64,000 bases of DNA, from positions 1 through 64,000 of IMG/VR virus record IMGVR_UViG_3300042914_004291; one strand, written 5' to 3'. The number at the start of each line of letters is the position of its first letter. The first letter of the stretch is position 1. Positions 1-64,000 of this stretch are shown piece by piece. Source of the DNA: a virus. Made by a program: the position numbers and the translations under genes. A model generated the notes under the pieces. That model saw only the letters and a program-made list of their open reading frames with translations, was not told the DNA's origin and searched no databases.

Positions 1-52
1 CGGTTGTGTTGTGTTTTTTCTTTTGTTTGAGTGTTAGCATTGGTAGTTGTTT

Positions 53-1102
53 CTAGCGTTGGTTTGAATCGATCTCGATGAAGCTGACAAGTTCTTGGAA
101 CTCTCTTGTGTTGTTTGCTCCAACATACGAATATGCGCTACGTAAAGCAGCACCGAGTTCTTGCACGACATCAGCAGAACTTTTCTTTGCGTCAGCAACA
201 GTGATCTGCACACCTTCGGCAGCGGCTGTTGGTTTGTCATCGCGCAGCCCGAGCTCATATGCGTTATAAGCCACTTCATTCGAAGCCATGCCGCGATAGA
301 TTGTTGGCATGTTTGCGTCAGTGCATCCTGCGAACAGATATCCAGCCATCACAAGACTAGCACCAGCACCGATTGCTTTAGCAACATCACCATATTCTCT
401 GATTCCACCATCAGCAATGATCTGAACTTTTCCATCGCGTACACAGTCAAGGTTGCAACATTCTAGAACTGTTGAAAGCATTGGAGTATAAACGCCAGTA
501 ACATTCCTAGTACGACAAACCTTGCCGCCAGCAATTCCAACTTTTACCATGTCAGCACCAGCTTGATGCAAGAACTCAACCGCTACCGCAGTTCCAACGT
601 TTCCGGCAGCGACCAGCACGTTGCCGAACTTTTGCCGCAACCACTTGATTGATTTTGCCATATCTTCGGTATGACCATGGGCAATGTCAATCATGAAACA
701 ACGAATTCCATGCTTGTAAAGAGTCATTGCTCGGCGCTGTTCAATATCTCGTGTCAGTAAACCAACAGACCCGAACAATCGCTGTTTTGAAACAGTGCTC
801 AAAGCCAACAGATCTGTCTCTAACTGTTCCAGAGTCGAGAATCTGTGAAGTGAAGCAACGCCTCCAGCATTGATTGTGTTTTTCACAAGCTCAACACCAA
901 CAATTGAGTCCATGTTCGCAGGAATGATTGGAACATCCCAGGACATCATCGGCGTACGTGTGTAAAATTGTCGAAAACTGCCATCTGTTTTCACAGATGA
1001 CCTTGTCGTGATCCGGCTATGCCCAGGAATGATTGCTACTTGACTGTAATCGAGGTATTTGACGCGTTTGGGGAAATACCTCTGAAGAAGTTCAGAATTC
1101 AT
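53..1102 (-). CDS. guaC: GMP reductase (GuaC2-like, IMPDH/GMPR family)
   Basis: Predicted to convert GMP to IMP with NADPH, a purine-balancing reaction in the cytoplasm. The protein is a TIM barrel of about 349 residues without the CBS domains of IMP dehydrogenases. Family motifs are visible: PIIPANMDS near the N-terminus, IDIAHGH, AGNVGT, the catalytic-cysteine loop KVGIAGGKVCRTR and the phosphate-binding IIADGGI. IDIAHGH and GGKVC resemble the Bacillus GuaC2 type more than IMPDH. An upstream in-frame ATG at 1123 exists. I chose 1102 because a promoter (TTGACA 1135-1140, -10 at 1112-1117) lies just upstream and its -10 box falls between the two ATGs. IMPDH activity cannot be fully excluded. 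Confidence 0.85.
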   Translation of the reverse strand: MNSELLQRYFPKRVKYLDYSQVAIIPGHSRITTRSSVKTDGSFRQFYTRTPMMSWDVPIIPANMDSIVGVELVKNTINAGGVASLHRFSTLEQLETDLLALSTVSKQRLFGSVGLLTRDIEQRRAMTLYKHGIRCFMIDIAHGHTEDMAKSIKWLRQKFGNVLVAAGNVGTAVAVEFLHQAGADMVKVGIAGGKVCRTRNVTGVYTPMLSTVLECCNLDCVRDGKVQIIADGGIREYGDVAKAIGAGASLVMAGYLFAGCTDANMPTIYRGMASNEVAYNAYELGLRDDKPTAAAEGVQITVADAKKSSADVVQELGAALRSAYSYVGANNTREFQELVSFIEIDSNQR

Positions 1103-1111
1103 ATGGCTCTG

Positions 1112-1140
1112 ATTCAACCACATCTCTTGCTAGTTGTCAA
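1112..1140 (-). promoter_or_regulatory. sigma70-like promoter for guaC
   Basis: Minus strand: TTGACA, 17-bp spacer, TTGAAT (four of six -10 consensus bases), then 9 nt to the ATG at 1102. The -35 is perfect. The short gap implies a leaderless or near-leaderless transcript. Confidence 0.6.
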
Positions 1141-1165
1141 ACACCGATAGTTAGAAACATTCTAA
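1127..1165 (+). promoter_or_regulatory. weak promoter and inverted repeat ahead of the zincin gene
   Basis: TTGCTA at 1127-1132 and TAGAAA at 1152-1157 are 19 bp apart, with 9 nt to the ATG at 1167. The inverted repeat TTAGAA-ACA-TTCTAA spans 1151-1165 and abuts the start codon, so it could be an operator. The spacer is long and the -35 is weak, so this is tentative. Confidence 0.25.
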
Positions 1166-1166
1166 C

Positions 1167-1538
1167 ATGAACCTGAGCGACCAAAAAGTTGTGGAGATAG
1201 TGAAAGCTTTTGCGCAACATTGCGTTCAAGAGCTGGGGATACGAAACCCCGCAAAGGTCGTTATCAGCACAAAGGCTTTCAGCGACATGCCGACGGCCGG
1301 GTACTATGACATATCAAACAATCGGATCTTTGTCTGTGCAAAGAACAGAGCTATTGCTGATACACTTAGAACACTAGCACACGAACTGACACATTGCAAA
1401 CAGATGGAAGATGGGATTGTGTTTCCGGAAGATGACGAGGGTTTGCAGGAATTTGAGGACATGGCCAACCTCATGTCAGGCCGTCTTGTGCGCTTCTATG
1501 GCCGTAAACATCGGGAAATATATTCGGATCTTTCATGA
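1167..1538 (+). CDS. small zincin-like metallopeptidase
   Basis: A 123-residue soluble protein with the zinc-binding signature LAHELTHCKQ (HELTH) near residues 75-79, followed by an acidic segment whose glutamates could supply the third ligand. This is typical of small minimal zincins (SprT/WLM-like size), but no specific family is recognised. It is transcribed divergently from guaC, and its stop overlaps the next start as ATGA, indicating translational coupling. Substrate and role are unknown. Two other HExxH proteins lie in this window (near 31.7 and 32.6 kb). Confidence 0.6.
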   Translation: MNLSDQKVVEIVKAFAQHCVQELGIRNPAKVVISTKAFSDMPTAGYYDISNNRIFVCAKNRAIADTLRTLAHELTHCKQMEDGIVFPEDDEGLQEFEDMANLMSGRLVRFYGRKHREIYSDLS

Positions 1539-1981
1539 AATTATTCAGTGTGCTTTTCGAAACAAAACAAACGGCGGTCGAAGAAATCAAAACTGGCATA
1601 TGGGACACTAACCCACAGCGTTTTCTAGATTCTTTGTCTAAGACTAGGTATTCTGAATATCTGACAAACTACACCGAGGATGATTTGAAAAACCTAAAGG
1701 TTTTCAAGTTGCCAAACTATAATATTGGATTTGCATTAGATGGCGATGAAATCGTGGCAGTGCACAACAACGAGCCAACTGTGAGGGGAATTGGCGATAT
1801 ACTAATATTGGCCGCAGTCAAACAGGGCGGCCGTAGATTGTCACATTTTGACGGATACCTGAGCGGGTTCTATGAGAAGAACGGTTTCGTAGAATACATG
1901 CGTAAACCGTTTGATTCAAGCTTGGCAAAACACCCCATTGACGGCAATCCGGATGTGATTTGGCGTGTATATCGCGGATGA
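1535..1981 (+). CDS. hypothetical protein, possible GNAT-like fold
   Basis: A 148-residue protein coupled to the upstream zincin by an ATGA overlap. The C-terminal half has the segment HFDGYLSGFYEKNGFVEY, resembling the last strand and helix of GNAT acetyltransferases (FYEKxGF). The preceding VRGIGDILILAAVKQGG could be an acyl-CoA loop region. The canonical R/QxxGxG/A motif is not clear, so acetyltransferase activity is only a suggestion. It ends 15 nt before the convergent glycosyltransferase gene. Confidence 0.5.
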   Translation: MKLFSVLFETKQTAVEEIKTGIWDTNPQRFLDSLSKTRYSEYLTNYTEDDLKNLKVFKLPNYNIGFALDGDEIVAVHNNEPTVRGIGDILILAAVKQGGRRLSHFDGYLSGFYEKNGFVEYMRKPFDSSLAKHPIDGNPDVIWRVYRG

Positions 1982-1995
1982 TATCGATCTTAAAT

Positions 1996-2925
1996 TCAGC
2001 CTTCAACATTTCTCCAAAATCTCATTGGCCCGTCTAACAGCCACGACTCAATATCATCTATTTTTCCAGCCAAAATCAACGGCTCAAACGATGGCAGCAC
2101 ATTATTGTTCGTGATAGATTCAGTGCCTACCAACAAAGACTCGATTTTCGTTCTTGATCCAACGTCGATGTCCAAAGGCAGGAACACCATTCCTTTGCTT
2201 GAGCTTAGGAGTCTGAGGAACTCATCATTGGAAACACCTTTGACGAGTTGGAAATTCATGTTGTTTTCGCGGCAATATCTGACAGAGTCTTCTGTTCCCT
2301 TGATCCAGCTAGCAGAATCAAGGACAATCCATCGATCTAGAACTTCGATCTCTCCACGCTGACGTGCTTCTCTGAGCTCTCTCATCTTCATGATTGATTC
2401 TGGGTAGAACGTGCTCCACTGGATGACGTCTCTGCTTGGATCCCTGCCTTCTAGGAGCTCAGGATAGATTCTATAGAATTGATCCTTCTGCCCGGTTGAA
2501 CACCAGAAGATCTTCTGAGCTCCAGCCATCCACTGTGCCATGAACATTCCATACTCTTTCAGATGACAGTCGCATGGCTTGCCTGACTCCATCTCGTGCT
2601 TCTTGATAGAGCGATAGATGCATGGCTTGTAGTCATACTCAAAGAAATAGTACCTGATATTATATGTCATGAACATGTGCAAGAGATAGAATGGCACCTG
2701 TGTTTGGTTGCCAAAGATCCATGTCTTGTGCTGGTTTGTCTTCACTAGTGTTTCAGTCAGCGACTGGGAGTGTAAATGTTTTATACGTTGTGGATTGCAG
2801 CCCCGTATAATCGCATCAGAGGTCAGTTCAGCTCCACCGAGTATTTCCTCGACGAAGAAGTCTTCGACCCACACAAATTCAGCTAGGCGCGGTATTGAGT
2901 ATTCTTTTGGTAGTGATAGTGACAT
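1996..2925 (-). CDS. glycosyltransferase-like protein (GT-B type)
   Basis: A 309-residue soluble protein. The C-terminal region (WIVLDSASWIKGTED, then VSNDEFLRLLSSSKGMVFLP and DVGSRTKIESLLVG) follows the donor-binding Rossmann half of GT4-like glycosyltransferases, where a glutamate precedes the final helix. The N-terminal half is less typical. It may glycosylate phage DNA, virion or host surface sugars; the sequence does not show which. A strong promoter (2935-2963) sits immediately upstream with 9 nt to the ATG. It is convergent with the plus-strand gene ending at 1981. Confidence 0.6.
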   Translation of the reverse strand: MSLSLPKEYSIPRLAEFVWVEDFFVEEILGGAELTSDAIIRGCNPQRIKHLHSQSLTETLVKTNQHKTWIFGNQTQVPFYLLHMFMTYNIRYYFFEYDYKPCIYRSIKKHEMESGKPCDCHLKEYGMFMAQWMAGAQKIFWCSTGQKDQFYRIYPELLEGRDPSRDVIQWSTFYPESIMKMRELREARQRGEIEVLDRWIVLDSASWIKGTEDSVRYCRENNMNFQLVKGVSNDEFLRLLSSSKGMVFLPLDIDVGSRTKIESLLVGTESITNNNVLPSFEPLILAGKIDDIESWLLDGPMRFWRNVEG

Positions 2926-2934
2926 CGCAGAGAT

Positions 2935-2963
2935 ATTCTAACCTGTGTACCTCTGGTTGTCAT
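2935..2963 (-). promoter_or_regulatory. sigma70-like promoter for the glycosyltransferase gene
   Basis: Minus strand: ATGACA, 17-bp spacer, TAGAAT, then 9 nt to the ATG at 2925. Five of six -35 and five of six -10 bases match consensus. Near-leaderless. Confidence 0.6.
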
Positions 2964-2970
2964 ATCTCTC

Positions 2971-3540
2971 TCACGTATTGGTCGCGGCGGGAATTGGCTG
3001 TTGTTGGGCGGCTGCTTGCTGTTGGGCTTTGATCTGTTCGATCTGACGTGCCAACTGCTCCTTGAGTGTTTCCTCATCGATTTCCATGATTTCGCCGCCG
3101 TCAGTTGCTTCGCCGTTCCGATAGAGATGCTCGACAAAACCTGCACGGAAATAGATTCCAAGCTCGGTGTTGTTGTTCCAGACGATCTCAGTTGGCTGTT
3201 TGGCGATCACAGGCTTCTTGATTGTGCCGCCAGTAAATTCATTGAGAAAAACCCAGTCAACCTCTGTCGAGAATGAATAGTTCTCTGGCACAACCAGGAG
3301 ATCGCCAATCAGACCAACAACGTCTCCAGGCCGGAGTGACGAGAAGAACGATGCCAGTTCTTCATTCTTTGAATCGGTGAAAACAGTTGCAGTATCATCT
3401 AGCATTGCCTGAGTGTATGCCATCACGTGATCTGCTGTCAGACCTGAACCATAAAACTTCTGCCGCGAATGTTGCCCGCGGTGGAACTTTACGGTTTTCT
3501 TTGTTGAAGTTGGATCCGTGCTGTCTGTCACTGTAGTCAC
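2971..3540 (-). CDS. hypothetical protein with Gln-rich C-terminus
   Basis: A 189-residue protein of unrecognised family. The body is predicted alpha/beta. The last 35 residues form a charged helix followed by a Gln/Ala-rich tail (KAQQQAAAQQQP). There is no signal peptide or membrane segment. Its start overlaps the stop of the upstream gene by ATGA, so it belongs to the mnmA operon (mnmA, 3537-3914, this gene). Confidence 0.6.
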   Translation of the reverse strand: MTTVTDSTDPTSTKKTVKFHRGQHSRQKFYGSGLTADHVMAYTQAMLDDTATVFTDSKNEELASFFSSLRPGDVVGLIGDLLVVPENYSFSTEVDWVFLNEFTGGTIKKPVIAKQPTEIVWNNNTELGIYFRAGFVEHLYRNGEATDGGEIMEIDEETLKEQLARQIEQIKAQQQAAAQQQPIPAATNT

Positions 3541-3914
3541 TGTAGTTCTGCCTTTCTGAAGATTTCTAGCTCAATCATCTTCTCGACGAATGAGTTGGGT
3601 GAGTGGAATGGTATAAATGATCCGTTGAAACTATCTGAGAACTCTTTCATGAATGAATCGGTTGAGAGTGCGTTCATCCTGTCTTTTACTTCTTCGTTCT
3701 CTTGAGTGCTGACAATTACACCTTGGAAGAATTTAACAGCCTCTTCAGCATCTTTTGGAACGAAGATCATCCTTTCCTGTGTGAGCACATGTGAACCAAA
3801 AGCCGAGTTTGGTTTTGACGCTACCTTGATGATGAGATAGTGAGTTCCAGGCTGAAACTTGAGGCGTTTGTTGTTTGATTTCTTGCCGCGAGGTGGGTTG
3901 CTGTTGTTTTTCAT
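3537..3914 (-). CDS. hypothetical basic protein downstream of mnmA
   Basis: A 125-residue protein with a very basic N-terminus (residues 1-20 rich in Lys/Arg/Asn) and a mixed alpha/beta body. No family is recognised. It begins 5 nt after mnmA ends and overlaps the next gene by ATGA, so the three are probably co-transcribed. The basic start could bind nucleic acid, but nothing further supports this. Confidence 0.6.
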   Translation of the reverse strand: MKNNSNPPRGKKSNNKRLKFQPGTHYLIIKVASKPNSAFGSHVLTQERMIFVPKDAEEAVKFFQGVIVSTQENEEVKDRMNALSTDSFMKEFSDSFNGSFIPFHSPNSFVEKMIELEIFRKAELQ

Positions 3915-3919
3915 TATGT

Positions 3920-4936
3920 TTAGTTTGTGATAACACCACCAGCAACAACCGCAGCATATTTGTGGCTGTATACCACCGCTGCCTGACCCGGCGAAGTTCT
4001 CTTGGATGGTGTAGCAAGAACGAAGGTGCTTGTCAAGTGGTCGACGCTAGAAAGTCCCGTGCGCTCATGCGCATTTGAACGTGTAACGACGTACAGGTCA
4101 CCTTCGCTGAGGAGCTGATCGAACAGTTCTTTTGTGCAATGAACCTTGATAGTGTCACATGTGATCTTGTCTGAGTAAAGCTGTGGATCTGAGGAGTCCG
4201 CAGCGAAACTATCATTTCCACCAATGACGCCAAGATAATACTTCCCATTGATCTTCTGGCCAACAGAAGGCTTTGTCTCGATCCCGTTCTCGGCGAGATA
4301 CTCCTTGCGTGACTTGCCATTCAAGAAGCAAAGATCCGTTGAGTCCTTCTTCTTTGCAACACGTGCAAACACATCGCCAACAAGCTCACGCGTCTGATCC
4401 TTGCTGGGAATGTCTCCGAGTGGGAAAAGTGTGTTTGCGAGAATATCACGGCTAACATCCCAGAGGAAATAGCTCTGATCCTTTGTGCTTCCAATCCCAG
4501 GCGCCACAGTCCCATCAGGTAGCCTGACATTCTTCACATAGTGACCTGTTGCAATATAGTCAGCCTTGAGTGCCTTCGCAGCTTGATAGAAGAACGGGAA
4601 CTTGATGTCCGAATTGCAACCAACACATGGGTTGATGTGCACCCCGGCACGTTCAGCATCCAGGAACTTATCAACAACATTCTGCTTGAATGGCTTGAGC
4701 ATCGGAATCACGTGGTGCTCAATCCCTAGACGTTCGCAGCAAATCGAGGCATCGCGAATGTCGTTGAAAGTGCAACACCCACCGGCCTCGTCGTCAGCAT
4801 ATTGATGCAGCTTGATTGTCAAACCAACCACATCATATCCAGCATCGACAAGGAGCTTGGCCGCAGCAAAGCTGTCAACGCCGCCAGACATGCCAACGAC
4901 AACCCTGACCTTAGTGTTTGTTGATGTGTTCGTCAT
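3920..4936 (-). CDS. mnmA: tRNA-specific 2-thiouridylase MnmA
   Basis: Predicted to install 2-thiouridine at U34 of Lys, Glu and Gln tRNAs, using ATP and a relayed sulfur. The 338-residue protein has the whole architecture: N-terminal PP-loop SGGVDS at residues 17-22; GGCCTFNDIRDA; catalytic Cys107 in NPCVGCNSDIKF; GHYV; the KDQSYFLW segment; and second catalytic Cys203 in KKKDSTDLCFLNG. C-terminal barrel sequences end with SPGQAAVVY. It is slightly shorter than bacterial MnmA (about 350-370). Both catalytic cysteines are present, so it should be active. It is first in its operon, with its own promoter 9 nt upstream of the ATG. Phage-borne MnmA is unusual. Confidence 0.92.
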   Translation of the reverse strand: MTNTSTNTKVRVVVGMSGGVDSFAAAKLLVDAGYDVVGLTIKLHQYADDEAGGCCTFNDIRDASICCERLGIEHHVIPMLKPFKQNVVDKFLDAERAGVHINPCVGCNSDIKFPFFYQAAKALKADYIATGHYVKNVRLPDGTVAPGIGSTKDQSYFLWDVSRDILANTLFPLGDIPSKDQTRELVGDVFARVAKKKDSTDLCFLNGKSRKEYLAENGIETKPSVGQKINGKYYLGVIGGNDSFAADSSDPQLYSDKITCDTIKVHCTKELFDQLLSEGDLYVVTRSNAHERTGLSSVDHLTSTFVLATPSKRTSPGQAAVVYSHKYAAVVAGGVITN

Positions 4937-4945
4937 GATGGACGG

Positions 4946-4974
4946 ATCTTAGCGTCATCATGCAACGTTGTCAA
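4946..4974 (-). promoter_or_regulatory. sigma70-like promoter for mnmA
   Basis: Minus strand: TTGACA, 17 bp, TAAGAT, 9 nt, ATG at 4936. No Shine-Dalgarno sequence fits in the 9 nt, so the mRNA is predicted to be leaderless. Confidence 0.7.
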
Positions 4975-4999
4975 GAGCGAAAGGCCAGAAACCAATCTG

Positions 5000-5335
5000 T
5001 CACTGAGAGCAAGTCTCTTCGGGCAGAGGCCGCTCATCTGCTGCATCAGCAACGTCCAAAGCCGTTGTGGCATCAAGTGTTGCTGATCCATCCGGGGCAG
5101 GAAGATCGATCACAACGCTAGCATCCATGTCGGATGACACACTCGATCCAGCATCTGAAACAATTGTCTGCACAGCACCAGTTTCCAGATTTGCTGTCGA
5201 TGGAGGAGGCAGAAGAAGGATTGCGCCAACCAATGCTGCAACGACAGCAAAAAGAATTGCAACGCGAGTGCGTGAAGAGGTGAAGTCACGAACTGCTTGT
5301 TTGGCCTGATTGAATAGATCTTGTAGTTTCTTCAT
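5000..5335 (-). CDS. small single-pass membrane protein
   Basis: A 111-residue protein with a basic cytoplasmic N-terminus (residues 1-25), one hydrophobic helix (about 26-45, ILFAVVAALVGAILLLPPP) and an acidic Ser/Ala/Asp-rich tail with a single cysteine near the end. The charge distribution suggests an N-in, C-out inner-membrane protein exposing the acidic tail to the periplasm. No family is recognised. It has its own early-type promoter with 10 nt to the ATG, so it may be an early membrane-acting protein. Confidence 0.65.
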   Translation of the reverse strand: MKKLQDLFNQAKQAVRDFTSSRTRVAILFAVVAALVGAILLLPPPSTANLETGAVQTIVSDAGSSVSSDMDASVVIDLPAPDGSATLDATTALDVADAADERPLPEETCSQ

Positions 5336-5345
5336 GATGTGAACC

Positions 5346-5374
5346 AGTCTACTCTACTGCCATGCAACTGTCAA
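5346..5374 (-). promoter_or_regulatory. sigma70-like promoter for the small membrane protein
   Basis: Minus strand: TTGACA, 17 bp, TAGACT, then 10 nt to the ATG at 5335. Near-leaderless arrangement. Confidence 0.65.
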
Positions 5375-5781
5375 GTCGTGACTGCTTGGTCTTTTGTTGA
5401 TTGTTGTTCTAATCTGCGCAAAAGATGCTTCAGTTTGCTGCAAGTCTGTGAAACAACCATTCTATTCGCTGATCCTGCCTTGAACACCGTCTTTAGCTGT
5501 TCAAGGTGAGCAATTGTTTTCTTCAGTTGGGATATGTGCTGACGGGAATTTACCATGACCTTCTGCGTCTTTGGTTCTTGATTGAACTTGCTTGGATCAA
5601 AGTCAGCAAGGAACTGCTCGTCTGGGGTTAAAGGTTTTGGTTGGACTTGTTTCTCGAAATAGTCGCGGCGAAACTGTGAAGGCGAGGAAGATGCACGTTT
5701 CTTGCCGCCAAAGATCAACTGCTCAAGCAAAACAGCTTCAGCTTTGTTCTCGTCATTGATGTTGTTGTTTGCGGCAGACAT
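5371..5781 (-). CDS. hypothetical helical protein
   Basis: A 136-residue charged protein. The N-terminal half is polar and probably flexible. The C-terminal half (from about residue 80, RQHISQLKKTIAHLEQLK) is strongly helical with heptad-like leucines, suggesting a coiled coil. No family is recognised. The end of its coding region overlaps the -35 box of the next promoter (5369-5374). Confidence 0.6.
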   Translation of the reverse strand: MSAANNNINDENKAEAVLLEQLIFGGKKRASSSPSQFRRDYFEKQVQPKPLTPDEQFLADFDPSKFNQEPKTQKVMVNSRQHISQLKKTIAHLEQLKTVFKAGSANRMVVSQTCSKLKHLLRRLEQQSTKDQAVTT

Positions 5782-5816
5782 ACTCAGGTATTGATAAATA
5801 CTACTGAGTTCTACGA

Positions 5817-6359
5817 TCAGAGAGTTGGAACAGGAGGAGCTCCTGGTGCGGGTTGCGCAGGAGTTGGAGGCGCTGCGGGTGGAGCTGCGGGTGGAGCTGC
5901 CGGTGGAGCTGCTGGCGACACTGGAGGAGCTGGTGGCTGGTTTGCTTCAGGCTGTGCAGCATTTGCTGGTTTAACCACCTCGGCGATCTTTCTCAGTTCT
6001 GTATCCAACATCTTTCGCGTAGCTTCGGGGGTGGCGCTGAAATATGTGTTAAATGCAGCATACACTGCTGGATCGTCAAAACTTCTCCCAGCCCTGATCT
6101 TGTTGAAAATCTCAACCAATGATTCGGCTGTGATCTGTGCAGGAGCTCCTGCACCCGCTGGAGGCATAGCACCAGCATCGCCAGTTGGTGCAGGAACGGC
6201 AGGAGGAGGTGCACCTATTCCACCAGTATCTCCGGTTGGGGATGGCGGTGCGTCTAGCTGCTCATTGATCACAGAAAGGCCGCGAAACAATGCTAGGGCG
6301 CGCATTGTGGATTTCAAGTCTCTAGCACTTGCCGATTTGGTGTTCGTCTTCTTGTTCAT
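5817..6359 (-). CDS. Pro/Ala-rich repeat protein
   Basis: A 180-residue protein. A basic N-terminus is followed by a Pro/Gly/Ala-rich linker (about residues 40-80), a helical block (about 80-125) and a C-terminal tail of tandem PPAA units (four perfect PPAAPPAA-type copies), then PTPAQPAPGAPP. I start at the ATG at 6359 because the longer frame would begin with TTG. The flexible tail suggests a linker or scaffold role, but no function is recognised. The plus-strand frame here is an artefact of the repeat. Confidence 0.6.
   Translation of the reverse strand: MNKKTNTKSASARDLKSTMRALALFRGLSVINEQLDAPPSPTGDTGGIGAPPPAVPAPTGDAGAMPPAGAGAPAQITAESLVEIFNKIRAGRSFDDPAVYAAFNTYFSATPEATRKMLDTELRKIAEVVKPANAAQPEANQPPAPPVSPAAPPAAPPAAPPAAPPTPAQPAPGAPPVPTL
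5835..5925. repeat. short tandem repeat encoding PPAA units
   Basis: GGTGGAGCTGC-type units repeat in tandem on the plus strand, encoding the Pro/Ala tail of the overlapping minus-strand gene. Likely to vary in copy number by slippage. Confidence 0.6.
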
Positions 6360-6380
6360 CTTCTTGTATATTAAATACAA

Positions 6381-6701
6381 CTAGTCAGGTAGCTTGACTA
6401 TCTGGGCATGATGCCGTTTTGCGGCAGAAGCCATTTTGTTTTGGCATTCAACCAAAGCATCGATAGCATCATGGGAATGAGATCTCATGTATACATCCAC
6501 TTCAAGATATGCGGTTGATTTCTTGAGCTTGACAGAAAGTGTGACCGTGTCATCTTCATGAGAGATCGACAAGAGATCTTGCATCAATGAGAAACGGTCA
6601 ACATTGTTCTCTGGAGTTATGTGTACCCTGCAAACAGGTGATGAAAAGGATGAAGGTAAATCTGACTCTTCTTCATCCTCAGACTGGATTTGAGATGGCA
6701 T
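6381..6701 (-). CDS. hypothetical acidic protein
   Basis: A 106-residue protein with a strongly acidic first 20 residues (SEDEEESDLPSS), then an alpha/beta body with alternating strands (VTLSVKLKKSTAYLEVDVYM). No family is recognised. It lies between the Pro/Ala-rich protein and the 516-residue protein, within what looks like one minus-strand unit transcribed from the promoter at 8362-8390. Confidence 0.55.
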   Translation of the reverse strand: MPSQIQSEDEEESDLPSSFSSPVCRVHITPENNVDRFSLMQDLLSISHEDDTVTLSVKLKKSTAYLEVDVYMRSHSHDAIDALVECQNKMASAAKRHHAQIVKLPD

Positions 6702-6735
6702 TGGAGGAAGGATGGATTCGTTGATGAAATCTCAA

Positions 6736-8286
6736 TCAGGCAGTAGGCTTAGCAGCACGAAGAACTTCGCGGCGAAGCGCAATGACGTCAGGCTGGGAAT
6801 CAATGTAGTCGCCGAGAGAGTTGAACAGGGTTTGCTTGTCCAACTCTGACTTGAACTTCTCAAACGATGCCTGCCAAACCTCGTCATAAGCAGCAGCATC
6901 CTCTGCGTCGCTGTTCAGGAAAATATCAACGATCCTGCGCTGCCCATCAACGTCGGAGAGAAGGATCGATTCAAAGACGCCAATCTCCTGAGAGCCAATT
7001 GGCTTCTTCACGCCAGACGCTTGAAGTTTCGCGGCAAAATCTGCAACACCCTCAGCAAATGCTTGCTGCATCTCCGGACCTTCCTCGGTGAAGGCGTCAA
7101 ACATTACATCAACAAACTCACCAACAAACTGTTCGAAACGAGCATCGCCATCAGCACCTTCTGCGTAGAAACTAGCCTCAAGTTCAAGAGTGTTTGTTTC
7201 AAACACTTCCATCACAGCCTTGACAATAGCACCACGCACGCCCGGATCACTCGCAGACTGATTCAAGATCGCCTCGTGAACAGTCATACCATTCCCAAGA
7301 TCGGCATTCAATGCACGCTTGAAGATAGCAATGTCGTGTGCAGAAGCATTAGGAACCAAGTCGGCAATTGCAGCATTGAATGCTGCTTGTTGATTAAACG
7401 CAGCTTCGCTGTCAGACTCACCCTCTTCTGGGAAACCAACCTTGCTGAACGCCTCAAACATTGAATCCACAAACAGGTCAGTATACCCAGCAGTAGCTTC
7501 TAGAACCTTGTCCACGAGCTCGTCGATAGAGCTCATCACAAACTCCCCCTGAGACTCGTCGCGGTTCTTGTTCAGAAGAAACCGGATGATCTGCTTCACT
7601 TCTGGAGAATTCTCCATCTTATCCATCGCAAGCTTGATGCGAGAATCAATCGCCTGACGGCTACCAAGCTTCTCCGACGCATCACCAGCAACGATCCTGC
7701 GAACAGTGTCGAGCGTGATCTCAGAATCATCCTGGGTCATGCGGCCAGACGTGCTCTTCTTCTCTGGCGCCTTCATGTCTTCGGCAGTTCCATTGGCCAT
7801 CTGATCAATTGATCCAGCCTGCGCAGCAATCCTCTGACGAACACCCTTGCTGTTGGTATACCCGGCAAGAATCTTTACCAGAGCCATAGAATCATTCTCA
7901 TATGGAGAGAATGAAAATAGCTCGTTTGGGTTGGCATTGATCCACTCAACCATCTGGTTTGGATCCATTGCTTCAAACTGCGCTAGCAGTTGATCGCGCT
8001 CCTCTGGCTCAAGGCGAAGAGGTGAGGTGTTTGACTCAAGATAGTTCCGGATGAACCAGCGCTTGAAGTCAGCCTGGGTAGCTGAAACGGATGGCTCATC
8101 GCTCGGCCCACCTTCCGGCAGAGCATCCCAGATTGAGGTATAGTCCTCAGAGGCGTAGATGTTCTTAGGATCGTTACGGATCCCGACCGGTGCCTCGCTG
8201 AACAGTGTATTCACAATAGCCCGCTTCACCATCTCGTCGATCTTGGTACGAATGGCTGTGTTGGGCGCTGATGATGAGTTACTCAT
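6736..8286 (-). CDS. large acidic helical protein, unknown function
   Basis: A 516-residue, strongly acidic, mostly helical protein with no membrane segment and no recognised motif. Several stretches repeat a loose pattern of the type FVDVMFDAFTEEG and LFVDSMFEAFSKVGFPEEG (about residues 265-290 and 395-420), hinting at internal duplication. It has a sigma70-like promoter about 75 nt upstream and an A-rich leader (AAAAGAAATA) before the ATG. An abundant early protein or an internal virion protein are both possible. Confidence 0.6.
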   Translation of the reverse strand: MSNSSSAPNTAIRTKIDEMVKRAIVNTLFSEAPVGIRNDPKNIYASEDYTSIWDALPEGGPSDEPSVSATQADFKRWFIRNYLESNTSPLRLEPEERDQLLAQFEAMDPNQMVEWINANPNELFSFSPYENDSMALVKILAGYTNSKGVRQRIAAQAGSIDQMANGTAEDMKAPEKKSTSGRMTQDDSEITLDTVRRIVAGDASEKLGSRQAIDSRIKLAMDKMENSPEVKQIIRFLLNKNRDESQGEFVMSSIDELVDKVLEATAGYTDLFVDSMFEAFSKVGFPEEGESDSEAAFNQQAAFNAAIADLVPNASAHDIAIFKRALNADLGNGMTVHEAILNQSASDPGVRGAIVKAVMEVFETNTLELEASFYAEGADGDARFEQFVGEFVDVMFDAFTEEGPEMQQAFAEGVADFAAKLQASGVKKPIGSQEIGVFESILLSDVDGQRRIVDIFLNSDAEDAAAYDEVWQASFEKFKSELDKQTLFNSLGDYIDSQPDVIALRREVLRAAKPTA

Positions 8287-8361
8287 TATTTCTTTTGGTT
8301 TCCTTGTAGTTGTCGGTAACTAGAGGTTGTTTGCCGCGGAACTCTGTTGGCTGATGAGTGG

Positions 8362-8390
8362 ATCCTAGCTCGTCGCGATCAGGTTGTCAA
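8362..8390 (-). promoter_or_regulatory. sigma70-like promoter for the 516-residue protein
   Basis: Minus strand: TTGACA, 17 bp, TAGGAT, with a leader of about 70 nt to the ATG at 8286. It overlaps the 3' end of the upstream gene. Confidence 0.65.
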
Positions 8391-9200
8391 GTGCGTTTCC
8401 ATGTACCGGACCATGCCGCTCACCGGATTGAGAGTTGCATTTGCGACCAATTTCCACGTTAACATCTCAGCTTTCACTGGACCGTAAGCCAGCACTTCTT
8501 TCTGATAGGAATATGGATTCCCCGTAACTGCCAAATATTTCTTGACAGAATCTAAACTGAAAAAGAAGTCATTCATAGCTGGGTTGCACGCTATGACAGC
8601 GACATAAGAACCGGCTTGGTTGCTTGTGGATTCGATAACAGTGGATTGCGCATATATTCTTGATAAAACTGATGCGTCAGTTGTCCAGCCGGATATCGTC
8701 GTGCCGGATGCCGGGTGCACTGTGACAGATTCTGTCAAAACTCCCGTCTTCTTGTCACCGACTGGGCTGCTGATGAGGTTTTCAAGTTTTTCCTTCGACA
8801 GCCCGATCAAGATACGCCAAACTCTCGGCGCTGTGACGGAGAAATGTGATTTATATTTTCCAGCTTTGTGAAGCTTCAGAAGCTCAGGTGCGATCTTGTC
8901 TAGTCCGGACTTGTCGTTTGAACTTATGTAGCTGAAAAGAGATGAGAGCAAAGCTTTTTCCAGTTCTGTATCAGGTTCTGGATCAATGTTCTGCATCAGG
9001 ATTTCTCTTCGTAGATCTCCAAATATATATTTTCCGAGTGGACCGCCGAGCTCATCATCTGGTTTTTCAGGTTGCAGTTTAGTGATTGGCGTTTTGCGAA
9101 CCAAGGCGCCAGTGGTTTTGTCGATATCAAAGTCATCCCAGCCATCATTCTCTGAAAGGTATAACAGCTCTGATAGTTTGATGGGTTTTGTAACTGGCAT
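8379..9200 (-). CDS. ADP-ribosyltransferase-like protein
   Basis: A 273-residue protein whose C-terminal half follows the mono-ADP-ribosyltransferase pattern: an Arg in APRVWRILIG (R129), a Ser/Thr strand ISGWTTD (170-175), then a Q-x-E motif in SYQKEVLAYGPVKAE (Q233, E235). R-S-[QE]xE is the NAD-binding and catalytic set of arginine-modifying ARTs such as T4 Alt and ModA. The N-terminal 115 residues are helical and unassigned. If active it could modify host RNA polymerase or other targets. The fold call rests on motif spacing only. The gap upstream holds a 10-bp tandem repeat. Confidence 0.5.
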   Translation of the reverse strand: MPVTKPIKLSELLYLSENDGWDDFDIDKTTGALVRKTPITKLQPEKPDDELGGPLGKYIFGDLRREILMQNIDPEPDTELEKALLSSLFSYISSNDKSGLDKIAPELLKLHKAGKYKSHFSVTAPRVWRILIGLSKEKLENLISSPVGDKKTGVLTESVTVHPASGTTISGWTTDASVLSRIYAQSTVIESTSNQAGSYVAVIACNPAMNDFFFSLDSVKKYLAVTGNPYSYQKEVLAYGPVKAEMLTWKLVANATLNPVSGMVRYMETHLTT

Positions 9201-9237
9201 GTAGTTGATTCCGATTGCTCATGGAATAACTACTGAC

Positions 9238-9257
9238 AATATAGGCTAATATAGGCT
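9238..9257. repeat. exact 10-bp tandem repeat between uvsX-C and the ART-like gene
   Basis: AATATAGGCT is repeated twice head to tail. On the minus strand it gives two CTATATT boxes about 40 nt upstream of the next ATG, so it could be part of a non-sigma70 promoter or an operator. Confidence 0.6.
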
Positions 9258-9268
9258 GGGGGATGTTT

Positions 9269-10210
9269 TCAGTCGTTCAGGAGGAGCGTGGTGACTTTGT
9301 CGCCGGAATCAACGGCTTGTTTTGCCGCGGTGACTTCTTCGTGAGAATCCAAGTCAATTGATGCAATGGAGAAGTGGTCTTCGGCAGTGTTTCCGATGAT
9401 GAAAGCTGCGTCCACGAGATCGTCGAAATATTTCTTCACGGCAGGATTATCAATCACATTTTCCTGGAAGGAACTCTTCTGGAATTTGATCTCATGAAGC
9501 ACCTCACCTGAATCCGCGTCTGATACTTCAAAAGTTTTCCATGCGCCGGTTCCACTGACACTGATATGTTTGCCGTCAACAAGAGCTTTTCCAGCTTTCT
9601 CACAGAACTGTCGGAGCTCATCGAACAACTGCTCTGTCTCAACGATACCTTTGCCAAAGTGAATCTCGAAAGATGTTTGCCGCCATGGACGTGCAACCTT
9701 GTTCTTGATCACTTTGACGTCAACAGCAATACCAACAACCTGTTCTCTACCGTTAATTGTCTTCTTGATCTGTTGGCCACCAGAAAGTTTCAAACGCAAA
9801 CTAGCGTGATAAGGAATTGCATTACCCCCGGGAGTAGTGTTATGGTTGATCTGGCCCTCGGCCAGATATGTCTGCGTATCTTCAACAGTGACATCAACTA
9901 CTTCCATCGACTGATCGATCAAGACAGCCTCTGGGTGATCCTTGAGCTCTACCCACTCACCATCGTGCAGTACACGGTGAACGGAGGTGCCACAAAGTGT
10001 TCCTAATTGGTAATGTTGCTGGACTGATGGCTTCACCACCAAGTGTGTTAGCGGCTTGAACACTGTTTCGCAAGTATTCGTATCATAACTTTCAATTTCA
10101 ATGCCTCGGGCACTTATATCGATGACGCGTGGAGTTGAAAAATCTGTTACTCCACACTCGCGAAACAATGCCGACAATTCAATGGCTTCTGGTTGATTTT
10201 CTTTTTTCAT
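9269..10210 (-). CDS. uvsX-C: UvsX/RecA C-terminal half fused behind C-intein
   Basis: A 313-residue protein in two parts. Residues 1-124 are an intein C-fragment: block B-like GTLCGTSVH (T75, H78), block F VVDVTVEDTQTYLAEG and the terminal INHN at 121-124. From Thr125 the sequence is RecA (TTPGGNAIPYHASLRL, then VKVIKNKVARPWRQTSFEIHFGKGI), continuing exactly where the N-half stops in the L2 loop. Trans-splicing with the N-half would give a recombinase of about 447 residues, with Thr125 as the +1 nucleophile. The start overlaps the endonuclease gene end by 32 nt and has the leader AAAGAGATAA before ATG. Confidence 0.9.
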   Translation of the reverse strand: MKKENQPEAIELSALFRECGVTDFSTPRVIDISARGIEIESYDTNTCETVFKPLTHLVVKPSVQQHYQLGTLCGTSVHRVLHDGEWVELKDHPEAVLIDQSMEVVDVTVEDTQTYLAEGQINHNTTPGGNAIPYHASLRLKLSGGQQIKKTINGREQVVGIAVDVKVIKNKVARPWRQTSFEIHFGKGIVETEQLFDELRQFCEKAGKALVDGKHISVSGTGAWKTFEVSDADSGEVLHEIKFQKSSFQENVIDNPAVKKYFDDLVDAAFIIGNTAEDHFSIASIDLDSHEEVTAAKQAVDSGDKVTTLLLND

Positions 10211-11246
10211 TTATCTCTTTTTCAATCTTTGAATTTACTTTTTCTTGCTCGCAAAGTAGCTCGGTTTCCCAAAAAACAACGACTTTATACCCAGCAGTTT
10301 CTAGCAAATCAGCTCTGATTCGATCTCGCTCCCATATCATCGCAGCGGTGACTTCGCCATAAACTAGGTCGCTAGCTGAATGGTTCTTCGGGTTAGCATG
10401 CCAGTAATCACCATAACACTCAAAAATCATTCCGTCAACAACGAAATCGGGGTAAAAAATCACATCATCAACTTTAACGGGCGGCTCGTATGCGAACTCT
10501 AGCCTGTTTCTCGCGAGAATTTTGGCCAACTCACTTTCTGGCTTGTTCATGCGTATATCGTTGAAAACATGTTTTTTGGCATACCTGCCTTTGAACCACT
10601 TATCTAATTTGGCCAAATTGTTAGTTGAACGAGCTTCGGCCCACATCTGTTTGGAGGCGCGAGAGATCTTCTCCACCCTGTCTGGTTTGTTACATGCATC
10701 AATCAACGTCTCCCTGCCTCCAGACTCTAACCACTTCTGAAAACCAGCCTTTTTCTTTTCGGCGACAATTGGGTTATTTAGCACCTTCTTCATCTTTGCT
10801 TTGTTTCCATCTAAGGCCCACCAAGCAGCCCTAGATTCGGCATTGGCTTTTCTGTTGGAAGACTTGCGCAACTTCGCACGATACTCCTCGGTGGCAACTA
10901 CGGCAGCATGGTTGGCTTTCGTTTTTACATCAACTTCCTCGAAATAACGTTGAATGGCTGGCAATAGACTTGAATCGATGATGCCATTCGCTATGCCATA
11001 GTCAATTGCGCGTCGTTTATTGAAAAACTCCTTGTAGAATGCATAAGCAGATGCGCCATCAGACTCGCCGAGATAATACGTGAAGTAACCCTCAACACTG
11101 GCCGATATGGGACGACCATCGGATCGTTTTAGAGCTTGTTTTGTTTTGAACTCTTGCTTCAACGTCGCAGAAAACTTAGGCACTCCGTTCTGTATACAGA
11201 AGTTGAAGTTGAAGAATTTCTGAGGTGGTGTGGTGGTTGGGTCCAT
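10179..11246 (-). CDS. Vsr-like (EDxHD-type) homing endonuclease between split intein halves
   Basis: A 355-residue protein. The C-terminal 110 residues carry a PD-(D/E)xK/Vsr-type nuclease core: FYPDFVVDG (D267), IFECYGDYWHANP (E276, H283), then WERDRIRADLLETAGYKVVVFW. The N-terminal and middle parts are basic, with Trp/Lys-rich helical repeats (about residues 135-235) typical of modular DNA-binding segments in phage homing endonucleases. It lies between the two uvsX halves on the same strand, 4 nt after the N-half stop. This matches the fractured-gene arrangement described from metagenomes. It probably cleaves intein-less uvsX alleles to spread the cassette. Confidence 0.85.
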   Translation of the reverse strand: MDPTTTPPQKFFNFNFCIQNGVPKFSATLKQEFKTKQALKRSDGRPISASVEGYFTYYLGESDGASAYAFYKEFFNKRRAIDYGIANGIIDSSLLPAIQRYFEEVDVKTKANHAAVVATEEYRAKLRKSSNRKANAESRAAWWALDGNKAKMKKVLNNPIVAEKKKAGFQKWLESGGRETLIDACNKPDRVEKISRASKQMWAEARSTNNLAKLDKWFKGRYAKKHVFNDIRMNKPESELAKILARNRLEFAYEPPVKVDDVIFYPDFVVDGMIFECYGDYWHANPKNHSASDLVYGEVTAAMIWERDRIRADLLETAGYKVVVFWETELLCEQEKVNSKIEKEINEKRKSTRSH

Positions 11247-11250
11247 CCGA

Positions 11251-12072
11251 CTAAATATGTGTTCTTCTGATTTTTACTGTTGTTTTTGGACTGACGCATG
11301 TTGGATCTCCGTACATAACACCGATCTTCATGCGTTGTTGATTGATCAGGAGAAGACAGACGTTCTTGTCGCCGATCAGGTGAGTGATCTTTCTGAAGCC
11401 TTTGCTGAGAACTCTTGCGGCAAGGCCGATAGTGTTCTGTTCATAATCGCCTTCGAGTTCGGCTTTTGGTGAACTTGCCGCAACAGAATCCCAGATCACA
11501 AGGATTGGAAGGTCGCTCTTCATGTTTCTTGCCTTGATGATCACGTTCTCAATGATAGAGAAAATCTTCTCCATGCAAGTCTCTTGGACATACACAAAAC
11601 GTTTACCAACATCAAGTCCTAGACTATTCAGGTTGTCGAGAGAGGTTGCGTTCTCGGCATCAATATAAACAACGATGCCACCCATTCTCTGAGTTGCTCT
11701 GGAGGCTTCAATAGCAAGGTGGGATTTACCGTTGGCTTGTGGTCCTTGAATCTCAATGATTCTTCCCTCGGGATAGCCGCCACCTTTCTTGTTTGCAATG
11801 ATATAGTCAAGCTGCCGAGAGCCGGTAGGGATCCAACGTTTAACATTTGTTGGAGCACTGTCTTCTGCTAGGTTGAATGCAATCTTCTCCCCAGCTTCTT
11901 TGTTTGTGTCACGAATCAGGTCTTTGACGAACTGAAAATCTTCAGATGATGCAGATGGTGCAGTGGTCGCCGCTGTTGTTTGTTTCTTGGCAGGAGGTGG
12001 CGTTGGTGTTGGTGCTGTCGCAGTCTTCTTTGCTTGTTCTAGTTGTTGCTTCTTTTTGGCTTTGGCTATCAT
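11251..12072 (-). CDS. uvsX-N: UvsX/RecA N-terminal half ending in a 15-residue N-intein
   Basis: A 273-residue protein. After a Pro/Ala/Thr-rich, basic N-terminal extension (1-45) comes a RecA core: Walker A GPQANGKS (110-117), IVVYIDAEN, Walker B-type LVIWDSVAA and NQQRMKIGVMYGDPT (L2). At residue 259 the sequence changes to CVSPKTTVKIRRTHI and stops. This is an intein N-terminus (Cys1) of only 15 residues. Alone the protein lacks the rest of L2 and the C-terminal strands, so function requires trans-splicing with the product of 9269-10210. It has a promoter at 12103-12131 and a leader AAAAGAGAAA before the ATG. Confidence 0.9.
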   Translation of the reverse strand: MIAKAKKKQQLEQAKKTATAPTPTPPPAKKQTTAATTAPSASSEDFQFVKDLIRDTNKEAGEKIAFNLAEDSAPTNVKRWIPTGSRQLDYIIANKKGGGYPEGRIIEIQGPQANGKSHLAIEASRATQRMGGIVVYIDAENATSLDNLNSLGLDVGKRFVYVQETCMEKIFSIIENVIIKARNMKSDLPILVIWDSVAASSPKAELEGDYEQNTIGLAARVLSKGFRKITHLIGDKNVCLLLINQQRMKIGVMYGDPTCVSPKTTVKIRRTHI

Positions 12073-12102
12073 TTTCTCTTTTATGACCTATATTGTGTAT
12101 AG

Positions 12103-12131
12103 ATCCTACCATGAGATATTATGGGAGTCAA
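12103..12131 (-). promoter_or_regulatory. sigma70-like promoter for uvsX-N
   Basis: Minus strand: TTGACT, 17 bp, TAGGAT, with a leader of about 25 nt. It overlaps the first codons of the small plus-strand gene starting at 12111. Confidence 0.6.
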
Positions 12132-12359
12132 ACACGTGTTTGTGACTCAAAACAAAGCAAAAAGCAAACTAGAACAACAAACAGCGAGCTCGAAATACCA
12201 CCAGTTGTTTTGGATATAGGTCACAAGAAACAACAAAGCCTAGAAACCGCTCCTGACATTCCCTCTTCAATGAATGAGGTTGGAGTTGCGGCCTGGGCTT
12301 TGTTTGTTTTGTTGTTCTGGTCGGTTGGTATGCTCTTAGCTAAGAACTATCAGAACTGA
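12111..12359 (+). CDS. small single-pass membrane protein
   Basis: An 82-residue protein with a polar N-terminal 55 residues and a C-terminal hydrophobic helix (VGVAAWALFVLLFWSVGML) followed by a short basic tail, so it is probably tail-anchored. The start is taken at the ATG at 12111; a TTG start further upstream is less likely. It is opposite in strand to its neighbours, fills the gap between uvsX-N and the SSB gene, and overlaps the SSB 3' end by 10 nt. No ribosome site is obvious, so expression is uncertain. Confidence 0.45.
   Translation: MRYYGSQTRVCDSKQSKKQTRTTNSELEIPPVVLDIGHKKQQSLETAPDIPSSMNEVGVAAWALFVLLFWSVGMLLAKNYQN
12129..12142. promoter_or_regulatory. perfect 14-bp palindrome at the uvsX -35 box
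   Basis: CAAACACGTGTTTG is perfectly palindromic, is flanked by GAGT and TGACTC, and overlaps the -35 hexamer (12126-12131). This is the position expected for a repressor operator. It is also inside the first codons of the plus-strand small gene. Confidence 0.4.
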
Positions 12360-13234
12360 TCGAATGCCTCACCAAGAGCAGCTTCGGTGTCTGCATCAAC
12401 CTCACCTTCGGTCGACTCAACCTTGGTTGTTTCCTCTGCTGAAGCCTTGCCTTTCCCGCGCTTAGCTGCTGCGGGGGCTTTTGTGTCAGAAGATGTCGCA
12501 ACCACAGGCTGAGTCTCTTGCAGTCTGACCATGTATTCCTCAAGAATCTGAATGAGATCCTCTGGTGATTTGACCCAACGCTTCTGTTGCTCAAAGAAGT
12601 CAGGAATGCTATCGATCAACTTTTGCATCTCTGCCTTGTTCGAGTGCAAAGGACTTGGACGACGGTGAAGGATTGGTGCATTGACTTGCTTGCAGGGTTT
12701 GCCTTCATAGAGCTTGACCTTGCCATCCTTCACGAGAGGAACAATGTTGATCTCCATATCATAACCGACATTGTAGTCCAGGAGATCCTCGTCCTTGTTT
12801 TGATCTGAAAGCATCAGACCGTACAATGACTTGACAAACGCTTCCTTCACTTCCCAGATGCGAACGCCTTTGTCTTCTTCACCGCGGACAAGGACTGCCG
12901 CGAAGAAACAGCGCTGTGGTTTGAGATTCTTAGCGATCTCCCAGCCTTCCTTTGTCTTGCGGAGAGCTTCAAACTGCTCATTGATTGGGTCTTCCATGCC
13001 CCAACCAATCGGAGCATTGATGCTTTTTTGCACGAGTGGTTTGCCGTAACGCAAGAGTGGAAGAATTGGAGTGTTGTCTTCTGTCTTCATCTTCAAGAGA
13101 CGGACATTATAGACGCCAAGACCGGGACTCCAGTAAGAGATCTTTGGGCCATTGCTGCCTGAGTCGTTGTTGGATCTGTTGTTCTTTGGAGTGAGAAAGC
13201 TTGAGATTCCGTTGAGATATGCTGGTGATGCCAT
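12350..13234 (-). CDS. gp32-like single-stranded DNA-binding protein
   Basis: A 294-residue protein with the layout of T4 gp32: a short N-terminal cooperativity region, an OB-fold core with YWSPGLGVYNVRLLKM and FFAAVLVRGEEDKGVRIWEV, and an acidic C-terminal tail ending in AALGEAFDQF, the usual partner-binding tail. The Lys/Ala-rich linker before the tail resembles the gp32 flexible hinge. It coats ssDNA during replication and recombination and should work with UvsX next door. The promoter at 13360-13388 gives a long leader (about 120 nt) that could allow autogenous control. Confidence 0.8.
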   Translation of the reverse strand: MASPAYLNGISSFLTPKNNRSNNDSGSNGPKISYWSPGLGVYNVRLLKMKTEDNTPILPLLRYGKPLVQKSINAPIGWGMEDPINEQFEALRKTKEGWEIAKNLKPQRCFFAAVLVRGEEDKGVRIWEVKEAFVKSLYGLMLSDQNKDEDLLDYNVGYDMEINIVPLVKDGKVKLYEGKPCKQVNAPILHRRPSPLHSNKAEMQKLIDSIPDFFEQQKRWVKSPEDLIQILEEYMVRLQETQPVVATSSDTKAPAAAKRGKGKASAEETTKVESTEGEVDADTEAALGEAFDQF

Positions 13235-13359
13235 GTGTGTTTTGCTTTGATGTACTTGAGTTGTGTAATGTATTTTTAGAAACAGCTCTAGAGGTATTAC
13301 GAGAGATCTGTTGTCTAAGTCAGGGGCACAACTGAACCACCTGAACTCGTTCTTTAACT
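13235..13359 (-). promoter_or_regulatory. long untranslated leader of the SSB mRNA
   Basis: About 120 nt lie between the predicted start of transcription and the ATG. The 5' part can pair TCAGG (13336-13340) with CCTGA (13317-13321). The last 45 nt before the ATG are A/C-rich and unstructured, with no Shine-Dalgarno sequence. T4 gene 32 is autoregulated through a structured element followed by an unstructured leader, and this layout is similar. Confidence 0.35.
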
Positions 13360-13388
13360 ATGCTAACCGGTGGATAAAACCGTGTCAA
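13360..13388 (-). promoter_or_regulatory. sigma70-like promoter for the SSB gene
   Basis: Minus strand: TTGACA, 17 bp, TAGCAT. It lies 17 nt beyond the stop of the upstream HD-like gene and is followed by the long SSB leader. Confidence 0.65.
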
Positions 13389-13404
13389 GACTTGAGGAAA
13401 AGAC

Positions 13405-14112
13405 TTATTTTGCAGCGGTTTTCTTTGATTCGAAACCCTGGGCTTCGGTCCTGTTCTTGAGTGTTGCGCAGGCTGCTGCGTATGCTTGGTTGATCACTAG
13501 TGTGAGCCATGACACTTGGCTGTCTTGAGAGCCGGTTGAAGATTGGTTCTCTTTGCCTGTGAGGTATCTGGTTTTATCATAGCCCATTGTCTGGATCACT
13601 TGGAGTTCTTCTGGTGAAAGGTTGAACCCAAGCTGGGATAGTCGCCAGATGCTGAGATTTGGAATGCTGTAATTTGCTAGCTTTGGATTGATTGTGTAGA
13701 TCGCACCTTGGTTCTTGCGATGCCATTCTGAATCATTCCAGAGAAAGAATGGTGCTTGGTCTGTTCCATGGGCTCCTAGGAGGGAAAAGAGAGTGCAAAC
13801 AACCAATGAGTCTGCTGGGATGCTTGATTCGTAGGCAACGTTGAGTTTTGCGGCGAATTTCAGTGTCTGAAGCGCCATCTCCACCAAGCCACCATCATAG
13901 GCGCCGCCATAGTGAATGTGAGTTGCAGCAGGCGCGCTAGCAATCTCTCCGACGTTCTTTTCAAGAAACTTGAACAGGTTTTCATATCCGGTGCGATTAG
14001 CTAGCTTGGCTTCGACCATTTTCATGAAACTCTCAAAGTTTTTTGCCAGCAATTCCTTCTGCACCTGAGAGACTTCGACTGTGTTGGTTTTCTTTGATGA
14101 CTTTGTTGACAT
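13405..14112 (-). CDS. degenerate HD-domain-like protein
   Basis: A 235-residue protein. The segment ATHIHYGGAYDGGLVEMAL (residues 63-81) aligns with the start of phage HD phosphohydrolases, whose usual form is H-x-H-x-GAY-x-GGL-x-H-S-L. Here the later histidine is Met, and the diagnostic His-Asp pair is replaced by GAHGTD (113-118). The later part (IPNLSIWRLSQLGFNLSPEELQVIQTMG) fits the same family. With metal ligands lost it is probably not an active phosphohydrolase and may have a structural or binding role. It sits between the polymerase (12 nt upstream) and the SSB. Confidence 0.5.
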   Translation of the reverse strand: MSTKSSKKTNTVEVSQVQKELLAKNFESFMKMVEAKLANRTGYENLFKFLEKNVGEIASAPAATHIHYGGAYDGGLVEMALQTLKFAAKLNVAYESSIPADSLVVCTLFSLLGAHGTDQAPFFLWNDSEWHRKNQGAIYTINPKLANYSIPNLSIWRLSQLGFNLSPEELQVIQTMGYDKTRYLTGKENQSSTGSQDSQVSWLTLVINQAYAAACATLKNRTEAQGFESKKTAAK

Positions 14113-14124
14113 TTTTTCTTTGCG

Positions 14125-15426
14125 TTACTGTTTTGGAATGTGAATGAAGGGTGTTTGCCGAAGTTTGAAGCTGCCATCCTCAAATCCCGGCAAATCGCGT
14201 GATCCAATCTTGGCCAAGGAATTAATCGTTGTCAAGCCATTAGATTCTGGCCCTATGTTCACATCGAAAACAATCATGTCGTGCAGCAAGTACAGTGGAA
14301 CCGCAATATTACTAAGGAACTCTTCTGTGTCTGGGATATCATCCTGAATATATGAAACAATGTTCTTGAACCCGGACATCGCCAGATCTACAGCGCTAGA
14401 TTGAAAATATCGATTGATCAGGAGGTTGTCGCTGTCGCAAAGAATTGGTCTGCCGTAATAGTTCTCAATGAAGGAACATGAGTTCTTGCCGGTCCATTCC
14501 TCGTAAAGCTTCCTCTGAATATCGTCCAGACAAAGAACATCATCTACAATCTCTACTAGTTTTGCGGCCGTAATTCCATGCCCCAGTCTAAACGTCTCAT
14601 TGATCTTTGAAATCAAACCAGACGTCTGCATCCCGTTCATCCTGGAGACTGTTATTGATTTCATTACATCCCTGAGTTCAGGAATTGAAGAACCGCTCTG
14701 AGCTAGTCCTGTTCTTCTCAATATTTCTATGTAAGGATCAGTGCTATTACTGTGTATTCCTTCTCTTAGTATCTTACTAGTATACCCCATACTCTTCTTC
14801 TCCTTCTCTTGCTCGGATAGTGTAGGGGACACGTGAGGATGGGAGAACAGTGATGATTTGTTGAGACAGACAAGCATCGAAGGTTCTAGTGCTTGGTAAT
14901 CTAGACCTATAATAGCACCATGGTCGCCCCAACGAGAAACAATCATGTTCCTGTGCTGTTTTTTCAAGTTAAGAATGTTTGGGCCATGCTCTACAACAAG
15001 CCTTCCAGTTGCGCTAGAAACCCTTGAATACCTAGGCACTAGAGCGAAACCATCGGAGTCAGGTTCAAAACCAGAAACAATCTTGGTCGTGTCTTCGTGT
15101 GAGTATTGTTCGAACAGAACAGGATCTATCTTTGCAGGCTGAAACAGAGATTCAGGCTTGAAGAGATATTCTTCGGTTGGCGCAAAAACATCTAGAAGAT
15201 ACGGAGAAGTATTGCGGAGATTTCTGATCGTGTTGTTGAATATCTCAAGATCTTTGTTAAACTTTTCTGCAAGTCGTTCAGGCAGAACCATGCCCCATGG
15301 CACATCGGATGTTTTTGCATGCGACGCAATGGTGCCATAGATTTGTTTGAACATCTCTGGGACATGGACCGACGGGTGTTCCAGGAGGAACAGTTTGGCG
15401 ATGATATCGTCTGGGATGTTTGTCAT
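14125..15426 (-). CDS. family A DNA polymerase, polymerase domain only
   Basis: A 433-residue protein matching the palm and fingers of DNA polymerase I. TGRL at 140-143 is followed by motif A IIGLDYQALEPS (catalytic D176, E181), O-helix RDVMKSITVSRMNGM (R252, K256) and motif C LLHDMIVFDV (H382, D383). There is no 3'-5' exonuclease domain. Deviations: the O-helix Phe and Tyr positions are Val260 and Asn264, the Glu after the motif C Asp is Met384, and about 30 extra residues lie between motifs A and B. It is probably the replicative or an accessory polymerase, working with the FEN nuclease and helicase encoded elsewhere. Promoter at 15515-15543. Confidence 0.8.
   Translation of the reverse strand: MTNIPDDIIAKLFLLEHPSVHVPEMFKQIYGTIASHAKTSDVPWGMVLPERLAEKFNKDLEIFNNTIRNLRNTSPYLLDVFAPTEEYLFKPESLFQPAKIDPVLFEQYSHEDTTKIVSGFEPDSDGFALVPRYSRVSSATGRLVVEHGPNILNLKKQHRNMIVSRWGDHGAIIGLDYQALEPSMLVCLNKSSLFSHPHVSPTLSEQEKEKKSMGYTSKILREGIHSNSTDPYIEILRRTGLAQSGSSIPELRDVMKSITVSRMNGMQTSGLISKINETFRLGHGITAAKLVEIVDDVLCLDDIQRKLYEEWTGKNSCSFIENYYGRPILCDSDNLLINRYFQSSAVDLAMSGFKNIVSYIQDDIPDTEEFLSNIAVPLYLLHDMIVFDVNIGPESNGLTTINSLAKIGSRDLPGFEDGSFKLRQTPFIHIPKQ
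14741..14847 (-). repeat. in-frame insert related to a segment of the primase gene
   Basis: Purine-rich segment (coding strand) within the polymerase gene. It shares TACTAGTAAG and the following CTAAG-GAAGG-AT pattern (21 of 27 bases) with 54775-54898, both starting with TTCTCC and read in the same frame. It encodes the extra residues (about 194-228) between polymerase motifs A and B. Confidence 0.5.
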
Positions 15427-15514
15427 GTTGATACGCGTCTTGACATCAAATTAACACTTGTTTATGGTTGAAGGCTACAGTACGGAGGTGACACAGGAAT
15501 ATCACTCACACACG

Positions 15515-15543
15515 CATCTAGCACAGACCAGAAACCGAGTCAA
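15515..15543 (-). promoter_or_regulatory. sigma70-like promoter for the DNA polymerase gene
   Basis: Minus strand: TTGACT, 17 bp, TAGATG, with a leader of about 80 nt to the ATG at 15426. Confidence 0.5.
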
Positions 15544-15552
15544 GACAACCAG

Positions 15553-18500
15553 TTAGTGTCTGCCACGCTGACGTTGTTGAGGACTTGAAGTATCACTGGT
15601 CTGTGTGCCATTCCCGCTGTTTGCAATCGCAGATCTGAGCGCGTCACCAGCAGAGTTCAACTGACCAATCAAGTTTCTGTATTGGCCAAATGCATCATTG
15701 GGAGTTAGTTTTAGAGTAGTCTCAAACACTCCGGATTCAATCTTGTGGGACAAGCCAGTGATGTAGTAGATATTGTCAGCCGTAGTGTTGGTGTTGAAAT
15801 CAATGAACAACTCCTGGCTATATCTCGCAAGGTTGCAACCAAATGTTGTCATCGAAAGTTCAACTGGATAGATACTCAATGGGACACCACCGGTTTGCTC
15901 GCCGTTTGGTTCGACTGGGTTTGAGTTCAGACTTCTCTGCATGTTGATCGTGCTCAATAGTGAGTTCTGGTTTGATGATAGTGATGCGTTCTTGACGGCC
16001 GTACCCATGCAACCATAGATTATGTGTGGAGTGTATTGCATCATAAGCTCTTTAAGCTGTTTTGGACCGCCAGTAAACCTATAGCTGGGTTCTGCACCGT
16101 TTTGGCCAGGGATCTCAGTAATCAGATTATAGGGTGGCCTAGAAGCGGCATCTATAATTGTTCTGTGGATAGATCTCCAGTTTCTCAGAAGGTCACTGTC
16201 ACTTGGAGCATCTGATCCGGCATTTCTTGCAAGGCTTCTGTTTGCTGAAACGGATGCAGGATCTCCTGGGTATGCAGAGAGTGTAGACATCAAATTATCC
16301 GTTGAAAGGCTTAGCAGTTCGCGCAAAGAGCTGTTTGGTGAGCAAGCTTTGTCGTACAGATGCAAACGAAGAATGGTTCTAGATTCATCCTGCACTGCTG
16401 GGAGTGCCTCTATCTCCATTGTGAGCTGGGGCATCACAAAGTCTTGAGATCTTCCGATGTTTGTTCGGCGCATGATTGTTTGCATGCGCCTGTTGAACTC
16501 ATCGCCGCTATATTTAGCCTCAAGCGTTTCTCTTGTGGTCGACCGTTTGTACAGATCACTTATTCCATATGCCGGATTCATTGGGTCATCCACCATCCTG
16601 TTAGCAAGAAATGCAACGAACTCAGCAGATGTCATGTTGACAGCCCTGCTAGCGTTCTCAAGACGCAACCTCGCATATTCCCGCGCAAAAAAGTCGGTAT
16701 AGATTGGATACTGGCTGATGTTGCAATGGCTCATCGGCCCTGCTTTGTTGTTGAAGTTGTGAAAGTATACTTGCACCTCATCAAACTTCAGGTTGCCGTC
16801 AGCACCTTTCACTTTTGCAAGTGGTTTGGCGACAAAAGACATAAACAAGGTACCTAGAGACAAAACCACAGTGTCTGATGAAACAATACTCCTACCAACC
16901 TGTCGACCAGACGCGGTTCTTGCGCTTACTTGGCCATTGGAAGTGGTTGCATCAGCGGCGGTACCGGCGAATCTTGCAAGAATATGGCCATTATGCAGGA
17001 GTTCGTTCTTGGGGTTTGGTGGCATCTCTGCTAGAAAGATATCATTGCCAAAAGGATCCGACACTGTGCCGCCTGAGTTCTCAGAATGGTTCAAATTAGA
17101 AAGCCGCGTGGTGATGTCTTGATTGATTGTTGTTTGTAGTACGCCTAGAGCACCGCCAACTTGATTGTTGCCTGTGCCGACCAGTGCGTCGATATGTCTT
17201 CTAAGCTCTATTGCGGCATTTCTTGTAGCTTCCGTTGCCCCGGATCGTCTGCTCAGAGTTTCTCTGAGTTGCCTGAGAGAAGTGAAAAGTTCTGGGGTGA
17301 GAAGGAGGAAGCTGGTCGAATCTCCTGCGGCAGTCAACATCTGTTGGCCGCGAATCTCTTGGCGTCGACCACCTGAACGAGACGTTGTTTCGCTGCCATC
17401 ACCTGTTGGGGTTGGCCTTTGGCCAAACACGTCAGAAAGTCTGTTGATCTCTCTAGACAGTCCTTCCATTGCTGTGAGTTGTTCTCTCAGTCTTGTCTGG
17501 TTCCCAGCAATGGAAACCTCTGTCAGTTCTGATGAGCCACGTGTGCAAAGGTTTAAAGAAATTGTCACTTGGCCGACTTCATCAAAAGAGAATGAAGAGT
17601 TGATGATGTTGAAATGGTCTTTGTTCCTGGTGAGGTTCAGCACGTCAGCAAATGGATTGTTCGCCGCCAAACCATCCGGATGCGACCAGCCATATTCAAT
17701 CTCCAGGAATAAGCTTCCGTATCTGTCTGGTTTCACTAGATCAGCAAACTCACCAAGCCTGCTCCTGTCATGAAGAACAATCTCCAGCTTGGCAGTTTTT
17801 GTAGAGATCAAACCAACAGCAGAACGAACCTCGACATCAAAGCTCTTGATGCTTGCTAATGGTCTGAATGGATCTATCACTGGAGCTAGGAAGTTAGAGT
17901 TGTTCCTGCTTGTGTTTGGGTTAACCAAAATCTGTGGTGCAGTGAATATCTCCATTCCTACTGTGCTAAAATTGTCTGGGATCGGGCTTTCTGAACCGGC
18001 TCTGTACTGACCAATTGCCAACGGCGCCGAAGGCACTTCATTGGCTCTAGCCTGTGCCTCGATTGTAGGGTTGCTAAACACCTCCACAGCACCCTCTAGG
18101 AATTTTTGTAGTGACATTGCACCGAGTCGACCATTCTGGATAGCTGCGCGATCAGAATAGACCCGTATATTCAACACAGGGGTTGCACGAGTGAATTCAA
18201 TCGTTGGGTATGCGTTGAAGAACAGAGACAACAGTTCGGCGTTCTTGTTTCCAGGCACAAGCATCGGATGTTCGACTCTGAAAGCTACAATTCGTTGTTT
18301 CAGAATGGTATCTTCTTCGGTTCCATCAAAGCAGCCAATCGACCCAAGGTTTGGATAGAGGATCTGAATGCCGGATGTTCCGGAAGATGTAGCCAAGCCA
18401 GCAGTGTTGGCCTCACTGCAATAGTGCATTTTAACACATCTGGCAATCTTACGAAGCTGTTCTGGGGAGTTTGCCGCTTCTCTCACCCTGCTGGAGAGAT

Positions 18501-18864
18501 AAGAACCAATCGTGCGCACATCCCTGTTCTGTGATCGCAGCAGAGAAGCGCCTAGGGCATGTTCTGCGCCGGAACCAGAATCTAGCATGACTCTGAAGAT
18601 GTCTGCAAGTTCCGGATCTGTGTGAATGTCTAGACGTGACCTGACAGTATCACGTGCATCTGCGGCGATCGGAGTCAGAGGTCTGTTTGTGGCATCTGTT
18701 GTTTGAAAGTTCTGAGCATATGACAGAGCTTCTGCGATATTCTCATCAGTTGTAAACCCAAAGTATCTTGAAAGCTCAGCTTTGATTCTGCCAAGCCTTG
18801 CGTTCTTCTGTTCTCTTGTGAGAATAGTTTGATTAACAGGTGATCTGACGTCTAGAGAAAGCAT
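15553..18864 (-). CDS. large tail hub/baseplate structural protein
   Basis: An 1103-residue protein with no membrane segment. The region about 345-460 (SIKSFDVEVRSAVGLISTKTAKLEIVLHD, then LEIEYGWSHPDG) and the end (NIYYITGLSHKIESGVFETTLKLTPND) resemble the beta-rich domains of gp27/gpD-type tail hubs, where late-control proteins make their ring. The Ser/Thr/Asn-rich composition is typical of virion proteins. It follows the LysM-type protein and the 1147-residue protein in what looks like one baseplate block. Exact position in the baseplate cannot be read from sequence. Confidence 0.6.
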   Translation of the reverse strand: MLSLDVRSPVNQTILTREQKNARLGRIKAELSRYFGFTTDENIAEALSYAQNFQTTDATNRPLTPIAADARDTVRSRLDIHTDPELADIFRVMLDSGSGAEHALGASLLRSQNRDVRTIGSYLSSRVREAANSPEQLRKIARCVKMHYCSEANTAGLATSSGTSGIQILYPNLGSIGCFDGTEEDTILKQRIVAFRVEHPMLVPGNKNAELLSLFFNAYPTIEFTRATPVLNIRVYSDRAAIQNGRLGAMSLQKFLEGAVEVFSNPTIEAQARANEVPSAPLAIGQYRAGSESPIPDNFSTVGMEIFTAPQILVNPNTSRNNSNFLAPVIDPFRPLASIKSFDVEVRSAVGLISTKTAKLEIVLHDRSRLGEFADLVKPDRYGSLFLEIEYGWSHPDGLAANNPFADVLNLTRNKDHFNIINSSFSFDEVGQVTISLNLCTRGSSELTEVSIAGNQTRLREQLTAMEGLSREINRLSDVFGQRPTPTGDGSETTSRSGGRRQEIRGQQMLTAAGDSTSFLLLTPELFTSLRQLRETLSRRSGATEATRNAAIELRRHIDALVGTGNNQVGGALGVLQTTINQDITTRLSNLNHSENSGGTVSDPFGNDIFLAEMPPNPKNELLHNGHILARFAGTAADATTSNGQVSARTASGRQVGRSIVSSDTVVLSLGTLFMSFVAKPLAKVKGADGNLKFDEVQVYFHNFNNKAGPMSHCNISQYPIYTDFFAREYARLRLENASRAVNMTSAEFVAFLANRMVDDPMNPAYGISDLYKRSTTRETLEAKYSGDEFNRRMQTIMRRTNIGRSQDFVMPQLTMEIEALPAVQDESRTILRLHLYDKACSPNSSLRELLSLSTDNLMSTLSAYPGDPASVSANRSLARNAGSDAPSDSDLLRNWRSIHRTIIDAASRPPYNLITEIPGQNGAEPSYRFTGGPKQLKELMMQYTPHIIYGCMGTAVKNASLSSNQNSLLSTINMQRSLNSNPVEPNGEQTGGVPLSIYPVELSMTTFGCNLARYSQELFIDFNTNTTADNIYYITGLSHKIESGVFETTLKLTPNDAFGQYRNLIGQLNSAGDALRSAIANSGNGTQTSDTSSPQQRQRGRH

Positions 18865-18882
18865 TGCTAGTCCCTAACAAGT

Positions 18883-19197
18883 TCATGCAACGAAAGATAG
18901 AGCTTGCTGCAAGTTCGTTGGTATGTTCACAACTGTGTTTGGAGGACATTGTGGAGCAAATCCGATGTTGCTTGCCGCGGCAATAACCCAGTAATACCTA
19001 GAATCACCATAATACTGCCCAGCCAATCGATCCAGAGTCATGCCTTCCTGCAAGATGATCGTGATGTATTGGATCTGATTGTTTTTAATTGCGTTGCGGA
19101 TAGAAGCAATCGTGTTTGACGTTCCATACTGGAAACCAAATCCAAGCTTGGGCGTCAAACTGTAACGGCTAGTGTATGGTGTTTGTGATTCAGGCAT
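18883..19197 (-). CDS. LysM-type baseplate/tail protein (gp53/gpX-like)
   Basis: A 104-residue protein whose C-terminal half is a LysM-like module: YITIILQEGMTLDRLAGQYYGDSRYYWVIAAAS, then NTVVNIP. Small LysM proteins of this kind (P2 gpX, T4 gp53) join the tail tube end to the baseplate. It lies between the two large tail proteins with 14-18 nt gaps, consistent with a baseplate operon. Confident as to domain; the exact role is inferred from position. Confidence 0.75.
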   Translation of the reverse strand: MPESQTPYTSRYSLTPKLGFGFQYGTSNTIASIRNAIKNNQIQYITIILQEGMTLDRLAGQYYGDSRYYWVIAAASNIGFAPQCPPNTVVNIPTNLQQALSFVA

Positions 19198-19211
19198 GAC
19201 TCATATATCTT

Positions 19212-22200
19212 TCAACGTTTTCTATTGAATGTACTGTTGACTGATGGATCGAAACGTGACGTCAACTGGCCATCACGTGATGTTCTATCGCCAACTGGAG
19301 TCATACTGGCGCCTGAGTCTTCCGGAGCAAATACCGTAGAATAATTACCAACAGGCCAGATTGGGGCCATCATCGTACCATTTGCATCCAATCCGATTGG
19401 AGAATCATGAATGACGTCCATATCAATTGTGACTGTGATGATCTTGGGAGCTCTGAGGTTATCAGCACCTTCAACGGACCACAGATCCTTCTCATAAGCA
19501 ACAGAGAAGTTCTTGATCACCCCAGCCAAACCTTTTCCATATGTCGATTGGTAAGAACGCATGATCGGGTTCTTGGTTTCATCATAGAAATTCTCTGTTG
19601 TGATGCTATCTAAGCCGTTTCTGGAGATAGGCCCGCTTGGCGGTTGTGTCTGGCGTTGTTCGGCTGCGGCATCTGAATTGGCAGTACGTTGCATTTCACT
19701 GGCTGTAGTGCTCCTGTCTAGCGCATTCTGGAAAACCGGGTTTATTGGCACACTGATAGTTGTTGTTGAGCCACCAGTCGAAGTGACTGTTTCTGTGGCA
19801 TTGTCTGTTGCTGCGTCGCGTTTATAGCTGAGGATGGTCAGTGAAACTCTCTGGGTGCCTGAAACCACGCCACCATAAGTCGCATAGAGTCTACCTCTGC
19901 TGTGGTTTGCGTTGATTCTTCTGCCGTTAGCTCTTAGGTTTCTAATGCTAGATGCCATTGGTCCGACTTTCAGAACAACAATTGTAGAGTCTCTGCTGAA
20001 GATTTGATCAGGGTTTATTCTCTGTGGGCTTGCGCGCTCGTCGGAGTTGCCATCGGTCAATGTTATGGAAATATCTTCAAGAAATCTTTGACGTGCTTGC
20101 AGGTTTGTTGATCCAGGGTTTGTCTGGGATGGCGCCGCGAGATCTGGCGTTTGTTCTCGCGGCGAAGTTGTTCCGTTGCTAGCATTGCCTTTCTGTTGCT
20201 GCGTGGCGCCGTTGATGTTATAGTCTTGTCTTGTGCTAGCACCAAAAAGCCTGAGCACAGACAGTTTGCTATAGTTTGACTTGAACAGGTCACCAAGCCT
20301 GAGACGCACCACAGGAGTAGCACCGGGAATCTGGGAGAACGGCTGAGTGAATTTGAGATTATTCCCAAGGTTGATCTCGCGGCCATTTGTCCATTGCGGA
20401 TAGATCATCATTGCCAACCTGTTCAGCTTGAACCAAACCAGAGACATGTCTTGTTCACTGGTCGCAACCATCTTGAATGAAACGTTGATGCTTCGCTTCG
20501 TTGATTTGTAGATGTTGACTGAATCTTGACGGCCATATGCATCTGTAGAAGCATAATCAACGTTGAAATTTTCACCAACCTCATCCAAGAAAGCATGAAA
20601 TGACATGATCTCGTTCGTCCGGAGATCTTGGAAGTAGAAAGGCATGTAATCCATCTCAAGCTGCTGTTCAACTCGTTTCACAACTTCTACAGGAAGTCTG
20701 CCTTCTGAGATCGCTGCATTTCTTTCTGCTTTCGATGCAAACTCAGTTCTGTTGAGTAGTGTCGGTGGAGTGCTTGAGTTTCTGACAGCGCCATTTCCAA
20801 GAGCATCATTGATTGAATTCACGAACAGACGATCAAATGGCATGATTGCATTCTGCGCAGTGCTGGTGCTCCAGGCTGTTCTGCCATCGCTCAATCTTCC
20901 TTTCGAATGCACCAATCGATCTGGCAGGCTGTCGACATATGAAACGTTCGAGCTAGCTGAAACGTTGAACTCTGGGTTGCCATTCAAGACGGCGTCAATC
21001 TTCAAGTTGTCTTCATTTTTTACAGCATCACCGATCTGCATCAACACATTGACAAACTTGATGATCTTTGTGTCTCTGATTCTCTCCAGGAGGTTTGTCA
21101 GGCTGCCTATGCTAAATCCATCAGAGAAATCTGAGATTGTTAGATCGATGATATCAAGACCGCTTCGAAGAATCTCACGCATGATCACCGTGAGGCGCCC
21201 ACTTTCTTTCAAGATTCGCAGGCTAGCAGTCGCAGCCTGAGCCGATGCTGGAGTCGCCAAGCCACCAAGACCGGTTCCAAAGCTGAAGCCAAAGAACTCT
21301 TGAATTCCTAGGAGCAAACAATCGTCCGGACTGTTCTGTGTTGGCGTGAACAGAGACTGTACATCCAGAGTCTGTGTCAGAAAATCCAAACCTCCTACAG
21401 CATTGCTTGGAAACTTTGCGTTCCCATCAACATACAGTTTGCCAAGCAGGCTTCGTTTCTCGTTTGCGGTTAAAGAAACGAATGATATGTTTGTGTTTGT
21501 AGGGTCGTTGATGTTAGAGTTTCTCGGGATGATTGCGCCGATAGAACTCAGAAGAGCAGAGAATGCCAGCACCATACCAACACAGACAGTGACTTGGCCA
21601 GCAACGATCAGACCGTTAAACTTTGAGAATTGGTTGTAGAAAGAACCATAACTCTCAAGGTAGTCACTATTGTCTAGAAGAATACCTGTCCCGTTCTCTG
21701 GTTTCGAGATGCCAAGAACTTTCTCAATCTCTCTAGACGTTGAGAACTTGTTGAGTTTGACTTTCTTTCCAAGCCGTTGGGGAGATGGGATCGCCATTGC
21801 AAGTTCAGCTTGAATGTCCGAGCTTAAGTCTGTCGAATCATACTTGAAGCTAGGGTTAGCATCGCCAAGCACAGCATCGATAGATTGGTTGATAGCAATA
21901 TCTTGCATCCTTGCCATCGAGAGCGGAACAGAAGTGACATTGCCGCCGTTTAGAATAGGCTGGCCAGCATAACTTGATGATTTGTACGCACCAAGCTTAG
22001 TGTAGAAGACGTTGCCAACTTGAAGACTGTTGCCAATCTCCTTGTTGTTCTTGATATCATTCAAGGCTGGGGTGATAAATCTGTTGGCATCATTCAAGCC
22101 ATTCGCACGGAACTGCTCAGCGTCAATGAGTTTGCCGTGGTCCGAGGCATTCCCGGAAGAGATCCTGTCAACATAGTTTTTGATCCGGAAGATTCTCTGA

Positions 22201-22655
22201 TTCTGTGTAGGGCTAGCAACTCCTGGTGTGTTACTCAGGTTTGAGAAGTTTATATCAGAGGTGCTTGAAATGCTTGCGGCATCAAACGACTGCGCCACGA
22301 ACATTGCCGTCGGAGGCATGTCCTGATAGTTTATTGCAGCAGCATCAAACATCCCAGCATTCAACCTGGAATCTGAGCTGACATGTTGCCTTTGATCTGT
22401 TTCATCAATCGCGATTGGGATGATGTTGTTAGCCTCTGTTGAAGCCACCAGATAATCGATCAGGGTGGCTTTGAGAGGATCTGCGATATCAATCCCGGAA
22501 TTTCCTGGGTCTGCCACAGAAAGAATATCAGGGGCCACAGGAGCGATGTTGTCTTTTTGATAATAGATGGTGAAACGCTTCCCAGCCGCCCGAGAGAATG
22601 GCTCAGGATCGAGGATCAGATCCGGATTTGGAGTTGTGTTGGGTCGGTTCAGCAT
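19212..22655 (-). CDS. large baseplate/tail structural protein
   Basis: An 1147-residue Ser/Asn/Thr-rich protein. A hydrophobic stretch near residues 350-370 (IVAGQVTVCVGMVLAFSALLSSIGAI) is unusual for a baseplate protein and might contact the membrane during infection. The region about 660-745 (MPFYFQDLRTNEIMSF..., then SINVSFKMVATSEQDMSLVWFKLNRLAMM) resembles segments of phage tail proteins next to LysM proteins. The C-terminal 120 residues (YEKDLWSVEGADNLRAPKIITVTIDMDVIHD) look like a beta-rich hub-type domain. Precise function not assigned. Confidence 0.55.
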   Translation of the reverse strand: MLNRPNTTPNPDLILDPEPFSRAAGKRFTIYYQKDNIAPVAPDILSVADPGNSGIDIADPLKATLIDYLVASTEANNIIPIAIDETDQRQHVSSDSRLNAGMFDAAAINYQDMPPTAMFVAQSFDAASISSTSDINFSNLSNTPGVASPTQNQRIFRIKNYVDRISSGNASDHGKLIDAEQFRANGLNDANRFITPALNDIKNNKEIGNSLQVGNVFYTKLGAYKSSSYAGQPILNGGNVTSVPLSMARMQDIAINQSIDAVLGDANPSFKYDSTDLSSDIQAELAMAIPSPQRLGKKVKLNKFSTSREIEKVLGISKPENGTGILLDNSDYLESYGSFYNQFSKFNGLIVAGQVTVCVGMVLAFSALLSSIGAIIPRNSNINDPTNTNISFVSLTANEKRSLLGKLYVDGNAKFPSNAVGGLDFLTQTLDVQSLFTPTQNSPDDCLLLGIQEFFGFSFGTGLGGLATPASAQAATASLRILKESGRLTVIMREILRSGLDIIDLTISDFSDGFSIGSLTNLLERIRDTKIIKFVNVLMQIGDAVKNEDNLKIDAVLNGNPEFNVSASSNVSYVDSLPDRLVHSKGRLSDGRTAWSTSTAQNAIMPFDRLFVNSINDALGNGAVRNSSTPPTLLNRTEFASKAERNAAISEGRLPVEVVKRVEQQLEMDYMPFYFQDLRTNEIMSFHAFLDEVGENFNVDYASTDAYGRQDSVNIYKSTKRSINVSFKMVATSEQDMSLVWFKLNRLAMMIYPQWTNGREINLGNNLKFTQPFSQIPGATPVVRLRLGDLFKSNYSKLSVLRLFGASTRQDYNINGATQQQKGNASNGTTSPREQTPDLAAPSQTNPGSTNLQARQRFLEDISITLTDGNSDERASPQRINPDQIFSRDSTIVVLKVGPMASSIRNLRANGRRINANHSRGRLYATYGGVVSGTQRVSLTILSYKRDAATDNATETVTSTGGSTTTISVPINPVFQNALDRSTTASEMQRTANSDAAAEQRQTQPPSGPISRNGLDSITTENFYDETKNPIMRSYQSTYGKGLAGVIKNFSVAYEKDLWSVEGADNLRAPKIITVTIDMDVIHDSPIGLDANGTMMAPIWPVGNYSTVFAPEDSGASMTPVGDRTSRDGQLTSRFDPSVNSTFNRKR

Positions 22656-22700
22656 GTTCTATCTGGCAGTCGTGCCTAGTAACAAGGAACGCGATGGAAA

Positions 22701-22946
22701 CTAAGGCTGAGTGACTTCTGTTTTCTTTGATGAAACATCAGATGCAATTGGCGCATCTTGAATAGCGGCTCTGAGCTTTTCCGTGATTCCGTCCATGTCG
22801 GTTAGCACTGCTTCTAAAAACTCAACTGTGCTAGCCTTGTCTTTTTCTGGCAATGATGCAACTAGTTGTTGCATCAGCTTTGAGGATGTGATGGCCGCTC
22901 TCACATTGGTTGTGCCGTGATGTTGATTTCCTAGTTTCTTGATCAT
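22701..22946 (-). CDS. small protein downstream of the tape measure
   Basis: An 81-residue protein, mainly two helices (SSKLMQQLVASLPEKDKASTVEFLEAVLTDMDGITEKL). It begins 25 nt after the tape-measure gene ends and precedes the 1147-residue tail protein. A small tail-completion or chaperone role is possible from position, but no family is recognised. Confidence 0.55.
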   Translation of the reverse strand: MIKKLGNQHHGTTNVRAAITSSKLMQQLVASLPEKDKASTVEFLEAVLTDMDGITEKLRAAIQDAPIASDVSSKKTEVTQP

Positions 22947-22970
22947 TGTCTTGTAGTGTCCTTTGTGTTA

Positions 22971-25900
22971 TCAGGGAGTTTGTTCAGTTCGTGGGATAAA
23001 ACTTCCTTCGCGAATAGCGCCGGGAACATTTCTTGCCCTAGGTGATGCAGAATACGTGTACAGGGCTTGGCTAATATCTGCTGCATTAAGTTTGATATTG
23101 ACGTTGACACTGACATTCGCTGCTGCTTTCTCCAACCTTACGGTCCTTTCTCTAGATAGGGTGTCTCCTATCCGATCCAGAGTCATATCGACATTCCCAA
23201 CATTCAACTGGGATAGTTGAGCAGTTGCTCTGTTAAAATCAGTCACCAAGCTGTCAATCTGACCAACATAGTTTGCTCTGAACGTAGCGCTAGCCTGTAC
23301 AAGTGAGTTTGTTGTGAAGGTTGTTGCCACTCGCTCAGTGTTCTCGGCGACTCTGGTCACTATCTGATTCACTGTGCCAATCACACTGCTAACAGAGTTC
23401 AAACGTCTGTTGATACTACGATAGTTGTCGGGAAGAGAGTTCGCAAACTGTTCGATACTGCCGTCGCGCATGAACATCTCTTGGAATTTGACAGCGCTTG
23501 GGCTGTTGTTGAAATCAAACAAAAGCGGCAAAATACCATTCTGGCCCACTAGTGGTTCAATGAACCTTGAGTAGACATTCCCATTGTTTGCATCACCGCC
23601 AGAGCTTCCCAAGGAGCTGATCACGTCAGTGATCGACTTCAGTGCTGTGAACACGGATTCGATCTTTGTGACCTTCCGAACGATATCTCGCGGCATTGCA
23701 TTGACAAACTGCTCAATGTGGCCACCAGATTTCATCATGTTCTTGAGTTTTTGTGCTTCTGCGTGCGCACTAGTGTCAAACAGGAACGACATCAGACCAT
23801 GAGAACCAACAAGGCTGCTGACAGCCGTATAGGCATTGCTGTTTGGACTAGAAGAAACAAGCGAGTTTGCCACCTCTGGAATCAGCTTCATCGCCTCAAG
23901 GATCTGTGTGACAATCTGAACTCCGCGCCTGACGTTGCTGGCTTGATCGGCACTGAACTCTCTGAAGGTTGTTCCAGCCATGGTTGCAAGCTCTGACACA
24001 ACTGTGCGAACCTGCGTCATCGAGCGTCTGAAGTCATCCGGATTGATCATCCTTGCTTCGGCGCCAGGAGCGCTGGGTGTTGCGGCGTTGGCAACCCCTT
24101 GAGCTGCATTCTGCGCAGTCTGAGTAGCTCGCTGCGCCGTTTGTGCTGCCTGTTGTGCGTTTTGCGAAGCCTGCTGGGCTCTCTGGGCATTGGCAACAAC
24201 CTGTTGTGTAGTGGTGTTGCTGCTCGCCGCGGCGCGGCGCGACGCTGTTTCAATGTTGCTAACCAGCGTCGGCGGCTCGTTCCTGCCTATTGAAAGCGCG
24301 TTTCTAAGGCGCGCTGCATAACTGCCAATCCGGTCAAAAAACCCAGCGATTCTTGGGAAAGCATTGCGCAAATATGTTCCGATATCATCTATTACAATTC
24401 GAACAGCCGCGGGGAGAGCGGCGATCTCGTTGGTGAAATCTGCTTTCCATTTAGCAAACTCGCGTCGCATCTCATCGGCCTTTTTTTTGAATCCTAGACC
24501 TTCGGCCACCCCAGCAAACAATCCGGCCATTGCACTAACAATTAGAGCGCCAATGGAAGCAACTGCCTGCAAGACAGCAACGCCAAATCTTGCAACATAA
24601 GTCAGCATTGTCGCCGGATTGGTGAGTGCCATGATTACAGCATTCCACGCAGTCTTGATAAGAATACCAATTCCAAGGATGAGTCGCCCAAGGAGAAAAC
24701 CAATTTTATCGCCTAGGCCATTGAACATTTCCATTGCCTTGCGAACGAACTGCACCGTCCTTTCTGGGATCAGGGAAAAGCCAACGGTCAGCGCAACAAC
24801 AGCGGCCAAGGTAGCCTTGGCCGCACCAGCCAAAGTAAACAACGATCTCAAGACTGGCCCCACGGCTTCTGCTGTGGCCGTACCTGCCGACTTGACTGCT
24901 GCTCTTGTGATAAATGCCCCCAAGACCGTTGTGAGCAATGAGCCAACGCCTCTTAGCGTGGCCCCAATCACGGCTGGGCCGAACATTGATGCCAAGAAAT
25001 ACTTGCCAACAATCTCACCGGCTTTACGGAGCGGAGGCCCGATTCTCTGCTCGAAAGCATCCTGGACCTTCCTGTCGTTAATGAATTCACTGACACTGTC
25101 CCAAATGCTCCTCATTGCTGGGCCAAGTTGCTCGCCAGCGTATGCTATGACCTCTCTGAACGTCCCAGCTAGTCCCTCTCCCATACCCCTCGCTTGGTTT
25201 TGTGCTGGGGATAGAAGTTCTCTGAGTGCGGTGCTGATACCGCGCTCATCAAGCAGGATTCTTTTGACAAATTCTAGAGCATCCTTGACACCTTTTGCTA
25301 GCATCTCCATGAAGTATCTTGCCCCTTGGATTGCAATCCTGCCAATAGTTGTGAAGAATGTTCGGAAACCCTGCATCGTTCTTCTCGCCGCGGGAGAGCC
25401 TGTTGTGAAGTGATTCAAGAAGTTCTGACGCATGTTGGTCATGAACCGCCCCAACGCACTGTCTCTGCGATCCGGGTTTGCCAGATCTCCGAAGAACGTC
25501 CTGAACTCCGTCTTGACTTGATTCATCAAGGCCCTGAAACGTCTTGGGTTGAATGCCTCCTTCACTCCCTCGAAGAACTGCTTGAACCCTGGAAATGTTT
25601 GAGCAAACATCCTGCCAACCTCACGACCGGCTCGTAGGACAACGTGCATCGACTGTTGAATGGCTCTAACAGCTCCACGAAACTCTCTAGACATCATGAT
25701 GCCCCGCCGGAAACCGTCAATGAAGATCTGGAAGAAGCTGCCATGGAGCGGCTGGCCAGCCTGAACGAGCCTCTCAATGGACCTTGCAAGTGTTTGCAGC
25801 GCCTGTGCCTGAGTGACCTGAGTTCTCTGCGACCTTCTCATCTGTGCGTCGAGAGCAGCACCTGTCATTGCCCTGTTCCGCTGGGAGAATGCCATTCTCG

Positions 25901-27221
25901 TCTCTTCTTCAGACAGACCTGTGAGGTTCGACAAGTGACGTCTCTCTGCAACAGACATCTGATCAATGTTTCGGCCGGTTCTGAAGAAGGCTTCGCGCAT
26001 CATGTCCAAACGTTTTGTTGGATCCTGCTCACGCATCATTCGCATGGCATCAATGTTCATGTTGAACGCCTCAGCCATCCCAGCAGCGGACTGTGCAGCA
26101 TCATCGAAGTTCAGGAACTTATCCATGACCTTCTTCAGTGCTTCAATTGACATACCAAGGCGCCTGACGTAGACGCTTGAACGAATCATTGTCTCGCGAG
26201 TCACATTGCCAAAGGTTCCATACTCTTTGAGCATGTAGTTGACATCGCGGCCCATCTCCTTGACGCTGATGCCGAACGTGCGTTGTGCCTGTGCCAAAGA
26301 CCTGATCATTCCGAGTGTTGCAGTTCGTACGCTCTCACCACCATTGTCCGCAGCCAACTGCATAGCCCTCAGACCTTCACCAGTGATGTTCGAGCTCTTT
26401 GTCAGAACAATAACTTCCCGAGATATTCCACGTGTTCCTTGTTGGAACCGTGTGAAGAGCGGTCCCATCTCCTGGGCTAGCTTCATGAATTCCTGGAGAA
26501 GCTTTGCTAGTCCTTCCCGACCATATCCAAAGATCCTACCAAAAGAAACGCCAGTGGCACTGAAGTTTCTCATTGATTCGGTCATGGTGATCACTGAACG
26601 AGACGTGCCGACGGACAGGTCGCCAAACTCTTTCCGCAAATCCTCCAGTGCTTGTCTGTAGGCATCTGTTCCACCCGTGGCTGCGCCTTGCATGAAGTCA
26701 AGGAATGTACCTGGAAGCCCAATAATAACTTTTGCAATGTCTGTGATGGTGCCTACAACCGTCCTGCCCATCCGGATGATGTTGCCAAAGAATGAGGTAG
26801 AGAGTTTCATTCCGGATTTGAATCCGTTGTACATCTCGCCCAGCACCTTGGTCGTCGCGACGATGGCACCATTGGCCAGTGCGCCCATCTTGTCCATCAT
26901 GCCGCCAGACTTCAGAGCTGCACCGCCAACTTTGCCTAGGCTATTAGAAAGGCTTTCGGACTCTTCAATCGCAGATTCGATTGCTGACGTCATGCCTTCG
27001 CTGCCTAGCTGGGAAATGCTGTTGTTGGCGCCAGCGGCGTTTTCTTGAGCTTTCTTAATGGATTCCATCAGGGCTTGCTGTTGGCGCAGGCTGTTGTTTT
27101 GTCTTTCGATCTGGTCTGCGATCCCAGACATCGTCGCACGCAAGGAACGCGCAATTCTTAGAGAGTCCTCATTTGGTGAATCGCCTGAACCTCCTGGTGG
27201 TCTGTTGGGTGGTGGAGCCAT
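22971..27221 (-). CDS. tape measure protein
   Basis: A 1416-residue, mostly helical protein. The N-terminal 110 residues form coiled coil (IADQIERQNNSLRQQQALMESIKKAQ). Gly/Ala-rich and amphipathic helices follow. Two hydrophobic regions at about 750-830 and 875-910 are the membrane-active segments usual in tape measures, and an Ala/Gln heptad stretch lies at about 1000-1050. It is the longest gene of the window and sits downstream of the tail chaperone pair, as expected. By the usual rule of about 1.5 angstrom per residue it would set a tail near 210 nm. Its plus-strand shadows are not genes. Confidence 0.85.
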   Translation of the reverse strand: MAPPPNRPPGGSGDSPNEDSLRIARSLRATMSGIADQIERQNNSLRQQQALMESIKKAQENAAGANNSISQLGSEGMTSAIESAIEESESLSNSLGKVGGAALKSGGMMDKMGALANGAIVATTKVLGEMYNGFKSGMKLSTSFFGNIIRMGRTVVGTITDIAKVIIGLPGTFLDFMQGAATGGTDAYRQALEDLRKEFGDLSVGTSRSVITMTESMRNFSATGVSFGRIFGYGREGLAKLLQEFMKLAQEMGPLFTRFQQGTRGISREVIVLTKSSNITGEGLRAMQLAADNGGESVRTATLGMIRSLAQAQRTFGISVKEMGRDVNYMLKEYGTFGNVTRETMIRSSVYVRRLGMSIEALKKVMDKFLNFDDAAQSAAGMAEAFNMNIDAMRMMREQDPTKRLDMMREAFFRTGRNIDQMSVAERRHLSNLTGLSEEETRMAFSQRNRAMTGAALDAQMRRSQRTQVTQAQALQTLARSIERLVQAGQPLHGSFFQIFIDGFRRGIMMSREFRGAVRAIQQSMHVVLRAGREVGRMFAQTFPGFKQFFEGVKEAFNPRRFRALMNQVKTEFRTFFGDLANPDRRDSALGRFMTNMRQNFLNHFTTGSPAARRTMQGFRTFFTTIGRIAIQGARYFMEMLAKGVKDALEFVKRILLDERGISTALRELLSPAQNQARGMGEGLAGTFREVIAYAGEQLGPAMRSIWDSVSEFINDRKVQDAFEQRIGPPLRKAGEIVGKYFLASMFGPAVIGATLRGVGSLLTTVLGAFITRAAVKSAGTATAEAVGPVLRSLFTLAGAAKATLAAVVALTVGFSLIPERTVQFVRKAMEMFNGLGDKIGFLLGRLILGIGILIKTAWNAVIMALTNPATMLTYVARFGVAVLQAVASIGALIVSAMAGLFAGVAEGLGFKKKADEMRREFAKWKADFTNEIAALPAAVRIVIDDIGTYLRNAFPRIAGFFDRIGSYAARLRNALSIGRNEPPTLVSNIETASRRAAASSNTTTQQVVANAQRAQQASQNAQQAAQTAQRATQTAQNAAQGVANAATPSAPGAEARMINPDDFRRSMTQVRTVVSELATMAGTTFREFSADQASNVRRGVQIVTQILEAMKLIPEVANSLVSSSPNSNAYTAVSSLVGSHGLMSFLFDTSAHAEAQKLKNMMKSGGHIEQFVNAMPRDIVRKVTKIESVFTALKSITDVISSLGSSGGDANNGNVYSRFIEPLVGQNGILPLLFDFNNSPSAVKFQEMFMRDGSIEQFANSLPDNYRSINRRLNSVSSVIGTVNQIVTRVAENTERVATTFTTNSLVQASATFRANYVGQIDSLVTDFNRATAQLSQLNVGNVDMTLDRIGDTLSRERTVRLEKAAANVSVNVNIKLNAADISQALYTYSASPRARNVPGAIREGSFIPRTEQTP

Positions 27222-27259
27222 CGCTAAACTAACAACAACTAAAGTCTATATTTAGATTC

Positions 27260-27640
27260 ATGTCTGCCAACGAAAAAGATACATGTAACACCAAAGAACC
27301 ATCGCTCGAAGAGATGGCCGACACCATTATCACTGAATGGTTGCATATTCCAAGAATGCCAACACCACTGAGCGGAGCATATAAACTCTCTGCGATTGGT
27401 AAACTTTTCTTTGCCAGTTTGATCGTGACGCTAACAACTGGGAAAAGCTCTCCATTTCGCGTTTCTGGGAGGAATGAAGACATTCAGATCCTAGCAAGAG
27501 CCATTCAGTCATCAAAACGTTTCCAGGATGAGATCAGAAAACCGGGCGCTACAATCGATTCCGTGATCAAATCCATGGATTTGAAAAATGTGGACGCCAG
27601 GAACTTCCAATCTAGATTTGGCGTTCATTGGCCTCTATAA
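27260..27640 (+). CDS. hypothetical protein in plus-strand islet of tail module
   Basis: A 126-residue protein of unrecognised family: an acidic N-terminus, a central hydrophobic strand/helix (IGKLFFASLIVTLTTG) and a charged C-terminal half. It is divergently oriented from the tape measure with only 38 nt between starts, a gap holding the AT-rich box CTATATTTAG. It is the first of three small plus-strand genes inside the minus-strand tail cluster. Confidence 0.6.
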   Translation: MSANEKDTCNTKEPSLEEMADTIITEWLHIPRMPTPLSGAYKLSAIGKLFFASLIVTLTTGKSSPFRVSGRNEDIQILARAIQSSKRFQDEIRKPGATIDSVIKSMDLKNVDARNFQSRFGVHWPL

Positions 27641-27652
27641 TCGATCCTAAGC
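27635..27652 (+). promoter_or_regulatory. CTATAATCGAT-type element
   Basis: CTATAATCGATCCTAAGC directly precedes the ATG at 27654 and matches 16 of 18 bases of the element at 52914-52931. TATAAT is a perfect -10 but there is no -35. Possibly a middle or late promoter. Confidence 0.35.
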
Positions 27653-27653
27653 C

Positions 27654-27842
27654 ATGCCAGACCAGTCACAGCCACTTGACCTAACCATAGGTCCAACCCA
27701 TGCTACAAGTTTTTCTGTTGATGTTCCGTTCTATGCCAACCAAGTCAATGTGAACGATGCCATAAGCTCGCTACAGGAGACAGTAGAGAGTTTGCGGCGA
27801 GAAATAGCAGAGCTCCGGGACAGACTAAACAGGCTTTCGTAG
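27654..27842 (+). CDS. small coiled-coil protein
   Basis: A 62-residue protein with a polar N-terminal half and a C-terminal heptad coiled coil (ISSLQETVESLRREIAELRD). It could oligomerise or bracket a fibre. It is the second gene of the plus-strand islet. No family recognised. Confidence 0.55.
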   Translation: MPDQSQPLDLTIGPTHATSFSVDVPFYANQVNVNDAISSLQETVESLRREIAELRDRLNRLS

Positions 27843-27860
27843 TTACGAGCAGGAATAATC

Positions 27861-28184
27861 ATGATCACAGAAGTAAGTTCAAAAGGTATCGAGACAAGAA
27901 ACGCAGACAAATCAGAGTGCAGAGTCACTATTGACATGTTCGTGAAAGGCATCAACGTTGCCGAAACACTCGAAAAATCTGCTTGTTTGGCAGAGGCCGT
28001 TCAAAGCCTTGTCACACATGTCGATTCGCTGGTAGAGAAAGTTCGTGAGCTTGAGGCACAAGTTGCCGCACTCAAGGCAGATGACGCAAAGGACGATAAG
28101 GAAGTGGAAGAACTTTCAAAGAAACTTGAAACAGTTGCCAAAGCCAAAGCTCCTGCCACAAAGAAACAACCATCAGCCGAGTGA
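27861..28184 (+). CDS. coiled-coil protein, third gene of islet
   Basis: A 107-residue protein. The N-terminal 45 residues are probably beta-rich. The rest is a long charged coiled coil (VDSLVEKVRELEAQVAALKADD) with a Lys/Ala-rich tail. It is related in style, not in sequence, to the preceding gene. It ends 12 nt from a convergent minus-strand gene, with a 6-bp hairpin (AGCCGA-GTGA-TCGGCT) over its stop codon. Confidence 0.55.
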   Translation: MITEVSSKGIETRNADKSECRVTIDMFVKGINVAETLEKSACLAEAVQSLVTHVDSLVEKVRELEAQVAALKADDAKDDKEVEELSKKLETVAKAKAPATKKQPSAE

Positions 28185-28195
28185 TCGGCTCTGAC

Positions 28196-28567
28196 TCAGC
28201 CCATCCTACGTGATTTGTAGTTGAACTGCAACTTCATATCGCCCACATCGTTCACATCCTCAAAGAACACGTCGCCAAACAAAACACGCCACGCTCTGCT
28301 ATAGCCGCCATCTGGGAGTGCGACATACTTGTCAACGTATAGTTCGCCAAGCCTATCAGACTTTCTGATGGTTGCTAGCGGATTTGATCTGGCATTCATC
28401 AGTGGCGCACGAAGTACAAGCAATCCGCGGCCCAATGGAAGACCAAAAGCGACACTGGTGTTTGGATGATCTTGAAAACCTGAGCTTGATGGTTCAAGCT
28501 CATAGAGGTCGCCGATGTGTTGCATTCCTGCTACGAGTTTGGTTGGTGGATTTGTGAATGATGTCAT
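28196..28567 (-). CDS. hypothetical tail-module protein
   Basis: A 123-residue protein, beta-rich, no recognised family. It contains FGLPLGRGLLVLRAPLM and YSRAWRVLFGDVFFEDVNDVGDM. It overlaps the upstream chaperone-like gene by ATGA, so it is translated with it. Position ahead of the tape measure suggests a tail assembly or tail-tube role. Confidence 0.55.
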   Translation of the reverse strand: MTSFTNPPTKLVAGMQHIGDLYELEPSSSGFQDHPNTSVAFGLPLGRGLLVLRAPLMNARSNPLATIRKSDRLGELYVDKYVALPDGGYSRAWRVLFGDVFFEDVNDVGDMKLQFNYKSRRMG

Positions 28568-28839
28568 GTTGGGCGTTGTAATCTTGGGGACTGGGTGCCG
28601 AATTGTCTAAATTTTCCCTGGAGGGCTGCAATCTCTGGCGTGTTGTGATGTGCAGCCTTTGTCCCTCCGCCCGTCTCTGAAGCTTTAGCAATCTCTTTCG
28701 TGATGCGTTCCATGAGCCAGCCTTTATAGGTCACTGGGAATTGGATGAACGTAGCCCAGTCCATTCCGAAGTAATATCCCAAGTTAAAGAACTCATCCAG
28801 CCATTTCTCTCGCTCTTGCGCGACCTTTTGTTGTTTCAA
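28564..28839 (-). CDS. tail assembly chaperone downstream ORF (possible frameshift product)
   Basis: A 91-codon frame: WLDEFFNLGYYFGMDWATF, followed by a Pro/Val segment and WLMERITKEIAK. The compact helical pattern recalls small tail-assembly partners of gp26-like proteins. The only start in this frame is TTG at 28839, without a good ribosome site. The frame is open, and looks coding, back to 28920, inside the upstream gene's end. Translation by a +1 frameshift from that gene, giving a G/GT-type pair, is therefore possible. It overlaps the next gene by ATGA. Confidence 0.6.
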   Translation of the reverse strand: MKQQKVAQEREKWLDEFFNLGYYFGMDWATFIQFPVTYKGWLMERITKEIAKASETGGGTKAAHHNTPEIAALQGKFRQFGTQSPRLQRPT

Positions 28840-28879
28840 CTTTTCGGTCGCAGCAATATCCTCTGGCGTTTCACCAGAG

Positions 28880-29836
28880 TTACTTTGTAAGATTAGGCCA
28901 AAGAAAGTCAGTCCCGAGTGTCACGGGCACCTCCTCGGCATGTTCACAATCCGGATTCTTACATTTAAAATCGTGTACGAACTTGATGCTTGGAGTGTTC
29001 TTCTCGATGTGTTTGCGCAAAGAAGATGAATCCATGGCTGGCATAGACGCACAATATTGTTTTACTAGGTTTCTGTCATCAAAACCGTCAATGCTGATGA
29101 TTTGCGTTTCTAGAAGTTCGGTCACTGCTCTAGTCTCTGGACCTTGGATGGCCACCTTGAGTTTTGCCGTTCTCTTTGCCGTTTCTTCACGTTCATCAGA
29201 CAGACGTTTCTCATCACCAACTGTCAGGAAACGCCAAACAACGACCTTTTTGCTCATTGGCAGTGTGAATCGAAATGCATTGGTGAATGGCGAAACTTGA
29301 TCTAGTTTCTTGAGATCCAGACCAGTCATTGGCATGTCATTGAACGGAACTTCATCATCTTGCTCGCTCTTACATTCGGGACATTTGAAATGAGCACTCA
29401 TTGTGTGTCCATACCCAGTCATGCGTACGCCAACCAGCAGCGCATCGCGATCACCTAGGATCAAGCTGTTGATGTCAAGTCGTCTATCCATGAGACAAGA
29501 TTTGATCAGCTCATCAATCACGGTGTTCTTCTTCAGGAACACTGGGTTCATCAGGATGTTCTCCTCTTGCGATGTCATTGGCTTGATGTCAACCTCTTTG
29601 CGACCTCTCAAACCTTCATCTGAATAAATCAGTCCTTCGCTGGGAAGAGGAACGCTGGCGATGGGCATGTCAAATCCAAGCTTTTTGGCTTTTTCAAGCG
29701 CAGCTTCTTGGAATGATTGCCGCGGAACGTTGCTCTCAGTGCCAGGAATCAGACCCTCGGCACCGCCGCCAGGAGCGGCATAGATTGAATTGTTGCTGCG
29801 TTGCTGTGGCGTGTTTGGTAGTTGTTGTTTGCTCAT
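28880..29836 (-). CDS. T4 gp26-like baseplate hub/tail assembly chaperone
   Basis: A 318-residue protein of the T4 gp26-type family: PLPSEGLIYSDEGLRGRKEVDIKPMTSQEENIL is the conserved opening (residues 62-95). Two Cys pairs, CPEC at 152-155 and CKNPDC at 292-297, probably bind one zinc. The family assists baseplate-hub or tail assembly and is usually not a major virion part. The gene lies two genes upstream of the plus-strand islet and tape measure, the canonical place for tail chaperones. Confidence 0.75.
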   Translation of the reverse strand: MSKQQLPNTPQQRSNNSIYAAPGGGAEGLIPGTESNVPRQSFQEAALEKAKKLGFDMPIASVPLPSEGLIYSDEGLRGRKEVDIKPMTSQEENILMNPVFLKKNTVIDELIKSCLMDRRLDINSLILGDRDALLVGVRMTGYGHTMSAHFKCPECKSEQDDEVPFNDMPMTGLDLKKLDQVSPFTNAFRFTLPMSKKVVVWRFLTVGDEKRLSDEREETAKRTAKLKVAIQGPETRAVTELLETQIISIDGFDDRNLVKQYCASMPAMDSSSLRKHIEKNTPSIKFVHDFKCKNPDCEHAEEVPVTLGTDFLWPNLTK

Positions 29837-29917
29837 ATGTGATCAGATCTGTTGCTAACTTAGTTCAACAATGATTTCTAAGCTAGGAAATCGACCTTGT
29901 TCAATATGAACGAACAA

Positions 29918-30320
29918 TCATCCTAGGGTTGGCAGGTCTTTTTTCACCGCTGTTGCAGGCTGAGAAGATCCAGGAGCTGACGTCTTTTTGCTTGGTTTTT
30001 CTTCCACAGGATTCTTTGGAAGCCTGGAAACAGCCTTTGCTGCATTCGCCACGGAGGTTGCAAACGCTTGGTGTAAATCGGCCATGACATGCGCATAAAC
30101 ATCTTGCTGCACATCATTCATCTGGTTTGGATCAATAACGTTCAACATTTTAACAAGCTCGTCTTCAAACTTCAAAGCAGTTTCTTGAGCTTTGATAGTC
30201 AGAGTGCGAATCGCATTGAAGTTTGCATCCTCATTAAGACGTTTTGCAACGATCTTTGTGATGAGCTCTTCAAGTTTTGCTTCACTCAGTGTGACCATGT
30301 TGGTTTTTTTCTTTGTCATT
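29918..30320 (-). CDS. hypothetical helical protein
   Basis: About 133 residues from the ATG at 30320, which has the ribosome site AAAAGAG 7 nt upstream; the longer frame to 30373 is less likely. The N-terminal amphipathic helix MVTLSEAKLEELITKIVAKRL resembles those of the next two genes upstream. A helical middle is followed by a Lys/Pro/Ser-rich flexible tail. It may be a structural or scaffold protein. Unrecognised. Confidence 0.55.
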
Positions 30321-30332
30321 ACAATACTCTTT

Positions 30333-30665
30333 TCAAATACTTCCAATAACAAGTTCAACAGTTTCTGCATCATCTACATGATCAATTGGTGGCTCATATG
30401 CATTGTCGGTTTGCGAAGGCGAGCTAGTACTTCGATCAGCGCAATTGGCTCCGCTTGGACTGTCCGAGAGGGCGGGCGTGTCGCCCATTCCCGGAAACAA
30501 CCCAGCATCAACAGAATCTTGGTTGGGAGCGCTGTATCTTGTAGCGTCTGGGAGTTTGATATCGCCGCCACCAGAAGAAGATATTGAACCCATCTCTTGA
30601 CAGGCACATTCTGCAATGATCCTTGCAAGTTTTTGCGGCGAAAGTTTGATGACACATCTTTTCAT
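30333..30665 (-). CDS. hypothetical protein with amphipathic N-terminal helix
   Basis: A 110-residue protein. The N-terminus MKRCVIKLSPQKLARIIAECA resembles the IKxSxxxLxxIIxE helix common at the start of small structural proteins of large phages. The rest is low-complexity, Ser/Pro/Asp-rich and probably disordered. Its start overlaps the upstream stop by ATGA. Confidence 0.5.
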   Translation of the reverse strand: MKRCVIKLSPQKLARIIAECACQEMGSISSSGGGDIKLPDATRYSAPNQDSVDAGLFPGMGDTPALSDSPSGANCADRSTSSPSQTDNAYEPPIDHVDDAETVELVIGSI

Positions 30666-31210
30666 GATTGTTTTTTCTTTTCTGATAGATATGATTTGAA
30701 CAGGTCTTTCAGGCTAGCATATTCCTGGAGAGAAAGACCTGTGATTGCTGCCACATCTGCCGCCGTTTGTTTTAGTTCTGGTGATGCAGGGATCGCATTT
30801 GGATCTAGAGCTTGACCGTCTTGCTGTGCCTTGGTTGGATCGCCCAGGATTGCTGCAACTAGATCAGATGTTGTTTGTTGTTCTTTGCCACCACCCTGCA
30901 ACCCAGCCATCAGTGTTTTTCTAGCGTCTGGTTGCGCCATACTTTCCAAATCGTCGATTGTCAACAACGACTCAGCCTCGGCCGAAGGATCTTGCTCGGC
31001 AGGATCGTTAGGTACTGTTCCCATCGGGTCTTCGCCGCCAGGATTGTCCATTCCATCAAATGGTGTTTGCTCGTTTCCAAACCCATCGCCCAAACCAGGA
31101 TCGGTTGTCAATCCTTGTTCTTTCAAGATTGCTTCCACACGCTCAAGTATCAGATTAACCAAAGCTTCGTGTGTCATGGTTAGTTTCTTGTGTTGTCTTT
31201 GTTTCTTCAT
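30662..31210 (-). CDS. hypothetical acidic protein with amphipathic N-terminal helix
   Basis: A 182-residue protein with a basic first 12 residues, then helix MTHEALVNLILERVEAILKEQ, a long Asp/Gly/Pro-rich disordered region (about 40-110), and C-terminal helices ending LFKSYLSEKKKQS. A second ATG at 31177 is an equally good start. It leads a three-gene unit with ATGA-type coupling. It might be a prohead core or scaffold protein by style, without direct evidence. Confidence 0.5.
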   Translation of the reverse strand: MKKQRQHKKLTMTHEALVNLILERVEAILKEQGLTTDPGLGDGFGNEQTPFDGMDNPGGEDPMGTVPNDPAEQDPSAEAESLLTIDDLESMAQPDARKTLMAGLQGGGKEQQTTSDLVAAILGDPTKAQQDGQALDPNAIPASPELKQTAADVAAITGLSLQEYASLKDLFKSYLSEKKKQS

Positions 31211-31228
31211 GTGATTAAATACATTTCA

Positions 31229-31729
31229 TCAGGCCATAGCAACCAACTGTTCGAGCTGTGCACGTGCATCCTGGTCATTCAACATCTTAACAATACCGGG
31301 ATGTTTAGCTCCAAGTTTCATCAAACCATCCAGGCTGACCCACTTGTGCATGTCCGCTTCCCTGTCCGACAGAACAGGAGCAAATTCGCTGCGAACAACG
31401 CCTAGGTATGTGTGGAAAGTGAAGCCATCTAGCTTGTCTGGATACGCGACGTACAGTTGTCGAAGTTTGTGTGCGTCTGTCTGAGGCACAATCCTAGCGC
31501 CGGTTTCTTCTTCTAGTTCTCTGGCTGCGGCTGCAATAATAGTCTCGCAAGGATTAACTTTTCCTCCAGGAATACACCACGTGTGAGGTTCATTGACCCA
31601 GACTGATCTGAGTAAAAGTAGGAAACGTTTTGTCGTGCCGCAAAACAATAGAACCCCGGCACCTAGCTTGTTGGCCGTGGAAGAAGAAGTTTCAGTGTTG
31701 TTTTTATTGATAGAATGAAACGCTGACAT
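31229..31729 (-). CDS. Nudix hydrolase
   Basis: A 166-residue protein with a perfect Nudix box at residues 56-78 (GKVNPCE, seven residues, then RELEEETGA), holding the metal-binding REUXEE glutamates. The family hydrolyses nucleoside diphosphates linked to other groups: oxidised dNTPs, NADH, capped RNA or ADP-ribose. Substrate cannot be told from sequence. Its start overlaps the end of the upstream zincin gene by 26 nt. In a phage with other nucleotide enzymes, dNTP sanitation is one option and NAD/ADP-ribose turnover another. Confidence 0.85.
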   Translation of the reverse strand: MSAFHSINKNNTETSSSTANKLGAGVLLFCGTTKRFLLLLRSVWVNEPHTWCIPGGKVNPCETIIAAAARELEEETGARIVPQTDAHKLRQLYVAYPDKLDGFTFHTYLGVVRSEFAPVLSDREADMHKWVSLDGLMKLGAKHPGIVKMLNDQDARAQLEQLVAMA

Positions 31730-32495
31730 CCAGACCTGTTGCTGCTTTATGGATTATGGCCCATTTGGCAACAAATAAATATGCTTTGTCATTGATGTCT
31801 GGTTTGATCTTCAGCAGTCTGACGATTTGTTCTTTGAAAGGCCACATAAAGTAATATTCGCCGTTGCTATAATGAACAGCCAACGCTTCAATATAGTTCT
31901 CTGGAATTTCTTCCCCCGTCCTGTTGCCATAGACAATCTTCTTCACGAAAGATACATCAGATCTATTGGCTCTGAGCTCAAACCATGCTCTGAATGGTGC
32001 TGGGATTGGCGCCAAGAAAAGGAGCGAGAGAAGAAGCCAGAGCCAGCTTGCATTCTGAAAGATTATTGCGGTCAAAACACCAACCGGTGCCAACAGCGCG
32101 AGAACTTGTGGGAACAGATATGCCATTGAAAATATCAGATTCCCCAACTTCTTCCTGTCAAACGCATGAATTGTTTCATGCATCAAGATTTGCAAGAGTT
32201 GCACGTCGCTCATCTGATCAACTACGGCAACAGGTGCATAGATCGTGTTTCCAATGATAGTGAAGAAGTGCGTCATGAATCGTGGGCTGAGCTTTGTGTT
32301 GATAAAGAACCAGCCAACTGAGCGCATTAGCCAGCTTGACTCTTTGTTCTTTAAAATCAACTCAATGCCCTGAGACGTCTTCAGGTCTTGGAGAAATCTG
32401 TTGCAAGAACGATATCTCTGGTCATCGAGCACCAGGATGCCTGTTGAGGCATCCACAGTGACGCTAGGATTAATTTTAAGAGCTTGACTGGCCAT
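31704..32495 (-). CDS. membrane-anchored zincin-like metallopeptidase
   Basis: About 263 residues with the zinc signature LMHETIHAFDRK (HETIH, about residues 107-111). Two closely spaced hydrophobic helices follow (IFSMAYLFPQVLALLAPVGVL and WLWLLLSLLFLAPIP). A downstream FELRANRSD contains the candidate third ligand Glu. The layout (HExxH, then a membrane hairpin, then ExxAN/RxxD) is that of M48-like or TM-zincin peptidases. The start at 32495 is favoured by a near-perfect Shine-Dalgarno GAGGTGAT 6 nt upstream, the best in the window. Confidence 0.6.
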   Translation of the reverse strand: MASQALKINPSVTVDASTGILVLDDQRYRSCNRFLQDLKTSQGIELILKNKESSWLMRSVGWFFINTKLSPRFMTHFFTIIGNTIYAPVAVVDQMSDVQLLQILMHETIHAFDRKKLGNLIFSMAYLFPQVLALLAPVGVLTAIIFQNASWLWLLLSLLFLAPIPAPFRAWFELRANRSDVSFVKKIVYGNRTGEEIPENYIEALAVHYSNGEYYFMWPFKEQIVRLLKIKPDINDKAYLFVAKWAIIHKAATGLDVSVSFYQ

Positions 32496-32510
32496 TTCTA
32501 TCACCTCGTA

Positions 32511-32532
32511 GCTGCCATTGTTTGGTGGCAGC
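32511..32532 (-). terminator. hairpin after the VWA gene
   Basis: GCTGCCA and TGGCAGC form a 7-bp stem with an 8-nt loop, 51 nt past the VWA stop codon and just ahead of the zincin ribosome site. There is no U-tract, so it may be an RNA-stability or attenuation element rather than a true terminator. Confidence 0.3.
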
Positions 32533-32582
32533 CAACGATTAACTAACGGCCAAGGAATTGATCTCTGGATATTTCTAGAAGC

Positions 32583-34013
32583 TCAGCCGACATGGCGGCG
32601 AACTTGCTCGCCGCTGCCCATTCGAATGACAAGATCACCTGGACGGACTGTTTCCATGGTGCCACCCGGAGTGACGAGCCAAAGAATCGGGGTCTTGCAG
32701 TGCTTCATCTTTGGAGCATAACCATCCGTGACAACCACGGCACCGGAATACTTGTTCTTGTTCTGTAGATCATTGAGATAGTCCGCAACACAATCAAAGT
32801 CGGTGCCACCACAGCGAGTACGAAGCCATTTGAAACCAGAACCACGCTTCACGGTGTGAAATGAGCCCTCATCAATTGACGTGTCAAAGTTCATGATGTC
32901 AATCTGACCAGTGCGAGAACAGTTGAGCCCCTCTGCTAGACCGCGGGCAACGTCATCATCTCCCATACTGCCAGACTGGTCAATGAACCAGACAATTTGC
33001 GCAATCTCATCGCGACGTGTTCCAGGCATCTTGTACGGAGCCCGCTTGTTTACACGGCGCATTGTGCTCACCGGGTCGAGCGCACGGGTTTTCGCATGAA
33101 ACATCTTGAGAACCGCACGCCAGTCAACCTCGGAGCGCAGATACTCATCGATTGCTTTCTGCATATCAGCCGAGACAGAGCCCCACTGGTTGGCGCTGCG
33201 CGCATGAGTTGCGGCCTCGCGAATCATACCGCGAATTTCCTCAGAGATCACATCCTCCATGTCTGGATCAACACCCCAGCTAGAGTGATCATCCATGGAT
33301 CCATAGCCAAAACCCATCTGCGCACCAGGAGATTGATCTTGCAACTCACGCAGCTTCTTCATGTAGAAGTCGCTTGACTGCAATGCTGGGAAGCTTGCGA
33401 TCAGGTCGCGGAACTTCTTTGCATGCTCAATCTCAGCCGCAGTTGGCTTACGCTTCTCGCCATCTTCATCGGCCTCTTCCTCCTTCTCCGCAAGCATACG
33501 GCCCGGGAGAAGTGTGAACCCTGGAAGACGAAGAGCATCCACTTCCTTGAGCTTGCCACTCTGGTCGTGGTCAATGAGGCTGTTGATCGCAAGGTCTGTT
33601 GCAATGTTCCAAAGTTTGGCCTGCTCGCGGACAGCTTTGCGGTCGGCAATGTGAGCAAGCGCTACGTGAAACAGCTCGTGCATCATCACGCCAATGCGCT
33701 GCTTGTGCGTCATCCCCAGAAAGAAATGACGGTTGATGAACATCGTGACACGTGGCATGCGATCCGCGCGGTGCTTTGTTGCGCCAACAGCAGCAGTTGG
33801 CATGTTCTTCTCATCGTCCGTATAAACCTTTGGAATGCGCATCGAAAGGATTGCAAGGAATGGTTCACTCAGGCTGATTGCGCCAATAACTTTGTCCATG
33901 ACGTCTTGGAAGCTCTCGGTGGAAAGCCTTCCGTCTGCGATGATCTGACTTACTGTACGATTGTCCACTTTTTTGCTTTCTGGTTGAATGTTTGATGAGG
34001 TGTAGGGTGACAC
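32583..34013 (-). CDS. VWA-like metallopeptidase-domain protein (DUF2201 type), MoxR partner
   Basis: A 476-residue protein. The N-terminal domain carries the zincin motif VMMHELFHVALAHI (HELFH 112-116). A charged linker (175-200) follows, then a C-terminal von Willebrand A domain with the MIDAS start IDQSGSMGDDD (345-350) and a later VVVTDGYAP. This is the DUF2201 architecture, which in bacteria is encoded next to MoxR ATPases. The start codon is GTG (34013), 25 nt downstream of the -10 box at 34039. Predicted to work with the divergent MoxR gene as a chaperone or remodelling complex. Confidence 0.8.
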   Translation of the reverse strand: MSPYTSSNIQPESKKVDNRTVSQIIADGRLSTESFQDVMDKVIGAISLSEPFLAILSMRIPKVYTDDEKNMPTAAVGATKHRADRMPRVTMFINRHFFLGMTHKQRIGVMMHELFHVALAHIADRKAVREQAKLWNIATDLAINSLIDHDQSGKLKEVDALRLPGFTLLPGRMLAEKEEEADEDGEKRKPTAAEIEHAKKFRDLIASFPALQSSDFYMKKLRELQDQSPGAQMGFGYGSMDDHSSWGVDPDMEDVISEEIRGMIREAATHARSANQWGSVSADMQKAIDEYLRSEVDWRAVLKMFHAKTRALDPVSTMRRVNKRAPYKMPGTRRDEIAQIVWFIDQSGSMGDDDVARGLAEGLNCSRTGQIDIMNFDTSIDEGSFHTVKRGSGFKWLRTRCGGTDFDCVADYLNDLQNKNKYSGAVVVTDGYAPKMKHCKTPILWLVTPGGTMETVRPGDLVIRMGSGEQVRRHVG

Positions 34014-34038
34014 ACAGCCGTTTGACGACTTCCAAAAA

Positions 34039-34067
34039 ACCCTAGCAAGGATCTAGAACGTTGTCAA
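34039..34067 (-). promoter_or_regulatory. sigma70-like promoter for the VWA gene
   Basis: Minus strand: TTGACA, 17 bp, TAGGGT. Together with 34163-34191 it forms a divergent promoter pair within the 240-bp gap between the VWA and MoxR genes. Confidence 0.6.
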
Positions 34068-34162
34068 GTCCATGATCGGTCACGCCATGCGAAGACTCCT
34101 TTATCGATCGTGCGTACGCGAGTATTAACCAAACAATCACGCGATGCTGTGCTCCGGAGTTC

Positions 34163-34191
34163 TTGACAACCTTCGAAGGGTCTGCTAGAAC
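34163..34191 (+). promoter_or_regulatory. sigma70-like promoter for the MoxR gene
   Basis: TTGACA, 17 bp, TAGAAC. A leader of about 55 nt follows, with AAGGA upstream of the ATG at 34254. Confidence 0.65.
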
Positions 34192-34253
34192 CATGACTGT
34201 TCGACGGCACGGTGCCTCGACAGAACAACCCTACACAGAAGGATTAGAACACG

Positions 34254-35483
34254 ATGATTTCTCTCAACATGACTGCTACTCTCAACCTCATCGCCTGCCT
34301 CGGTACCGACCGCGCAATCCTGCTTGCTGGTCGCCACGGCATCGGCAAGTCTGAGGCTGTATATCAGGCGGCAGCACTTCGCCGCAATGACATCTACAAG
34401 GACCGCGCAGTCTGCGAGGCCGTTTCGGTTCGTCTCAAGAACGATCCCGGCTTTATCCGCGGAATGAAGAACTGGCTGGAGGAGAATGAGCTTCCCGATG
34501 GTTATCCTGCCGGGGTTTGGTACTACGAGATGGGTGTGCCCGTCGTCGAGCGCCGCCTCTCGCAGATGACCGAGGGCGACATCTGCGGCCTTCCCTTCGA
34601 GGGCGTGTTCGGCGGCACCACGTTCCGCGCAGTTGAGTGGCTGACCGCTGCCGTTGAATACCCCGTCGTGCTCTTCCTCGACGAGCTCAACCGTGCGATC
34701 AAAGGTGTCGAGCAGGCAACCTTCCAGCTAGCTGACTCGAAAGCGTTCGACGGTGTGCGCCTTCACGATGGTTCACAGGTGATTGTTGCGTGCAACATCG
34801 GCAACGACTACGAGGTGAGCACACTGGACCCCGCGGCGCTTTCTCGCTATGCCTCGGTGGAGCTTCGTCCTTCGACTGCGGAGTTCGTGACGTATGCTCG
34901 TCGGAAAGGTGCGGGCGTGATCGCAGGATTCATTGGAGCGAACCCGGGTTTGCTTGAGTCGGATCGATCCGAATCGTGGAAAAAGACGCCAGACCGTCGT
35001 GCATGGCTTAACCTGCACAAAGAACTTGAGCGTACCGGCCTGTACAAGACGCCAGAGACTGCGCTGTTCATGCATGTCGTGGGTGCAATGGTTGGACAGG
35101 AGGCGGCGTCACAGTTCCAGCGCTATGCTACCGATGCGCTCAAGGACGTGAAAATCGAGGAAATCCTGAGCGATTGGCCTTCGGCAAAAGGTCGAGTGGA
35201 CAATGGTTCTCGTGATGAGGTCCACTGTCGATACATCGATTCGGCCCAGAAGCTTCAGGCTTACATCAAGAAGCACGTGCTGACCGATGCTGAGGCGAAG
35301 AACTTCGCTGGCTTCTTCAACGATGCTCCTGCCGAGGTTTCTACCTCGCTCTGGACGGCTCTGACGGTGGCAAAGGGCGATTCCAAGTCTGGCAGCATCA
35401 GTCTGCCAAACATCGCCAAGGTGTTCCCTCTCGTGAGCGACAAGGTCATGACTGTCACAGATTCCAAACCAAAGAAGAAGTGA
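34254..35483 (+). CDS. MoxR-family AAA+ ATPase
   Basis: A 409-residue AAA+ protein: Walker A GRHGIGKS (26-33), a MoxR-type insertion with VVERRLSQMTEGDICGLPF (97-115), Walker B VVLFLDELNRA (138-148, DE 143-144), a sensor-1 region IVACNIGNDY and LDPAALSRY with the likely arginine finger. MoxR ATPases act with VWA proteins to load cofactors or remodel complexes. The DUF2201 protein is encoded divergently next door. Base composition is clearly G+C richer than most of the window (the line at 34561 is 41 of 60 G/C), suggesting recent acquisition or strong codon selection. A strong terminator follows. Confidence 0.85.
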   Translation: MISLNMTATLNLIACLGTDRAILLAGRHGIGKSEAVYQAAALRRNDIYKDRAVCEAVSVRLKNDPGFIRGMKNWLEENELPDGYPAGVWYYEMGVPVVERRLSQMTEGDICGLPFEGVFGGTTFRAVEWLTAAVEYPVVLFLDELNRAIKGVEQATFQLADSKAFDGVRLHDGSQVIVACNIGNDYEVSTLDPAALSRYASVELRPSTAEFVTYARRKGAGVIAGFIGANPGLLESDRSESWKKTPDRRAWLNLHKELERTGLYKTPETALFMHVVGAMVGQEAASQFQRYATDALKDVKIEEILSDWPSAKGRVDNGSRDEVHCRYIDSAQKLQAYIKKHVLTDAEAKNFAGFFNDAPAEVSTSLWTALTVAKGDSKSGSISLPNIAKVFPLVSDKVMTVTDSKPKKK

Positions 35484-35511
35484 TCCCTAGCTGACTGTCG
35501 GTAGTCAGCCC

Positions 35512-35548
35512 AAGGCCAGGAAACTAAAACGTTTCCTGGCCTTTTGTG
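35512..35548 (+). terminator. intrinsic terminator after the MoxR gene
   Basis: AAGGCCAGGAAAC pairs perfectly with GTTTCCTGGCCTT (13 bp) across a 6-nt loop, followed by TTTTGTGTTT. The clearest intrinsic terminator in the window. A smaller hairpin (CTGACT/AGTCAG, 35491-35508) precedes it. Confidence 0.85.
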
Positions 35549-35556
35549 TTTCTGCC

Positions 35557-35585
35557 TTGACATGGTTTTTTCATATTTGTATCTT
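35557..35585 (+). promoter_or_regulatory. sigma70-like promoter for the dut operon
   Basis: TTGACA, 17 bp, TATCTT, then 10 nt to the ATG at 35596. It begins right after the terminator U-tract, so the transcription units are cleanly separated. Predicted near-leaderless. Confidence 0.7.
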
Positions 35586-35595
35586 CATGTTAGTC

Positions 35596-36093
35596 ATGAA
35601 GAAGACCACATCAACCATCATAAAACTCAAAGTTCTTCCGGAATATAATAATCTAGATTTCGCAGCGCCGACACAAGCCAAACCTGGAGATGCTGGGTTT
35701 GATATTGTTTCTGCTGTGGATATGCGCATTCATCCAGGTCGTGTTTATGTGGTTGCAACACCATTTATTCTTGCAGACGCACCAAACTACTTGCCGGATG
35801 GAAGTGACTATTATATCAAAGTCAACAGCCGCTCAGGCATGGCCGCAAAAAACGGCATATATCCAATCACTGGCACAATAGACAAAGGATATCGCGGCCA
35901 GATCAAAATTATCTTGACAATGGCTGAACAGGGCCATGGTGTTGAGAAACGTTATGTTGATATTTCACGCGGCGATCGGATCGCGCAGCTTGTTGTACAC
36001 AAGATCGAGGCAGACAATCTCAGGTTTGAATTGACTGATGAGGTTGTCGAGACTGTTCGCGGTGATTCTGGCTTTGGATCATCTGGGAAATGA
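35596..36093 (+). CDS. dut: dUTPase (trimeric type)
   Basis: A 165-residue dUTP diphosphatase with all five motifs: AGFDI, SRSGMAAK, GTIDKGYRGQIKI, GDRIAQLVV and RGDSGFGSSG. It lowers dUTP and makes dUMP for thymidylate synthase, which is also encoded here. I start at the ATG at 35596 (MKKTT); 35587 is an alternative, but it lies 1 nt after the -10 box and would precede the start of transcription. It is the first gene of an operon whose next two genes overlap by ATGA. Confidence 0.92.
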   Translation: MKKTTSTIIKLKVLPEYNNLDFAAPTQAKPGDAGFDIVSAVDMRIHPGRVYVVATPFILADAPNYLPDGSDYYIKVNSRSGMAAKNGIYPITGTIDKGYRGQIKIILTMAEQGHGVEKRYVDISRGDRIAQLVVHKIEADNLRFELTDEVVETVRGDSGFGSSGK

Positions 36094-36650
36094 CGTTGGA
36101 TCCAATGACATTATCTTTCGGTCAGTTGGTCGACCAGCCCGGTGGTACATTGGTTTATACTACTGGCGATGGAAGCCTCACATTCGATGAGCGCCTTGCG
36201 GGACCACATTCACAGCCAGTCTGGGGATATTCTGAGGAAACATTAGATCTTATCTTGAACTTTCACAGGAGGGAGAGATTCCAGGCATATTTCCCAGGAT
36301 GGTGGGAGCGGAAGAATTCACAAAGACAATCCGGGTTCCACAACGTGAATTCTCAGATAACACCCACAGAACCATTAGGTTTGTTATTGAACAGAATATA
36401 CCTTCACGTAAACGGGACTGATATTCATTCGGATTTTTGTGCTGGAGACTGTGTGTTTGTTGAAATGCTCATTGAAGGCAAAGTCGAGTTCGTGAGGCTG
36501 AATGCCTTTAACTTCTTCAGAAAAATGACAATGATTGACGCGTTTGGGAAATACGACCATGAAAAACAAAACACAACCGAAGCAGAAAAGCTGATGATTG
36601 ACATGAATGTCTACGAGCTGTTTCGATCCTCAAGGCTGGTGTTGCAATGA
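36090..36650 (+). CDS. hypothetical protein between dut and FEN nuclease
   Basis: A 186-residue protein with no recognised family. Aromatic-rich middle (FQAYFPGWWERK) and several beta strands. It is tied to both neighbours by ATGA overlaps, so it is made with dUTPase and the nuclease. Probably a replication or nucleotide-related accessory protein by context only. Confidence 0.6.
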   Translation: MTLDPMTLSFGQLVDQPGGTLVYTTGDGSLTFDERLAGPHSQPVWGYSEETLDLILNFHRRERFQAYFPGWWERKNSQRQSGFHNVNSQITPTEPLGLLLNRIYLHVNGTDIHSDFCAGDCVFVEMLIEGKVEFVRLNAFNFFRKMTMIDAFGKYDHEKQNTTEAEKLMIDMNVYELFRSSRLVLQ

Positions 36651-37711
36651 AAACTGTGTTAATCGTCGACTCCTTGAATGTCTTCATCAGGCACTTCATG
36701 GTGTCTGAGGCAATGAACTCTGTTGGTGAGATGGTTGGAGGTGCTCTTGGGTTTGTTGGGAGCATTGGATCAGTGATTGGTCAATTGAAACCTAATGCTG
36801 TGGTAGTTGTCTGGGAGAAGGGTGGTGCAAGTTCGCGGCGGAAATCCATCTACCCTCAATACAAAGCAAACAGGGCAGCAGGCGGCAACAATCCAGCCAT
36901 GGCTGAGATGTCTTACCGGGGCGATGGTAAGTTCAGACCGGCTGTGGATAAAACAAACAAGGTGTTCCAGATCCAACTGTGCACCAAGTTGCTGAAGTGT
37001 TTGCCAGTGTGTCAGTTATATGTTGAGAACACCGAAGCAGACGACATCATTGCTTATCTGACAACGCAGAGGTTTGGAAACAGAGAAGAACCGATTCGCA
37101 GGATCATCATGTCTAGCGACAAAGACTTTTATCAGTTGTTGGAAGATGACAATGTAAGGATCTATGACCCCGCCAGAAAGATCTTGATCGACAAAGACTA
37201 CGTTGAAACAAACTTCGGTGTCACTCCCAGGAATATAACACTGGCCAGATCTGTGATTGGGGATCCGTCAGACAATCTAGATGGTGTTGATGGGATTGGT
37301 TTCAAAACTATCAGCAAGAGAATGCCAGAGTTCATGGATCGCAGCGTTGACCTTGATGCTGAATGGCTTGAAGAGAAATGCAAAGAGTCTCTGAATGAGA
37401 TTGCCGCGGCAAAACCGAAGAAGAAAGCACCGGCCTGTTTTGGTGACATCGTTGAGAACATTGACGTTGTGAAGAGAAACTGGAAGCTGATGTATCTTGG
37501 CGGTACAAATGCGTTAGCTGCATCACAGATCTCTCAGATTGATGGGAAATTGGATGAATGGAACCAGAATCCAAACGCTCAGAGGTACGACAAGCTGCTA
37601 TTTATGCAAGAACTTTTGCGTGCAAACATCCCATTCACTTCCAGCTTAGAAACCTGCCTGGAGTCCATGCTGACGCTGGCAAGGAACACAAAGACATTCA
37701 TTTACGAATAG
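36647..37711 (+). CDS. FEN-type 5'-3' exonuclease / RNase H
   Basis: A 354-residue protein of the flap endonuclease family, as in T4 RNase H and the Pol I 5' nuclease. LIVDSLNVFIRHF carries the first acidic residue. YVENTEADDIIAYL, IIMSSDKDFYQLL and IGDPSDNLDGVDGIGFKT are the acidic cluster and helix-hairpin-helix. It would remove RNA primers and flaps, complementing the polymerase, which has no nuclease domain of its own. A Lys/Pro-rich loop lies near residues 255-265. Confidence 0.85.
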   Translation: MKTVLIVDSLNVFIRHFMVSEAMNSVGEMVGGALGFVGSIGSVIGQLKPNAVVVVWEKGGASSRRKSIYPQYKANRAAGGNNPAMAEMSYRGDGKFRPAVDKTNKVFQIQLCTKLLKCLPVCQLYVENTEADDIIAYLTTQRFGNREEPIRRIIMSSDKDFYQLLEDDNVRIYDPARKILIDKDYVETNFGVTPRNITLARSVIGDPSDNLDGVDGIGFKTISKRMPEFMDRSVDLDAEWLEEKCKESLNEIAAAKPKKKAPACFGDIVENIDVVKRNWKLMYLGGTNALAASQISQIDGKLDEWNQNPNAQRYDKLLFMQELLRANIPFTSSLETCLESMLTLARNTKTFIYE

Positions 37712-37760
37712 TCACTTGGCAAAGTTTAATGGCCGGGATACACTTGCCAGACAACAAACT

Positions 37761-39389
37761 ATGCAAGATATCACAGACGCCTCAAGCAAGATTCTTCAAA
37801 AAAACCAAGGGAATGAGACTGACCTGTTGATTGCGGCTGTCGCAGCAAAAGCAACTGCGAAGTCTTCTTCGCAAACAACGAACATGTTTGAATCAAGCCT
37901 CACAAAGATCAAAGAAAAACAAATGACAACAGCCACCAAGCAAGAAAACGACCCGGCCAATCAAGAAGTTGAAACATCGGAGAAACCCGGTTTTGCATCG
38001 TTCGGCCGACCATTCCAGGAAAATGTGTGCGTCGCTCTTCTGACCGATCAGAACTGGGCAACGGGGTTCGCCGAGGTGTTCAACGTTGATGAATGCCTTG
38101 AAATGAGACACCTGAAGTACGTTTCAAAACAGTGGATCAAATACTACAAAACATACCGTGAGTGGCCAAGCCTCGACTTGCTCAAAACAATCATTGGCGA
38201 TGACTTGAAACACTCGGCCGACGTTGTACTCAAGGCACAGTCGATCAACTTCATTGACAAACACGTGATCGGCGCAACCTCTTTCAACGATCTACCTTGG
38301 GTCAAAGAAAGGGCGATGAGTTTCTGCCGCCAACAACTCATGAAGAAAGCTCTGAGTGAGTCGCTCGACTTGATTCAGAGTGAGAAATACGATCTGGTCG
38401 TCAAACGAATGAAAGAAGCTTTGTCTTCTGGGATGACCACGACAGTTGGCCACCTTTACAACTCAGAGCCAGAAATGCGTTACAGCAAGACATACAGAAA
38501 CATTGTCACAACTGGTATCGGTAAACTGAATGAGATTCTTCAAGGAGGTCTTGGTGGTGGCGAGATCGGTATCATCGTTGCTCCTACTTCTGTTGGCAAG
38601 TCGCACGTTTTGACACACCTGGGTTCTGCCGCGATCAGTGTAGGGCTTAACGTGTTTCACTATTCATTTGAGCTCTCAGAACGTTACGTTGGTGTGCGCT
38701 ATGACAGCAACCTAGTCGACATTGATAGCAATGAATGTCACGAGCACTTGGATGAAATCAAAGACTTCGTCGAGAAGAACAAAGACAATCTAGGTCAGCT
38801 TGTGATCAAAGAGTTTCCGCCGCGGTCAAAAACTGTTAACGACATCAGAATGCACATTGACAAGATGCTGATGAAGGGCATCCGTCCAAACCTGATCATT
38901 GTTGACTATGCCAGCTTGCTGCGCTCAACAGAGAAATCAGACCTCATGCGACATGAGATGCAGTTCGTGATCCAAGAGCTCAGAGCATTGGCCAAAGAAC
39001 TCAACGTGCCACTCTGGACAGCGCTCCAGGCAAACCGCAGCGGCGCCAAAGCAGAGTTTGTGGATATGACTGACCTATCCGAGAGCTACGGGCAAGCCGG
39101 TGAAGCCGACGTGATCCTTGGCCTCCAGAGAACAAAAGAACAAAAGCAGAGAGGTACGGGCAGTCTCTACATCGCAAAGAACAGACTAGGAACGGACGGT
39201 CACCACTGGCTTGTTAAACTAAACACCGCAAGATCCTTCATCCAGGTCATGACCGATGAAGAGCTGGATGCCGAGCAAGTTGAGCAAGAAGTCGTGAAGG
39301 AAAAAACAAAGATCGACAGCATGCATGCCTTCAAGGATTCGATGAAAGAAGTCAAGAAGCGCTATGGTCTGCAATCTCCAGCGTTCTGA
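37761..39389 (+). CDS. DnaB-type replicative helicase
   Basis: About 542 residues. The N-terminal part (about 90-160) resembles the DnaB N-domain. The C-terminal RecA fold has Walker A IVAPTSVGKS (about 273-282), a long linker hexamer region, and LIIVDYASLL as Walker B, then QANRSG and NRLGTDG near the arginine finger. It unwinds the fork ahead of the polymerase and pairs with the prim-pol primase. The frame extends upstream to a TTG at 37716. I chose the first ATG; ATG 37923 is also possible since the first 55 residues are low-complexity. Confidence 0.82.
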   Translation: MQDITDASSKILQKNQGNETDLLIAAVAAKATAKSSSQTTNMFESSLTKIKEKQMTTATKQENDPANQEVETSEKPGFASFGRPFQENVCVALLTDQNWATGFAEVFNVDECLEMRHLKYVSKQWIKYYKTYREWPSLDLLKTIIGDDLKHSADVVLKAQSINFIDKHVIGATSFNDLPWVKERAMSFCRQQLMKKALSESLDLIQSEKYDLVVKRMKEALSSGMTTTVGHLYNSEPEMRYSKTYRNIVTTGIGKLNEILQGGLGGGEIGIIVAPTSVGKSHVLTHLGSAAISVGLNVFHYSFELSERYVGVRYDSNLVDIDSNECHEHLDEIKDFVEKNKDNLGQLVIKEFPPRSKTVNDIRMHIDKMLMKGIRPNLIIVDYASLLRSTEKSDLMRHEMQFVIQELRALAKELNVPLWTALQANRSGAKAEFVDMTDLSESYGQAGEADVILGLQRTKEQKQRGTGSLYIAKNRLGTDGHHWLVKLNTARSFIQVMTDEELDAEQVEQEVVKEKTKIDSMHAFKDSMKEVKKRYGLQSPAF

Positions 39390-39461
39390 GCATGGTAGAG
39401 TCATTGCCTGTCAGTCAGTTATAGTAGCGATCAGTTTACTTACTCAGACTCAAAGAACATC

Positions 39462-40430
39462 ATGCTAACCGAAGGAAGACAAACATATAAACCGTTCTCA
39501 TACGACCCCGCCTACGACTTCTGGCTCAAGCAGCAGCAAGCACACTGGTTACCTTCCGAGGTCCAGATGAGCTCCGACATACAAGATTGGTCTGAGTCTG
39601 GGACTCTGACTGAAATAGAGAAGAATGTTGTTGGTGGTGTCCTGAAAGGCTTCATTCAAACAGAACTCGTGGTCAACGACTATTGGACCGGCCATGTTGC
39701 CAAATGGTTCCCGCACCCAGAGATCGTGATGATGGCAGGCGCCTTTGGTTCATTTGAAGGAATCCATACAATTGGATACGCTTTCTTGAATGACACCCTG
39801 GGACTCAAGGACTATGATGCATTCCTTGCCGAACCGACAGCCAAGGCGAAGATTGATAGATTGGTTGATATCAACGCCAAAGAAGCCAGCCGTGAAGACG
39901 TCGCCAAATCGCTTGCCGTGTTCTCTGGATTTGTTGAAGGAGTCTCGCTGTTCTCCAGCTTTGCTATCTTGTTCAACTTCTCAAGGTTCAATAAACTCAA
40001 AGGAGTTGGTCAGATCATTTCATGGTCAGTCAGAGATGAAAGTTTACATTCACAAGCTGGATGTTGGCTGTTCAGAGAATTCATCAAAGAAAATCCGGAC
40101 CTCTGGACAGATGAGCTCAAGAAATCGATTTATCAAGCTGCAAGAGACACAATTGCCTTGGAAGATGATTTCATTGACAATGTGTTCTCTGGTGGTGAGA
40201 TTGAGGGGATCACTGCATATGACGTGAAACAGTTCATCAGGTTCAGAGCAAACACCAAACTTGGTGAGTTGGGGTTGAAGATGAACTGGAAGAACATTGA
40301 CATGGAAGCACTGGAGAGGATGGCGTGGTTTGATTCAATGACGTCAGGTGTTGAACACACGGACTTCTTTGCGCAGAAGGTCACTGCATATTCCAAAGGA
40401 CATATGGATTTCTCAAAGATCTGGGATTGA
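39462..40430 (+). CDS. nrdB: class I ribonucleotide reductase, beta subunit
   Basis: A 322-residue NrdB. Metal ligands are visible: E69 in QTELV, E99 and H102 in FEGIHTIGY, E159 in FVEGVS, and E193 and H196 in RDESLHSQ. Y106 is in the radical position (ExxHxxxY). It generates the radical for the alpha subunit encoded immediately downstream, with start and stop overlapping (TTGA). It supplies dNTPs for phage replication. Confidence 0.93.
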   Translation: MLTEGRQTYKPFSYDPAYDFWLKQQQAHWLPSEVQMSSDIQDWSESGTLTEIEKNVVGGVLKGFIQTELVVNDYWTGHVAKWFPHPEIVMMAGAFGSFEGIHTIGYAFLNDTLGLKDYDAFLAEPTAKAKIDRLVDINAKEASREDVAKSLAVFSGFVEGVSLFSSFAILFNFSRFNKLKGVGQIISWSVRDESLHSQAGCWLFREFIKENPDLWTDELKKSIYQAARDTIALEDDFIDNVFSGGEIEGITAYDVKQFIRFRANTKLGELGLKMNWKNIDMEALERMAWFDSMTSGVEHTDFFAQKVTAYSKGHMDFSKIWD

Positions 40431-42202
40431 TAGGTTGGTTGGCGGCGGAAAGATTGCACAAAGAGAACAAGACAGTGAAGAAAACATCAACAAAAACAGA
40501 CAAACTACAGCAGTTGAAACAAGCAGGAGAAGCGCCTGAGTGGATGACTGATGAAGGCTTCAAGACGCTGAGCGGAACGTATCTACTCCCAGGCGAATCT
40601 CCTAGGGATATGTGGATGCGGGTATCGACAAGCGTTGCAAACTATTTGAAAAAACCAGAGCTGCGCGCAAAGTTCTTCGATCTGCTATGGAGAAACTGGT
40701 TAGGGCTAGCTTCTCCGGTTGCAGCCAATTGCGGAACAGACAGAGGATTGCCAATCTCATGTTTCAGTACCTTCGTCCCAGACTCTATCGATGGGATCAT
40801 GGACAGGATGCATGAACTAGCAACAATGACAAAGAACGGTGGAGGTGTTGGTGTTCACTGGAACAAAGTGCGGCCAAGAAACTCTGTTATTCGTGGGAAT
40901 GGACGTTCTGAAGGCGTTGTTCCATTCATCAAGATTCAAGATTCCACAACTGTCGGCGTCAGCCAGGGTGGTGTGCGCAGAGGTGCTAGTGTTAGCTATT
41001 TGCCAATTGAACACGGTGATTTCTGGGAGTTTATCAAGATTCGCAGGCCAGAGGGAGATCAGAACAGACAATGCCAGAGTATTCATCATGGCGTCAATGT
41101 GTCTGACGAGTTCATGCAGTCACTCAAAGACGGCAACAAAGAGAACAGACTCAAATGGCAAGAGGTGCTGAAAACCAGAATGGAAACTGGAGAACCTTAT
41201 GTCTTCTTCACAGACACAGTGAGGAATTCACGTCCTGAGTCTTATGTGAAAAATGGCCTTGAAGTGCATGGATCGAATTTGTGCTCGGAGATACTCTTGG
41301 CAACAGATGAGGAACACTCATTTGTTTGTTGTTTGTCTTCTTTGAATCTTGCAAGGTGGGACGAATGGAAAGATACTGATGCTGTCGAGCTCTCAATCTG
41401 GTTTCTGGATGGTGTGCTTTCAGAGTTCATTGACAAAGCATCCAAGATTCATGGCATGGAACGTTCTGTGAGATCTGCTATTGCTGGGAGAGCTCTAGGT
41501 CTTGGCGTGTTTGGGTTTCACACATATCTCCAGGAGAATTCTATCGTCCTTGATAGTTTTGAGTGCTTTCAAATCAATGCGCAGATGTTTTCTGGTATCA
41601 AAAGAAAAGCAGAGAAGGCCACGCAAGATCTTGCCGCAGAGTATGGAGAGCCAGACTGGTGCAAAGGTCTGAACAGACGAAACACTCACCTGATCGCTTT
41701 GGCGCCCACCGTGAGCAATTCTCTGATCTCTGGCAACCTTTCACCAAGCATTGAGCCTTGGGCTGCAAATGTGTTCGTGCAGAAGAGCGCCAAAGGTACG
41801 ATCATCCAGAAGAACAAAACTCTAACAAAACTTCTAGAGTCATATGGCAAAAACAACGAAGCAACATGGAAAAGTATCGAGAAAGAGAAAGGAAGCGTCC
41901 AGCACCTGGATTTTCTCACGGATCATGAGAAGGAAGTGTTCTTGACGGCCAAGGAAATGAATCAGTTCGCTTTGGTTAAACTAGCCGCCCAAAGACAACG
42001 TTGGATCGACCAGGGCCAATCATTGAACCTGTTCTTTCCAGAGAACTCAGATCCAAAATATATTCATGATGTGCATGTGATGGCCCATGAAGAGGGCTTG
42101 AGGACTCTTTACTATCTCAGAACTAGCTCTGTGATCAGAGGCGATGCAGGTTCAAGAGAATATCGCCGCGAAAGCACTGAGTGCAAAGCCTGCGAAGGCT
42201 GA
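40427..42202 (+). CDS. nrdA: class I ribonucleotide reductase, alpha subunit
   Basis: A protein of about 575-591 residues with the catalytic set: ISCFS (first redox Cys), GSNLCSE (Asn, radical Cys, Glu) and FVCCLSSLNL (second redox Cys). PTVSNSLISG lies near the active-site finger, and the tail ends in ECKACEG, the C-terminal CxxC that receives electrons. It lacks an N-terminal ATP-cone, so allosteric activity control is probably absent, as in many phages. The frame opens with TTG at 40427 overlapping nrdB; GTG at 40475 is a plausible alternative start. Confidence 0.9.
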   Translation: MIGWLAAERLHKENKTVKKTSTKTDKLQQLKQAGEAPEWMTDEGFKTLSGTYLLPGESPRDMWMRVSTSVANYLKKPELRAKFFDLLWRNWLGLASPVAANCGTDRGLPISCFSTFVPDSIDGIMDRMHELATMTKNGGGVGVHWNKVRPRNSVIRGNGRSEGVVPFIKIQDSTTVGVSQGGVRRGASVSYLPIEHGDFWEFIKIRRPEGDQNRQCQSIHHGVNVSDEFMQSLKDGNKENRLKWQEVLKTRMETGEPYVFFTDTVRNSRPESYVKNGLEVHGSNLCSEILLATDEEHSFVCCLSSLNLARWDEWKDTDAVELSIWFLDGVLSEFIDKASKIHGMERSVRSAIAGRALGLGVFGFHTYLQENSIVLDSFECFQINAQMFSGIKRKAEKATQDLAAEYGEPDWCKGLNRRNTHLIALAPTVSNSLISGNLSPSIEPWAANVFVQKSAKGTIIQKNKTLTKLLESYGKNNEATWKSIEKEKGSVQHLDFLTDHEKEVFLTAKEMNQFALVKLAAQRQRWIDQGQSLNLFFPENSDPKYIHDVHVMAHEEGLRTLYYLRTSSVIRGDAGSREYRRESTECKACEG

Positions 42203-42207
42203 TCTTA

Positions 42208-42801
42208 TCAATCGGCCGGGACTAGCTTCTTGTCCTTGATCAGCATCCCATCAACACGTCCAATCTTCTGATAGTCAAAACCCTTCAATAAACAGACTTT
42301 CTGAGTTTGAAATCCGCCAGTAACAGTTTGACTACAAACTTGGCCAACGATTTCAGTGAATAGCGCAGGCCATGCAGCCTTTGGAAACATCTTAAGGTGC
42401 TGGTTGTACGCGCTCAATTCGCCCTCCAGTGTGAATGGCTGACCGGCCAGGATATGGGTGAACCAGTCATGAACTGTACGGAATTTCCAATTCTCCTCCT
42501 CAGAAAAGAATGGATGATCACTGAAATCTTTCATGATTTTCAGGGTCTTTGTAGATCCGACCTCTTTGCGCATCTGGTCTGCATCGCTGTATGGATCACC
42601 GTTCACGAACTCAACTTTGACTTTCGATTGCAAGATCTTAAAATACCGTTCGCAAGCAGCTTTCATGGCTTCAAAGCTTGGAACTGCTTCTTCCTCATAG
42701 TCTGGCGCTTCCATGTATGCCTTTGCAACGAGTTTTGCATATTCGTCCCATGACACCAGTTCAAGTTTTTCGTTCAATTTAAGGATTCTGCTGAGTTTCA
42801 T
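42208..42801 (-). CDS. conserved hypothetical phage protein
   Basis: About 197 residues from ATG 42801. The region FRTVHDWFTHILAGQPFTLEGELSAYNQHLKMFP, with later ALFTEIVGQV, looks like a family found in large phages and plasmids, where a conserved HD and E pattern may bind metal. I do not know a function. It is the last gene of the minus-strand operon running from 46242, and is convergent with nrdA with only 5 nt between stops. Confidence 0.55.
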   Translation of the reverse strand: MKLSRILKLNEKLELVSWDEYAKLVAKAYMEAPDYEEEAVPSFEAMKAACERYFKILQSKVKVEFVNGDPYSDADQMRKEVGSTKTLKIMKDFSDHPFFSEEENWKFRTVHDWFTHILAGQPFTLEGELSAYNQHLKMFPKAAWPALFTEIVGQVCSQTVTGGFQTQKVCLLKGFDYQKIGRVDGMLIKDKKLVPAD

Positions 42802-42819
42802 CACGGTTGGCTTTCTTCT

Positions 42820-44184
42820 TCAGAACGGCAGATTTCCTTGGCCTGCTGAGCTAGCGGCCAGGAGTTTGGCTTTTCTTTTCTTCTCTTGGTTTTGTTTCAC
42901 GACGTTCCTCATCCAGTCGGCACGTTTGTCTTGCAGCGCTGCTGCTGCAACGCTTGAATCTAGACGTTTGATCACATCTCTGAGTGTCATTGTTTCTTTG
43001 TCAATCCCAGCCCAGAGATCAGCATAGCCATCGACCAGTTTGCGCAGTGCTGCGATATAGTCTGGTTCGCCGCCAAGTTCTGATGCGGTTTGCTCTCTGA
43101 TTCCAAGCCAGATTGCTGCTTGCATTGCATGAGGAGAAATACCCGCCTCATCAGCCATCTGCGCAACTGCTTTAGCAATCTCTGCATATGCTCTTTCGTT
43201 GGATAGAAGGCTGATCTCATCTTTCTTGGTTTTGCCTGGATAGAATGCCCTGATCATCCAAGTGTCGACGACGACATTGAATGGGTTCTGATCAGTGCTA
43301 GCATACTCTGGGTCGAGTAGATTTAGTGCAAAGTTTGCAATCTTCAGCTTACGGAAAAACGGCGATCTTGCATCGAAGTTCGTGTTTGGAACTGTCAGGT
43401 CAATAGAGTTTGAGATCAGAGCGATCACAGTGTTCCTGTCGAGCCTGTTCGAGAACATCAGAGAGATTGCTTTTGCAATGTTGCCCATCTTTGCAGCGAT
43501 GTTGATGATTTTTGACTTCACAACAGTTTGATAGATGTGAAGTGATGCATACTCGGTCTGTTTGATGCCCTTCAGGTTCATGCCTATCGCTTTAGAGTCA
43601 GAAACGAATCTCTCAAGAAGATCGACATTCTCTCGCATGTCTGCCATGATCGCATTGAACATTGCGCCTGCTTCGATCAAGTTGCTATAGATTTCATTCT
43701 GCACAGAGGTTGCGGCTAGGAGCAGTGTGAACAGAGTTAGTTCCTGTTCATCCTCGAATCCTTCATGGAGTGTTTTTGCGGCATCGTAATACCAGTTCTC
43801 GCCGCGTTTACCTGCGATGTAAAACTTTCTTGCCAGCTCTAGAGCCTCCGGACTAATCGATACATCCTTGGTTGTTTTACCACCTCCACCGGCCGTGTTG
43901 ATTCTATCTATCGGATGAGTCTCGTCATCATCGATCACAATCTCCAGCAAAGAGGTGTTGTCATTTGACAAATGAGAAGCGTCATTCGCGTGTTTGATGA
44001 ATCCTTCTTCGCCAATTGGCCCAATCCCAATCTTGGCAAGGACCGCATTCACTTTCACAACACTTTCCGGATCTAAAACCAGCCCACCCCGCATTGATTG
44101 GATAGGCGTTGTCAACTGATTATCGACAGCTTGTTCTGCAAAAAGTATTGCACCTAGGATACTGGGGAGTTTGCGCGAAAACAT
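42820..44184 (-). CDS. hypothetical protein, possible DNA glycosylase/HhH-like fold
   Basis: A 454-residue helical protein. The central segment NPFNVVVDTWMIRAFYPGK, then AYAEIAKAVAQMADEAGISPHAMQAAIWLGIRE, matches a pattern seen in phage proteins sometimes grouped as DUF7178. It recalls the helix-hairpin-helix glycosylase layout, but catalytic residues are not identified. The last 40 residues are basic (KQNQEKKRKAKLL). It lies in the 46.2-42.2 kb operon. Confidence 0.5.
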   Translation of the reverse strand: MFSRKLPSILGAILFAEQAVDNQLTTPIQSMRGGLVLDPESVVKVNAVLAKIGIGPIGEEGFIKHANDASHLSNDNTSLLEIVIDDDETHPIDRINTAGGGGKTTKDVSISPEALELARKFYIAGKRGENWYYDAAKTLHEGFEDEQELTLFTLLLAATSVQNEIYSNLIEAGAMFNAIMADMRENVDLLERFVSDSKAIGMNLKGIKQTEYASLHIYQTVVKSKIINIAAKMGNIAKAISLMFSNRLDRNTVIALISNSIDLTVPNTNFDARSPFFRKLKIANFALNLLDPEYASTDQNPFNVVVDTWMIRAFYPGKTKKDEISLLSNERAYAEIAKAVAQMADEAGISPHAMQAAIWLGIREQTASELGGEPDYIAALRKLVDGYADLWAGIDKETMTLRDVIKRLDSSVAAAALQDKRADWMRNVVKQNQEKKRKAKLLAASSAGQGNLPF

Positions 44185-44192
44185 GTCAGTAA

Positions 44193-45029
44193 CTATGCAT
44201 GATACATTCGACTGAAAAAATCTGTCGCCGCCGAGCTTAGCTCCATGGCAAACTCGCTTTTCTTCAACTGGAATTTCCTCATGAGTTCTGAGCCTAAGAT
44301 CATACCCTCGTTCTTGAGCACCTTTATTGTCATTGGGTTGCTATGCTGCATTGAGTAAGCAAACAGCATTGGCAGATGTTTGAGTTCAATGAGCTGAGAC
44401 AGCTTTTTGAAGAAATCGTCTGTTGAAAGAATTGCGTTGGTGTTGCCATTACGACAATCAGCAATTCGTTGTTCAACAAGCGCCAATGCATCTAGTTTGT
44501 CTGAGTATTGTTTCACCAAATGATTTGCGGCCATATGAAGTCTGGAAAGTACAATTTCCTCACATGGCCAACGATAAAGTGATTCAATAGGAGTTTTGTT
44601 GACGTCGGAACGTTCATAAAACTTTACCCACAATGACATGGCCGCTGGGCTTGTTTTGGTGTCTGATGTGAGATACTTTGGTACTATCTCTGACATTGCT
44701 AGTTCATATAGAAGTGGCCCAAAATCGTCAATTGCGGCGGAATTTGTCACTCTGAAAGTTTTGCCGTCTTCATTGTCTTCAATATAAATAACCCCTTTGA
44801 TGGCATCAGTCACGTCCGTGAACCATTCGAACATGCTCATCCTAGGATCTGCCTTTGCCAGCGATGATCGAGCATCTTTTGTGTCAATCAGGACATATAG
44901 ATGCTGGCCATCAGGTCGGCTAGAAAAAATGGCATAGTCCATGGCAGCAGCATCATTCGCTGTTTTGGCTGATTCTTCGATGTCGACTGCATGTTCTTCG
45001 AACAAGAGCTTATAGAGTTGAGTTGTCAT
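44193..45029 (-). CDS. hypothetical protein, paralogue of the upstream gene
   Basis: About 278 residues. The start is set at ATG 45029, which has GGAG 4 nt upstream and overlaps the upstream stop by ATGA. It contains IDDFGPLLYELAMSEIVPKYLTSD, then AAMSLWVKFYERS. The neighbour has GYGPLMYEFAMASV and ARGVWDKFLEG at the same relative place, so the two are diverged tandem duplicates. The glycine-plus-LLYELAM pattern recalls the acetyl-CoA loop of GNAT proteins. Acetyltransferase function is only a hypothesis. Confidence 0.5.
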   Translation of the reverse strand: MTTQLYKLLFEEHAVDIEESAKTANDAAAMDYAIFSSRPDGQHLYVLIDTKDARSSLAKADPRMSMFEWFTDVTDAIKGVIYIEDNEDGKTFRVTNSAAIDDFGPLLYELAMSEIVPKYLTSDTKTSPAAMSLWVKFYERSDVNKTPIESLYRWPCEEIVLSRLHMAANHLVKQYSDKLDALALVEQRIADCRNGNTNAILSTDDFFKKLSQLIELKHLPMLFAYSMQHSNPMTIKVLKNEGMILGSELMRKFQLKKSEFAMELSSAATDFFSRMYHA

Positions 45030-45820
45030 CGTGCTCCATTCCAAACTGAGCTAAAGATCTGAGCTGCAAGGTTTGAAAGCGTGTCGATTGTTTCGTCTGG
45101 CGGATCTCCAAATTCCTTGATCGCCCATTTATTGGTTTTTGCGACAAGATCGCTATAGACACTGGCAGCAGAAGCACCAGGACGGAGTTTGTACAGATAG
45201 AACAAGCCAGGATGGTTCGCTTCTTTGAACAGCTCAAGAAGTTGTGGATCGTCCATGAACTGTTCCTGTGTCATTGGGCCGCGTGGGTTCGTTAAGAGCT
45301 GGTTTGGGAAATTTGCCAAACGGAAGCCAGAAGCACGCAGAGCGGCTATGATTGCTTGCTTTGAAATATTCCCAGCCCACTGATGTTCTATGTCCGGATT
45401 CACTCCTTCAAGGAACTTATCCCACACGCCCCTTGCTCTTTCTTCGACTGACATGTCAGAACCAAACCATTGTTCATCTCCAAGTCTTCTCTGAACGCTA
45501 GCCATCGCAAACTCATACATCAAAGGACCATATCCTGGCACCAAACTCAGAACAGCTTCAACTCTGCAAACGCCGTTCCTTGGATTGCCATATTGAATAT
45601 ATCCAATAAGTGATCGCCGCGAAATTTTGTAAGTCTCCGGATCTGACGAAGACCAGTTGATCAGATCCACCTCTAGCTGCATTCTATCGAACAACAACAA
45701 TGTCGATCCGGCGCCGGATGATTGCTCGAACAACAGATAATCGCCACCAGAAACATCAGGAGGACGTTTTGCCGCTTCATCGACAGGATAGATCAGCTCA
45801 GATAAAGAAACATTTTTCAC
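45026..45820 (-). CDS. hypothetical protein, tandem paralogue, possible GNAT-like fold
   Basis: A 264-residue protein. SLVPGYGPLMYEFAMASVQRRLGD, then SVEERARGVWDKFLEG, matches the downstream paralogue and phage GNAT-like proteins. It ends in SVWNGAR. ATGA overlaps on both sides bind it into the operon (46242 to 42208). No catalytic residue can be named. Confidence 0.5.
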   Translation of the reverse strand: MKNVSLSELIYPVDEAAKRPPDVSGGDYLLFEQSSGAGSTLLLFDRMQLEVDLINWSSSDPETYKISRRSLIGYIQYGNPRNGVCRVEAVLSLVPGYGPLMYEFAMASVQRRLGDEQWFGSDMSVEERARGVWDKFLEGVNPDIEHQWAGNISKQAIIAALRASGFRLANFPNQLLTNPRGPMTQEQFMDDPQLLELFKEANHPGLFYLYKLRPGASAASVYSDLVAKTNKWAIKEFGDPPDETIDTLSNLAAQIFSSVWNGAR

Positions 45821-46242
45821 TGTACATCTCCAGGAATGGCTCTAAAACCTTTTCTGATGCCATTTCTCAGGCACCACCCAGCGGGAACCTCAACAACCGA
45901 TTTCACGTCACTAGAAAAAGCCACAGGCACCGTAGAGAGTGCTGTTAATCTTTTAAGTTCAACAACGTTCATGTCTCCATCGAAACCGATCGCGTCTAGA
46001 TCAAATGGCACATCTTTCATCCAGAGAGAATAAGAGGATTTTGAGTCTTTGAGCCATATTCCAGTTCCTTGAGGTGGCATTCTCTTCTGCCATCTGAACC
46101 CTGTCATTCTTGCAACCGGAGTGTTTGCTGTGTAGAGTTGGAGCGGTAGCTTGGTTATACCAGAATCTGATATGATTATCAGCTTGTCTGGGAAGGAGCT
46201 GAGATCTAATGGTTTGTTGGCTAGCTGTGGATCCAGGCGCAT
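45817..46242 (-). CDS. DUF192 family protein
   Basis: A 141-residue protein with the DUF192 pattern: ARMTGFRWQKRMPPQGTG, SLWMKDVPFDLDAIGFDGD, then VEVPAGWCLRNGIRKG. DUF192 proteins are small beta-barrel proteins, usually exported in bacteria, of unknown biochemistry. This one has no signal peptide, so it should be cytoplasmic or virion-borne. It is first in its operon, with the ribosome site AGGAG upstream. Confidence 0.75.
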   Translation of the reverse strand: MRLDPQLANKPLDLSSFPDKLIIISDSGITKLPLQLYTANTPVARMTGFRWQKRMPPQGTGIWLKDSKSSYSLWMKDVPFDLDAIGFDGDMNVVELKRLTALSTVPVAFSSDVKSVVEVPAGWCLRNGIRKGFRAIPGDVQ

Positions 46243-46272
46243 TACTATTTGCTCCTGATGTAACTAGAATTC

Positions 46273-46647
46273 ATGACTACGATGAAGAAATGGTGGAACG
46301 AGTTGTTTGGTGGCAAGAAAGGTTTCGCGGCAAAAACTATCAAGGTTCAAGACCTACAGCCAGGACAGTTGGTTTCAGTTGAACTGAACAGGGAACTCAT
46401 CAGAGGAATCAATCTCACAACAGAAGAGGGTTTGGCCTCAAGACTACCAGATGATATAAAATTCATCAGAGGGTTCGTGAAGAGGATCGACCAGATTAAG
46501 CCTCAAGGCAATTCAATCGGCCAGATCAATGTCCTAGAATTGTTGACAGCCATCAGGTTCAATCCTGCATCAGACTGTGCAACCAGACTTGAGATCTGTC
46601 TGCTTGAACATGAAACCAAATCAATCAGACTGATCATCGAAGCTTGA
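46273..46647 (+). CDS. hypothetical protein upstream of thyA
   Basis: A 124-residue protein with a Trp/Lys-rich N-terminus (MKKWWNELFGGKKG) and a beta-rich body (VQDLQPGQLVSVELNRELI), perhaps a small barrel. Unrecognised. Its stop codon lies inside the -35 box of the thyA promoter. Confidence 0.55.
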   Translation: MTTMKKWWNELFGGKKGFAAKTIKVQDLQPGQLVSVELNRELIRGINLTTEEGLASRLPDDIKFIRGFVKRIDQIKPQGNSIGQINVLELLTAIRFNPASDCATRLEICLLEHETKSIRLIIEA

Positions 46648-46672
46648 CATATCCAAAACAATCCTAGATACT
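46644..46672 (+). promoter_or_regulatory. sigma70-like promoter for thyA
   Basis: TTGACA, 17 bp, GATACT, then 10 nt to the ATG at 46683. TAGATA with a 15-bp spacer is an alternative -10. Near-leaderless. Confidence 0.5.
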
Positions 46673-46682
46673 CAGAGAAAGT

Positions 46683-47585
46683 ATGCACGCAGATAAAATC
46701 TATAAAGAACTGGTTGAGGATATCCTTGCCAATGGAGAAGAAAGAGAAGACAGGACAGGAGTTGGCACGTTGTCCGTTTTCGGGCGTCAGTGCCGGTATG
46801 ACCTGAACGAAGGATTCCCAATCCTCACAACAAAGAAGGTGCATTTCAAATCGGTGGTCGGAGAACTTTTGTGGTTTCTTCGCGGCGATACCAATGTGAA
46901 ATGGCTGAATGACAATGGGATCACCATTTGGGACGAATGGGCTTCGAAAATAAATGAAGATGATACGGACGCTACAAGATATCGACTCGTTGATGGTAGG
47001 TTGAAACAAATTCCAGGGCGACATCTGAAAACGCGCGGGGATCTAGGTCCAATCTACGGGGCACAATGGCGAAGCTGGCATCAACACAGCCCGGACATTC
47101 TAATAACAACCAAAATTGACCAGATAAAGCAAGTCATTGATCAAATCAAAACAAATCCGACATCGCGAAGACTGATCGTTTCCGCATGGAATGTTGGAGA
47201 ACTTGAGCACATGGCACTCCAGCCCTGTCATACCATGTTTCAGTTCTACGTTTCGAAAGGCAAACTGTCATGTCAGTTGTATCAAAGAAGCTGTGACCTT
47301 GGGCTTGGTCAGCCGTTCAACGTTGCTTCATATGCTATTCTCACACATATGATCGCGCAAGTCTGTGATCTGGGAGTTGGAGAGTTTGTTCATACCTTTG
47401 GGGATGTGCATGTGTACAGGAACCACGTCGATAAACTCAAACAACAGCTTGAACGAAAACCACTCCCAGCTCCAAAACTTTGGCTAAACCCAGAGATCAA
47501 AGATATCGATTCGTTCACATTCGATGATATCAAACTAGAGAACTATCAACATCATCCTGGAATCAAGATGGAGGTGGCAGTATGA
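46683..47585 (+). CDS. thyA: thymidylate synthase ThyA
   Basis: A 300-residue ThyA that methylates dUMP to dTMP with methylene-tetrahydrofolate. Visible: [12 protein letters not shown] (Arg near the folate site), the catalytic Cys in [10 protein letters not shown], and [18 protein letters not shown], where Asn marks dUMP rather than dCMP specificity. It needs the DHFR activity encoded at 50786 to regenerate folate and receives dUMP from the dUTPase. It overlaps the next gene by ATGA. Confidence 0.95.
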
Positions 47586-47911
47586 AAACCAGCCAGACGC
47601 TGCAAGAGCTCATTGCGCTTCGGACACAGCTAAAGCTGACATTGAAGGAAGTTGAAAACTCCATAGCCAAATTTTCTTGTGTTGTAGAGCTAGACGACCA
47701 TGCAGCACTCACAGTTTTCTTCAAACAAAACAAAGAATTCTTCAGCGTGGGCGACAAAGTCTTGCTTAAGACAGCGCTTGGAGGTTCTCCGAATGTGGTC
47801 TTTGAATATAGAGGAACGCCCCATCACGGCGCATGTGCTTTCTTTGTCAGTATCACACCAGAATATGAGGGCAGCATGAATATCTGGCTGGATAGGATCC
47901 ATGTTCAATAA
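47582..47911 (+). CDS. hypothetical protein, coiled coil plus small beta-barrel
   Basis: A 109-residue protein. Helix 1-35 ([20 protein letters not shown]) is followed by a beta-rich half with [11 protein letters not shown] and [12 protein letters not shown], like an SH3/KOW-type barrel. Unknown function. Coupled to thyA by ATGA. Confidence 0.55.
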
Positions 47912-47935
47912 AGAACAAGCTGAGCACATCAAGCC

Positions 47936-47964
47936 TTGACAACCAGCAGAACTCGTGCTAAGTG
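47936..47964 (+). promoter_or_regulatory. sigma70-like promoter, leaderless arrangement
   Basis: TTGACA, 17 bp, TAAGTG, then only 6 nt to the ATG at 47971, so the predicted start of transcription coincides with the start codon. The -10 is weak. Confidence 0.45.
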
Positions 47965-47970
47965 TCATGC

Positions 47971-48471
47971 ATGAGCGAAAAAACCCAAGAGCAACCCGTC
48001 AAGAAACAATATCAGTTGTTTGCAAAACTTGACGGTCCAATTTCATACGACTACATCGCCGAAGATATCGAAAGGCTAGCCACGCCATGCTCGCCGGTAT
48101 TCGAGCTCACAGATGAAGAATATGCGCTGTATCATAACTGCGTACGTGACCGGTGGGATAATCGGCACAGGATTGTCTGTCTGTCAGACAACTGGGTCAG
48201 TGTGGAGGAGATCATGCAATTGATCGACCAGGAACGCTCCAAAATCGACGCGGAGAGCAAACGTTTGGCCGAGAAGCAGTCAAAGATGATTGCCGCGGCT
48301 GCAAAGAAAGAAGCAAAAAGACAAGCTTTTGCAGAACAGTGCTCTGGTGCAAACGGAAAAGTCAAATCGTCACCAGACAGCAAGAATGAAAAATTCGCAA
48401 AAAAAGTTGCGAAGATGAGAGAGCTTGCAGACCGATGCTCCATGTCTAGTAAAGGTTTTGTATCGCGGTGA
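47971..48471 (+). CDS. hypothetical charged protein
   Basis: A 166-residue protein from the ATG at 47971; the frame extends to a GTG at 47962, which would precede transcription. An alpha/beta N-terminal half (LFAKLDGPISYDYIAED) is followed by a Lys/Ala/Glu-rich helix (IDAESKRLAEKQSKMIAAAAKK). Unrecognised. Its stop overlaps the GTG start of the next gene. Confidence 0.55.
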   Translation: MSEKTQEQPVKKQYQLFAKLDGPISYDYIAEDIERLATPCSPVFELTDEEYALYHNCVRDRWDNRHRIVCLSDNWVSVEEIMQLIDQERSKIDAESKRLAEKQSKMIAAAAKKEAKRQAFAEQCSGANGKVKSSPDSKNEKFAKKVAKMRELADRCSMSSKGFVSR

Positions 48472-49064
48472 CAGATGTAGAGCTTGAAATCGAGGCAAGA
48501 ATTGCCAAACGTCTCAAAGAGGCTGCGGAGTCATTGCTCGTAGCAGAGGAAAACCGCAAACACATCAATCGAGAGAGGGCAAAGATGCGCGAAGAAGCTT
48601 ACGAATTTGAGATGGAAAAACAAACTAAAATGACAATAGAACAGAACACAGAGTCAGAAGAAACCGAAGAACGGCTGTCTTATATCGTAGTTCGAGAATA
48701 CGAGGTATCATGTGGCTATGAGGGCTATGGTGAAATCAATGTACCTGAGAAAGACGTCTTGCAGCTAACCGCATTTGAAGCAGAAGCAATGACAGACTTC
48801 TTGCGAACGACTAATGGGTCTGCGCGGACGCTTGTCATGATTGTTCCGCCAAAGAAATTTGATCTTGCTAAGATCACTGCCGATTACACGGCCAAACTGA
48901 ACAGGATAGAAGAAGCAAGGCTGGCACGGGAGAAGAAATACACCGAAGCAGAGAAGAAGAAAGCTGAAGCAAAGAAACTCAAGCAGCTAGCAAGGATCAA
49001 GAAAGAACTTGCTGCGCTTGGAGTTGACAGCGAAAAATCCCTGTTCAGCCAATCACAGACTTGA
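48468..49064 (+). CDS. hypothetical coiled-coil protein
   Basis: A 198-residue protein with GTG start (GTGA overlap). Long charged helices at both ends (1-60 and 140-190) flank a short beta-rich middle (YIVVREYEVSCGYEGYGEINV). No family recognised. It overlaps the 3' end of the convergent gene by 20 nt. Confidence 0.5.
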   Translation: MTDVELEIEARIAKRLKEAAESLLVAEENRKHINRERAKMREEAYEFEMEKQTKMTIEQNTESEETEERLSYIVVREYEVSCGYEGYGEINVPEKDVLQLTAFEAEAMTDFLRTTNGSARTLVMIVPPKKFDLAKITADYTAKLNRIEEARLAREKKYTEAEKKKAEAKKLKQLARIKKELAALGVDSEKSLFSQSQT

Positions 49065-50124
49065 GTTGGCCCAGGAGTCCTGAGAAACGTTTCTTCTGTT
49101 CCGGTGTCAATCTGCCCATGACTGACGTGACACTCTGCAACATTGTTTGAACTCTCTTGAACTGATCTGCTGTCAATTGACCAGCAGGAGCTTGCTGGGA
49201 AGTTTGTTGTGTTGCGGTAGAATTTGCTGTAGCTGTAGCTGCCTGATTGGCTTGAGCCACGCCATTGACGACTTGCTTTGACGCTGCCAGGAACTTTTCG
49301 ATGGCTGGTTTCCGGTCAATTTGCTCTTTCATGCTTTGCTGAAATACACGCTTGTATTCATTCAAAGATGCGAGCCGCGCCTGCTGCACTTCTTTGAACA
49401 ATGACCCGTGACACTCAGCGACCAAACCGGCCGCAGAAAGTGTCGGGTTACTGGCCTGGGTAACAGGTTCCGCGGGGGCCTGTGCCTGTTGTGCGTCGTC
49501 CGCATTGGTGTAAAGCGCCTTCTTCAAGGCTTCAACATACGAATTTGCCAGATCTTTTGGTGTCAGTCCTGGCGGCGCCGGAATGAAGTTAAACCCAAGC
49601 TGCGTCAGTCGCTTGAAAAACCCGCCAAGCTTGTTCATGTTGACAGCGCTCAATTCCCTGAAGATGATGTTCTGCATCATCTTGAAGACTTTCTCTTGCT
49701 GACTTGTGTCCTCGGAGTTCATCTCCTCCAGGTGCGAGTCCATAAGCGCCTCCAAATCCTCCTGTATCAATGCAAACTTGGTCACATATGCAGCCACCGA
49801 CCCAGCTTGCAACACCGCGCGCTGCACCTGTTTTGGATTGTTCGATGCAAACGCTACTTCTGTTTGTTTATTGAAGACATCAAGTTTTTTCGAGATATCA
49901 CCAAACATCGGGTTTTTGGCATAGGCTGCGCGGACCTGGGTAAGATATTTTCTGATTGTAGAGATCATGGCCCTGAGTTCGGCCAGTTGCTCCGGAGTGT
50001 TCTTGGTGTTGCCCCAGAATAGTTTGCCGAGGCCAGCAAGCAGCGCGCCACCGGCAGCTGCCATGGTGCCTAGGATTTCATCAACTCTCTCTGGTGGTTG
50101 TTTGTTGGTGATCTTTGTTGACAT
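49045..50124 (-). CDS. hypothetical helical protein with hydrophobic segment
   Basis: A 359-residue, mostly helical protein. A short hydrophobic Gly/Ala segment near the N-terminus (ILGTMAAAGGALLAGLGKLF), an Ala/Gln/Thr-rich linker (about 275-325) and a C-terminal helix pair (LTADQFKRVQTMLQSV). The ribosome site CAGGAG lies 7 nt from ATG 50124. It could be a virion internal or scaffold-type protein. It is divergent from the ClpP-like gene. Confidence 0.5.
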   Translation of the reverse strand: MSTKITNKQPPERVDEILGTMAAAGGALLAGLGKLFWGNTKNTPEQLAELRAMISTIRKYLTQVRAAYAKNPMFGDISKKLDVFNKQTEVAFASNNPKQVQRAVLQAGSVAAYVTKFALIQEDLEALMDSHLEEMNSEDTSQQEKVFKMMQNIIFRELSAVNMNKLGGFFKRLTQLGFNFIPAPPGLTPKDLANSYVEALKKALYTNADDAQQAQAPAEPVTQASNPTLSAAGLVAECHGSLFKEVQQARLASLNEYKRVFQQSMKEQIDRKPAIEKFLAASKQVVNGVAQANQAATATANSTATQQTSQQAPAGQLTADQFKRVQTMLQSVTSVMGRLTPEQKKRFSGLLGQLKSVIG

Positions 50125-50159
50125 GTGTTTTCTCCTGTGTAAGTATGATGCTCAGGAAC

Positions 50160-50789
50160 ATGCTTGAAATTCATACCAACTCAACACTCTTATCAAAACC
50201 ATCTTTTGACGATGAAGAGATCACAGTCTCAGCATCGACACCAAAGATTCTTGTCGTGAACTCATTCGATGAGGATGCCGCAAAATCTTTTCTCCAGGGT
50301 TTCATCAATGCCATCAACACGGGACAGAGCATCCTTCCAGTGGTTGTTGACAGTTATGGCGGCGAAATCTATTCGCTCCTCAAGATGATCGACGTCATCA
50401 ATGACTCAAAGATCCCTGTTGCAACTGTTGCCATGGGCAAAGCGATGTCATGTGGTGCGATCCTCCTTGCTTGCGGCACCAAAGGTCACAGATATGCTTC
50501 GAAGAACAGCACGATCATGCTGCATGATGCTAGCGGTGGAGACTTGGGTAAAACATCCGATGTGAACGTCTCAGCAGCAGAACTCAAGAGACTGAACAAC
50601 AAGATCTGGGGTTTCCTAGATGAAAGATCTGGGAAGGAAGAAGGCTTCTTCAAGAAGCTCGTGCACGACAATGATCACGCAGACCTGTTTCTCACCCCAG
50701 AACAAGCACTGGAGTATGGACTGATTGATTTCATCGGCGTTCCAAAGACAAAGATCACCTTCGATGCCAAGATGGAGTTCACACTATGA
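50160..50789 (+). CDS. ClpP-like serine protease
   Basis: About 209 residues from ATG 50160; upstream ATGs at 50145/50148 are alternatives. ClpP signatures: VDSYGGEIYS, MGKAMSCGAILLACGTKG with nucleophile S97, NSTIMLHDASGG with H122, and DLFLTPEQALEYGLID with D175. The triad is complete, so it should be active. It could swap into the host ClpP machinery, work with a ClpX/A partner, or process phage proteins. There is no head-protein context here. Its stop overlaps the next gene by ATGA. Confidence 0.82.
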   Translation: MLEIHTNSTLLSKPSFDDEEITVSASTPKILVVNSFDEDAAKSFLQGFINAINTGQSILPVVVDSYGGEIYSLLKMIDVINDSKIPVATVAMGKAMSCGAILLACGTKGHRYASKNSTIMLHDASGGDLGKTSDVNVSAAELKRLNNKIWGFLDERSGKEEGFFKKLVHDNDHADLFLTPEQALEYGLIDFIGVPKTKITFDAKMEFTL

Positions 50790-52087
50790 GTGAAACAAAA
50801 TACAAACCAAAATTATATGCACTGTTTGCTTCGCAGCAAGATAAATTTGGGCTGTCATATCGCAAGGATGGCGAGGTAGTTCACACTTTGCCATGGGTAA
50901 TGCCACACAAAGAAGATATGCGTGTTTTCAAACACTTGACAAAAGGTAATGTGGTTGTCATGGGCCGAAACACTTTCAACTCTACTGGTAACAAAGGCTT
51001 TCGGGACAGAACAAATGTGGTTGTAACTTCTGACACGGCAAGACTCACAAGGAATGCTGAAGTCGAGTGTGGCAATGATTTGTTCTTTGTAAAGAATATA
51101 GACGAAGCAGTTGAGCTAGCTTTGCGACATGCCACAGCAAAAAAACAAGATGTTTTCTTCATTGGTGGGAAAACCTTGTTAGTCGATCTATTTTCTGATC
51201 ACTTGGATTTGTTGGATGGAGTTTACTATGCCGGAATCCATGCTGGATATCCACCTGCTATAGCACCTTGGGATGCAACGGAAGTAAATTACACACTGTT
51301 TCCAACTCCTACAGACATATACAAGAATCCTGGCGTGATGACACTTGACGCGTCTTTGCATGGCGACAATGTTACATATCTCAAATATGTCAAGACAGCT
51401 TCGCCTGAAGAGTTGCGGGCGTTTCAACGACTTGATATGGCGGAAAACCTCGCGTTCTACAAAGATAGTTTCTACACACCAAGTCCATCGAACGAAGAAA
51501 TCATGGCACATGAGAGCCCGATACCAACAGTTGCTGATGAGAAAATAATTGAAGCGATCTCTGCAAGCCTCAATCCTCTCGTGGTTGAAACAGCAATCAA
51601 CCCAACATCCAAACGCGACCGCGGCATGTCCGGGATTGATCCTTTTGACGTCACCACCGCTTGGAGAGAGTCTGTTGATGAGATGGATAAATATCTCAAT
51701 TCATTCAGCAAAGTTCTGCCGCAAGAAAAACCGACTGAATCAGCTTTGTCAGAAGAAAAAGATCCAGCTTTACCAACAGATTTTGTTGGTGTTGCAACTG
51801 AGATTGGTGAGCTCCTGGTGATCAAGGATGCAGCCTATGGCTCTGCCTTTGAGAAGACAAAGGAGATCCTCAAGATCCTGTTTCCAAACGGACTCCCAGT
51901 GGAAGCATTCGATGACGGCTTGACCATTCAGAGGATTCTTGACAAGATCTGTCGCCTGACCGTTCTCTGCACCAACCCAGATGAGAACAAGACAGATGAG
52001 AGAACAGAAGACGCCTGGAAAGACATCGCAGGATATGCAATCAAAGCACTGTGCGAGCAACGAAGAAAGAAGACACAAACATCATGA
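50786..52087 (+). CDS. dihydrofolate reductase fused to Nmad1/MazG-like C-terminal domain
   Basis: A 433-residue two-domain protein. Residues about 8-190 follow DHFR: LYALFASQQDKFGLS, the PWVMPHKEDMRVFKHLTKG region, VVMGRNTFNS and FFIGGKTL. A linker (230-335) follows. The C-terminal domain (about 335-425) has VATEIGELLVIKDAAYGSAF, then RILDKICRL and TEDAWKDIAGYAIKAL. These resemble all-alpha NTP-pyrophosphatase-like or DUF1599/Nmad1 proteins, where the E/D-rich helices bind metal. DHFR renews folate for ThyA. The second domain may hydrolyse or sense a nucleotide. The fusion is unusual. Confidence 0.75.
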   Translation: MSETKYKPKLYALFASQQDKFGLSYRKDGEVVHTLPWVMPHKEDMRVFKHLTKGNVVVMGRNTFNSTGNKGFRDRTNVVVTSDTARLTRNAEVECGNDLFFVKNIDEAVELALRHATAKKQDVFFIGGKTLLVDLFSDHLDLLDGVYYAGIHAGYPPAIAPWDATEVNYTLFPTPTDIYKNPGVMTLDASLHGDNVTYLKYVKTASPEELRAFQRLDMAENLAFYKDSFYTPSPSNEEIMAHESPIPTVADEKIIEAISASLNPLVVETAINPTSKRDRGMSGIDPFDVTTAWRESVDEMDKYLNSFSKVLPQEKPTESALSEEKDPALPTDFVGVATEIGELLVIKDAAYGSAFEKTKEILKILFPNGLPVEAFDDGLTIQRILDKICRLTVLCTNPDENKTDERTEDAWKDIAGYAIKALCEQRRKKTQTS

Positions 52088-52329
52088 ACGTAACCGATCA
52101 GAAAGTCCTAGGAACTCTTGGTGGCTGGACCATCATGGGAAGGATTGTCCACTACTCTCTGTTTGATGGTAAGATGCATCGACCAGAACTAACACTGATC
52201 CCACCACCTCAAGGCCCAGTCAACTCAGATGTCTGGTTCTCAGCAGAAGATCTAGCAAAGTTCAGTGAAGCGCTGAATGCCTACGCTGCTTCTGTTGGGT
52301 ATTTGCCGCAACCTATACAAAAACGCTAA
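52084..52329 (+). CDS. small hypothetical protein
   Basis: An 81-residue protein from ATG 52084, overlapping the DHFR-fusion stop (ATGA). Beta-rich start (VLGTLGGWTIMGRIVHYSLFDG) and a C-terminal helix (SAEDLAKFSEALNAYAASVG). Unrecognised. Confidence 0.55.
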   Translation: MNVTDQKVLGTLGGWTIMGRIVHYSLFDGKMHRPELTLIPPPQGPVNSDVWFSAEDLAKFSEALNAYAASVGYLPQPIQKR

Positions 52330-52340
52330 TCCCCAACAAA

Positions 52341-52361
52341 CATAGTCACACAAAGACTATG
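52341..52361 (+). promoter_or_regulatory. hairpin covering the start codon of the next gene
   Basis: CATAGTC and GACTATG form a perfect 7-bp stem around the loop ACACAAA. The last three bases are the ATG at 52359, paired with CAT. No Shine-Dalgarno sequence is visible. Could be a translational operator. Confidence 0.4.
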
Positions 52362-52676
52362 TCCATCCAAGATTATCAAGCAACCAACAGCGAGCCAAGC
52401 TCACTCTCACAGTTTCCCGCCGCAGCACCTCTCCGTCTCTCCGATGAACTGATTGGACAGATTGCCAAACTAGTTCAACTGGCAATGCTCACTGGCACCT
52501 CAGTGGTCGATCAGATCAGAGGCATGCAGGTAGAGGCTGATGCATCAACTGGGGAAGTGACTTTACACAAAGATTACGTGGAAGGCTTCAACGGTTATCT
52601 CCAGGCGCTCCTCGAACAAGCCGAAGCTCTTGCTGAAGAATTTGCAACAAACAAGGACAGCCAAGAGGGCGTATGA
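52359..52676 (+). CDS. hypothetical helical protein
   Basis: A 105-residue protein. LSDELIGQIAKLVQLAMLTGTSVVDQI forms amphipathic helices, then VTLHKDYVEGFNGYLQALLEQAEAL. The Leu/Ile pattern suggests a helical dimer. Unknown. It overlaps the next gene by ATGA. Confidence 0.55.
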   Translation: MSIQDYQATNSEPSSLSQFPAAAPLRLSDELIGQIAKLVQLAMLTGTSVVDQIRGMQVEADASTGEVTLHKDYVEGFNGYLQALLEQAEALAEEFATNKDSQEGV

Positions 52677-52888
52677 TTGTTAGACTTGAAAACGCTGACG
52701 ATGTCGCAAGTGCTCTAGAAGATGCGCAAAACAGATCTCTAGAGATCCCTGATACAATCACCGAAGATGATGTTGAAATGATTTTGCAAAAGATCAATCC
52801 AACAAACATAAAAAATGCCGTGAAGCGCCGAGATCACCTTGCGTTTGACGCTGTACTGATCGACCCGAAAGCCTCTACCCAGATCTGA
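52673..52888 (+). CDS. small hypothetical protein
   Basis: A 71-residue protein, acidic then basic, probably helical (ADDVASALEDAQNRSLEIPD). Unrecognised. Translationally coupled to the preceding gene. Confidence 0.5.
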   Translation: MIVRLENADDVASALEDAQNRSLEIPDTITEDDVEMILQKINPTNIKNAVKRRDHLAFDAVLIDPKASTQI

Positions 52889-52913
52889 ATTCATTACCAA
52901 TCATAGAACCTCC

Positions 52914-52931
52914 CTATAATCGATTCTGAGC
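52914..52931 (+). promoter_or_regulatory. CTATAATCGAT-type element
   Basis: CTATAATCGATTCTGAGC, 16 of 18 bases identical to 27635-27652, lies 30 nt upstream of the ATG at 52962. Perfect TATAAT with no -35. Confidence 0.35.
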
Positions 52932-52961
52932 TCTTGGATAGTTAAGTCATCGAAGAGCACC

Positions 52962-53381
52962 ATGTCCTCAAAACAAGCCACTAGAAATAATCCTAGCAAC
53001 GTTCTAGAAGAGCACACAGCCGTTGACACCATCTTGGATCAATACATTCAAGAGCTCTGTGAGGGTTCGGGTGCGATTAATGCTGGGAAAGCTTTCATGA
53101 AGGCAGCGAACCCATGGATCAGGTCTAGAGCCACCAACAGGGCTAGGTTTGCGATTAATGCTGCAAACTCTGGGAAGAAGCCCAGCGATCCAGGTCTTCA
53201 AGCTGACCTTGATAATAGAATGCGGCAAACCCCACAGATGAATCCTTTGACGAATCCAGACAGCTATGGGGTTCTTGCCGCTGTTTCTGCTTCTGTGCAG
53301 AATGACCCTGACATGTCTGCCAAGGTCAAGAGGTTCTATAGAGCAATGGTTGACAACTGGGTCAAGTCAAAGCTGAAGTAA
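52962..53381 (+). CDS. hypothetical basic protein
   Basis: A 139-residue helical basic protein (GKAFMKAANPWIRSRATNRARFAINAAN). No recognised family. It is convergent with the DUF6011 gene (16-nt gap). The Arg-rich middle may bind nucleic acid. Confidence 0.5.
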   Translation: MSSKQATRNNPSNVLEEHTAVDTILDQYIQELCEGSGAINAGKAFMKAANPWIRSRATNRARFAINAANSGKKPSDPGLQADLDNRMRQTPQMNPLTNPDSYGVLAAVSASVQNDPDMSAKVKRFYRAMVDNWVKSKLK

Positions 53382-53397
53382 AGTTGCAACTCAAATC

Positions 53398-54558
53398 TCA
53401 GGTTGCAACTGAGATCTCAAGTCCAAACTGCGCTGCATATGCACTGAAGGTGTTGATTGCATCATTCTTCTGCATCTTCACGACCCACTCCAGATTCACC
53501 GAGTCATATGTCCGCTGCTTGGGGCCGATCTCTGCCTTGATCTTGTAAATGATCCCTGGGCATGAAGGATTCTTCCAGTTGAAGTTCTTGATCGTGACTC
53601 CAACCTTCTCTCCATCAATCTCACGAAGAACAACGTACGGTGCACCGCTCTGACCAGAGGCTGGGATGCTATGAGCAGAGTTGTTTGGAGCAACGGGCTT
53701 CGCAACAGGAACGTAGAGAGGATTCGCCGCGATCCATTCCTTGATCTGAACAGTGAGCTCGGAGACGTTGGTTTCCTCAAGCATCGGCCAATACTCCAAT
53801 GCCACATCAATCATCTTCAGCCCATCATGCCCAGTGACACGACACATGAACTGAGGATATGTTGCAACCTTGACCTTCGGACAGACTTCTTTGATCGCTG
53901 CAATCCCTGGCTTGTTCCTAGAACCGGTAAGTTCTAGAATTCCGGAGTGCATGCTGAACTTCAGCGCAGAAGGTCCAGTTGAACCATTCCCGGACATCAC
54001 ACCAGCAACACCAACATAGCCAAGTTCCTTGACCAGCCGGATCAGTGCGATCTTGAACTCGCGATCAAGATGACGAAAAGATAGGATGGTATCTACGGCC
54101 TGGATGATCAACCGGTTGTCCGATCCAACCGCATAGCCCTCGATGCCCGTCTTGTCGTACCCATCCACCGCAGCAGCATAACCTGCATTCTCGATCACAA
54201 GATCCGAAACGGCCTTCGCAGTTGCTTCGATCAACTCCGCGGTCTGCTTCCCGGGAACTCCGGAACTCATGAGCGGAATGCGAAATGCTGTGATGATTGC
54301 CATGGGATAGTTTGCCGAGATCTTTGCGCTTGCCGCGAGCTTCGTGGTCAGCGCATTGCAAACAGGACCGACTCCGAGTTGCCGCGAAGCAGGATCCGTC
54401 AATGGCCTGCCGCAACGGGAACAATGCCGCCCGTCCATGCTCGACTGCGCAAAACCACCAAGAGCCGCAACAGCTTGGTGAAGGGCCTGTAGAGCCATCG
54501 AGCTGTTCTGCCGAGTGAGAGATTGGCCGCGATTCTTCGAAGCAGTGGAGGTTGACAT
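53398..54558 (-). CDS. DUF6011-type zinc-motif protein
   Basis: About 386 residues. Near the N-terminus the motif CSRCGRPLTD and GVGPVC (C46, C49, C67) is the DUF6011 signature, probably a zinc knuckle with a fourth ligand outside the visible pattern. The rest is alpha/beta and unassigned. The open frame continues to 54624. However, the promoter at 54615-54643 puts the mRNA start near 54608, so ATG 54579 or, as chosen, ATG 54558 is the start. The first 490 nt overlap the prim-pol frame in another phase; this frame is the credible one there. Confidence 0.65.
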   Translation of the reverse strand: MSTSTASKNRGQSLTRQNSSMALQALHQAVAALGGFAQSSMDGRHCSRCGRPLTDPASRQLGVGPVCNALTTKLAASAKISANYPMAIITAFRIPLMSSGVPGKQTAELIEATAKAVSDLVIENAGYAAAVDGYDKTGIEGYAVGSDNRLIIQAVDTILSFRHLDREFKIALIRLVKELGYVGVAGVMSGNGSTGPSALKFSMHSGILELTGSRNKPGIAAIKEVCPKVKVATYPQFMCRVTGHDGLKMIDVALEYWPMLEETNVSELTVQIKEWIAANPLYVPVAKPVAPNNSAHSIPASGQSGAPYVVLREIDGEKVGVTIKNFNWKNPSCPGIIYKIKAEIGPKQRTYDSVNLEWVVKMQKNDAINTFSAYAAQFGLEISVAT

Positions 54559-56329
54559 GATTTTTACTCTGCCTTTCATTTGTGCCGGGTAGGTAGTCGT
54601 TGGTGACAGACTGAACCCTAACACCGACCGAAGATCTTGTCAAGTCGATCCGGGAACCATGACTGCTGGGTGGAATTGGTTCCCGCGCATGCTGATCGAT
54701 CGCCAAACTGCCCTGAAGGGCTGGCGCTGTGGCCGGATCATTGTCCGGACAAATGCCATCAGATCCCCCATGCCCCCTAGTATTCCTACACTTAATACCT
54801 TCACTTAAGTCCTTACTAGTAAAGCTTTCTAGTGTATGCTCTTCTTGTATTCTATCTTCCTTCTGATAGTCAGGGGAAGAGAGAGGAGGAGTGGAGAACG
54901 GAGAGGTAGCAACGTTGCTTAAGCTGTGGTGTGTCTTGGCTTTTCTATCAAGATACTCTTGGTATTTGTCTTCCACCACAAGCCACTCATGTCTCCTAAC
55001 ACCGGCTCGACGTTTATCAATCATCTTGATGTGGCTGTAGTTCTGGTGGAGTATCATTCCAATCTGCATGATATTCAACCTTGCATATTGAAATTCATTA
55101 AATCCTAGGTTGGTGTAATATGCCTGTCGTAGCTCTATTAGCTCTTTCGCAACAAAACCTCTGCCATTGACTCTGAGATTCTCGAAGATGGCTTCTGGAA
55201 GAACTGTTGAGAAGAATTCCTTGTCCAGTTTCTCATTGTCTTTCTGGAAATCAAAGATCCTGTTGCCGTATTGTTCTGGGATGTGGTTGTTCTTGAGGCA
55301 CCATTCAAAGAACACACGGAGCATCTCGTCATATGTTTTCATGGATGGTTTGAATTTCATAACAGATGAGATCAGCGTTTTGAGTTCATGCTCAGAGAAA
55401 GTTTCTGGCGCCTCAAAACGCATTGCAATCATTTCTCTGGCCAACTCGTATAAATTGCCTTTGAGCGCTCCTCTGGCTCTCTGCTGGCAAAGGTATGTGT
55501 AGAGCGTCTGGTTTCTCATTCCACAAGGAATGACCGTGGTTTTTTCATCGATCAACTTACGCACGCCGTCTTTGCTGGCTAACCGTTTCTCGATCTCTTC
55601 CGGTGTGTTTTTCTTGGACGTCTTAGGTGCAGGCACATTACCATCTGCTGAGGTATCAGCAGGTTTGCTAGATTTTTTTCTATTGGCCGGTAACAACATG
55701 GAGTCTAACTCTGCACGTACGAACTCAGGAAGCTCCCTGATAATCATGCTAGAGCCAAAGCGGCCATAATTCCCTTTTGCATTCCTGGATGGTGGAATGA
55801 TCGCATACCCTCCAAGGCCGCGGACATCAACACCTCTTGCAAGAGTTGAAACCGAATTCTTCAATGGTTTGTCGCTAAGGTAAAGGTAGTGTTTCCCGCC
55901 AGAACCTGTGAAATAATTCACTGTTTGTTCTGTACACGAATCGAGCTTCTGAATCATGTCGTCATTGTGATCGATATCGATGATGACGAGGTATTTGCCA
56001 GGATTTAGTTTGCTTTCAAAGCCACATGCCAGCCCAATGTTTGACCTGATGTGATGGGTGTTTGTGCCAAACGCCACATTCTCTTCAAGTTTTTCAACTG
56101 AAAGTTTCAACAGAGACATGACGTTGTCTTGACCAAACGACAGTTTCTTTTGCCAACCACCAGCATATGGATGTTTGCCGGGTATATCGCACGCAACATT
56201 CCTGCATGTGCACTTGCCAGTTCGCGGGTTGACTCCATGGAGATTGACAAAACCAAACCCATGTTTGGTCAAGAGCTCAAGCAATTCTAGTGATTTTCTG
56301 AACTCCGGATTTTCTAGGTTGAACAGCAT
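54065..56329 (-). CDS. prim-pol type primase (AEP) with PriCT domain; abnormal 3' end
   Basis: The bifunctional primase-polymerase domain is clear. CTCRNVACDIPGKHPYAGGW (about 40-59) is the usual opening, IIDIDHND (D118, D120) holds the catalytic acids, GSGGKHYLY holds His147, and GVDVRGLGGYAIIPPS follows. A PriCT-like region (GMRNQTLYTYLCQQRARGAL...) and a winged-helix-like part extend to about residue 475. Beyond that a 30-40 residue segment resembles the polymerase insert. The frame then runs open for about 230 more codons of Cys/Ser/Arg-rich, non-protein-like sequence, overlapping the DUF6011 gene by 494 nt. The true product probably ends near 54.8 kb. Confidence 0.8.
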   Translation of the reverse strand: MLFNLENPEFRKSLELLELLTKHGFGFVNLHGVNPRTGKCTCRNVACDIPGKHPYAGGWQKKLSFGQDNVMSLLKLSVEKLEENVAFGTNTHHIRSNIGLACGFESKLNPGKYLVIIDIDHNDDMIQKLDSCTEQTVNYFTGSGGKHYLYLSDKPLKNSVSTLARGVDVRGLGGYAIIPPSRNAKGNYGRFGSSMIIRELPEFVRAELDSMLLPANRKKSSKPADTSADGNVPAPKTSKKNTPEEIEKRLASKDGVRKLIDEKTTVIPCGMRNQTLYTYLCQQRARGALKGNLYELAREMIAMRFEAPETFSEHELKTLISSVMKFKPSMKTYDEMLRVFFEWCLKNNHIPEQYGNRIFDFQKDNEKLDKEFFSTVLPEAIFENLRVNGRGFVAKELIELRQAYYTNLGFNEFQYARLNIMQIGMILHQNYSHIKMIDKRRAGVRRHEWLVVEDKYQEYLDRKAKTHHSLSNVATSPFSTPPLSSPDYQKEDRIQEEHTLESFTSKDLSEGIKCRNTRGHGGSDGICPDNDPATAPALQGSLAIDQHAREPIPPSSHGSRIDLTRSSVGVRVQSVTNDYLPGTNERQSKNHVNLHCFEESRPISHSAEQLDGSTGPSPSCCGSWWFCAVEHGRAALFPLRQAIDGSCFAATRSRSCLQCADHEARGKRKDLGKLSHGNHHSISHSAHEFRSSREADRGVDRSNCEGRFGSCDRECRLCCCGGWVRQDGHRGLCGWIGQPVDHPGRRYHPIFSSS
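54615..54643 (-). promoter_or_regulatory. sigma70-like promoter for the DUF6011 gene
   Basis: Minus strand: TTGACA, 17 bp, TAGGGT. It lies inside the open frame of the upstream primase, which suggests that the primase frame is not real coding at this point. Confidence 0.6.
54775..54898 (-). repeat. insert in primase gene related to a polymerase gene segment
   Basis: On the coding strand it starts with TTCTCC and contains TACTAGTAAG and TTAAGTGAAGGTAT, matching 14741-14847 in order and reading frame (protein level: FS-P, then TSK-L-EGI). TTACTAGTAA is a perfect palindrome inside it. Confidence 0.5.
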
Positions 56330-56350
56330 GAGTTATTATACGCTTGGTGT

Positions 56351-56380
56351 ATGATAGCTTATACGGACGGTGTTTGTCAA
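56351..56380 (-). promoter_or_regulatory. sigma70-like promoter for the primase gene
   Basis: Minus strand: TTGACA, 18 bp, TATCAT, with 21 nt from the -10 to the ATG at 56329. Confidence 0.6.
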
Positions 56381-56399
56381 TGTCCGTCTCGGTTTGTGT

Positions 56400-56609
56400 T
56401 TAGGTGTATATAATACCAGTCACTACAGCTCCGACTGGAACAGCCAATGGATTCGTTGTTTCGCCTTCTACTCCTGTAGCTAAAACCCTGTATTGATATG
56501 TCGTGATTGATGGCGAGGGTTCTGCTACCAAGCCGCCGCGATTGCTGCCACATCTCCCGGCAAACACAGTAGGCCCTTGCGTAATTAGAAGTCCGTTAAA
56601 AACAGCCAT
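56400..56609 (-). CDS. small structural-like protein
   Basis: A 69-residue beta-rich protein (ITTYQYRVLATGVEGETTNPLAVPVGAVVTG). It follows the 316-residue appendage protein by 9 nt, so it is probably a virion or fibre-associated part. No family recognised. Confidence 0.5.
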   Translation of the reverse strand: MAVFNGLLITQGPTVFAGRCGSNRGGLVAEPSPSITTYQYRVLATGVEGETTNPLAVPVGAVVTGIIYT

Positions 56610-56618
56610 TATCTTCTT

Positions 56619-57569
56619 TCAGCTCAGAGTCGGTGTCGATGAATCCCAGACGACCCACACCCCGGCAGCATAGATCCAGTTATCAGAACCATCGACCAAC
56701 TTGTCTCCATTCTGTCTGCCGCCCACGGTGCACCATCGATGACGGCCCGCTATCCCAACCCACCCCGACGACGTGCTGGCGGCGGCGTTGCGCGCGACGG
56801 GGATCTGCCACGGCACCTCGCGGCCACCGACGGGAGTTTGTCCCAGCTGTCCGCCGGTAGTGTTCCCGGCGGGCGCTAGCTGGCTGCTCCCATCATACAC
56901 CATGCCGTAGGCGATTCGCTGATTGGACGCGGCGGTTGTGTACCGCTTGTACCCGAGCATCGCCGACCCCGTAGTGATCGAGAACGCCCCGGTCGCAGCG
57001 AGTCCCGTGACGTTGTAATAACCAATCCACAGGTACGGGTCGGTGTCTTCTGATGCAGTGCTGCCCGTCAAAAGTGGCTCGTCTGCCAAGAATGTTAACA
57101 CGTTGCCACCACCAACAGGCAAAGCGAAAGCTGTCCAGCCATAGTTCACGGTATCAACCGTGATAAACCAACGCCCGGGTGTTGCACTGAACGCGCTAGC
57201 CGCACTGAACAATGCCGTCGCATCAGTGGCCGTACTAGCAGTTGTCGCGGTGGGGCTTCCACCAGTAAAACCAGCTTTTGACCGCGAGATTGTCCACGTC
57301 ACATCGCTTGCCCCGCGCTGAAAGAGCCACTCGCGCGAGAAAGCCCCCGGCGCGGCAACTCGAAACCATGCCGAAGTATTGCCAAGGTTTCCTGCACCAG
57401 AACCGGCAGAGCCATATGGGTTTGTTGATAGGTTGACGTTGTCGTTGCTGAGTGTCGTTGCGTCAGACCATCGTTTAACAAGCCATCCAGCAGTGCATAG
57501 CTCAGTCAATAATGAAAATATAGCGGCAGTGCCGTTCGTTGGGGATGTGACGTTTGTGTTGGTGGCCAT
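56619..57569 (-). CDS. virion appendage/fibre-like protein
   Basis: A 316-residue Gly/Ser/Thr/Ala-rich, beta-rich protein without charge clusters. SREWLFQRGASDVTWTISRSKAGFTGG and RWFITVDTVNYGWTAFALP recall a domain in phage appendage proteins. G+C is visibly higher than in flanking genes. It is probably a fibre or decoration protein; receptor binding is possible but not shown. Confidence 0.6.
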   Translation of the reverse strand: MATNTNVTSPTNGTAAIFSLLTELCTAGWLVKRWSDATTLSNDNVNLSTNPYGSAGSGAGNLGNTSAWFRVAAPGAFSREWLFQRGASDVTWTISRSKAGFTGGSPTATTASTATDATALFSAASAFSATPGRWFITVDTVNYGWTAFALPVGGGNVLTFLADEPLLTGSTASEDTDPYLWIGYYNVTGLAATGAFSITTGSAMLGYKRYTTAASNQRIAYGMVYDGSSQLAPAGNTTGGQLGQTPVGGREVPWQIPVARNAAASTSSGWVGIAGRHRWCTVGGRQNGDKLVDGSDNWIYAAGVWVVWDSSTPTLS

Positions 57570-57580
57570 GATGTTTTGAC

Positions 57581-58909
57581 TTATGAAATCAGGAAGTTTA
57601 CGAAACCTACTGAAGTGTAAGTAGTGCCGCCGCTGACACCGCCGCTTTGGCTGAGATGCAATTCATAAGATCTAGCACTGGCAGGCATTGAGAAACTAGC
57701 AACCTGATAGCTTCCTATTGTTAAAGTGTTAGTTCCGCTCCACGACAGCGTTGCCGCTGTGGCGCTATCATTCTGGTTGTACAGTGACAAACCACCAGAC
57801 ACTCCACCCATGTTCATCCCAACAGCCTCAATGCTGATGGAGGCGCCAGTAGGATGATCGGCAGGATTGATATATGCATACCCAATCACAGTTGGACTAG
57901 TCAGATTGGTTCTGCTGTACCCTGCGACTGATATCTGTCTGAAGGAGCTAGAGAATTCCCATTGACCCGAACTGTTATAATTTGTTGTGATTCCACGCCC
58001 GGTCATGAAAGGTGTTGACCCGCTGGCATACTGTATCGATGCAGTCAACCCGGAAACAAACAAAGATCCGTAAAGAAAACCATTGACTTGGTTCGGTGTT
58101 GATGACGGCACAATCTCAAACCCAGCCGGGTCGTTGATTGAGCCAGAGATAAGCCTGATCAGCACGGGACGACTGGCAAGTGGTGAATGTACATCAATTC
58201 CGCCGCTATACACATCAACAGCGCCACGAAGGCTCATGTTGACAGTCAGTGGAGTTTCGCCTGGGTCCAAGGAAAAGCTTGGACCACCCTCTGCTAGCGA
58301 TCCGGAGAACATGCTGAATGTCCCTTTGTCGGATGCGACAAAGCCACCAATGCCACTAGGATCCAGCCCGCTAGCCCACACAAAGCTTTGTGTTACAATA
58401 GTGTTCGAATTCACCAGCAGCCCAGGGCCACTGCCAAGTTCAGTGAGTTGATCAATGTCTGAGTTTGATCCGCTAAGTGTTTTCATACCAACGGTTCCAC
58501 TGACATATGTGAAATCAGAGCTTCCGCTGAAAATGTTGTTATTGTTCAATTGAATGTTTGAGTCGTTGCCACCGGGCGCCGTTGTGGCGCCCGTTAACTC
58601 AAACTGGCCAGTACTGTTGTAATTCACAGTGAGTCCAGAACCAACAAGGAACTGATTTGTTCCATCAACCGTGCGAATTGATCCAGTGATCGAGCCAGAA
58701 ACTCTTACATCGCCTCCGAAAACTGCTCGTTTTGAATTGGAACCGGAAATATAGATGAAAACATCGGTCCCAATGCTGGCAGTCGAAAAACTAGTAAGAC
58801 TACCGGCCAAGTCGCCAGCCGAACTGGAGGGGTAAATAAGCAAAGGCAACGAGCCTGAAGATATGATTCTTCCAACCCTCAACTGATCTGCACGAAAGTC
58901 AAAACTCAT
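57581..58909 (-). CDS. tail-fibre-like protein with internal repeats
   Basis: A 442-residue Ser/Gly/Thr-rich protein with short beta repeats. FLVGSGLTVNYNSTGQFELTG (about residues 87-107) is echoed by FMTGRGITTNYNSSGQWEFSS (about 304-324), a clear internal duplication. The Gly/Asn pattern is typical of trimeric fibre shafts. It overlaps the upstream gene by ATGA. Likely part of a tail fibre or another host-contact structure. Confidence 0.65.
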   Translation of the reverse strand: MSFDFRADQLRVGRIISSGSLPLLIYPSSSAGDLAGSLTSFSTASIGTDVFIYISGSNSKRAVFGGDVRVSGSITGSIRTVDGTNQFLVGSGLTVNYNSTGQFELTGATTAPGGNDSNIQLNNNNIFSGSSDFTYVSGTVGMKTLSGSNSDIDQLTELGSGPGLLVNSNTIVTQSFVWASGLDPSGIGGFVASDKGTFSMFSGSLAEGGPSFSLDPGETPLTVNMSLRGAVDVYSGGIDVHSPLASRPVLIRLISGSINDPAGFEIVPSSTPNQVNGFLYGSLFVSGLTASIQYASGSTPFMTGRGITTNYNSSGQWEFSSSFRQISVAGYSRTNLTSPTVIGYAYINPADHPTGASISIEAVGMNMGGVSGGLSLYNQNDSATAATLSWSGTNTLTIGSYQVASFSMPASARSYELHLSQSGGVSGGTTYTSVGFVNFLIS

Positions 58910-59607
58910 TGTTGTACCACTGCTAAATAATGCAGCTCGTTAAATAAAGGAGCAGATAGGCTGAGCTGAGCGCTCGTCTGTATGATGGACGCCGATGAGA
59001 TTGCAATCACATTTGCAGTGCCACTAGAACTAACATCGACAGTGCTCCAATAAAATGCTGTTGGCGTCGCGGCCAGATCAGCATATTGGAGATAGGCGTC
59101 CGAGCTGTTGCCTACGTTTTCATAACCAGCAGCAGCATAGTAAATCGTTGAGCTGCTCAAAACAGTTCGCCGCACAAATGAAGGATAGATTGGTGCGTAG
59201 ATCGCGCGATATATCAGCGCTCCAGAGAATGGTGCGGATGTTTGGATCATTGCTGTCGTGGCCGACAGGCTGCTGACAAAAAAATTAATATTGGCAGATG
59301 GGTCTGTCGTGTATTCTGGCGCTAGCGTCAACGTTATGATCGGCCTAGAGGTGAAAACAATGTTGAACGTGACACTCGCCTGAGTTTCATTGTTGAACTC
59401 AACACGATCTTCATCGTACTCGCCATAGACGATATCATCCGGATCAAACGTGAATGGATTCTGAACTAAAGGATGTGTGTTGTTGATCTGATAGGTTCTT
59501 GCACGATCAAACCATTCAGTTTGTTGTTCATACCACGACCTAGGCTGGCCGCGCGACTGGTATGTTTTCTTTGTCGTGTTTCTGCCGTAAGGTAGTATCC
59601 CAGCCAT
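58906..59607 (-). CDS. fibre- or baseplate-associated structural protein
   Basis: A 233-residue protein. The N-terminal 50 residues are charged (RSWYEQQTEWFDRARTYQI) and may be the attachment end. The rest is beta-rich and Ser/Ala/Thr-rich (SVTFNIVFTSRPIITLTLAPEY). Coupled to the downstream fibre-like gene by ATGA. An adaptor between baseplate and fibre is a reasonable guess. Confidence 0.55.
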   Translation of the reverse strand: MAGILPYGRNTTKKTYQSRGQPRSWYEQQTEWFDRARTYQINNTHPLVQNPFTFDPDDIVYGEYDEDRVEFNNETQASVTFNIVFTSRPIITLTLAPEYTTDPSANINFFVSSLSATTAMIQTSAPFSGALIYRAIYAPIYPSFVRRTVLSSSTIYYAAAGYENVGNSSDAYLQYADLAATPTAFYWSTVDVSSSGTANVIAISSASIIQTSAQLSLSAPLFNELHYLAVVQQ

Positions 59608-59634
59608 AACTGGGATAAGTATAGGAGTTTTGAA

Positions 59635-61215
59635 TCAGCCTAGGATTTCGGCTGCGATTGTTGCAAGTTGCGAACGTTCACCTTTGACCAAGGAGACGTG
59701 ACCGGCAATTGGGTTGTCTTTGAATTTCTCCACTACAGCAGTCAGGCCATTGCTCACGCTGTCAACGTCATTCCTGTCGATCTGTTCAATGTCTCCGGTT
59801 AGAACGATCTTGGTGCCCTCGCCTGCGCGAGTCAGGATTGTTTTGATCTCGTGGAGAGAGGTGTTCTGCGCTTCATCGACAATGATGAACGCGTTTGAGA
59901 TCGATCGTCCGCGAATATACGTCAACGGCTGAATCTCGATGATTCCTTCGTCGAAATACGACTGGAGAATGCTTTCTAGATGGCCTTTGTCAGATATGCG
60001 CATGGTTTCTTCAAATGAGCCACCCGAAGATTTGCGTGATTTCTTGCCATGGCTCGACTTTTCTTCCCCTCCGGCCATTCCGGCGTTTATGTTCAGAATG
60101 AAGCGCAGGTTGTCTTTGATTGGAGCCATCCATGGTTCCATCTTCTCGCTCAGTCCACCAGGAAGAAATCCAATGTCTTTACCGACAGGCATAACGGGAC
60201 GGCACACAACCAATGACGCATAACGTTTTTTGTTTAGGACTTGTTCTAAACCAGCATCGAGCACGCACAAAGATTTTCCTCCACCCGCGCGGCCTGTCAG
60301 CGTGACCAACTTGACGCCTTCATCATGCAACAGGTCAAAAGCAAGACGCTGTTCTCTGTTCCGCGGCTTGATCTTGGATGAACTTCCGCCATCTCCAGAA
60401 ACCGGTTTTAGTGGGCGTTTCGGGCCGACAAATCTTGCGAGATACGAGCTCTGGCCATTGCGCACAGATAGAAACTCGTTTGGCTTCAGGCTGCTCAGAA
60501 CATTTTCTGGCAACACGGCCTCAGCTTCCTGCCCGTTCATGCTGTACAGTTCCTGCACATCGAGCTCATCACATTCCATCAGGCCAGAATAAAGTGCGGC
60601 TGCATTTGCAACAACATTTAGTTTTCTGTAATCCTCGCACGTTATGCCAACCGTCTTACATTTGATACGCAAAACTGTGTCGCGCGAGACAAGAATGCAA
60701 GATTCATTTGCATCATAAGCCATGCAGAACTCAAGGATGGTGTTATCACCAGTGTTGTGTGACTGGAGTTCAACTGGAAGATTACGCTTGTTGGCGTCCC
60801 AGCCAGCAATATCGCCAATCGAGATGATTTTCATCATTCCAAGTCCGGGGCCGCGCGTAAACCAATGCCGCATGTCGGTGACGTCAGTAGAAATTGATTT
60901 AAGTTTTCTAACGAACTCACGCGCATTGCGTCCGACCTCGTCAGGGCGGTCTTTGTGTCGATCCATCTCTTCTAGGACGATGTACGGAATCACTATGTTG
61001 TGTTCATCAAAGGCCGCAAGAACGTTACCATCCGATAGCAAAACGTTTGTGTCAAGAATATATGTCTTGATCACTTTAGCCGCGGCCACCAGCACCTCAC
61101 CACCATCAACCTCGGCAACTGATTCAGCAGCCACCTTCACTACGCGCTTCTTCTTCCCACTATCTGCTGTTTTTTTACTTGTCGTCTTTGTTGTTGTCAT
61201 GTTTTTGTCATTCAT
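59635..61215 (-). CDS. phoH: PIN-PhoH protein (PhoH2-type ATPase)
   Basis: A 526-residue fusion. The N-terminal PIN nuclease domain has ILDTNVLL (D55), LEEMDRHK and SRDT (177-180). The C-terminal PhoH ATPase has TGRAGGGKS (Walker A about 308-315), VCRPVMPVGKDIGFLPG, AFIIVDEAQNTS (Walker B) and TGDIEQID. PhoH2 proteins are RNA-unwinding, RNA-cleaving ATPases. A Gly/Ser/Lys-rich insert lies at about 375-400. The start may be ATG 61200 (MTTTK). Phage PhoH is common, but the PIN-fused form less so. Confidence 0.9.
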   Translation of the reverse strand: MNDKNMTTTKTTSKKTADSGKKKRVVKVAAESVAEVDGGEVLVAAAKVIKTYILDTNVLLSDGNVLAAFDEHNIVIPYIVLEEMDRHKDRPDEVGRNAREFVRKLKSISTDVTDMRHWFTRGPGLGMMKIISIGDIAGWDANKRNLPVELQSHNTGDNTILEFCMAYDANESCILVSRDTVLRIKCKTVGITCEDYRKLNVVANAAALYSGLMECDELDVQELYSMNGQEAEAVLPENVLSSLKPNEFLSVRNGQSSYLARFVGPKRPLKPVSGDGGSSSKIKPRNREQRLAFDLLHDEGVKLVTLTGRAGGGKSLCVLDAGLEQVLNKKRYASLVVCRPVMPVGKDIGFLPGGLSEKMEPWMAPIKDNLRFILNINAGMAGGEEKSSHGKKSRKSSGGSFEETMRISDKGHLESILQSYFDEGIIEIQPLTYIRGRSISNAFIIVDEAQNTSLHEIKTILTRAGEGTKIVLTGDIEQIDRNDVDSVSNGLTAVVEKFKDNPIAGHVSLVKGERSQLATIAAEILG

Positions 61216-61248
61216 TCATTGTTTGGCTGGTGAAACAACTATCTTCTT

Positions 61249-61785
61249 TCACGCCGCATCAGTCAAGCCGCTGCCTTCATCATGCTGTTTTGCGCTAGTA
61301 GTGTCATCTTGTTCAATCAAGACAAACTTGGGCAAAGTTTTCGACGCAGCCTGAGACTCCAGTTTTTTCAACTGTTTCTTCTTATCGAGTTTTCGTTTGC
61401 GGACTAAATGTTGCTCAAACAGCAAACTAGACTTGATCATGATCGCGATAAGTTTCTTTTGTTTCTTCAGAGCTTGGCGCATGCGTTTTCCGGCTTCGAC
61501 ACTGTTTTTGAACAAGGTTTTGTAAACTTCGCCATTCAGTTGTTCCATCACAGCGCAATACTCGTTCCAAGTTTCTAGAAGATGTAAAGATAACACAGTG
61601 ACATCGACATTTGTACCTTCGGGTGATACGGTATTGTCTTTGACAGAGCTGGCATCCCTTGCTCGCCATTTCTGTGCTGATATCTCTTTCACGGTAGGTG
61701 GCCGATTGAACTTTTCTGCATTGGTTCGTTTGGTACCAGCCTTCTTCCATTCGTTGGTTCTTTCTAGTTTTTGGTCAGTTGCCAT
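61249..61785 (-). CDS. hypothetical basic protein
   Basis: A 178-residue Lys-rich helical protein (KRMRQALKKQKKLIAIMIKSSLLFEQHLVRKRKLDKKKQ). No recognised family. It ends 33 nt before phoH. Basic helices suggest nucleic-acid binding or an internal virion role, but neither is shown. Confidence 0.5.
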   Translation of the reverse strand: MATDQKLERTNEWKKAGTKRTNAEKFNRPPTVKEISAQKWRARDASSVKDNTVSPEGTNVDVTVLSLHLLETWNEYCAVMEQLNGEVYKTLFKNSVEAGKRMRQALKKQKKLIAIMIKSSLLFEQHLVRKRKLDKKKQLKKLESQAASKTLPKFVLIEQDDTTSAKQHDEGSGLTDAA

Positions 61786-61811
61786 GTTAGCACACAGTTT
61801 ACTATATTGAA

Positions 61812-62315
61812 TCAGTGTGACGCTTTGAACACGTCCATAAGAAGTTTTCCAATACTAAGAATCGCAGAAGCTATCAAGGCCCAGTATACCTTGCTCATGT
61901 TAGATTTTAGTTTAACAATCGCGTTGAGCTCATGAAGGTTTCGGCCACCGATCTCTTCCAGTTGTTTTTTCAGAGAGTCGTGGTCTTCGCGGATCTTCGC
62001 AATGTTTGCATCAGAATTTGCGAGGTCATGACTGGTCGGCAACCCATCCAGACTATCATTGATCGCTTGGAGGTCTTTTTCAACGGTTTTTATGTCGTGT
62101 TCAAGTCCTTGGATCTTGAAGAACAAACCTTTCTCTGGATCCATGATCTTTTCCTTGAACTTCTTGAGCTCAGATTCAGTGTTTTTCATGTTGTCGACCG
62201 TAGTCAACAGCTTGATCATGTCTCCGTGCAAAGGCGCGAGGTCACTAAGTTTTTTTGCCAACATTTCAAGAAGGATCCTGTCATCGTTGCTGTTCTGGTT
62301 GGTTGGTGGTGGCAT
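61812..62315 (-). CDS. coiled-coil protein with C-terminal membrane anchor
   Basis: A 167-residue protein with long heptad coiled coil (about 25-130) and a C-terminal hydrophobic helix (VYWALIASAILSIGKLLMDV) near residues 141-160. The tail-anchored topology resembles phage spanins or lysis-timing proteins, but no cysteine or lipobox pattern supports that. Unassigned. Confidence 0.55.
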   Translation of the reverse strand: MPPPTNQNSNDDRILLEMLAKKLSDLAPLHGDMIKLLTTVDNMKNTESELKKFKEKIMDPEKGLFFKIQGLEHDIKTVEKDLQAINDSLDGLPTSHDLANSDANIAKIREDHDSLKKQLEEIGGRNLHELNAIVKLKSNMSKVYWALIASAILSIGKLLMDVFKASH

Positions 62316-62457
62316 TGGCTCTTCGCAAACTCCTTTCGTGGTTCAATGTTGTGCTCTGTTAAACGATGTTTCAACAGAAACTAAGTATCCGCATTTGCTC
62401 CAGATTGTAGAATCGTGCTGCTTGCTATACAAGATTGAACTAGTTTGAAACAACTCC

Positions 62458-63954
62458 ATGGAAGCCAAAACAAGAAAAAAGCAAAGAAAACACACAATCA
62501 TCACTGACGAGACGCATACCAGAATTCTGTTGAAAAAAACTTCCGAGCAGATCCTCAACAGAATTTCTGCAACGAACAAATACAGTTTGATTTCTGATCG
62601 AGGCAATCATCTCGCCGTGGCAAATGACAGTTTCCAATCGATGTCAGCAAGAGCCAAAGCATGTTCGGATGCCGATGGGTTTGAAAGACTGTTGGTTTCG
62701 GAACTTTTGATCAATGCTGAGAACATCGAAAGACAATGTCATGGTGCGGGTGCTTTGTTCGCCAGAGTTCTACTGCAAACATTGACATGTGCCGACCAAG
62801 TGATCAAACATCAAACATCTAGATCGGAGATCAACGAAACCTACAACAGTTTGCGTCTAGGGCTCGTAGAACGTTACGTCAAGACTCCAGTGTGCATAGG
62901 AAAGAATGGACGTTTCAATGCCGCCAGCAAAACTTTAACACCCACAGTGTGCCGTGCATTAAACCTTGCAGGGCTTTTGGGCACAGTTTCCATCGAGAAG
63001 TACCATGATATCAACGGTGCCGCAGAATCGATTATAGAACGTTCTAGCGGCCATCGTTTCAGAGTGGATATCTTGCATGCGTTTCTCGGATCTTTGTCGA
63101 TGGGCCAGTTTGACACATGGGAGCGCACCGATGTGCGGGTTCTGATTGTTGATGGTGTTTTGAACACCGTGGCCGAGATTGACAAGATTCTGATCGGAGC
63201 AACCGAAACGAAGCAACCAACACTGATTCTATCCTCTTACTTTGAAGAAGAGATAGTTGCAACTGTTGCGGCGAACAACTTGGCAGGAAACTGTGACATA
63301 TTCTTGGCTTTGCTGCCGCGCGACAGTCTGGAAAGTGTCAACATGGCCAATGACGTGGCTGTGTGCTGTCTGTCAACTCCTATCAATGCGCATGGAGGAC
63401 ATGGCATGCTTGCGTTCCTGGAATATGCAGCGCTCTCCTCTGTGGAAAAAGTGCGAATCATCCCGGCCATTGCAACGCTGGAGATAATCAATCACAAGGC
63501 GCATAGCGCTGTGTCGACACAGATCCGTGGTTTGCAAGAAAAACTGACATCGCTGGCTTTATCAGGCACCGAAGACAAAGTAAGGGATGCCAGTTCGGAG
63601 CTCCTGAACAAAAGAATAACAAACCTGCTGAGCGACCGGGTCGTGATCAAAGTACCGGACAGTCAGGCTAGCAGTTCCATCCCGGAGTTTGATAATCAGA
63701 TCAGGTTTGCGAAATCCGTTTTGCAGTACGGCGAACTCAACAACACAAAGCAGCTCCGGAAATGGCTGACGTGGACAGTAAATAAATCAAATGACCCAGT
63801 GCTGTCAATGGTTGGGAAGAAGCTGTCTGAAGAACTATCTGTCAATTCAAGCCCCGTTCCTGGATTGACACCATATGCCGTGTTGTGGCTAGCATACTCT
63901 GTGGCAGTTCAGTATCTTGACGTCAAATGTGCTGTGGTGGTTGAGAAAGATTGA
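62458..63954 (+). CDS. divergent GroEL-like chaperonin
   Basis: A 498-residue protein that follows the group I chaperonin plan. The equatorial segment AENIERQCHGAGALFARVLLQ (about 87-107) sits where GroEL has the GDGTT ATP loop. The apical-domain run (about 185-290) has SGHRFRVDILHAFL, VRVLIVDGVLNTVAEIDKIL, TLILSSYFEEEIVATVAANNLAG and IFLALLP, each matching a GroEL apical strand. The later ELLNKRITNLLSDRVVIKV matches the return into the intermediate domain. The ATP-loop Asp and Thr residues are missing, so ATPase activity may be lost or altered. It may assist folding of phage proteins, alone or with host GroEL. Confidence 0.72.
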   Translation: MEAKTRKKQRKHTIITDETHTRILLKKTSEQILNRISATNKYSLISDRGNHLAVANDSFQSMSARAKACSDADGFERLLVSELLINAENIERQCHGAGALFARVLLQTLTCADQVIKHQTSRSEINETYNSLRLGLVERYVKTPVCIGKNGRFNAASKTLTPTVCRALNLAGLLGTVSIEKYHDINGAAESIIERSSGHRFRVDILHAFLGSLSMGQFDTWERTDVRVLIVDGVLNTVAEIDKILIGATETKQPTLILSSYFEEEIVATVAANNLAGNCDIFLALLPRDSLESVNMANDVAVCCLSTPINAHGGHGMLAFLEYAALSSVEKVRIIPAIATLEIINHKAHSAVSTQIRGLQEKLTSLALSGTEDKVRDASSELLNKRITNLLSDRVVIKVPDSQASSSIPEFDNQIRFAKSVLQYGELNNTKQLRKWLTWTVNKSNDPVLSMVGKKLSEELSVNSSPVPGLTPYAVLWLAYSVAVQYLDVKCAVVVEKD

Positions 63955-64000
63955 TGTCAGAAGCTGTTGCGTCTAGCGGATTGTTCAAGTTTTTTCTTTG
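63954..64000 (+). CDS. partial CDS cut by the window end
   Basis: ATG overlaps the chaperonin stop (TGATG). The first 15 codons read MSEAVASSGLFKFFL before the window ends. ATGA-type coupling suggests a co-expressed partner. A GroES-like cochaperonin would be the natural expectation, but nothing visible shows it. Confidence 0.5.
   Translation, partial: MSEAVASSGLFKFFL

What the first reader, a model, noticed from the sequence alone, without database searches (positions are those of the whole stretch)
9269..12072. Fractured uvsX/recA joined by an atypically split intein with a 15-residue N-intein
The recombinase is encoded as two separate genes. The N-half stops at GVMYGDPT plus CVSPKTTVKIRRTHI. 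The C-half begins with 124 intein-like residues ending INHN and resumes with TTPGGNA, the exact continuation of the RecA L2 loop. The N-intein is only 15 residues. This resembles the atypically split inteins known from metagenomes (AceL-TerL and VidaL classes, as I recall), which are rare and valued for protein ligation. The halves are separated by an endonuclease gene, so the intein must act in trans to make a working recombinase.
Basis: partly seen in the sequence, partly recalled or inferred. Interest (0 to 1): 0.92.

Follow-up and report, generated by a model that had tools for sequence, protein, structure and literature searches.

The report
Two-piece phage RecA rejoined by intein
A phage encodes its RecA-type recombinase as two separate genes with a DNA-cutting enzyme gene between them, and the sequence says that the two protein pieces are rejoined by an intein (a self-removing protein segment) whose front part is only 15 amino acids long; the same broken-recA arrangement turns up in dozens of other uncultivated phages.

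Summary
The N-half (11251-12072, minus) ends GDPT|CVSPKTTVKIRRTHI. A Vsr-like (EDxHD-type) endonuclease gene follows. The C-half (9269-10210) starts with a 124-residue C-intein ending INHN|TTPGG, and a TAA stop sits directly upstream of its ATG. Joined, the halves align without a gap to E. coli RecA inside the L2 loop, and no other RecA is in the 137-kb record. Relatives show empty alleles (GDPT|TTPGG), contiguous mini-inteins at the same site (one modelled at pLDDT 97, matching solved inteins), and at least 28 distinct split versions with N-inteins of 11-39 residues, with Vsr-like, GIY-YIG, HNH or no nuclease between the halves. The closest full match, L149, also has a 15-residue N-intein and the same nuclease family. 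One pair (L158/L159) shows the nuclease deleted while the split stays. Selection on both RecA halves is purifying. This is best read as a working, atypically (S1) split trans-splicing intein in a 'fractured' recA. Splicing itself is inferred. Fractured genes and S1-split inteins are known; I found no report of one in RecA. Relatives include RecA in three genes with two split inteins (L174, L176) and an 11-residue N-intein (L128).

The parts
11299..12072 (-). N-extein of the RecA/UvsX-type recombinase (258 aa, Walker A GPQANGKS, up to GVMYGDPT)
   Evidence: PF00154 5.3e-40 at profile 5-203; phrog_97 UvsX-like recombinase 8.3e-52; dN/dS about 0.10 against L004
11254..11298 (-). N-intein, 15 aa CVSPKTTVKIRRTHI (block A with Cys1), followed by TAG at 11251-11253
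   Evidence: L149 has a 15-aa N-intein at the same place, CVSPDTKIKVRRRNV
10179..11246 (-). free-standing Vsr-like (EDxHD-type) endonuclease gene, 355 aa, between the halves
   Evidence: TIGR00632 vsr 3.7e-6; AlphaFold model's top Foldseek hits are I-Bth0305I catalytic domain 3r3p and E. coli Vsr; conserved PDF..ECYGDYWHANP..D..WE motifs in 7 relatives
10179..10210 (-). 32-nt overlap of the endonuclease 3' end (including its stop) and the C-half start; translational coupling is possible
   Evidence: L149 shows the same kind of overlap
9839..10210 (-). C-intein, 124 aa, MKKENQPEAIELSALF...GTSVHRVL...VVDVTVEDTQTYLAEGQINHN
   Evidence: 51-53% identical to L133/L135 over the C-intein and 60-62% to L149; Pfam Intein_splicing only weak, E 0.035; family profile finds Spl DnaX mini-intein 7e-9
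9272..9838 (-). C-extein of the recombinase (189 aa, TTPGGNAIPYHASLRLKL..., L2 loop remainder and C-terminal part); stop at 9269-9271
   Evidence: PF00154 8.1e-13 at profile 198-261; 86-87% identical to L004 C-extein, dN/dS about 0.05
12350..15426 (-). upstream neighbours (294-aa ssDNA-binding-like protein, 235-aa HD-like protein, 433-aa DNA polymerase A-like protein) in the same order as in L001, where recA is whole
   Evidence: gene order and visibly similar sequences; function names rest on motif reading only, no PHROG hits for the two tested

Best explanation
The locus is a 'fractured' recA. A class 1 mini-intein sits in the DNA-binding L2 loop of a phage RecA/UvsX recombinase and has been broken near its start, just after its second strand (split site S1), by a free-standing Vsr-like homing endonuclease gene. 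Three proteins are made: RecA-N with a 15-residue N-intein, the endonuclease, and a 124-residue C-intein with RecA-C. The N-intein completes the fold of the C-intein. Cys1 attacks the Thr258-Cys1 bond, the +1 Thr takes over the N-extein, Asn124 cyclises (helped by His123; block-B His78 assists the first step), and a seamless 447-residue recombinase is released. The endonuclease probably spreads the element into recA alleles that lack it. Shown here: the anatomy, the intein family and fold, empty, contiguous and split alleles, purifying selection on both halves, and the lack of an intact RecA in the record. Inferred: expression, association, trans-splicing and homing.
For: Anatomy. The two halves tile RecA, and the joined product aligns gaplessly to E. 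coli RecA. No second RecA in the record. Empty alleles GDPT|TTPGG in L001 and L005-L024. Contiguous mini-inteins at the same site in L135, L126, L124 and L150, with the window C-intein 51-53% identical to the nearest of them. L135 model pLDDT 97.1; Foldseek hits are RadA intein 4e2t, Aes123 PolB1 split intein 9hth and Mtu RecA intein. Profile finds solved inteins. The same arrangement with the same nuclease family in independent contigs: L149, L154, L173-L176. dN/dS 0.10 and 0.05 on the extein halves; the C-intein against L149 differs at codon positions 1/2/3 by 0.27/0.23/0.64.
Against: No splicing, expression or nuclease assay exists. Generic intein models match the C-half only weakly (Pfam Intein_splicing E 0.035, below its cut-off; TIGR01443 E 0.013, 15.7 bits, just at its cut-off). 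The 15-residue N-intein is too short to be recognised by any profile and rests on its position, Cys1 and relatives. The record is a metagenomic virus contig. I could not model the two-chain complex.
Confidence: 0.9

Rival explanations
1. The gene is a decaying relic: the intein no longer splices, the phage makes no recombinase, and it relies on the host RecA or another pathway.
For: Breaks in genes often mark decay; no functional data; the 137-kb record may be incomplete.
Against: Both extein halves and the C-intein show strong purifying selection. All catalytic residues are kept. The same split is kept in many divergent phages, including ones with the nuclease gone (L156, L158 against L159).
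Confidence: 0.05
2. The halves are joined before or during translation: two programmed frameshifts make one polypeptide, an intein with the nuclease inside it, or an RNA intron is removed.
For: In L154 the nuclease and C-intein share one open frame. Relatives carry group I introns about 15 nt downstream of the intein site.
Against: In the window both transitions need a frame change, and an in-frame TAA directly precedes the C-half ATG. No group I intron is detected in the window. Many split relatives have no nuclease between the halves.
Confidence: 0.03
3. The two halves work together non-covalently as a two-subunit recombinase, without splicing.
For: Split proteins can sometimes complement each other.
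Against: The break is in the L2 DNA-binding loop, and each half would carry intein residues there. The exact intein catalytic residues are conserved although they would be useless under this model.
Confidence: 0.02
4. Assembly or sequencing artefact.
For: Metagenomic source.
Against: The same order (short N-intein, Vsr-like nuclease, C-intein) occurs in independent contigs L149, L154, L173, L174, L175 and L176.
Confidence: 0.01

Closest known systems
'Fractured genes' with free-standing Vsr-like endonucleases between split-intein halves (Dassa et al. 2009, Nucleic Acids Res 37:2560; cited in PMC7090010 and PMC6892783; text not held, content from memory)
   Same: A conserved DNA-metabolism gene broken in two by a split intein, a free-standing nuclease gene in the gap, Vsr-like nuclease family, phage context.
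   Different: The well-studied fractured inteins are canonically split (long N-part), as I recall. Here the nuclease gene sits at S1, leaving 15 residues. I could not check whether RecA was among the eight gene types in that paper.
Aeromonas phage Aes123 PolB1 split intein with VSR endonuclease (JN377899; PMC13014065, PDB 9hth)
   Same: Split intein halves flank a Vsr-like nuclease gene, and the nuclease family is related (39.5% over 83 residues to the L149 nuclease).
   Different: DNA polymerase, serine nucleophile, canonical split.
Atypically split inteins VidaL (16-aa N-intein) and PolB16 OarG (15-aa N-intein) (PMC13014065, PMC10189870)
   Same: Split at S1 directly after strand 2, N-intein of 15-16 residues.
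   Different: Other host genes. PolB16 uses Ser1/Ser+1, here Cys1/Thr+1.
AceL-TerL and GOS-TerL split inteins (PMC13014065)
   Same: Short N-intein, long C-intein, metagenomic phages.
   Different: Split at S2 after the first helix (25-37 aa); terminase gene.
I-Bth0305I Vsr-like homing endonuclease (PDB 3r3p; PMC3943268)
   Same: Best structural match of the window nuclease (TM 0.74-0.75 by target length).
   Different: Encoded in a group I intron (of a phage recA, as I recall); here a free-standing gene inside a split intein.
Contiguous RecA inteins (M. tuberculosis RecA intein; RecA-b type site as in L031)
   Same: Inteins in RecA. L031 carries a contiguous maxi-intein at MYG|SPETTTGG, a few residues upstream of the window site.
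   Different: Different site, contiguous, LAGLIDADG-type nuclease domain at the canonical place (my reading of L031).

Membership tests
Class 1 intein | Cys/Ser at position 1 | tested here: met
   Cys259 of the N-half; Cys1 in all relatives found (the scan required it)
Class 1 intein | block B TxxH, block F Asp, C-terminal His-Asn, Cys/Ser/Thr at +1 | tested here: met
   GTSVH, D106, H123-N124, Thr +1; invariant His/Asp/His/Asn columns in A1
Class 1 intein | Hint fold | tested here: met
   Contiguous homologue L135, pLDDT 97; Foldseek matches solved inteins. The window C-intein itself was not modelled
Class 1 intein | Splices | not testable with these tools
   needs expression
Naturally split intein | Two separate genes, each with one extein and one intein part, no contiguous copy | tested here: met
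Atypically (S1) split intein | Break after strand 2, N-intein about 15-35 aa | tested here: met
   15 aa; aligns to L135 residues 1-15, whose strands are at 8-13 and 16-21; S1 definition in PMC13014065
Fractured gene (Dassa type) | Free-standing endonuclease gene between the split-intein halves | tested here: met
   10179-11246
Fractured gene (Dassa type) | Nuclease active and homing | not testable with these tools
   Consistent: window, L004 and L149 differ in intein content although window and L004 RecA cores are 96% identical
RecA/UvsX recombinase | RecA core with Walker A and L2 loop after joining | tested here: met
VidaL intein family | Sequence relationship to VidaL | not tested
   VidaL sequence not obtainable here; only the split position is shared

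The most novel reading that the evidence does not exclude
The L2 loop of phage recA is a hotspot where homing nucleases of at least three families repeatedly break one mini-intein family at the S1 position rather than the canonical nuclease site. This has produced dozens of natural split inteins with N-parts down to 11 residues, nuclease-less derivatives, and recombinases assembled from three gene products by two split inteins (L174, L176), or bearing two inteins seven residues apart (L149).
Probability: 0.7. Interest if true: 0.82.

Novelty: new variant of a known kind. Interest (0 to 1): 0.7.

Why it matters
Short natural N-inteins are sought after because a 15-residue (or 11-residue) peptide can be made chemically and ligated to proteins. 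The literature read here aa the shortest characterised (PMC10189870) and names only a handful of natural cases. This family offers many cysteine/threonine examples at once, with contiguous relatives as controls. It also makes a long-standing question testable: whether split inteins arise by nuclease invasion followed by nuclease loss. The L158/L159 pair is close to a direct record of the loss step. Finally, a recombinase that must be ligated after translation from two or three genes could be a control point in phage replication.

Tried and rejected
Single-sequence nuclease query against viral contigs found nothing; only the three-sequence profile worked. The 18-row intein profile was too diverse for a contig scan, so close subsets were used. 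Tblastn of L135 intein and L154 C-intein against INPHARED phages gave no match: this family was not found in cultured phages. The genome-contig scan for Cys at the site gave one RecA-like match (L140) whose frame stops after ECRFSFCM, not an intein. Acinetobacter phage ME3 looked like a cultured fractured RecA, but its gap lies at Walker A, the pieces carry no intein motifs and it fits an intron-type insertion. Net charge (N-intein +4, C-intein -12) was considered as evidence of a matched pair and dropped, because contiguous relatives show the same pattern. Direction of change between contiguous and split states: four changes on the tree, direction not resolved. Dassa 2009 and other key papers are not in the library.

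Full report
WHAT IS THERE. On the minus strand, three genes lie head to tail: 12072-11251 (273 aa), 11246-10179 (355 aa) and 10210-9269 (313 aa). The first is a RecA/UvsX-type recombinase up to GVMYGDPT, followed by CVSPKTTVKIRRTHI and a stop. The third starts with 124 residues ending GQINHN and goes on TTPGGNAIPYHAS, the rest of RecA. Joined, 258 + 189 = 447 residues align to E. coli RecA without a gap at the joint. An in-frame TAA stands immediately before the third gene's ATG, and neighbouring genes lie in different frames, so a continuous reading frame is excluded as written. The 137,189-base virus record contains no other RecA.

IS IT AN INTEIN. Generic intein models see the C-half only weakly (Pfam E 0.035; TIGR01443 E 0.013, just at its cut-off), so I looked for relatives. 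A DNA pattern for RecA with Cys at this exact site found 54 viral stretches, nearly all true RecA genes. Some of these are larger contiguous inteins of another type (L087 kind). The others belong to one family, extended by profile scans. Eight columns of the C-intein are invariant across 18 divergent members, including block-B His, block-F Asp and the final His-Asn. A profile of the family finds solved inteins in the PDB, best Spl DnaX mini-intein at 7e-9. Four relatives (L135, L126, L124, L150) carry the intein in one piece at the same site. L135 (133 aa) models at pLDDT 97 and matches RadA, TFIIB, PolB1 and Mtu RecA inteins. The window's 15 residues correspond to L135 residues 1-15: a strand at 8-13, with the next strand at 16-21. 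The break is therefore in the turn after the second strand, the S1 position that PMC13014065 describes for VidaL and PolB16.

EMPTY, CONTIGUOUS AND SPLIT ALLELES. L001 and L005-L024 have GDPT|TTPGG uninterrupted. The +1 Thr that the intein needs is thus already present in the empty gene. In contrast, intein A (next paragraph) is followed by TLYG or TMYG where empty alleles read VMYG. Split versions: at least 28 distinct N-inteins of 11-39 residues in about 40 contigs. Between the halves lies a Vsr-like nuclease (window, L149, L154, L173-L176), a GIY-YIG-like one (L121, L137, L128; Pfam support only for L121, E 0.0054), an HNH-like one (L155, L157, L158), unassigned ORFs (L104, L106, L167, L086), or nothing but a short gap or overlap (L090, L091, L093, L098, L117, L120, L133, L156, L159).

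THE CLOSEST RELATIVES. In a tree of the RecA core, the window sits with L004 (96% identical over 193 columns) and then L149, supports 100/99 and 95/92; the next clade is five empty alleles. L004 has a contiguous 176-residue intein A at KIG|TLYGDPTTTPGG and no intein B. L149 has intein A (168 aa) and, seven residues later, intein B split with a 15-residue N-intein and the Vsr-like nuclease. The window has B only. Presence and absence differ among close kin, as expected of mobile elements.

THE NUCLEASE. TIGR00632 vsr 3.7e-6. Its fold model (mean pLDDT 78, catalytic part about 90) has as best solved matches the I-Bth0305I catalytic domain and E. coli Vsr. Family members L149 and L154 are 39% and 37% identical. 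The same superfamily (DUF559/Vsr) is encoded in the interval after TTPGG in L090, where the related locus L091 has a group I intron recognised by Rfam at 5e-16. In several relatives the nuclease's ribosome-binding site lies in a strong hairpin (L149 -30.3, L121 -33.1, L174 -21.1, L137 -18.6 kcal/mol). The window lacks the space for one.

HOW IT WORKS (shown and inferred). Shown: both extein halves are under purifying selection (dN/dS 0.10 and 0.05 against L004), and the C-intein against L149 changes mostly at third positions. Inferred: co-translation, assembly, Cys1/Thr+1/Asn124 chemistry, release of a 447-residue recombinase, and homing by the nuclease. Because the break is in the L2 DNA-binding loop, neither half should be a recombinase alone (established RecA biology, not tested).

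ORIGIN OF THE SPLIT. L158 and L159 have near-identical split recA genes. L158 has an HNH nuclease gene, whereas L159 keeps only about the last 90 nt of it. So the nuclease can be lost while the split persists. On the intein tree the four contiguous rows need four changes; whether they are ancestral or re-fused is unresolved.

WHAT IS NEW. Fractured genes with Vsr-like nucleases and S1-split inteins are both known. Searches of the paper library for RecA or UvsX with split inteins returned no such case, but the key 2009 paper was not readable. The nuclease position at S1 differs from the canonical site that PMC6801210's abstract calls highly conserved for nuclease domains inside inteins. Relatives outside the window go further: RecA in three genes with two split inteins (L174, L176; three RecA pieces confirmed for L176) and an 11-residue N-intein (L128).

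Noticed in passing
L149 (3648-6927): RecA interrupted by two inteins only seven residues apart: contiguous 168-aa intein A after KIG, then TMYGDPS, then split intein B with a 15-aa N-intein.
   Followed up: partly
L174 (4122-7339), L176 (3442-7705): recA fractured twice: a 13-aa N-intein at the Walker A motif (GLEG|CVTEDTIIKVIIE in L174) and a 15-aa N-intein at L2, so the recombinase would be assembled from three gene products. L176 has a nuclease-like ORF in both gaps; L175 has the Walker A intein in one piece.
   Followed up: partly
L128 (2413-2448), L121, L137: N-inteins of 11 (CVAPETLIDID) and 13 residues, shorter than the 15 aa called the shortest characterised in PMC10189870.
   Followed up: partly
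L158 (770-1660) against L159 (5864-6030): Near-identical split recA with and without an HNH nuclease; the nuclease-less locus keeps a 3' scar of the nuclease gene.
   Followed up: yes
L091 660-982 and the corresponding place in L089, L090, L093, L094, L098, L102, L106, L117, L120, L160-L162: A second interruption about 15 nt after the intein: group I intron (Rfam RF00028 in L091; the others only by the same ORF break), with a Vsr-like ORF in L090, so these recA genes would need both RNA and protein splicing.
   Followed up: partly
upstream of the nuclease start in L149, L174, L121, L137, L128: Hairpins that pair the nuclease's ribosome-binding site, suggesting controlled nuclease translation.
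   Followed up: partly
L174 10115-11233: A further C-intein-like ORF ending SNGILSHN|SWVLAKLGAEAMKQGKNV, probably a third fractured gene (helicase-like) in the same phage.
   Followed up: no
L190 and L202: Vsr-like nuclease beside C-intein-like ORFs ending CLHN|CGYRGEIQ or CLHN|CDYYGNTD, apparently split inteins in dUTPase-like genes.
   Followed up: no
L154 4984-6885: Vsr-like nuclease and C-intein-RecA-C lie in one uninterrupted open frame, a possible nuclease-intein fusion.
   Followed up: no
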